DNA from: a virus | Virus record (IMG/VR): IMGVR_UViG_3300023273_001536 | Coordinates: 1 to 30,566 of that record | Length of the DNA: 30,566 bases | Strand: one strand, 5' to 3' | Part shown: positions 1 through 30,566 of the stretch, piece after piece | Layout: each line of letters starts with the position of its first letter | Numbering within the stretch: position 1 is the stretch's first letter | The notes under the pieces: model-generated | Seen by the model: the letters and a program-made list of their open reading frames with translations, nothing else | What the model was told of the DNA's origin: nothing | Databases searched by the model: none | Translations under genes and position numbers: made by a program

Positions 1-1670
1 GATTAGCTGAGTATATTGAAGAATCAGCAATTAACGAAGGTATTCATCCTAAAATTAAGAAAGCTATCAAGGCTGTTGAGAAAGGTGAAACCGTTTATGG
101 TGAGAATATCAGATTCCCTGGTAGATTTAAGATTATAGAATTTTCACCGACTGGATCAATGGCTACAGTAGACTATGAAGATGGTAAAGGACCAATGGAC
201 ATGGTTTCAATGAATATTAAGCTTGATTCTTTACAGTTTGAATCAGTAACTACAGAGGGTAGAGCATTTGTTGCGGCTGCTAAAAAAGCAAAAGACGATG
301 GAGACAAAGAATTTGAATTTGATGGTAAAAAATATCCAGTAACAATTAAAGAAGGTAGAGCATTTGTTGCGGCTGCTAAAAAAGCAAAAGATGCTGGAGA
401 TAAAGAATTTGAATTTGACGGTAAAAAATATCCAGTAACAATTAAAGAGGATAGAGCAGTAAGTGAAGGTAAAGAAGAAAAAGAAGCTAAAAATATTTTA
501 CTAGATCTTTTAGGAGAATATGATCCATGGGAATTAGCTGACATGTTACCTGATGATGCTAGAGAAACAGTTGCAACTTATGGACATAAGGGTGCTAAGG
601 CTGAAAAAATAGCAACTGCATTATTATCAATGGCTCAAAATGGAGAATTTGAATCAAAGAGAAACAAAAAAGAGGACAAATTCATATATGAGTCTTTTAA
701 ATCATATGTACAATCTTTAAGTAATAACACAGTTAATGAAGCATTTAAGTCTTCAAAGCTACAGTCTATTCTAGCAGGTGCAAAATCAATGCCAAAGAAT
801 CTAGCAAAGTCATTTTATTCAATGTCAAAACTTCAACTAGATAAAATTGAAGATATTGATATTATTGAAATGGATCCAATTTCTGCTAAAAAAGAAAAAA
901 GAAATAGAGCTGTATATTTTTACTTTACAACAAACGAAAAAGAAAACCCATATGCAAAGTCATATTCATATGGTGTAAAAAGTATTCCTGGAAACACACT
1001 ACTTGCAATGACAGATGGCAAGAATCAATGGTTATCTACGGGATGGATGCGAGGTGAATCAACAGTAACAACTTCAAAAAGAGATGATAGTATAGGATTC
1101 TCAAAATCAAGTACACAGGATGAATGGGGTTCAGGAATATCAAGTCTAACAAAAGTTGCAGAATTAGCCGACAGAGCGTATGTATTAGATCTTGACGTAC
1201 TAGATGCAAGATACTCATCATCTGCAAAAAGAACTGAAAGAGAGCAATCTAAAAAAGGAGCAATTGCCTTCAAGTCTGATAAAGATTTTAGAAAAGAAAA
1301 TAAGGACAGATACCACACAATTCTTGCAAATCGAGCAGCACAAATGCCAATAGACGCTGAAGTTTTAAAGGCCATTGATGTTGTTGCTGAGCAAATTAAA
1401 AATGGAATTGCTAATAAAGAAACATCTAAATACGGTGAACCGATTATTGGAACAGATCCTAAAGGAAGAAGTGTTTCTTTAAGAGATGCTTCGAACGCAA
1501 TGTCAAATCTATTAGATGACTTTAGAAGATACGTAGACTATACAAATAACGCAGAACAAGAAAAGAATGCTGGATATGAAGGTAGTTATTACGAAAGAGA
1601 AGTTAAGAACTATGCAAAGTCTATTAAAGATAGAATTAAAAAGATTCAAAATATGGACTATGTCTGGTAA
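1..1670 (+). CDS. Unknown phage protein with 32-residue tandem repeat, 5'-truncated by window edge
   Basis: The frame is open from base 3 with no stop, so the ATG at 159 is probably internal and the true start lies upstream of the window. The first visible residues, LAEYIEESAINEG, resemble the end of the capsid-targeting N-termini found on the next genes (hydrophobic-x-E cleavage-like sites). A 32-residue block (EGRAFVAAAKKAK... ending KKYPVTIK) occurs twice in tandem, with a partial third start. The middle of the protein has a second similar segment (FIYESFKSYVQ... TVNEAF). The C-terminal half is mixed alpha/beta with no motif I recognise. By position, directly before a run of capsid-targeted small proteins, it could be an internal head or core protein; that is inference. 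A short weak terminator-like hairpin follows the stop. Confidence 0.75.
   Translation, partial: LAEYIEESAINEGIHPKIKKAIKAVEKGETVYGENIRFPGRFKIIEFSPTGSMATVDYEDGKGPMDMVSMNIKLDSLQFESVTTEGRAFVAAAKKAKDDGDKEFEFDGKKYPVTIKEGRAFVAAAKKAKDAGDKEFEFDGKKYPVTIKEDRAVSEGKEEKEAKNILLDLLGEYDPWELADMLPDDARETVATYGHKGAKAEKIATALLSMAQNGEFESKRNKKEDKFIYESFKSYVQSLSNNTVNEAFKSSKLQSILAGAKSMPKNLAKSFYSMSKLQLDKIEDIDIIEMDPISAKKEKRNRAVYFYFTTNEKENPYAKSYSYGVKSIPGNTLLAMTDGKNQWLSTGWMRGESTVTTSKRDDSIGFSKSSTQDEWGSGISSLTKVAELADRAYVLDLDVLDARYSSSAKRTEREQSKKGAIAFKSDKDFRKENKDRYHTILANRAAQMPIDAEVLKAIDVVAEQIKNGIANKETSKYGEPIIGTDPKGRSVSLRDASNAMSNLLDDFRRYVDYTNNAEQEKNAGYEGSYYEREVKNYAKSIKDRIKKIQNMDYVW
255..446 (+). repeat. Two tandem 96-bp units coding a 32-residue repeat
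   Basis: Unit 1 is 255-350 and unit 2 is 351-446; they differ at only a few bases. Each encodes E-G-R-A-F-V-A-A-A-K-K-A-K followed by an acidic stretch and GKKYPVTIK. The first residues of a third copy (EDRAV) follow. The units are in frame, so gain or loss would preserve the protein. Confidence 0.9.
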
Positions 1671-1689
1671 ACTTAAAAAAGTTTTTTTT
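1669..1689 (+). terminator. Weak AT-rich intrinsic terminator
   Basis: AAACTT (1669-1674), loop AAAA, AAGTTT (1679-1684), then a T run to 1689. The stem is only 6 bp and AT-rich, so efficiency is doubtful. It overlaps the stop codon of the upstream gene. Confidence 0.4.
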
Positions 1690-1737
1690 GAGTATTGGAT
1701 TAAACCATGGCACTCATTGTAATCAAAACATTATATT

Positions 1738-2394
1738 ATGAAACACGTAGAATTATTCGAACAATTTATTAGTGAGAATACCACTAAACTAACAGAAGCA
1801 CTTGATGCAGGTGTAGTTACTAAAGTAGTTAAGTTGCAATTTGATATTAGCGATGAGATTAAAATAGACGATGAGGTTCTATTAGCCTTGGGCCCAGATG
1901 CAGTCGGTATGTTCTCAATCGCGGAAGATATTGAAAAGTGGACAGGCTTAAAAAAGGCCGAGGCTGAGGCATATGATACTAAACCTACTGATGCATTTCT
2001 TTATGGTATGTCTAACGTAATGAACGGCGGCGCTGATATGTTTTTGTGGATAACTATGGATCGTTTAAAAGGCGAGGCTGAAGCAAGCGGTAGCTTATTC
2101 GCTGCAATGATGGATGTTTTACCGCATGAGTGTTTTCACCTAGCTAAAAAAGTATTAGCTCGTCATCAAGCTAAAAAATTAGGAGTTTCTCTTAAAGGTG
2201 ATGAGTGGATTAAACATGACTATGGTCAAGGAGAATACACGTGGCCTTCAGAAGGTGATCATAAGGATCCAATGGTAGTTATGAGCGAAGAAGACTTTGC
2301 ATGGGTATATGGTTATATTACAAAAGCCGTAGCTCCTGTGTTTATTGAATTGGGTAAAACAATAATTCCTGAAATAGAAAATTTTGAAATATGA
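1738..2394 (+). CDS. Putative capsid-targeted internal protein with HExxH metallopeptidase motif
   Basis: A 218-residue protein. The N-terminus MKHVELFEQFISEN matches the pattern of T4 capsid targeting sequences (MKTYQEFIAEA on the internal proteins IPI-III and Alt), with I-S-E as a likely prohead-protease cut after residue 13. Residues 130-134 are HECFH (bases 2125-2139) in a helical context (LPHECFHLAKKVLARH), the zincin HExxH signature: two His zinc ligands plus catalytic Glu. A downstream SEEDFAWVYGY could supply a gluzincin-type third ligand. There is no signal peptide. The family resemblance is only at motif level. If both elements are real, it would be a protease carried in the head and injected with the DNA. 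Its stop overlaps the next start (ATGA). Confidence 0.75.
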   Translation: MKHVELFEQFISENTTKLTEALDAGVVTKVVKLQFDISDEIKIDDEVLLALGPDAVGMFSIAEDIEKWTGLKKAEAEAYDTKPTDAFLYGMSNVMNGGADMFLWITMDRLKGEAEASGSLFAAMMDVLPHECFHLAKKVLARHQAKKLGVSLKGDEWIKHDYGQGEYTWPSEGDHKDPMVVMSEEDFAWVYGYITKAVAPVFIELGKTIIPEIENFEI

Positions 2395-2681
2395 AACACG
2401 TAAAATTATTTGAACAATTCATTAACGAAGAAAAAATCAACGTTAAGAAAGAAGTTAAGAGACTTAAAAAAATGGGATACGATGCTTCAGAATGGGGTGA
2501 TGGTATTATGGTTGACGGTGTAGATGCACCAAATCCGGATTGGGATGGAAAGGTAACAATGGTTTGGGACGAAGAAGGTATTTACAGCGATGATGAAAGA
2601 TATACTGGAAACGATCATAGTTATGATAAATTCCTAGATATAATCGAGTATCCAGAGGACACTAAAGACGAGTGGGAATAA
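2391..2681 (+). CDS. Small acidic putative capsid-targeted internal protein
   Basis: A 96-residue protein whose start overlaps the previous stop by 4 bases. The N-terminus MKHVKLFEQFINEE is nearly identical to that of the upstream gene and has an I-N-E cleavage-like site at residue 13. After it come a basic helix (VKKEVKRLKKMGYD) and an acidic, Trp-rich C-terminal half rich in D, E, G and W. No catalytic motif is visible. By analogy with T4 internal proteins it could be a small effector or inhibitor ejected with the DNA. The function is unknown; the assignment rests on the shared N-terminus and its cluster. Confidence 0.75.
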   Translation: MKHVKLFEQFINEEKINVKKEVKRLKKMGYDASEWGDGIMVDGVDAPNPDWDGKVTMVWDEEGIYSDDERYTGNDHSYDKFLDIIEYPEDTKDEWE

Positions 2682-2720
2682 ATTGTAAAAAATACGATTT
2701 AAAAATAAATTTAGCAATCA

Positions 2721-3155
2721 ATGGAAGATAATGTAGAAGAAATGAACATAACACTAGCAAGTGTTGGTGGTATGGGAGCTGTAAAACTTCCAACTTCTAC
2801 TGAGTACACAGGTACCGGAGATGTTCCAGCAGGTCAAGGAGATGCTAAAGAAGAATTTAAGAAAAAAAGAAAAAAGAAAAAAATGAAAAATATTCAGACT
2901 TTTGAATCATTTATTTCAGAAGAGTATGTAGAGCTTGCTGGATTTGATACATTTACAGAAAGGCTAATTGAAGAGTTTAAAGATTGGTATAAAGAAACTG
3001 CAAATAATTGGGAAGATTTTTCAAAAAATATGGCCGAAGATTCGGTTGATGAAGCTGCAAAAAATGCACAGATGGAAATCTTAGCATATCTTTCAAATGA
3101 AATGAATAAGGTGATTACCGATAGAAAGTATCGAGTAAAGGCAGACTTTAAATAA
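2721..3155 (+). CDS. Small protein joining a capsid-like N-terminal motif to a capsid-targeting sequence
   Basis: A 144-residue frame. Residues 16-24, GGMGAVKLP, followed by TSTEYTGTGD, mirror a stretch of the major capsid protein in this window (GGMGAVTLP..., its residues 63-71, also followed by a GSGD turn). A strongly basic run (KKKRKKKK) leads to an internal methionine (base 2883) that opens MKNIQTFESFISEE, a variant of the capsid-targeting N-terminus seen on the neighbours. The frame may therefore be one fused product, or the true internal-protein start may be 2883, leaving a 90-residue product and an upstream coding remnant. The remainder is helical and acidic with no motif I know. An A-rich purine tract lies before both starts, so the leader does not decide between them. 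Confidence 0.65.
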   Translation: MEDNVEEMNITLASVGGMGAVKLPTSTEYTGTGDVPAGQGDAKEEFKKKRKKKKMKNIQTFESFISEEYVELAGFDTFTERLIEEFKDWYKETANNWEDFSKNMAEDSVDEAAKNAQMEILAYLSNEMNKVITDRKYRVKADFK

Positions 3156-3166
3156 AAACTATATAA

Positions 3167-3204
3167 ATGAAACATATAAAACTATTTGAAGCATTTGTAA
3201 ATGA
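3167..3204 (+). repeat. Copy 1 of a 38-bp exact repeat encoding the targeting leader
   Basis: These bases are identical to 3421-3458, starting at the ATG of each gene and ending inside the codon after the V-N-E site. Identity at wobble positions points to recent duplication or gene conversion rather than protein-level convergence. Confidence 0.9.
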
Positions 3205-3418
3205 GTCTAGTGGTAGAATACCAACTACTCTTTATCCTTCTGAGTTTAGACAATATTTCTCAGATATAAACTATGACACTCTAAAGCGTCAATATGATAG
3301 AGATACTCAACCAGAAGTTGCACAAGCTGACAATGGAAAATGGTATGAAGTATCATCTCATTATAATAAATCAGGAGATAGAGTTGTTAAATTAAAGTCC
3401 GTTAAGGCCCCTAAATAA
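3167..3418 (+). CDS. Small putative capsid-targeted internal protein
   Basis: An 83-residue protein beginning MKHIKLFEAFVNESS, a capsid-targeting-like leader with a V-N-E|S cleavage-like site. The mature part would be about 70 residues, rich in Tyr, Arg and Lys, including YPSEFRQYFSDINYD and a C-terminal stretch that looks like beta strands (KWYEVSSHYNKSGDRVVKLK). No enzymatic motif is visible. Its first 38 coding bases are identical to those of the next gene, indicating a recently copied or recombined leader cassette. It sits 2 bases before that gene, so the two are probably co-transcribed. Function unknown. Confidence 0.72.
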   Translation: MKHIKLFEAFVNESSGRIPTTLYPSEFRQYFSDINYDTLKRQYDRDTQPEVAQADNGKWYEVSSHYNKSGDRVVKLKSVKAPK

Positions 3419-3420
3419 TC

Positions 3421-3458
3421 ATGAAACATATAAAACTATTTGAAGCATTTGTAAATGA
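3421..3458 (+). repeat. Copy 2 of the 38-bp exact repeat encoding the targeting leader
   Basis: Second copy of the repeat at 3167-3204. The match breaks immediately after the putative cleavage site, where the two proteins become unrelated. Confidence 0.9.
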
Positions 3459-3738
3459 ATCAGCAATTGATGCACTTGCTAGCGAGATTAAAAACGCTGA
3501 AGTATATGACGCACTTTCTGATGAAAGTACAGTAAATGCAAGGTCGACTACTAAAACATGGGACGATGGAGTTCCAGTTCTAAAATATATTGCTAGAGCA
3601 TCTAAAAAGTCTGTAAAATTACCGAAAAAGTTTAAAGTAGTAGATGATTCTGAATATGGATGGTGGTATTTTCAAATTGGAAACACATGGTATGGAATAG
3701 AACAATCTGATTATAGCACTCCTCCATTTGAGTACTAA
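3421..3738 (+). CDS. Small putative capsid-targeted internal protein
   Basis: A 105-residue protein with the same leader as the gene before it (MKHIKLFEAFVNES), then an unrelated body: a short acidic helix followed by probable beta strands and a Trp/Tyr-rich end (YGWWYFQIGNTWYGIEQSD). The identical leader on different bodies fits a modular design, as in the variable internal-protein loci of T4 relatives. No catalytic residues stand out. It is the last gene before a strong terminator at 3762, so it closes the cluster. Function unknown. Confidence 0.72.
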   Translation: MKHIKLFEAFVNESAIDALASEIKNAEVYDALSDESTVNARSTTKTWDDGVPVLKYIARASKKSVKLPKKFKVVDDSEYGWWYFQIGNTWYGIEQSDYSTPPFEY

Positions 3739-3761
3739 TTTAAAATAGTTTTAAAATATTT

Positions 3762-3791
3762 AAGCCGAGATTTTTTAGTCTCGGCTTTTTT
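3762..3791 (+). terminator. Strong intrinsic terminator after the internal-protein cluster
   Basis: AAGCCGAGA (3762-3770), loop TTTTTTAG, TCTCGGCTT (3779-3787), running into a T tract to 3791. A perfect 9-bp stem with a GC-rich core. It separates the late-type cluster from the metabolic genes downstream. Confidence 0.9.
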
Positions 3792-3834
3792 GTTTATATT
3801 AGCTTAGGAAACAAGTGTGAACCTTCTTCTATAA

Positions 3835-3850
3835 CTATAGAATTCTATAG
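3835..3850 (+). promoter_or_regulatory. 16-bp perfect palindrome with repeated CTATAG, possible operator
   Basis: CTATAGAATTCTATAG is a perfect palindrome followed directly by another CTATAG (3851-3856), 10 bases before the ATG at 3866. It lies in the only intergenic space upstream of the three-gene mgsA cluster. No T tract follows, so it is not a terminator. Binding of a regulator is inference. Confidence 0.35.
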
Positions 3851-3865
3851 CTATAGAACATTGAT

Positions 3866-4174
3866 ATGATAACAGGAGTACAACCAAAAATATTGCTAGA
3901 ACACGAAGAGATGAATTGGGAACTTGTTCGCTCGCATGATGGATTAACTAAGCGTTCAAGTAAAATCCTTTGGATTGAATGGAATGAGGACGGTACCTTT
4001 AAAGATAAACATAATACTCCTGAAATAGAGAGGTCTCTGATCATGTCTCCATTTAACCAATTTTTCACATGGCAAACTACTACAATTACTGAATTAATTG
4101 AGGCCACTGATGACTTAATTAGGTTTAAAACTAGAAATAGTGAATATGAACTACGTAAAATAGTAAATGAATGA
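3866..4174 (+). CDS. Conserved-looking hypothetical protein
   Basis: A 102-residue protein, first of three overlapping genes. It has an N-terminal helical part, a basic centre (GLTKRSSKILWIEWNEDG) and a C-terminal strand-turn-strand ending FKTRNSEYELRKIVNE. No membrane segment, signal or catalytic motif is visible. The SEYEL ending is reminiscent of small uncharacterised phage proteins, but I cannot name a family. Its stop overlaps the methylglyoxal synthase start by 4 bases (ATGA), so the two are probably translationally coupled. Confidence 0.65.
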   Translation: MITGVQPKILLEHEEMNWELVRSHDGLTKRSSKILWIEWNEDGTFKDKHNTPEIERSLIMSPFNQFFTWQTTTITELIEATDDLIRFKTRNSEYELRKIVNE

Positions 4175-4554
4175 AAATAGCACTAGTAGCCCATGATGGA
4201 AAAAAGGCAGATATGGTTGCTTTTGTAATGAAGAGACTAGACTTCTTCAACCGGGAAGACGTAAAACTTGTAGCAACTGGAACTACGGGAGCAAGCATCT
4301 TGCATGCTGGCGTGGAAAAAGTAGAGCGGGTAAATAGTGGTCCTCTTGGTGGTGATGCAGAAATAGGAGCAATGGTTGCTCGTGGTGAAATGGATGCAGT
4401 TGTGTTTTTTAGAGATCCTCTCGACAAACACCCACATGATGTTGACATTTCAATGTTGATGAGACTTTGTGACGTACATAATGTCCCATTAGCAACTAAT
4501 TATAAAGCAGCACATATAATAATTTTATATCTTAGTAAAAATGATGTATCTTAG
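4171..4554 (+). CDS. mgsA: Methylglyoxal synthase
   Basis: A 127-residue protein matching the MgsA family (Escherichia coli enzyme about 152 residues). The family converts dihydroxyacetone phosphate to methylglyoxal and phosphate, bypassing lower glycolysis. Visible signatures are IALVAHD (His8-Asp9, then Lys12), ATGTTG (35-40), SGPLGGD (56-62) with Asp62 at the position of the catalytic Asp71 of E. coli, FFRDPL (Asp82 = Asp91), and HPHDVD with His89 and Asp92 at the positions of His98 and Asp101. LATNYKAAHIII completes the fold. Every residue I know to be catalytic or phosphate-binding appears present; the E. coli N- and C-terminal tails are trimmed. It overlaps both neighbours. It may act on host sugar-phosphate metabolism as an auxiliary metabolic gene; that role is inference. 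Confidence 0.93.
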   Translation: MKIALVAHDGKKADMVAFVMKRLDFFNREDVKLVATGTTGASILHAGVEKVERVNSGPLGGDAEIGAMVARGEMDAVVFFRDPLDKHPHDVDISMLMRLCDVHNVPLATNYKAAHIIILYLSKNDVS

Positions 4555-5116
4555 ATTTTTTATTGTAAAGTTTTTAGAAGCAATTGGAGCACTTTTAGGT
4601 ATTCTTCTCTTTCCTTTGGTATACTTATTAAGACGCCAAATTGATAATAATCCAAGGCTATTTAAGGTGTTAGGTCTCTGGTATTTAACAAATCAAGATG
4701 AGCCAAGCCACCTTGAAAACTGGTATGGTTTTTATGAATTAAGACCTGAAGTTGCAGACATTCTATATGAATACAATAGAATGACGAAGTGGGAGCGTTT
4801 TTCCCAGTCATTTGAATGGGTAGCTATGCGAAATCCAGCATGGCAGCTAAAGTTAGCTTTGGCAAAAAAAACAAATGGAGACATTATTGAGATTAGAGTA
4901 CATAATGTCATAGGTGAAGAAGGTGGCATGATATGGAGAGATAAAACAGTTACAGGTCTGCAATTTGCAACATTTTATATCAGAGGACACAAGCACTTTA
5001 GATACAGTTGGACTAAAAAAATCGCTGGAAGATGGGTCAACTTAATGTTAGGAACAAAACAGGGAAGATATGTTTCTAAATTTAGAGTATTTAATGAATT
5101 AGGAAGATGGGGATAA
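4541..5116 (+). CDS. Putative membrane-anchored hypothetical protein
   Basis: A 191-residue protein whose start overlaps the end of mgsA by 14 bases; the ATG at 4544 is an equally possible start. Residues about 5-30 (FFIVKFLEAIGALLGILLFPLVY, then RR) form one hydrophobic segment followed by basic residues, consistent with a single N-terminal membrane span and the rest in the cytoplasm. The body contains a Trp- and Tyr-rich region and an MRNPAWQL segment (family of phage proteins with an RNPAW-like motif, function unknown to me), then beta-rich sequence ending GRWG. Location in the inner membrane is inference. It is the third member of the small cluster with mgsA. Confidence 0.7.
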   Translation: MMYLRFFIVKFLEAIGALLGILLFPLVYLLRRQIDNNPRLFKVLGLWYLTNQDEPSHLENWYGFYELRPEVADILYEYNRMTKWERFSQSFEWVAMRNPAWQLKLALAKKTNGDIIEIRVHNVIGEEGGMIWRDKTVTGLQFATFYIRGHKHFRYSWTKKIAGRWVNLMLGTKQGRYVSKFRVFNELGRWG

Positions 5117-5191
5117 ATATTTTACAATCGGTTTAGAAACAGTCTTACATCTATTAATATAACTTAAACATTAACTTAGAAAAAAAATCAA

Positions 5192-6592
5192 ATGCTATTA
5201 GACATCGAGCAAAAGGACCAAGAAATAATTGTATCGTATTATAATAAAGAAGGAAAAGTAGCATTTAAAAGATACCCGGTAAGTCAATTTGAAAATTGGG
5301 TAGTAACAGAAGAAACAGATAAATGGCGCGACCAGAATTTTGTAAATTGGGACGGTCGCCCAATTAAAAGACAAAGGGCGAGATCTTTTAATAAGTTCTC
5401 GCTTGTCTATTTTATGGATTCTCTTCCTGAAAGCGATCAAGAAGAAATATTTGCATTTAATATGCCAAAAACATATTTTGTTGATATTGAGACTGAGATT
5501 GTTGATGGCTTTCCAAAAGCAGAAGAGGCAAAGAGTAGAATTCTTACCTTTTCAATAATCACACCTGATCGCAAGGCAATAGTTCTTGGCTTAGATGATT
5601 TATCTAGCGAGCAAATTAAAAAGATTGAAGAGAACACTAATAAACACTTCGAGAAGTACGATCAAGACTGGGAGTTCTCTTATTATAAATTCAAGGATGA
5701 ATATAATATGCTATATACATTCTTGCATAAGTTTTTGCCTAAGTTTCCTATGATGACGGGCTGGAACTTTATTAACTATGACTGGCAATATATTGTAAAT
5801 CGATGTAAAAGGTTACAACTTGACCTAACTGAAATAGCGGTCACCGGTGCTCTTGATAAAAATGATAGTAGGCCTTTACATATGGGTATTCTTGATTATA
5901 TGCAACTTTACGATAAATATGACAGATCTGTTAAAGTCAAAGAATCAAATAAACTTGATTTTGTTTCTGGCCAAGTTCTCGATGTTGCAAAAATTAAATA
6001 TACTGGAGGATTGCAAGATCTTTATCAGAATGATTTTCAAAAATATGTTTATTATAACGTAGTCGATTCAATTTTGGTTTATTATATCGATCAAAAGTTA
6101 AAATCAATGGAAGTTATTATGACCCTTGCAACAATCACAAAAATGCCTTTGTATAAAGCAGCTTCACCAGTTGCTGTAACCGAAGCTCTAATGGCTCGAA
6201 AAATGGCAGAACTAAATCGAAAAATTGGAGTAGATTATAGTCAAGAAGATAATAAAAAAGATGGTAAATATGCAGGTGCTTTTGTAAAGCAGCCTATTGT
6301 TGGTTACTATTCCGGTGTAAGTGCATTTGACTTTGCGTCTCTATATCCTTCGGTAATGAGACAATTTAATATTTCACCAGATGCATATGTTGATATTATT
6401 CCAACAAATGAAATCAAAGAACGTCGCAAAAATACTGAGGAGATTGTTTGTGAAAATGGAGTAGTATATAAAAAGGAAGACTCAATTCTAAAAAAGATTC
6501 TTAGCGATCTTTATTCTCAACGTAAAGAATACAAAGCAACGTCATATGAATTTTATGAAAAAGCACATGAACTTAAAAAAAAATTTAGGTAA
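5192..6592 (+). CDS. 43A: DNA polymerase part A (family B, gp43 N-terminal portion: exonuclease and motif A)
   Basis: A 466-residue N-terminal piece of a T4-type family B replicative polymerase. Proofreading exonuclease motifs are in order: Exo I FVDIETE (Asp98, Glu100), Exo II GWNFINYDWQYI (Asp197) and Exo III YNVVDSI (Tyr288, Asp292). Palm motif A follows, DFASLYPSVMR (metal-binding Asp380, SLYPS at 383-387). The protein ends after QRKEYKATSYEFYEKAHEL, inside the fingers domain and before motif B. Motifs B and C are encoded by a separate gene about 3.9 kb downstream. T4 gp43 is about 900 residues; parts A and B together give 866. The break falls in a loop region, so reassembly into an active enzyme is plausible. 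Split gp43 is known in some T4-related Aeromonas phages. Confidence 0.93.
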   Translation: MLLDIEQKDQEIIVSYYNKEGKVAFKRYPVSQFENWVVTEETDKWRDQNFVNWDGRPIKRQRARSFNKFSLVYFMDSLPESDQEEIFAFNMPKTYFVDIETEIVDGFPKAEEAKSRILTFSIITPDRKAIVLGLDDLSSEQIKKIEENTNKHFEKYDQDWEFSYYKFKDEYNMLYTFLHKFLPKFPMMTGWNFINYDWQYIVNRCKRLQLDLTEIAVTGALDKNDSRPLHMGILDYMQLYDKYDRSVKVKESNKLDFVSGQVLDVAKIKYTGGLQDLYQNDFQKYVYYNVVDSILVYYIDQKLKSMEVIMTLATITKMPLYKAASPVAVTEALMARKMAELNRKIGVDYSQEDNKKDGKYAGAFVKQPIVGYYSGVSAFDFASLYPSVMRQFNISPDAYVDIIPTNEIKERRKNTEEIVCENGVVYKKEDSILKKILSDLYSQRKEYKATSYEFYEKAHELKKKFR

Positions 6593-6620
6593 TACTGTGC
6601 ACTTCGCTTGAAGGTTTCTG

Positions 6621-6630
6621 AATATATAAA
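6621..6630 (+). promoter_or_regulatory. AATATATAAA box, candidate phage promoter element
   Basis: Same box as found before several late genes in this window. Here it lies only 25 bases before a terminator and 85 bases before nrdB, so if active it would make a short RNA or read through the terminator. Confidence 0.25.
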
Positions 6631-6654
6631 AAACATAGAAATCAACAAGCATAG

Positions 6655-6687
6655 GGTCTAAAAATATTTTGTATTTAGACCTTTTTT
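6655..6687 (+). terminator. Intrinsic terminator after polymerase part A
   Basis: GGTCTAAA (6655-6662), 11-base loop, TTTAGACC (6674-6681), then TTTTTT (6682-6687). A perfect 8-bp stem. It separates polymerase part A from the nrdB-nrdA operon. Confidence 0.8.
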
Positions 6688-6715
6688 AGTCTAAAAAATA
6701 AGGTAATATAAGAAT

Positions 6716-7720
6716 ATGTCAATATTTAAAGAAAGAATAGAATTTAAACCATTTGAATATCCAATCTACTACACTGAAGGTTGGTTAAAACAAGCCCAAG
6801 CATTTTGGCTTCACACTGAAATTTCAATGCAAGGCGATGTAAAAGATTGGAATGAAAAAATGGAATCACATGAAAAAAATCTAGTAGGAAATATACTATT
6901 AGGATTTGCTCAAACAGAATGTGCAGTTTCAGATTACTGGACTGGTATGGTTACCAACTGGTTTCCAAAGCATGAAATTAAGCAAATGGCAATGATGTTT
7001 GGTTCACAAGAAACTATTCACGCAACAGCATATTCATACTTAAATGAAACACTAGGACTAGAAGACTTTACAGCATTTCTACACGAACCAGCAACTGCTG
7101 ATAAATTTGAACACTTAACTTCAGTTGAAGCTGATTGGTCTCATGAAGATTTAGCATCAAGTTCAGAAGCTAGAAAGCAGGTAGCCAGATCACTGGCAAT
7201 CTTCTCTGCTTTTGCCGAAGGAGTTTCACTATATTCATCATTTGCAGTTTTATATTCATTCCAGATGCGTAACCTTCTTAAGGGGATTGGTCAGCAAATG
7301 AAATGGTCTGTTCGTGACGAATCACTTCACAGTAGAATGGGATGTCAATTATTCCGTCATATGTGCGAAGAATATCCTGAACTAAAACAAGAAGTAAAAG
7401 ACGATGTTATTAGAGCAGCAGAGTTAATGGTAGAAATGGAGCATAAGTTTATTGATAAAATGTTTGAAATGGGAGATCTTGAAAACCTAAAAGCAGAAGA
7501 TCTAAAGCATTTTATTGTAAAAAGAGCAAATGAAAAAATTGCAGAATTAGGATATGTTGAAGGTCCATTTATGGAATTTGATGAATCAAAGGCATCTGAA
7601 TTAGATTGGTTCTATCATTTAACAGGAGGAACAACACACACTGACTTTTTTGCAATTAGACCTACTGACTATTCAAAAGCAGGCGAGGATGAAAACTGGG
7701 ATGAAGATGACATCTTTTAA
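6716..7720 (+). CDS. nrdB: Class I ribonucleotide reductase small subunit (NrdB/R2)
   Basis: A 334-residue R2 subunit, which makes the dimetal/radical cofactor used by NrdA to reduce ribonucleotides to deoxyribonucleotides. Metal ligands by motif: Glu68 (FAQTECAV), Glu99 and His102 (SQETIHATAY), Glu168 (FAEGVSLY), Glu202 and His205 (RDESLH). Tyr106 sits at the position of the radical tyrosine (Tyr122 of E. coli). The first ligand is Glu where class Ia and Ib enzymes have Asp. The acidic tail ending DENWDEDDIF is the expected NrdA-docking peptide. No ATP-cone is present. It is followed 8 bases later by nrdA, in the order nrdB-nrdA. No SD-like site; the ATG at 6716 is the only sensible start. 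Confidence 0.95.
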   Translation: MSIFKERIEFKPFEYPIYYTEGWLKQAQAFWLHTEISMQGDVKDWNEKMESHEKNLVGNILLGFAQTECAVSDYWTGMVTNWFPKHEIKQMAMMFGSQETIHATAYSYLNETLGLEDFTAFLHEPATADKFEHLTSVEADWSHEDLASSSEARKQVARSLAIFSAFAEGVSLYSSFAVLYSFQMRNLLKGIGQQMKWSVRDESLHSRMGCQLFRHMCEEYPELKQEVKDDVIRAAELMVEMEHKFIDKMFEMGDLENLKAEDLKHFIVKRANEKIAELGYVEGPFMEFDESKASELDWFYHLTGGTTHTDFFAIRPTDYSKAGEDENWDEDDIF

Positions 7721-7728
7721 ATAAGTAT

Positions 7729-9597
7729 ATGATTAATTTTTTTAAAAACAAAGAAGATAAAATGGATAAAGACGCATGTGCGATCAATTATGGTGAAACC
7801 CTTGGATGGGAACTTGGTGTAGATTTTCCAACATGGGCAAATACAGAAATATATGTAAAAACTATTAGTAATGGATACCTTCTAGAAGGAGAAACCCCAA
7901 AAGATGCATATTGGAGAGTTGCAACCACTGTAGCAAAGAGATTACAAAAACCAGAAATGGCTAGTAAGTTTTTTGATTATATCTGGAAAGGTTGGTTAAA
8001 CTTAGCATCGCCGGTTCTATCTAACACTGGAACTGAAAGAGGTCTACCAATTTCTTGTTTTGGACTAGACGTTGCTGATTCAATTCACGACATTGGTGCA
8101 AAAAACCTAGAAATGATGCTTTTAGCAAAACATGGAGGTGGTGTTGGAATTGGAATCAATCAAATCAGACCTGCAGGTGCTACTATTCGAGGTAACGGTA
8201 CAAGTGATGGTGTAGTTCCATTCTGCAAGATTTACGATTCAACAATTCTAGCTACTAACCAAGGTTCAGTTCGTAGAGGCGCTGCTTCGGTAAATATTGA
8301 CATTGAACATAAAGATTTCTGGGAATGGTTGGAGATTAGAGAGCCAAAAGGAGATGTAAATAGGCAATCTTTAAATCTACACCAATGCGTTATTGTTCCA
8401 GATGCATTTATGCAAAAGATTAAAGAAGGAGATAAAGAGGCTCGTAAAAGATGGGCAGCTCTACTAAGAAAACGTAGAGCTACTGGAGAACCATATATTA
8501 TGTTTAAAGGTAATGTAAATAACGCAAATCCAGATGCATATAAGAACAATGGATTAAAGGTTTACATGACCAATATTTGTTCTGAAATTGCATTACACAC
8601 TGATGAGAATCATTCGTTTGTGTGTTGTTTAAGCTCATTAAACCTAGCAAAATATGATGAGTGGAAAGATACTGATCTTATTTACACAGCAACTTGGTTC
8701 TTGGATGGTGTTCTCGAAGAGTTTATTCAAAAGGCAAAATACATGCGAGGGTTTGAGAACTCTATTCGTTCAGCAGAAAAAGGAAGAGCATTAGGACTTG
8801 GAGTTCTAGGATGGCACACTTATTTACAAGATAGAAATATTCCATTTGAGGGATTATCTGCTCAATTTGAAACTCGCAAAATTTTTAGTGAATTAAAGAC
8901 TGAAAGTGAAAAGGCTAGCCGAGATATGGCAAAAGAATATGGAGAGCCTTTGTGGTGCGTTGGTACAGGAATGCGCAATACACACCTTAGAGCAGTAGCA
9001 CCTACTGTTTCTAATAGCAAATTGAGCGGAAACGTTTCTCCAGGTATTGAACCATGGGCAGCAAATGTATTCACAGAACAAACAGCAAAAGGAACATTTA
9101 TTCGCAAAAATAGTACATTAGAATTAGCACTAGAATCAATCGGTAAAAACACGAAGGATACTTGGGATAAGATACTAGAAGATGGAGGAAGTGTTCAAGG
9201 GATTGATTGGATGGATGACTATTATGTACATCATGGTGAATTAAACACTAATAAAGAAGGATGGGGAAAACCAATTCACAAAAAAGATCTTGAAAAGGCA
9301 CCAGAGGCTGCAAGATCTAATTTTATTCCAATAAAAGATGTGTTTAGAACATTTAAGGAAATTAATCAAATGGAACTAGTACGACAGGCTGGAGTTAGAC
9401 AGCAATATGTTGACCAGTCAGTTTCATTAAACTTAGCATTTCCAAATACAGCAGATCCTAAATTTATTAATCAGGTTCACCTTGAAGCATACGATCAAGG
9501 TATAAAAACACTCTATTACATGAGAACGGAAAGCGTTCTGCGAGGAGATATTGCAACTAGAGCAACTGATCCCGACTGCTTAAGCTGTGACGGTTAA
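7729..9597 (+). CDS. nrdA: Class I ribonucleotide reductase large subunit (NrdA/R1)
   Basis: A 622-residue catalytic subunit. Cys110 in LPISCFG and Cys299 in FVCCLSSLN match the substrate-reducing pair (Cys225/Cys462 of E. coli). N282-x-C284-x-E286 (TNICSEI) matches the Asn437/Cys439/Glu441 active site. YVDQSVSLNL and KTLYYMRT carry the late barrel motifs and the radical-transfer tyrosine pair, and the tail ends CLSCDG, a C-x-x-C for re-reduction by thioredoxin or glutaredoxin. The N-terminus goes straight into the barrel domain with no ATP-cone, so dATP shut-off at the overall activity site is not expected. An alternative start is Met12. It is considerably shorter than the E. coli protein (about 760 residues), mostly from loss of the cone. 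A structured RNA region follows. Confidence 0.95.
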   Translation: MINFFKNKEDKMDKDACAINYGETLGWELGVDFPTWANTEIYVKTISNGYLLEGETPKDAYWRVATTVAKRLQKPEMASKFFDYIWKGWLNLASPVLSNTGTERGLPISCFGLDVADSIHDIGAKNLEMMLLAKHGGGVGIGINQIRPAGATIRGNGTSDGVVPFCKIYDSTILATNQGSVRRGAASVNIDIEHKDFWEWLEIREPKGDVNRQSLNLHQCVIVPDAFMQKIKEGDKEARKRWAALLRKRRATGEPYIMFKGNVNNANPDAYKNNGLKVYMTNICSEIALHTDENHSFVCCLSSLNLAKYDEWKDTDLIYTATWFLDGVLEEFIQKAKYMRGFENSIRSAEKGRALGLGVLGWHTYLQDRNIPFEGLSAQFETRKIFSELKTESEKASRDMAKEYGEPLWCVGTGMRNTHLRAVAPTVSNSKLSGNVSPGIEPWAANVFTEQTAKGTFIRKNSTLELALESIGKNTKDTWDKILEDGGSVQGIDWMDDYYVHHGELNTNKEGWGKPIHKKDLEKAPEAARSNFIPIKDVFRTFKEINQMELVRQAGVRQQYVDQSVSLNLAFPNTADPKFINQVHLEAYDQGIKTLYYMRTESVLRGDIATRATDPDCLSCDG

Positions 9598-9613
9598 TGT
9601 AATAGTAAAAATG

Positions 9614-9696
9614 GTGAGGTTTGAAGACCTCGTCTTAGGGCCGTGGTAGTTCACGGAAGAGGCCAGGAGTTCGCTACTTCCTGGCCTCACTTTTAT
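9614..9696 (+). ncRNA. Highly structured RNA region between nrdA and the clamp gene (three hairpins, possible switch or small RNA)
   Basis: Within about 80 unusually GC-rich bases are AAGAC/GTCTT (9624-9636) or, alternatively, GAGGT/ACCTC (9616-9631); CCGTG/CACGG (9641-9656, loop GTAGTT); and a long hairpin GAGGCCAGGAGT with ACTTCCTGGCCTC (9659-9688, one bulged T), then ACTTTTAT. In addition GTGAGG (9614-9619) can pair with CCTCAC (9685-9690), closing a multibranch fold that competes with the base of the last hairpin. No protein of useful length is encoded. A stable small RNA, a regulatory leader for the clamp gene and plain terminator DNA are all possible. Confidence 0.5.
9659..9696 (+). terminator. 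Probable terminator of nrdA, GC-rich stem
   Basis: A 12-bp stem with one bulge and loop TCGCT, followed by ACTTTTAT. The T tract is short (4) and offset by two bases, so termination may be partial or conditional on the alternative pairing of 9614-9619 with 9685-9690. Confidence 0.6.
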
Positions 9697-9753
9697 GAAA
9701 CAGTTTGAACTATACACATATAATCTTTAAATTCTTTAAACAAATAAAAAAAT

Positions 9754-10497
9754 ATGAAACTAGTAATTGATCGAGTTGACCAACATGCGTTAACGAACTT
9801 TATTAATCGAGTAAGACTCATTGATTCATTCATTTATATGAAAATGGATGCCAATCGAATCACATCAGCAGTGTATCTTCCACAAAGAGATGCGGTAAAG
9901 TATCACGCAGTCAACACTGATGCTATCTTTAAATTAGCATCAACTCCAGAAACTGATAAAGAAATGAAGCTAGCATTTTTTGACGGAGCAAAAGTTATTG
10001 ATGCTATTAAACATTTTGATAGTGACGCGATTAAAGGTGAAATTGAATTCATTGAAAATGATGAAGACCTAGTAGCATCTACTATTAAACTTTTTAATGA
10101 TGAGCTAGAAATTACGCTATCATGTTCTGAACCTTCTCTTGGATTTAAAGATCTATCTCTTGACCAAATTGAAGGCATTTTCTCAAGAGAAGGTAGCGAA
10201 TTCAATTTTGAATTAGACACATACTCAATTGGAAAAGTTAAAAATCTATTTACATTAGATAAAGATGAAACCTTTGCAATTAAGGCTAATGGGACTGGAG
10301 TTAATGTAAAGGGTAAATCATTTAATGTAGTAATTAATCCTGAAAGTAATGGTGATGGCGAAGTTACAGTTTATAAAAAATATCTAAATCTTCTTGATAA
10401 AGAAGAACAGACTGTATACATTTCACAATCTAAAGTAGTTTTTGCATCAAAAGATAGTGAAACTCTCTTGACCGTATCAACTTGCCAAACGGCTTAA
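9754..10497 (+). CDS. 45: Sliding clamp (DNA polymerase processivity factor, gp45-like)
   Basis: A 247-residue protein with the repeating strand-rich, acidic composition of T4-type clamps (T4 gp45, 228 residues). The pattern is an N-terminal helix-strand, DSFIYMKMDANRITSAVY, later FELDTYSIGKVKNLFTLD and VNVKGKSFNVVI, strand pairs of the second clamp domain, and a final YISQSKVVFASKD. In T4 the trimer encircles DNA, tethers gp43, and is the mobile enhancer of late transcription through gp33 and gp55. The identification rests on this pattern plus context: it lies one base before polymerase part B, and gp33- and gp55-like genes occur in the same window. The leader is A-rich with no SD-like site. 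Confidence 0.72.
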   Translation: MKLVIDRVDQHALTNFINRVRLIDSFIYMKMDANRITSAVYLPQRDAVKYHAVNTDAIFKLASTPETDKEMKLAFFDGAKVIDAIKHFDSDAIKGEIEFIENDEDLVASTIKLFNDELEITLSCSEPSLGFKDLSLDQIEGIFSREGSEFNFELDTYSIGKVKNLFTLDKDETFAIKANGTGVNVKGKSFNVVINPESNGDGEVTVYKKYLNLLDKEEQTVYISQSKVVFASKDSETLLTVSTCQTA

Positions 10498-10498
10498 T

Positions 10499-11701
10499 AT
10501 GAATATAGAAGAGTTAAAGAATAAACCAACCGATCAGTTAAGCAAAGATGAAGCAGGGCTCCTTATACAATACTATGAGGAGCTCTCTGCTAAATATACA
10601 GCTTATGAGCAGGCAGTTAAAGTAACTTTGAACTCTATCTATGGTGCATTTGGTAATAAGTGGTTTCACTTTTTCAATATTGACATTGCAGAATCAATTA
10701 CTTTACAAGGACAAGATGCTATCCTATACTCAGAAAGTATTATAAACAAGTATTTTCAAGAATTCTTTCATATAGATTCAGCAGTCCATGAAAAGTTTAA
10801 TATTAGAGTTAAGCATAGGCTAGAAAAACCTTCAGTAATATACATTGATACTGACTCTTGCTATGTTCAATTTGAAGAAATGTATAATGCGGTAGAATGG
10901 CTAGGTGAAGAAAAATCAATAGACACGTTTATCATAGAGCTTTATAATTATAGACTTAAAAGCTATATTGTTAAAGCTATGGAAAAGTACGCTGAAAAAA
11001 GAAATACTGATAATTTCTTGGTTTTTGAATTAGAAACAATAGCATACAACGGTATTTGGATGAGTAAGAAAAAATACATTCAAAATATTGCATGGGACGA
11101 TAAATTAGAAATAACAGATCGACATCCATCTTTGAAAAAAGTAAAAACCATTGGCTTCGATACAATTCAATCTTCTACACCTAAATTTGCACGTGAAAAA
11201 CTAGTAGATGCTCTTAAAATTTTATTTAAAAAGCATCAACAGCCAACTGCCGAAGATTTACAAGAGCTTGTTACGTTCATGAAGCAATCTAAAAAAGAGT
11301 TTAAGCTTGCAGATCTTGACGATATTTCTTTTAATAAAAGGACAAATAATATTGAAAAATATATCGTAGATGACCAAATAGAACTTCAGTTCGGGCTAAA
11401 GTGTCCACCTAATGTAAAGGCAGCCGGATACTATAACTATCTACTAAATAATAATACTAAATATAAAAATAAGTATAAGTTAATTGGTAATGGAGAAAAG
11501 CTAAAAATATACCATGTAAAAGATTCATTAAGTGATACTTTTGCGTATATGCCAGGTGAACATCCATATGAATTTGCACCAACTGTTGATTACGACACTC
11601 AATTTGAAAAGTCAATGATCGATCCTCTTAATCGAGTCTTAAAAGCAATTGGTCTACAAACACTAGACACTAATCTAATTTATGCGTCTGCGCTATTTTA
11701 A
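10499..11701 (+). CDS. 43B: DNA polymerase part B (family B, gp43 C-terminal portion: motifs B and C)
   Basis: A 400-residue C-terminal piece of the family B polymerase. Residues 41-53 are motif B (KVTLNSIYGAFGN), and Y115-I-D-T-D119-S is motif C with its two catalytic aspartates. Further conserved blocks match the T4/RB69 palm and thumb: ELETIAYNGIWMSKKKY, KTIGFDTIQSSTP and FGLKCPPNVKAAGYYNYLL. The first about 40 residues supply the second half of the fingers hairpin, so nothing essential seems lost at the break. The C-terminus ...LIYASALF is a likely clamp-binding peptide. The start lies one base after the clamp stop, so clamp and part B are probably co-translated. Part A is 3.9 kb upstream with nrdB and nrdA in between. 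Confidence 0.93.
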   Translation: MNIEELKNKPTDQLSKDEAGLLIQYYEELSAKYTAYEQAVKVTLNSIYGAFGNKWFHFFNIDIAESITLQGQDAILYSESIINKYFQEFFHIDSAVHEKFNIRVKHRLEKPSVIYIDTDSCYVQFEEMYNAVEWLGEEKSIDTFIIELYNYRLKSYIVKAMEKYAEKRNTDNFLVFELETIAYNGIWMSKKKYIQNIAWDDKLEITDRHPSLKKVKTIGFDTIQSSTPKFAREKLVDALKILFKKHQQPTAEDLQELVTFMKQSKKEFKLADLDDISFNKRTNNIEKYIVDDQIELQFGLKCPPNVKAAGYYNYLLNNNTKYKNKYKLIGNGEKLKIYHVKDSLSDTFAYMPGEHPYEFAPTVDYDTQFEKSMIDPLNRVLKAIGLQTLDTNLIYASALF

Positions 11702-11703
11702 TC

Positions 11704-11859
11704 ATGGAAAATACAACTAAACAAATCATGGACCTAGTGGAGCAATATCCAAATAATCTAGATCTAGGTAGAAAAGTAAGACAATTTTACTGGGAAATTA
11801 AAGAATCTTTAGATTCACAGTCAGATCCAAATCAATTAAAAATTCAATTTCCAGAATAA
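11704..11859 (+). CDS. Small conserved-looking hypothetical protein (51 residues)
   Basis: An ATG at 11704 directly follows polymerase part B, and the frame runs 51 codons to TAA at 11857, overlapping the next ATG by one base (TAATG). The product begins MENTTKQIMDLVEQYP and contains LGRKVRQFYWEIKESL, a compact helical acidic/basic protein. The tight head-to-tail overlap on both sides and the helical composition support a real gene despite its size. Function unknown; it lies in the replication operon upstream of uvsX. Confidence 0.7.
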   Translation: MENTTKQIMDLVEQYPNNLDLGRKVRQFYWEIKESLDSQSDPNQLKIQFPE

Positions 11860-12053
11860 TGATTGATTTACAAAATCTAACGGATGACCAAAAAGAAATT
11901 GTTAAAGAATACCAAACAATTTACAATAGAATTTCAGTGCTTGAAGATCAAATAAAAACATTAAGCGCTGAAGCATCCAAATTAATAGAACAATTAAACA
12001 TAGTTCGACAAAAAGACAAAAAAATATTTGAAAGTTATGGCAAAGAAAAATAA
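11859..12053 (+). CDS. Small coiled-coil hypothetical protein
   Basis: A 64-residue, almost entirely helical protein. Residues about 10-55 show heptad-like spacing of I, L and V (VKEYQTIYNRISVLEDQIKTL, then further Leu/Ile repeats), consistent with a short coiled coil. It overlaps the upstream gene by one base and the uvsX start by 17 bases, so it belongs to the same operon. It may be an adaptor or accessory of the replication/recombination proteins; that is inference. No family recognised. Confidence 0.7.
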   Translation: MIDLQNLTDDQKEIVKEYQTIYNRISVLEDQIKTLSAEASKLIEQLNIVRQKDKKIFESYGKEK

Positions 12054-13149
12054 TAAATTTAGTTTCGAAGACATTAACGCAGAATTGGCAACCCTAAATC
12101 CACTTGGATCGGTAATGTCAAATTCAAGCTTTAGTGATGTGACCGAGTGGATTGACACTGGCAATTATCATCTCAATGCATGTGTTTCAGGTAGTTTGTT
12201 TGGTGGATGGCCAAACAACAGGTCATGTTCGATTGCAGGACCTTCTGGTACTGGTAAAACCTACTTGATTCTAAACTCTATTCGTAGAGCAATTGATATG
12301 GGTTACAGCATCATCTTCTATGATTCAGAAGCAGCAGTTGATAAAACTCTTATGAAAAAGTTCGGTATTGATACAGACAAAGTAAACTACCAACCGATCA
12401 ATACAGTACAAGAGTTTAGGTCTTCAGTAACTACAATTACGAAGAGAATGCAAGAGGCTAAGCGTGCTGGTGCTGAACTACCCAAGATGATGATTATTCT
12501 TGATTCTGCAGGTAACCTCGCAACTCAAAAAGAAATAGATGATGCGGTTAGTGGTTCAGAGAAATCAGATATGACGCGTTCGAAGATTTTAAAGTCAATC
12601 TTCCGCATCATTATGACACCAATGGCAGACCTTAAGATCCCATTCCTATTCACAAACCACACATACCAGACACAAGACTTTATCTCTCGTCAGGTTGCAG
12701 GTGGTGGAACAGGACCAGAATATGCAGCTTCTATTGTGCTATTCTTAGGAAAAGCACAGCTTAAAGATTCTAGTGGAGAAAAGGCTGGTATTATAGTTAC
12801 CGCAAAGCCAAATAAAAATAGATTTGCTAAACCACATCCAATCAAATTTCACTTGCATTTCAGTGAAGGGATGAATCGTTTTGTTGGATTAGAACAATAT
12901 ATCGATTGGGAAGAGATTGGTATTGCAAAGGGTGTAATTGAAAAAGGAGAAAAGATACCTAAAAAGACGGCTCGCAATTGGATTTGTAAGCACCTTGATG
13001 AAACGGTACCAAATAATGAATTCTTTACTGAAAAAGTATTTACGCAAGAGGTTCTAGAAAAGATCGAGAGTAAGATTCATCCACTATTTAACTATAACAC
13101 TGAGGTTGAATTTGATTTTGATGAGTTAATAGAGGAAACTGAAGACTAA
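12037..13149 (+). CDS. uvsX: UvsX-like RecA family recombinase
   Basis: A 370-residue ATP-dependent strand-exchange protein (T4 UvsX, 391 residues), which forms filaments on single-stranded DNA in recombination-dependent replication. The Walker A motif is GPSGTGKT (residues 68-75), Walker B is MMIILDSAGNLA, and the FTNHTYQ and QVAGGGTGPEYAAS segments match the L2 DNA-binding loop region. An in-frame TTG at 12028 extends the frame by three codons, but the ATG at 12037 (MAKKNNKF) is the better start. It overlaps the preceding coiled-coil gene and is followed by the gp41 helicase, its functional partner in T4. Confidence 0.93.
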   Translation: MAKKNNKFSFEDINAELATLNPLGSVMSNSSFSDVTEWIDTGNYHLNACVSGSLFGGWPNNRSCSIAGPSGTGKTYLILNSIRRAIDMGYSIIFYDSEAAVDKTLMKKFGIDTDKVNYQPINTVQEFRSSVTTITKRMQEAKRAGAELPKMMIILDSAGNLATQKEIDDAVSGSEKSDMTRSKILKSIFRIIMTPMADLKIPFLFTNHTYQTQDFISRQVAGGGTGPEYAASIVLFLGKAQLKDSSGEKAGIIVTAKPNKNRFAKPHPIKFHLHFSEGMNRFVGLEQYIDWEEIGIAKGVIEKGEKIPKKTARNWICKHLDETVPNNEFFTEKVFTQEVLEKIESKIHPLFNYNTEVEFDFDELIEETED

Positions 13150-13178
13150 TTTCTTCTATAAGCTTAAATAATAGTCAT

Positions 13179-14495
13179 ATGCAATTCGGTCAAGATTTTG
13201 AAAAAATATTTTTTAGACTTTCTCTTGAAAAGCCTAAATATCTACAAAGTATAAAAAACGGATACTACACGTCTGAAGAAATAGATGTGTTAAGTTATCT
13301 TGCGAATAAATTTTATATTAAGTTTAAAGAAACTCCTGGAAAAGATCAACTTAAGCTTTTAATACAAAACTATAAAAAAGCTAAAGAAAAGATTACAGAT
13401 GGAATTCTTGACGTTATTTTTGATGTTGACTTAGCACAATACGATGAAGAGTGGTTAACTTCCACCGCAGAATCTTGGATTAAATGGAGAACGTTCGATA
13501 CTTCTCTAATTGATACTATAGAGTATATTAAAACAACGCAAGTAACTCCAGATAATGCAGATAGCATTATCCAAAAAGTAAAAGGATTAATTAATGAGAG
13601 AAATAATATCACTTTCAATTCTGATTTGGGTCTTAATTTCTTTGACCCGGACGATCATAACCAGAAAGAATCTGAAAAAATAAGCTCAGGATATAATTTT
13701 ATTGATAGAGTATTAGGTGGCGGCTATGATAAAGGAGGAAACTTAGTAGTTTACGCAGGAGAACAGAATATTGGTAAGTCAATTTACTTGGCGAATGATG
13801 CTGCCAATTTTGTAAAAATGGGAGTAAATACTGTCGTAATTACTGCAGAAATGGCTGCACACAAGTTCGTTAAAAGAATTGGATCAAATCTGCTATCCAT
13901 AGATATTAATGAATATGCAGAAAAGGCTAAAAATAACGAATACATAAAAAGAAGACTAGAAACAGTTGGCGATGGATTTAATCCTCCTGGCCAGCTTTTC
14001 ATTAAGCAAATGCCAACATCACAAGCAACAGTACTTGACATTGATGCATATCTAACGCAACTTGAAGAAGAGCAACAAATTAAAATTGGAGCAGTCATTA
14101 TTGACTACATTAATATTTTATCTAATTATAGAAACCCAAATTCTGAAAATACGTATTTAAAAATTAAGCAGATCGCTGAAGATTTAAGAGCAATGGGACA
14201 GAGGCATGATTGGTTAATTGTAACAGCTACACAAATCACTAGAAGCGGATATAATTCTAGCGATATAACAATGAGTGATATTGCTGAATCTGCAGGACTT
14301 TCTCATACAGCAGATGTAATGATGGGAATTATACAAGATGATTTAATGAGAGCAAGTGATGAATATTGGCTTAAAATTTTAAAAATGCGAGATGGCGAAG
14401 GAAAAGGAACGAAGTGTAGGCTAGGTATTAATTGGGGCTACATGAGATTAATTGAAACCGAAGACATCACAAATAGCAATTTACACGGAATATAA
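13179..14495 (+). CDS. 41: Replicative DNA helicase (gp41, DnaB/RecA-fold family)
   Basis: A 438-residue hexameric 5'-3' helicase (T4 gp41, 475 residues). The N-terminal helical domain covers residues 1 to about 150. The RecA-like motor starts at SSGYNFIDRVLGGGYDKGG, with Walker A GEQNIGKS (194-201), Walker B AVIIDYINIL, and VTATQITRSG matching the sensor/H3 region. MSDIAESAGLSHTADVMMGI and KMRDGEGKGT are the conserved C-terminal motifs of DnaB-like helicases. The last codons overlap the next gene by one base (TAATG). A 29-base gap with TATAAGCTTAAATAATAG precedes it, which could hold a weak promoter. Confidence 0.93.
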   Translation: MQFGQDFEKIFFRLSLEKPKYLQSIKNGYYTSEEIDVLSYLANKFYIKFKETPGKDQLKLLIQNYKKAKEKITDGILDVIFDVDLAQYDEEWLTSTAESWIKWRTFDTSLIDTIEYIKTTQVTPDNADSIIQKVKGLINERNNITFNSDLGLNFFDPDDHNQKESEKISSGYNFIDRVLGGGYDKGGNLVVYAGEQNIGKSIYLANDAANFVKMGVNTVVITAEMAAHKFVKRIGSNLLSIDINEYAEKAKNNEYIKRRLETVGDGFNPPGQLFIKQMPTSQATVLDIDAYLTQLEEEQQIKIGAVIIDYINILSNYRNPNSENTYLKIKQIAEDLRAMGQRHDWLIVTATQITRSGYNSSDITMSDIAESAGLSHTADVMMGIIQDDLMRASDEYWLKILKMRDGEGKGTKCRLGINWGYMRLIETEDITNSNLHGI

Positions 14496-14932
14496 TGGAA
14501 AGAGATAAAATATTTGATAACAACTTTGAATCTCCAGATTTTGAGATTCTTTCTAACTTTTCCTTTGATCTGGATCCTTCGTGGAAGGATAATAGACCAG
14601 AAGAAGATAAAATTCATTACGAGCTTATAGCAAATGAAATTCATGAATTAATTATGGTTTCTAGATTTAAAGTTTTTAATGAAATTGATGAACACGGCAG
14701 AAATGCAAAACTAAAAAAGCTAGAAATCAATGATGTTTACGGATACATAGTAGACGAAATGGTTAAGAGATACTCTAGAATAGATTTGTTTAGTGAACTA
14801 TGCATTTACTTTGACATTAACCCAACAAAGTTTTACAATTCTCTTTCTAATGTTTACAAAGAAGATTTAATACAAGAATTAGATTTGAAAACAGGGATCC
14901 TTGGAAGAAAGAACATAAATAAATTATTTTAA
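14495..14932 (+). CDS. 33: Probable late-promoter transcription coactivator (gp33-like)
   Basis: A 145-residue protein. The C-terminal half, YGYIVDEMVKRYSRIDL then FSELCIYFDINPTKFYNSL and YKEDLIQELDL, follows the layout of T4 gp33 (FIIEKMVEEFGMSYLEAT, a gap, then IPETQFAKFI and IIEKIQSEA). In T4, gp33 bridges RNA polymerase and the gp45 clamp and activates late promoters with gp55. The acidic N-terminal 50 residues are extra relative to T4 (112 residues). It ends NINKLF; T4 gp33 also binds the clamp through a hydrophobic C-terminal peptide. The similarity is moderate, so an unrelated replication accessory is the alternative. It overlaps the gp41 stop and lies one base before gp47. Confidence 0.58.
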   Translation: MERDKIFDNNFESPDFEILSNFSFDLDPSWKDNRPEEDKIHYELIANEIHELIMVSRFKVFNEIDEHGRNAKLKKLEINDVYGYIVDEMVKRYSRIDLFSELCIYFDINPTKFYNSLSNVYKEDLIQELDLKTGILGRKNINKLF

Positions 14933-14933
14933 T

Positions 14934-16043
14934 ATGATTGACTCTAATAACCTCAAAAAAGGGGCCAATAGAGTTTGGGTCCTAGGAGATCTTCATTTTG
15001 GAGTTAGGGCAAATTCACAAGAATGGCTAAATATCCAAAAAGATTTTTTCGAAGAGTTGTTTATACCAACTCTTAAAAAGCATGTTCAACCCGGAGACGT
15101 TCTGGTACAGGTTGGCGACACCTTTGATAATAGACAATCTATTAACATTAAGGTTCTTAATTATGCAGTTAATTTATTTGAAAGGCTTGGTGAAATTCTT
15201 CCAGTACATATAATTTGTGGAAATCATGACATTTGGGCTAAAAAGACTAATGAAATTACTTCAATTGATAGTCTTAAATGGATTCCAAATGTTCAGATTT
15301 ATAAAGAGCCTAAATTAATGAAGTGGCATGACAAAAACATATTAATGATGCCTTGGAGAAGAGATTCTGACCATGAGGCTGAAACGCTTGCTGAATTTCC
15401 CCAAGCAGATATTGTATTTTGTCATTCTGAAGTAAGTGGAATTTATCTAAATTCTAAAGTAAAAAATGAACATGGAACTAAACCAAATGCATACACAAAA
15501 TATACTAGAGTATATAGTGGGCATATTCATTATAGACAAGAGAAAGGAAAACTACTTTTAGTAGGTACTCCATATGAATTAACAAGGTCTGATAGTGGAA
15601 ACCAAAAGGGATTCGACCTAGTTGATTTAGAAAACATGGAAGAAACCTTTTTTCCAAATGACATATCACCAAAGTTCTTAAAGTATAATATCACCAAGTT
15701 GTTCGAAATGACACTGGGTGAATTTAAAAAAGAAATTAAGAATAATTTTGTAGACTTATATGTTCCTAGCAAAATAGCAACTACAAGTTCTCTGAGTGAA
15801 TTAATTAATAAAATTCAAAATATAAGTAGGAGACTAGAACCTAATATCTACCAAGAAACAGATATTATCGATAAAGACTTTCATGACTTAGATGATGAAA
15901 TTTATAAAAATTACAACATCCTAAACTTATGTAGCGCGTATGTTGATAATTTAACATATGATGAAGAGACGAAACAAAAGCTAAAAAATAAACTAAAACA
16001 ATTGCATGACTTATGTGCATACAATCACGACATTGATAGATGA
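14934..16043 (+). CDS. 47: Recombination endonuclease subunit gp47 (Mre11/SbcD family)
   Basis: A 369-residue calcineurin-like phosphoesterase. The metal-binding motifs are complete and in order: GDLHFG (Asp19, His21), VGDTFDN (Asp62), GNHD (96-99), CHSE (His164) and GHIH (196-199). With gp46 it forms the Mre11-Rad50 type complex that resects DNA ends in recombination-dependent replication and host DNA degradation. Beyond residue 230 is a C-terminal region likely to bind gp46. Its stop overlaps the gp46 start by 4 bases (ATGA), ensuring balanced synthesis of the two subunits. T4 gp47 is 339 residues. Confidence 0.95.
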   Translation: MIDSNNLKKGANRVWVLGDLHFGVRANSQEWLNIQKDFFEELFIPTLKKHVQPGDVLVQVGDTFDNRQSINIKVLNYAVNLFERLGEILPVHIICGNHDIWAKKTNEITSIDSLKWIPNVQIYKEPKLMKWHDKNILMMPWRRDSDHEAETLAEFPQADIVFCHSEVSGIYLNSKVKNEHGTKPNAYTKYTRVYSGHIHYRQEKGKLLLVGTPYELTRSDSGNQKGFDLVDLENMEETFFPNDISPKFLKYNITKLFEMTLGEFKKEIKNNFVDLYVPSKIATTSSLSELINKIQNISRRLEPNIYQETDIIDKDFHDLDDEIYKNYNILNLCSAYVDNLTYDEETKQKLKNKLKQLHDLCAYNHDIDR

Positions 16044-17710
16044 GAATAGATTCAATAGCATTTAAAAATTTTGCAAGCTATGGAAACAAAATTCAAAAAA
16101 TAGAATTTGAGAATGAGTTTTCTGAGTTGTTTCTTACCCTTGGAAAAAATGGAGATGGTAAAACAACTATTGCGAATGCAATAATATTTGCATTATATGG
16201 TAAGGTTGAAGGTGTTAAATTAGGAGACCTTCCAAATAGAATTAATGGAGAGCTGTGGGTACAGATCAAATTAAAATGTGGAACTATTGAAGTTGATATT
16301 GAAAGAGGGCTCAACCCTGGGATGTTTGTCGTTAAGCTAAATGGAGTAGAGTTTGATAAGGCTGGAAAAAAGAGCGTACAAGAATATCTTGAAGAAGAAG
16401 TGTTTGGTATACCTTACCATGTATTTAAAAACATTATAATTTTATCAATTAATGATTTTAAATCATTTCTAACAATGAGTAATAGTGATAAAAAACAAAT
16501 TATTGATAAAATGTTTGGATTCTCTGTTCTAAATGATATGCAACAAAGAATTAAAGAAGAAAGAAGATCTATTAAAACAGAAATTACAGCATATGATTCT
16601 GAGTTAAATCAAATAATGGAATCAATTCAATCAGTAAGACACCAGCTAAATACTCTTCTAGAAGAATCTTCTCAAAAAAATAAAGAAAGAATTACAGAGC
16701 TAAAAGAAGAGTTAACAGAACTAAATGAAAAAGCAAAAGGTCTAAAAATAGAAAAAGATGATATTACATCTTTAATAGGTAGCGTTAAAGATGAATATGA
16801 AGATGCAAGAACAGAAGCATCGAAACTAAAGCATGAGATAGAATATCTAAAGAAAAAAATAGATTTATATGAAGGTGGAAATTGTCCAACATGTGAAACT
16901 AAGCTCGATAGCGAATGGCACCATCAAAAATTAGACGAATTTAACGATATGCTTAAAAGCAATGCAGATCAAATAAAAGAACAAAAGGGCAAAATAGATG
17001 ATTCTAAGAGTAGAATTGATAACCTAACAGAAAGAAAGAAAGATATTGAATCAAGATCATCGGACATAAAATATAGTATGCAAAAGCTTAAAGAAGAGTT
17101 TATAAAAATAAAAGACACTTCAGACGATACTCAATTTGAACACTTAAAAAATCTAATTAAAGATTTTGAAGAAAAAGAAAATAAAAAGTCTTTAGAATCT
17201 GGTAAGCTATCTAATGATTATCAATTCATGGAAATGGTAGAAAATATTCTAGGAGAAGATGGTGTTAAAAACTTAGCAGTAAAAACAATACTCCCGGGAT
17301 TAAATACTAATATTGCGGCGATGACCCAAACAATGCACCTGCCCTTTCATATTAAGTTTGATGAGAAGTTTAACTGTATAATTAACCATTTAGGAGAAGA
17401 AATTAACCCAATGACTCTTTCTACGGGTGAACGCAAAAAAGCAGACTTTATAGTTATTATTGCAATAATTAAGATTTTAAAACTAAGATTTCCACAACTA
17501 AACTTATTATTTTTAGATGAGCTACTAAGCTCGGTTGATAATGATGGAGTGTACAACATTCTTAAAATATTAAATCAAGTAATCAAAGAAAATAAAATCA
17601 ATACGTTTGTAATTAACCATACTGTATTACCACATGAAATCTTCGATAAGAAAATACAGATATTTAGAGAAAATGGATTTTCTAAGTTCGAAATAGAAAG
17701 AATAGAATAA
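16040..17710 (+). CDS. 46: Recombination endonuclease subunit gp46 (Rad50/SbcC family)
   Basis: A 556-residue SMC-like ATPase, partner of gp47. The N-terminal Walker A is GKNGDGKT (35-42). Two long charged coiled-coil arms flank a zinc hook C282-P-T-C285 (GGNCPTCETKL). The C-terminal half-domain has the ABC signature LSTGERKK (460-467, Thr in place of the usual second Gly-type residue) and Walker B LLFLDELLSSVD (Asp493, Glu494). Length is as in T4 (560 residues). The arms are short compared with bacterial SbcC, as usual for phages. It is the last gene of the recombination operon; a new candidate promoter box follows directly. Confidence 0.95.
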   Translation: MRIDSIAFKNFASYGNKIQKIEFENEFSELFLTLGKNGDGKTTIANAIIFALYGKVEGVKLGDLPNRINGELWVQIKLKCGTIEVDIERGLNPGMFVVKLNGVEFDKAGKKSVQEYLEEEVFGIPYHVFKNIIILSINDFKSFLTMSNSDKKQIIDKMFGFSVLNDMQQRIKEERRSIKTEITAYDSELNQIMESIQSVRHQLNTLLEESSQKNKERITELKEELTELNEKAKGLKIEKDDITSLIGSVKDEYEDARTEASKLKHEIEYLKKKIDLYEGGNCPTCETKLDSEWHHQKLDEFNDMLKSNADQIKEQKGKIDDSKSRIDNLTERKKDIESRSSDIKYSMQKLKEEFIKIKDTSDDTQFEHLKNLIKDFEEKENKKSLESGKLSNDYQFMEMVENILGEDGVKNLAVKTILPGLNTNIAAMTQTMHLPFHIKFDEKFNCIINHLGEEINPMTLSTGERKKADFIVIIAIIKILKLRFPQLNLLFLDELLSSVDNDGVYNILKILNQVIKENKINTFVINHTVLPHEIFDKKIQIFRENGFSKFEIERIE

Positions 17711-17720
17711 GATATATAAA
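17711..17720 (+). promoter_or_regulatory. GATATATAAA, candidate late promoter box
   Basis: Begins on the base after the gp46 stop codon and ends 20 bases before the ATG of the AAA+ gene. Same box and spacing as at 19922 and 24722. Confidence 0.5.
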
Positions 17721-17740
17721 ATAGAAAAAAATAATATCTA

Positions 17741-19105
17741 ATGAAGAAACTATTAAATCTAGATGGATTTTTGAATGAATCAAAGATTGTAAAATCTACC
17801 GAATTATTTGATCCTAAGCTAAATAAGGCGGCCGATGTAATTTTAAGGTTCTTAAATAAGAAAACAGGAGCTGATTATAAGAAACTACCTTATGTACTAA
17901 CACACAGCGTTGAAGGAAGAGAAGAATCTAGCGTTATGCTTTATTCTAATAACTCAGATTCTGCAGTTAGAATTGCTGGAAACTCTGGAATCCCTGGGAT
18001 AGTAAGTTCTCTTTCTTATTTTTCAAAACACTATAGTGAGACTGCCGACTTTATTATAACTTCAGATAAATTCCCAATTGTTAAACTTCTAGGAGAATTT
18101 GTTAGATTAACCGATGCTGAATATGCTAAAGCTGTAGCAGAATCATACGACGGTATAGAAGAAGGTAGAAAACCAGCATATATCTTTAATAAAAAGGAAA
18201 TAGCTGAAATTACAAAAATGCTTGACAGCGGAATGTCAGCCGGTGATATTTCAGAAGAATTAGATATTCCATATAGATCTATTTTAAAGATTAAAAAAGG
18301 AGTTACGGTTCCAGAGGTAAAATCTCCAATGGAAGAAGCTAATGAAAAAACTCTTGATGATAAAGTTAAGTATCTTGAAGAAACGATGCAGGATATTTAT
18401 GATATTACTAGAGTTATTGGAGCAGGAGCCCCTAACATGCAATCACTATTTATATCTGGAAGAGCAGGTACTGGTAAAACATATAATGTAGAAAGAGCAT
18501 TAAAAGATGAAGGTCTTATTGAAGATGAAGATTACATTTTAGTTTCAGGAGCTGCTTCTCCTATTATAATGTTTAAAAAATTCTATCAATATAGAACAAA
18601 AGTTCTTGTGTTTGATGATTGTGATGCTGTATTTAGAGATGAAAATGGTAGAAATATGTTAAAAGCTGCCCTTGATACAAAACCAGTTAGAAAAATTAGC
18701 TGGCTAAAAAAGTCATCAACTGTATTTGACCCTAAAGATTTTGAAAACGATCCTGAAGGAGAATTCAATGCACTTGAAGCCGGATTAGTCCCAAACCAAT
18801 TTGAATTTGCCGGAAGAGTCATATTTATTTCTAACTTAGAAAAAGATAAAGCCGATCCTGATGGAGCAATTCAATCAAGATCTATTCTACTTGACATTAG
18901 TCCAGATGATGCAACTCTTATGGAAAGAATGAAAAAACTTCTACCGTATTTAGAGCCAACTGATATGCCTTTAAATGAAAAGGAAGAGATCTATGAATTT
19001 ATGAAAAAGGCAAATGATGTTTCAATGAGAACATTCATTAAAGCGGCTGGATTTAAAAGAGCAGGTCTTGCAAACTGGGAAAGAATGGCAAAAAGATACC
19101 TATAA
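17741..19105 (+). CDS. AAA+ ATPase with a capsid-targeting-like N-terminus and an HTH-like segment
   Basis: A 454-residue protein. The N-terminus MKKLLNLDGFLNES resembles the leaders on the internal-protein cluster, with L-N-E|S as a possible prohead-protease site. An alpha/beta domain runs to about residue 145. A region near 150-187 (KKEIAEITKML, then SAGDISEELDIPYRSILKIKKG) looks like a helix-turn-helix. An AAA+ module follows: Walker A GRAGTGKT (240-247), Walker B VLVFDDCD (Asp292-Asp293), a sensor-1-like VIFISN, and an arginine in SRSILLDIS. I do not know the family's function in T4-type phages. It could be a packaged ATPase, a DNA-remodelling factor or a head-assembly chaperone. It is preceded by a candidate late promoter and followed 3 bases later by the tail gene. 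Confidence 0.8.
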   Translation: MKKLLNLDGFLNESKIVKSTELFDPKLNKAADVILRFLNKKTGADYKKLPYVLTHSVEGREESSVMLYSNNSDSAVRIAGNSGIPGIVSSLSYFSKHYSETADFIITSDKFPIVKLLGEFVRLTDAEYAKAVAESYDGIEEGRKPAYIFNKKEIAEITKMLDSGMSAGDISEELDIPYRSILKIKKGVTVPEVKSPMEEANEKTLDDKVKYLEETMQDIYDITRVIGAGAPNMQSLFISGRAGTGKTYNVERALKDEGLIEDEDYILVSGAASPIIMFKKFYQYRTKVLVFDDCDAVFRDENGRNMLKAALDTKPVRKISWLKKSSTVFDPKDFENDPEGEFNALEAGLVPNQFEFAGRVIFISNLEKDKADPDGAIQSRSILLDISPDDATLMERMKKLLPYLEPTDMPLNEKEEIYEFMKKANDVSMRTFIKAAGFKRAGLANWERMAKRYL

Positions 19106-19108
19106 TAA

Positions 19109-19915
19109 ATGGCATCATACAACCTTAAATTTAACAAAGATGACAGTGTTGTTAGACATTTAGTCGTTGGCCTTTTAGCTGATTTAAATAATAAGCTAAG
19201 TTTTTATCGACAAGTTTCTAATGATCAGAGAGTTGAGGTTGACGTTCCGTTTTACTATTCAGTAACTGGAGATGAAAATTTCTTAAGAGATAACTTTCTT
19301 TTTTCTACAGCACTTGGTGTAAATTGCGTACCTGATGGAGAAAAGGCAGATGGTAATTATGACCAAGTTCCAAGAGGTGTTGTAAATATAACATCACTTA
19401 ACGTAGATCCTTCTAGGTTGGTAAATAAAAGAAATCTTGGACAATACGCAGTTTTAGATAAAGATGGTATAATGCAAAGCTATGTAGCAGAATTCAGTAT
19501 GGTTCCAATTACTATCGGAATTGATGTTGCTATTACACTATCTAGCCAACTAGATTTATTTAAAGTTACGGAAGCAATCATTAAAAAAATGTATCGAGCA
19601 AACTATTATAATGTAGAAGTCGGACATTTAGAAGAAGGAGTATATAGAATATCCTCAGAATATGCAGTTCCTGATGATTATTCAATGGAAAGGCCAGTTG
19701 AATTTGGATTTGGAGAAAAAGAAGACTTTAAGGTAACTTTTTCTCTTGAAATTAATTCATTTATTCCATCGTTTGATTTTTCAACGGCAAGACATGCTGG
19801 AAATAGAATGGTTGAAATAGGAAGCTTTACAAACGACCCTACCAAAGAATCAACATCACCGATACTTGGAGATAACTATAAGGTGATAGGAAGAGAGCTA
19901 CCTTTTAGTGAATAA
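19109..19915 (+). CDS. 15: Probable tail sheath stabiliser / tail completion protein (gp15-like)
   Basis: A 268-residue protein (T4 gp15, 272). The blocks line up with T4 gp15. VRHLVVGLLADLNNKLSFYRQ followed by VEVDVPFYY corresponds to the N-terminal helix and the FIRVPITYAS strand. MVPITIGIDVAITL, then LDLFKVTEAII and the fAnYYNVEV-type strand, correspond to MIYELSIFTRYEDDMFQIVEQIL. FKVTFSLEINSFIP corresponds to IEWSLTFEVNGWMYP. In T4 the protein caps the tail tube and sheath and joins the tail to the neck. The identification is from remembered sequence pattern; another neck protein is the alternative. It starts 3 bases after the AAA+ gene. Confidence 0.6.
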   Translation: MASYNLKFNKDDSVVRHLVVGLLADLNNKLSFYRQVSNDQRVEVDVPFYYSVTGDENFLRDNFLFSTALGVNCVPDGEKADGNYDQVPRGVVNITSLNVDPSRLVNKRNLGQYAVLDKDGIMQSYVAEFSMVPITIGIDVAITLSSQLDLFKVTEAIIKKMYRANYYNVEVGHLEEGVYRISSEYAVPDDYSMERPVEFGFGEKEDFKVTFSLEINSFIPSFDFSTARHAGNRMVEIGSFTNDPTKESTSPILGDNYKVIGRELPFSE

Positions 19916-19921
19916 ATAAAT

Positions 19922-19931
19922 GATATATAAA
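19922..19931 (+). promoter_or_regulatory. GATATATAAA, candidate late promoter box
   Basis: Ends 18 bases before the ATG at 19950. If it is a promoter it rules out the ATG at 19919-19921 area (frame start 19920) as the main start of the next gene. Confidence 0.5.
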
Positions 19932-19949
19932 GAAAATCAAAATAAAAAG

Positions 19950-21158
19950 ATGGCAACAGTTAAAAAAAATATATTGACAGCATGCTTTAACGTTAGTGAA
20001 GAGTCAAAAGTTGTCTATTCTGCTGGTAAATACTTTGAGATTAACGAATCCAATGTAAAGATAATTCCAACTACTGGGATACTTGAAGAGTTAGAATACG
20101 CACTTAAAAACTTTAATGTTAGTGAAAATGGCATGTCCTTTTATTATGACTTAAATTCAAAGTCAATTAAAAGAGTAGTTGAAGGAGTGACTACTAAAGA
20201 ATTTCAAATTGAACAAATTAATAAGTCGGTAGATGCTTTTAATAAAATCGAAGATTTAAATGAAAAACTTGGTGAATTAGAAACACTAAGAAAAAGTCAT
20301 AAATTAGCAGGTAACGAAGTTGCTGTAAACGAAGCAATGGTACTAGTTTCTGATATTAAGTCAAACATTGCGACATTAAAAGAATCGGCAAGAACAATTG
20401 TATATTCATACAATGCTAAAGAAAACCAAGTATATGTAAATAATAGAAAGGTATCTCCAGATTCTCTAGCTGAAAATATGTTTGCATCAGGTCTAATTAA
20501 TTATTCGGATAAAACAATTTTAAATATTTTTGAAAACGTTGTAAAACACTTTAATAAATTTGCAGTTGCTGAAAGTCTAGTAGAAATCGTAGATGGCACA
20601 ACGACAACATCAGTAATTAGACATAACTCAAATGCAATTGTATTTAAAAATAATACTGCAAATAAAATTACTGAATTTAACAGCTTTTCAGCTCTTAAAA
20701 CCATTGAATATTTAGAAGAAAAAACAGGTGAAGACGTATCTTTTATGTTTAATGATATTTTAGAGGCAAAATCAAAATTGCAAGAAAAAATTGATTCTAA
20801 AATAGAAGAGACTAGAGAATTAATTTCATTCTTAAAAGACCAAAGAAATATTCTAGCAGATGCTAATAAAAATATTCCGGAAATTAAAGAAGCTGATAAC
20901 TTAATTAGAACAGAAATATCTAATTTTGAGCAAGTTATTTCTATTCTAAAAGAAGATGAATTAACCAGAAACGATGGATTTACTAACGCATCCTTAGCAA
21001 TGGAATATGACGGCCACGCTAAAGGCACTGATGTTAAGGTAGATGCATTGGATTATACAACTGCTGGAAAAGACGACATGATTACTGTTGTAATTGATGA
21101 TAAGCCAGTAAAGGTAATGAAAAGACACGTAAATATTGAAGCTTCTGAAACTGTTTAG
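19950..21158 (+). CDS. Unknown late-type protein with coiled-coil segments
   Basis: A 402-residue product from the ATG at 19950; an in-frame ATG at 19920 would add 10 residues but overlaps the candidate promoter box. The N-terminal part is beta-rich (VVYSAGKYFEINESNVKIIP). A helical segment near residues 95-150 and a longer coiled coil around 265-340 (AKSKLQEKIDSKIEETREL, then SFLKDQRNILADANKNIPEIKEA) follow, and the protein ends in an acidic beta-type domain (MITVVIDDKPVKVMKRHVN). No family recognised. The position between tail and head genes and the candidate late promoter suggest a virion or assembly protein; that is inference. A terminator follows. Confidence 0.75.
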   Translation: MATVKKNILTACFNVSEESKVVYSAGKYFEINESNVKIIPTTGILEELEYALKNFNVSENGMSFYYDLNSKSIKRVVEGVTTKEFQIEQINKSVDAFNKIEDLNEKLGELETLRKSHKLAGNEVAVNEAMVLVSDIKSNIATLKESARTIVYSYNAKENQVYVNNRKVSPDSLAENMFASGLINYSDKTILNIFENVVKHFNKFAVAESLVEIVDGTTTTSVIRHNSNAIVFKNNTANKITEFNSFSALKTIEYLEEKTGEDVSFMFNDILEAKSKLQEKIDSKIEETRELISFLKDQRNILADANKNIPEIKEADNLIRTEISNFEQVISILKEDELTRNDGFTNASLAMEYDGHAKGTDVKVDALDYTTAGKDDMITVVIDDKPVKVMKRHVNIEASETV

Positions 21159-21184
21159 TATATCTAGAAGTTTATAAATCTATT

Positions 21185-21217
21185 AAAGGGCTAATTGGAA
21201 ACAATTGGCCCTTTTTT
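21185..21217 (+). terminator. Strong intrinsic terminator before the gp55 gene
   Basis: A 13-bp stem (21185-21197 with 21202-21214, one G-T wobble), a GAAA tetraloop (21198-21201) and a T run to 21217. It insulates gene 55 from upstream transcription. Confidence 0.9.
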
Positions 21218-21246
21218 CATATAATCTAATAAATACTATTTTAGTC

Positions 21247-21621
21247 GTGGCAAGAAAAAAGAATTACCTTAACAATAAAGATCTCTATGACGCAATAGTA
21301 GAATCAAAAGAAAAAGACAAGTTAACACCAACTGCTGAAAAAATGTTAGTAATGTTAGCCGAAAGAGCAATTAGAAAACTTACTTATGTAAATGAGGAAG
21401 ATAGACAAGATTGTTTACAATTTGCACTTTTAGATCTACTAAAATATTGGAGAAACTTTAACCCAGAATATAAAAACGCGTTTGCATATTTTACAGAAAT
21501 TGCAAAGCGAGGATATGCTAAAGGATGGAATAAAATTCACCCTAAAAAATATAAATCAACACTAAGCCTTGATCGTTCCGGAGGAACTACAGATGGAGAA
21601 GGTGGTTTATTTAACATCTAA
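21247..21621 (+). CDS. 55: Late sigma factor (gp55-like)
   Basis: A 124-residue protein from a GTG start at 21247. An in-frame TTG at 21205 lies inside the terminator hairpin and is rejected. The opening ARKKNYLNNKDLYDAIVESK matches T4 gp55 (YNYVNNKELLQAIIDWK). The centre, EDRQDCLQFALLDLLKYWRNFNPEYKNAFAYFTEIAKRGYAKGWNK (given here as one region, residues about 58-103), matches the gp55 block around [31 protein letters not shown]. This is the sigma-region-2-like core that reads late promoters. T4 gp55 is 185 residues; this is a compact form. The C-terminus GEGGLFNI may be the clamp-binding peptide. Next to a terminator and with a GTG start, its expression may be kept low. Overlaps the next gene by one base. 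Confidence 0.82.
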   Translation: MARKKNYLNNKDLYDAIVESKEKDKLTPTAEKMLVMLAERAIRKLTYVNEEDRQDCLQFALLDLLKYWRNFNPEYKNAFAYFTEIAKRGYAKGWNKIHPKKYKSTLSLDRSGGTTDGEGGLFNI

Positions 21622-22094
21622 TGTCAATAAAAAACGTAAGACCTACAAATAATTCAGGGTTCATACAAGGATACTATAATCCAAAATATCCTAAAAAGTA
21701 TTTAGGCAAATCTCCTATAATTTACAGATCTTCATGGGAGAGAAAGTTTATGATTTTATGCGATAATAGAGATGATGTAATCGCATGGTCTTCAGAACCT
21801 GTTGAAATAAAATATTGGTCTACGTTAGATTCTAAAGAAAGAAAATATTATCCTGACTTTTATATGAAAGTTCAAAAAGGAGAAACATATGAAGAGTTTT
21901 TAATTGAAATTAAACCATCAGATCAAATTAAAAAGCCAAAACAGCCCACAAAAAACTCTAAAAAAGCTCTAAAATCTTATAAATTTTTAGCTGAACAGTA
22001 TGTTATAAATCGCGATAAATATAAATATGCTAAAAAATGGGCAGAAGATCGAGGTTGGAGATTTATTATCCTGACAGAAAAGTCACTTAAATAA
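21621..22094 (+). CDS. 4: Head completion protein (gp4-like, TnsA-type endonuclease fold)
   Basis: A 157-residue protein, close in length to T4 gp4 (150). It has the family layout: NNSGFIQGYYNPKYPKKY, then IIYRSSWERKFMILCD, VIAWSSEPVEIKYWS, YYPDFYM, and FLIEIKPSDQI. The S-x-x-E-R, P-D-F and E-I-K triad is the PD-(D/E)xK-type nuclease signature of TnsA-like proteins. In T4 the protein acts late in head maturation, after packaging, before tail joining. A lysine-rich C-terminal helix follows. It overlaps gp55 and the next gene by one base each (TAATG). Confidence 0.85.
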   Translation: MSIKNVRPTNNSGFIQGYYNPKYPKKYLGKSPIIYRSSWERKFMILCDNRDDVIAWSSEPVEIKYWSTLDSKERKYYPDFYMKVQKGETYEEFLIEIKPSDQIKKPKQPTKNSKKALKSYKFLAEQYVINRDKYKYAKKWAEDRGWRFIILTEKSLK

Positions 22095-22693
22095 TGGGAG
22101 AAATAAAAAAACAAATTAAAAAACTAACTAAAGATGCTGGTGGAAAGCGCTTAGCGAGGGCTAAAGCAGAGGCTTGGTACACTCTCGGTAAATCTAAGAG
22201 AATGGATAAAACAGTAACATCAACTGGCCAAAGATTTAGACCTGGAAAAATTTATGTATTTGAGTATAAAACCCCAAAAACACAAGAAAGATTAGAATGG
22301 TGGGATGAAAATCCAGTAGTTCTTGCATTAGACCCATATGAAAAAAATGATGTAGGTATAAATTTAAATTTACTACCAATAAAAGTAAAAGAAGAGCTTC
22401 TTGATTTTGTATATGATAGAATGTCAGGTCAGATAAAGTCACAAACAATTGGAGTCAAGAGTGAGAATGCAATAGCACAGGGTCAAATAGGATTTTCATA
22501 CCAAGGTGCAAAATCATTCTTAGAGAGATACGGATATGATTTTGCAATTAGACAATATATCCCAAATTTAAAAAGAAACCAAGCAGTAGTTGCATATGAA
22601 AGTTGGTCAAAAATAGCACTTTGTGATTTCATAGATTTGAATGGAAGCACTCCGGCAAAAATTAGATTTGCTTTCAGAAAACACGCTAGATAA
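22094..22693 (+). CDS. Unknown late protein, resembling proteins often annotated as DNA end protector (gp2-like)
   Basis: A 199-residue basic protein. A Lys/Arg/Ala-rich N-terminus (KKLTKDAGGKRLARAKAEAW) leads to RPGKIYVFEYKTPKTQERLEWWDENPVVLALDPYEKNDVGINLNLLP (one region, residues about 48-94). The pattern 'PGK-Y-F-Y-P... L-yyD-P-V-l... G-NL-LP' is one I associate with phage proteins labelled DNA end protector in T4-type genomes. In T4, gene 2 neighbours gene 4, which agrees with this position. It is not like T4 gp53, the other gene next to 4. Assignment is tentative. A candidate late promoter box for the portal gene follows the stop. Confidence 0.55.
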   Translation: MGEIKKQIKKLTKDAGGKRLARAKAEAWYTLGKSKRMDKTVTSTGQRFRPGKIYVFEYKTPKTQERLEWWDENPVVLALDPYEKNDVGINLNLLPIKVKEELLDFVYDRMSGQIKSQTIGVKSENAIAQGQIGFSYQGAKSFLERYGYDFAIRQYIPNLKRNQAVVAYESWSKIALCDFIDLNGSTPAKIRFAFRKHAR

Positions 22694-22697
22694 TAAG

Positions 22698-22707
22698 AAT
22701 ATATAAC
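22698..22707 (+). promoter_or_regulatory. AATATATAAC, candidate late promoter box
   Basis: Within GAATATATAAC, ending 24 bases before the portal ATG, in the 38-base gap after the upstream gene. Confidence 0.45.
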
Positions 22708-22731
22708 AAGAGAATATAATAATAACCTACC

Positions 22732-30566: not shown

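What the first reader, a model, noticed from the sequence alone, without database searches (positions are those of the whole stretch)
1738..3738. Cluster of small proteins sharing a capsid-targeting-like leader: a candidate injected-effector cassette
Five adjacent frames (starts 1738, 2391, 2883 internal, 3167, 3421) open with MK(H/N)(V/I)..FE.F(I/V).E and then have unrelated bodies. The same leader type occurs on the gp67-like core protein (24345) and, looser, on the AAA+ ATPase (17741) and the coiled-coil membrane protein (29071). The T4 capsid targeting sequence MKTYQEFIAE on internal proteins IPI-III and Alt has the same length, charge and (I/L)-x-E cleavage logic, and those proteins are packaged and injected (T4 IPI* blocks a restriction enzyme). 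These would be a new set of injected proteins, possibly anti-defence. Leader pattern seen directly; targeting and function inferred.
Basis: partly seen in the sequence, partly recalled or inferred. Interest (0 to 1): 0.85.

Follow-up and report, generated by a model that had tools for sequence, protein, structure and literature searches.

The report
Cargo tags copying a phage scaffold
A group of giant bacterial viruses appears to put the same short, cut-off address tag on many unrelated proteins so that they are packed inside the virus head, and the tag resembles the repeating unit of the scaffold on which the head is built.

Summary
Five leaders (1738, 2391, 2883, 3167, 3421) and one on the core protein at 24345 match one DNA pattern; 0.02 expected. 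It is widespread: 194 non-identical leader proteins in 127 body families, up to 23 per contig. Conservation stops at residue 13, then A/S/G is favoured.

The logic matches T4's capsid-targeting sequence: two aromatics three apart (targeting), then [ILV]-x-E (cutting) (PMC9026906 passages). New here: the same motif is repeated 4-15 times in the scaffold half of the fused S77 protease-scaffold in 20 of 21 proteins (173 seen, 2.0 expected), so leaders look like scaffold mimics. The gp67-position protein opens with a leader in 13 of 13 homologs. Where the motif ends a protein, the Glu is mostly lost (1 of 18 keep it, against 21 of 39 with a body).

Targeting and cutting are well supported by sequence; packaging and injection are untested; anti-defence is unproven. 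The leader claim is weak for 17741 and fails for 29071. A new variant of T4's system; T4's own gp61.1 has the same parts.

The parts
1738..2394 (+). Leader protein 1 (218 aa): MKHVELFEQFISE|N, second possible site LTE|A; body holds HECFH (HExxH), so possibly a zinc peptidase
   Evidence: Pfam DUF5700 (putative zinc peptidase) only at E 0.056, under cut-off; fold prediction unreliable
2391..2681 (+). Leader protein 2 (96 aa): MKHVKLFEQFINE|E, no known family
2721..3155 (+). Fusion protein (144 aa): capsid-protein-arm-like stretch, basic stretch, then leader 3 and a body
   Evidence: arm scores 54 against the window's own capsid protein, reached by 1 of 2000 shuffles
2766..2822 (+). Arm-like stretch GGMGAVKLP...GTGD
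2859..2882 (+). Basic stretch KKKRKKKK
2883..2921 (+). Internal leader MKNIQTFESFISE|E
3167..3418 (+). Leader protein 4 (83 aa): MKHIKLFEAFVNE|S
3421..3738 (+). Leader protein 5 (105 aa): MKHIKLFEAFVNE|S; a homolog in L080 also carries the leader
3762..3787 (+). Terminator-like hairpin at the end of the cassette
   Evidence: 11-pair stem then a T run (6 such sites found in the region, shuffles give 2.1)
3..1670 (+). End of a long ORF that begins upstream of the window (start MIDFNEFSRNLSE|S in contig L037); its last domain is a leader protein of its own in L003
17741..19105 (+). AAA+ protein (phrog_1250) with a degenerate leader MKKLLNLDGFLNE|S
24345..24701 (+). Core protein at the gp67 position (118 aa) with leader MKRVKLFEEFIKE|D
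24752..26695 (+). S77 prohead protease fused to a scaffold (647 aa)
   Evidence: PF03420 E 6.9e-14, phrog_207 E 6.7e-40
25493..25870 (+). Eight copies of [FYH]xx[FYH][ILV]xE in the scaffold half (HNDHIVE ... YAEYIAE)
   Evidence: 8 seen, 0.1 expected in shuffles; coordinates
26785..28266 (+). Major capsid protein; possible cut site KLYE|DA, arm at 26971-27039
   Evidence: the cut site is a reading of the alignment only

Best explanation
The leader is a capsid-targeting propeptide of the T4 kind, used on a much larger scale. Its aromatic pair (F7, F10) copies the repeating unit of the genome's own scaffold, so a protein that carries it is taken into the prohead core. The S77 protease, fused to that scaffold, then cuts after [ILV]-x-E13 and frees the body inside the maturing head, from which it is ejected with the DNA. 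Shown here from sequence: the shared motif and its borders, the company of fused protease-scaffold genes, the leader on the core protein, and the frequent loss of the Glu where nothing follows the motif. Inferred: binding to the scaffold, cutting in vivo, presence in the virion, injection. The cassette 1738-3738 would be one small operon of such cargo; what each cargo does is open. I put targeting plus cutting at about 0.85 and the whole chain, injection included, at the figure given.
For: Six leaders in the window against 0.02 expected. 194 non-identical leader proteins from 99 loci in 127 body families. Conservation drops after residue 13 (3.5 bits at 13, 0.72 at 14, at most 0.15 from 15 on). 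Residue 14 is A, S or G in 74 of 127 against 18.9% background. Of 102 leaders not selected at residues 11-13, 64 have a hydrophobic at 11 and E at 13, about 2% expected. The scaffold half of 20 of 21 fused proteins holds 4-15 copies of [FYH]xx[FYH][ILV]xE, 173 against 2.0, reversed motif 0 against 2.1. S77 protease over cut-off in 16 of 20 leader contigs searched, open frames of 606-747 aa. Of 26 control contigs 2 hold leaders, both with the fused protease. The gp67-position protein has a leader in 13 of 13 homologs. Glu kept in 1 of 18 when the motif ends the protein and in 21 of 39 when a body follows. T4 rule: L/I-x-E cutting, positions 4 and 7 for targeting, 8 and 10 for processing (PMC9026906, passages).
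Against: No virion, prohead or cleavage data. In the window only 2 of 6 leaders have A/S/G after the Glu. Leader genomes are related, so their common possession of the fused scaffold is partly shared descent; near-identical rows are among the 21 scaffolds and 13 core proteins. Four huge phages have 11-14 scaffold copies but only 0-1 leaders by one pattern and 1-4 by another. T4 has targeting sequences but its gp22 lacks the full motif. Simple [ILV].E sites are enriched in scaffolds (575 against 269.5), but so is the reversed E.[ILV] (526 against 269.8), so only the full motif speaks. Four of the 13 core proteins read FE[EQ]FTSSLQE, not F[ILV]xE. Asp stands in place of Glu in 12 of the 39 cases with a body too, largely one family, and in the nearer group alone the contrast is 1 of 7 against 21 of 39, p=0.10. 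Unlike what PMC9026906 says of T4-type CTS proteins, most of these bodies are not basic (pI over 8 in 63 of 194).
Confidence: 0.75

Rival explanations
1. The leader proteins are core or structural parts of the prohead: taken in and cut as proposed, but degraded or kept in the head, not injected effectors.
For: The gp67-position protein, a core protein by its place, carries the leader. The arm-like class, resembling the capsid protein's own arm, carries the motif, often without the cleavable Glu. No injected function was shown.
Against: 127 body families with up to 23 leaders per contig is more than a head should need. Several bodies look like enzymes (2H phosphoesterase, cytidylyltransferase-like, ATP-grasp, cyclic-phosphate receiver). 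In T4 the targeted internal proteins include an injected inhibitor (PMC3012670, passages).
Confidence: 0.18
2. The leader is a translation-start or other nucleic-acid element at the 5' end of genes, not a protein tag.
For: In the 194 collected proteins it sits at the start codon by selection, and genes are often tightly packed (60 of 95 gaps of 60 nt or less). Some codons are skewed (CAC over CAT for His).
Against: Synonymous codons vary at the conserved residues. The motif also occurs inside and at the end of proteins, in places without Met. A hydrophobic at 11 and Glu at 13 are kept at protein level.
Confidence: 0.02
3. The leader proteins are one old paralogous family that diverged beyond recognition, the leader being merely the best conserved end.
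For: Some are clear paralogs within a contig (for example two family members in L077 and three in L109). Leaders from one locus resemble each other: residue 6 shared in 0.786 of same-locus pairs, reached in 0 of 500 permutations.
Against: Bodies differ in size (up to 509 aa after the leader) and in Pfam family. Conservation ends abruptly at 13-14. One domain occurs with a leader at its start in L003 and without it, inside a longer protein, in the window.
Confidence: 0.05

Closest known systems
T4 capsid targeting sequence (CTS) of internal proteins IPI, IPII, IPIII
   Same: Short N-terminal MK.. leader, two aromatics three apart, [IL]-x-E with A next, on unrelated bodies (T4 sequences); S77-type protease in the genome
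   Different: 13 residues here against 10 on IPII/IPIII; up to 23 leaders per contig against 3 found in T4 by a T4-spaced pattern; scaffold fused to the protease and holding many copies of the motif, which T4 gp22 lacks; internal and C-terminal copies; bodies mostly not basic
T4 gp61.1 (uncharacterised)
   Same: CTS-like MKTFKEFIKE, a copy of the gp23 arm and a lysine-rich tail in one small protein: the same three parts as ORF 2721-3155
   Different: Leader first in T4, arm first here; gp61.1 has no body after the basic stretch
Propeptides of inner head proteins of giant phages such as SPN3US
   Same: Removed by a gp21-like prohead protease, thought to target cargo that is ejected (PMC5694885, passages)
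   Different: Those propeptides are mostly far longer (for example 124-127 residues) and the motif is not a repeated scaffold unit as far as the passages I read say
Anti-CBASS nuclease Acb1 and other 2H phosphoesterases (one cargo family only)
   Same: 2H fold and two H-x-T motifs in a leader-bearing family
   Different: Other 2H enzymes match as well or better; substrate unknown

Membership tests
T4-type capsid targeting sequence | Short leader at the N-terminus shared by proteins with unrelated bodies | tested here: met
   127 body families from 194 proteins; further copies are internal or C-terminal
T4-type capsid targeting sequence | Two aromatics three residues apart (the T4 targeting positions 4 and 7) | tested here: met
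   F/Y at 7 and 10 in all 127 representatives, but these positions were required by the search; T4 rule from PMC9026906 passages
T4-type capsid targeting sequence | [IL]-x-E closing the leader | tested here: met
   64 of 102 leaders not selected for it; A/S/G next in 74 of 127
T4-type capsid targeting sequence | S77 prohead protease in the same genome | tested here: met
   window; 16 of 20 leader contigs searched, the rest may be fragments
T4-type capsid targeting sequence | Protein found in prohead or virion, leader removed | not testable with these tools
   needs mass spectrometry
T4-type capsid targeting sequence | Protein injected into the host | not testable with these tools
   needs infection experiments
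gp67-type prohead core protein (24345) | Gene between portal and prohead protease | tested here: met
   window and 12 of 20 other head regions
gp67-type prohead core protein (24345) | Sequence homology to T4 gp67 | not tested
   no direct comparison was run; no PHROG hit below 0.07
Acb1 (2H-phosphoesterase cargo in L011, L042, L070, L082) | 2H-phosphoesterase fold with two H-x-[ST] motifs | tested here: met
   motifs in 4 of 4; model pLDDT 78.3 matches 2H structures
Acb1 (2H-phosphoesterase cargo in L011, L042, L070, L082) | Acb1 rather than another 2H group | tested here: inconclusive
   PF23474 over cut-off in L042 and L070, under it in L082; L011 not scanned; PF13563 over cut-off in all three. 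Other 2H structures rank above Acb1

The most novel reading that the evidence does not exclude
Huge T4-like phages, probably of Bacteroidota, run a general protein-delivery system: the scaffold's own repeating unit serves as an address tag, so a gene that gains a 13-residue copy becomes virion cargo, is freed by the scaffold-fused protease and is injected. More than a hundred unrelated cargo families are in play, probably including counter-defence and RNA-processing enzymes, and tags without the cleavable Glu hold a capsid-arm mimic in the core. T4 keeps a small version, with gp61.1 as an overlooked member.
Probability: 0.5. Interest if true: 0.88.

Novelty: new variant of a known kind. Interest (0 to 1): 0.78.

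Why it matters
If right, a short motif predicts virion cargo directly from sequence in uncultured phages and yields a list of candidate injected proteins in over 100 families, mostly of unknown function. It offers a mechanism for targeting, mimicry of the scaffold unit, where the T4 review passages that I read say that the leader has affinity for the core. It also makes a cheap test possible in a laboratory phage: T4 gp61.1, an uncharacterised small protein, is predicted to be a prohead component.

Tried and rejected
Rejected: a DNA-level or translation-start element (mixed synonymous codons, internal and C-terminal motifs). Rejected: a leader on 29071.

Led nowhere or weak: PADLOC hits on 131 leader proteins are scattered, one member each, best 1.5e-4. 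Pfam matched 16 families, one member each, among 131; PHROGs matched 22. The fold of 1738 is unreliable (mean pLDDT 38.9), and all 5 loci found for it are 100% identical copies. [ILV].E[ASG] sites are no more enriched in leader bodies (1.49-fold) than in control ORFs (1.51-fold); [ILV]NE[ASG] is enriched in both (6.2 and 3.9-fold), so a polyprotein role peculiar to leader bodies is not shown. A capsid-protein cut site (L-[YN]-E before D, S, N or E in most of the aligned rows; not in L263, elsewhere in L270) is only a reading of the alignment. T4 gp22 holds FIDHLAKE and YINYVQRE, the aromatic-xx-aromatic-[LV] part with Glu one step later (2 seen, 0.05 expected), but the pattern was chosen after seeing them. 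The leader pattern found only 4 stretches in bacterial and archaeal genomes: three in MAG contigs titled Lishizhenia, Saprospirales and Bacteroidales, one Helicobacteraceae (the phylum is from recall). A tblastn with joined leader strings found 5 records, the best at E 0.3. BLASTP of L082 with T4 57B gave only a 10-residue match. I looked for T4's relative of the AAA+ protein at 50.8-52.8 kb and did not find it there. One match in LR745206 contains an in-frame stop and is chance.

The protease search used 20 leader contigs, the longest of the 80 listed rows, plus LR756500 and PTm1. Of 80 listed control rows, 26 were used: contigs over 49 kb plus L122; L149 and L152 were left out because they lie in leader contigs already counted. 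Core proteins of L253 and L259 were trimmed to an internal Met at the leader. Scaffold statistics leave out the first 170 residues of fused proteins. Many rows are related or near-identical (for example L256/L257/L268), so p-values are optimistic. In one search, 6 of 63 arm proteins fell in neither class; the motif placement in L330 is doubtful. Lak-A2 was read with TAG as Gln, from recall.
Full report
WHAT IS THERE. The window is a 30.6 kb virus record with T4-type head genes in order: portal, gp67-position gene, S77 protease-scaffold, major capsid protein. The capsid protein's best match among annotated phages is an uncultured 462 kb phage, LR756500 (49%), followed by Prevotella Lak phages and Tenacibaculum phages. 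The 20 bases before leader genes are A-rich with no evident Shine-Dalgarno site, which fits Bacteroidota hosts (inference from general knowledge). Huge phages with similar head genes and inferred Bacteroidetes hosts are described in PMC9723584 (passages); I did not compare them with the window.

THE LEADER IS REAL AND WIDESPREAD. In the window 6 matches stand against 0.02 expected. The pattern finds at least 119 stretches in IMG/VR, where the scan stopped; most are at or near an ORF start. With a somewhat wider expression I collected 194 non-identical complete proteins from 99 of the 119 loci; with the first 15 residues removed they form 127 families by BLAST at 1e-4, 89 of them single. Whole-record counts reach 23 in a 482 kb contig (G003), 21 in 234 kb (G007), 19 in 200 kb (G058) and 12 in LR756500, where the leader reads mostly MKYIxEYEEF; the reversed-pattern control was 0 in all 18 and all 10 records. 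T4, PTm1, Lak-A2, MaF61, MA9V-1, pT24, S-BM1, D479, LR756501 and LR745206 gave 0 with that pattern. A pattern with free spacing and Glu one step later found T4's ipII and ipIII, a positive control, and one more T4 gene, 61.1; 11 places in LR756500; and 1, 2, 4 and 3 in LR756504, LR756502, LR756501 and LR745206; control 0 in 15. Its sister pattern found one gene in D479, with one control match in LR756504.

ITS SHAPE. Conservation ends at residue 13: 3.5 bits at 13, 0.72 at 14, at most 0.15 from 15 on (residues 1-13 were largely selected by the search, 14 onward were not). Residue 14 is A, S or G in 74 of 127 against 18.9%, though in the window only in 2 of 6. Among 102 leaders not selected at residues 11-13, 64 have a hydrophobic at 11 and E at 13, about 2% expected. 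This is the T4 rule as reviewed in PMC9026906 (passages): gp21 cuts after L/I-x-E; CTS residues 4 and 7 serve targeting, 8 and 10 processing; Asp at 10 blocks processing but not targeting. T4 ipII and ipIII read MKTYQEFIAEA, ipI MKTFKEFTSTTTPVSTITEA.

THE SCAFFOLD CARRIES THE SAME MOTIF. In 16 of 20 leader contigs searched an S77 protease is found, in open frames of 606-747 aa. In the scaffold half of the window's protein and 20 others, [FYH]xx[FYH][ILV]xE occurs 173 times against 2.0 in shuffles, and its reverse 0 against 2.1; 20 of 21 hold 4 to 15 copies, commonly 14 residues apart; the exception is PTm1, which has no leader. The short [ILV].E is enriched too, but so is its reverse, so only the full motif speaks. 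Four other huge phages hold 11-14 copies; Lak-A2, MaF61, MA9V-1, S-BM1 and T4 gp22 hold none, pT24 and D479 one each. I therefore propose that cargo leaders mimic the scaffold unit. This is an inference: no binding was tested, and shared descent of these genomes explains part of the association.

CORE AND CONTROLS. The gene between portal and protease opens with a leader in 13 of 13 homologs found (the window and 12 of 20 head regions; none was found in the other 8); 9 read F[ILV]xE directly and 4 close relatives read FE[EQ]FTSSLQE. Of 26 control contigs drawn by an unrelated 15-base pattern, 2 hold leaders (7 and 14), and both have the fused protease; of the 24 others 2 have an S77 protease, both in stand-alone frames of about 209 aa.

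A NATURAL EXPERIMENT. ORF 2721-3155 joins a stretch like the capsid protein's N-arm, a basic stretch and the leader; the arm scores 54 against the window's capsid protein, reached by 1 of 2000 shuffles. Similar proteins, some with DUF3008 in front (3 of 5 scanned), recur in leader contigs. I searched for the arm without using the leader: 58 of 63 distinct proteins have a leader-like motif after it. In 18 the motif ends the protein and 1 keeps the Glu; in 39 a body follows and 21 keep it (Fisher p=0.0004; nearer group alone 1 of 7, p=0.10; rows are not independent). Asp replaces Glu in 5 of those 7, but also in 12 of the 39 with a body, largely one family. Sister sequences show the contrast directly: KKFKSFEEFI[SGN]E|AS with a body (L099, L075, L351) against FEDFIKD and FEEFTSK at the very end (L339, L354). 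One class thus seems to use the motif without being freed.

T4 gp61.1. It reads MKTFKEFIKE, then a copy of the gp23 arm (score 69, 0 of 2000 shuffles), then KKKK. tblastn finds matches in 1380 phage records, none covering 80% of it; of 25 rows shown most are hypothetical proteins, and one is annotated as the major capsid protein, so some matches may be the capsid arm itself. Searches for gp61.1 listed 2 papers; the one opened gives an annotation table, the other (PMC12895675) was not opened; a search on 61.1 with other T4 words listed 2 papers in which the number is a chance match. No paper in the library held the six leader strings.

WHAT THE CARGO MAY DO. Few bodies have a known family. Exceptions: a 2H-phosphoesterase family in 4 contigs, with Pfam Acb1 over cut-off in 2 of 3 scanned and a fairly confident model that matches many 2H enzymes, Acb1 not foremost; cytidylyltransferase-like, ATP-grasp and cyclic-phosphate receiver proteins; HExxH in 1738 and two others. 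In the 2H model residues 8-17, around the proposed cut, are the least certain part. In T4 the leader carries foreign proteins into heads, and packaged IPI* blocks a restriction enzyme after injection (PMC3012670, passages). For the window genes injection and counter-defence remain inference.

VERDICT. Targeting plus cutting is the best explanation. The advance over T4 is the scale, the likely mimicry of the scaffold unit, and the internal and C-terminal uses.

Noticed in passing
L394:567-731 (T4 NC_000866 18966-19130, minus strand): T4 gp61.1, a 54-residue hypothetical protein, has a CTS-like leader, a copy of the gp23 N-arm and a KKKK tail; predicted prohead component.
   Followed up: partly
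window 3-1670 and L037 from about 8310: A long ORF (start in L037 reads MIDFNEFSRNLSE|S) with two tandem copies of a 33-residue unit and several [ILV]xE|[ASG] sites between segments; its last domain is a separate leader protein in L003.
   Followed up: partly
L067:4922-6034: A leader protein with a second leader-like copy (AAFEQFVSES) near residue 84.
   Followed up: no
G007:57359-57613, G008:156418-156672, G044:36115-36369: A second S77 match over the cut-off in a short 132-aa frame, far from the fused protease.
   Followed up: no
window 5192-6592 and 10499-11701: What look like the two halves of a family B DNA polymerase lie apart, with ribonucleotide-reductase-like and clamp-like genes between (read from the translations; names from recall, not searched).
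   Followed up: no
window 4171-4554: MGS-like (methylglyoxal-synthase-like) domain protein, PF02142 E 2.1e-15, directly after the cassette and its terminator-like hairpin.
   Followed up: no
L051, L102 and many leader loci: Leader genes often stand head to tail: 60 of 95 neighbouring gaps are 60 nt or less, so small leader operons are the usual arrangement.
   Followed up: partly
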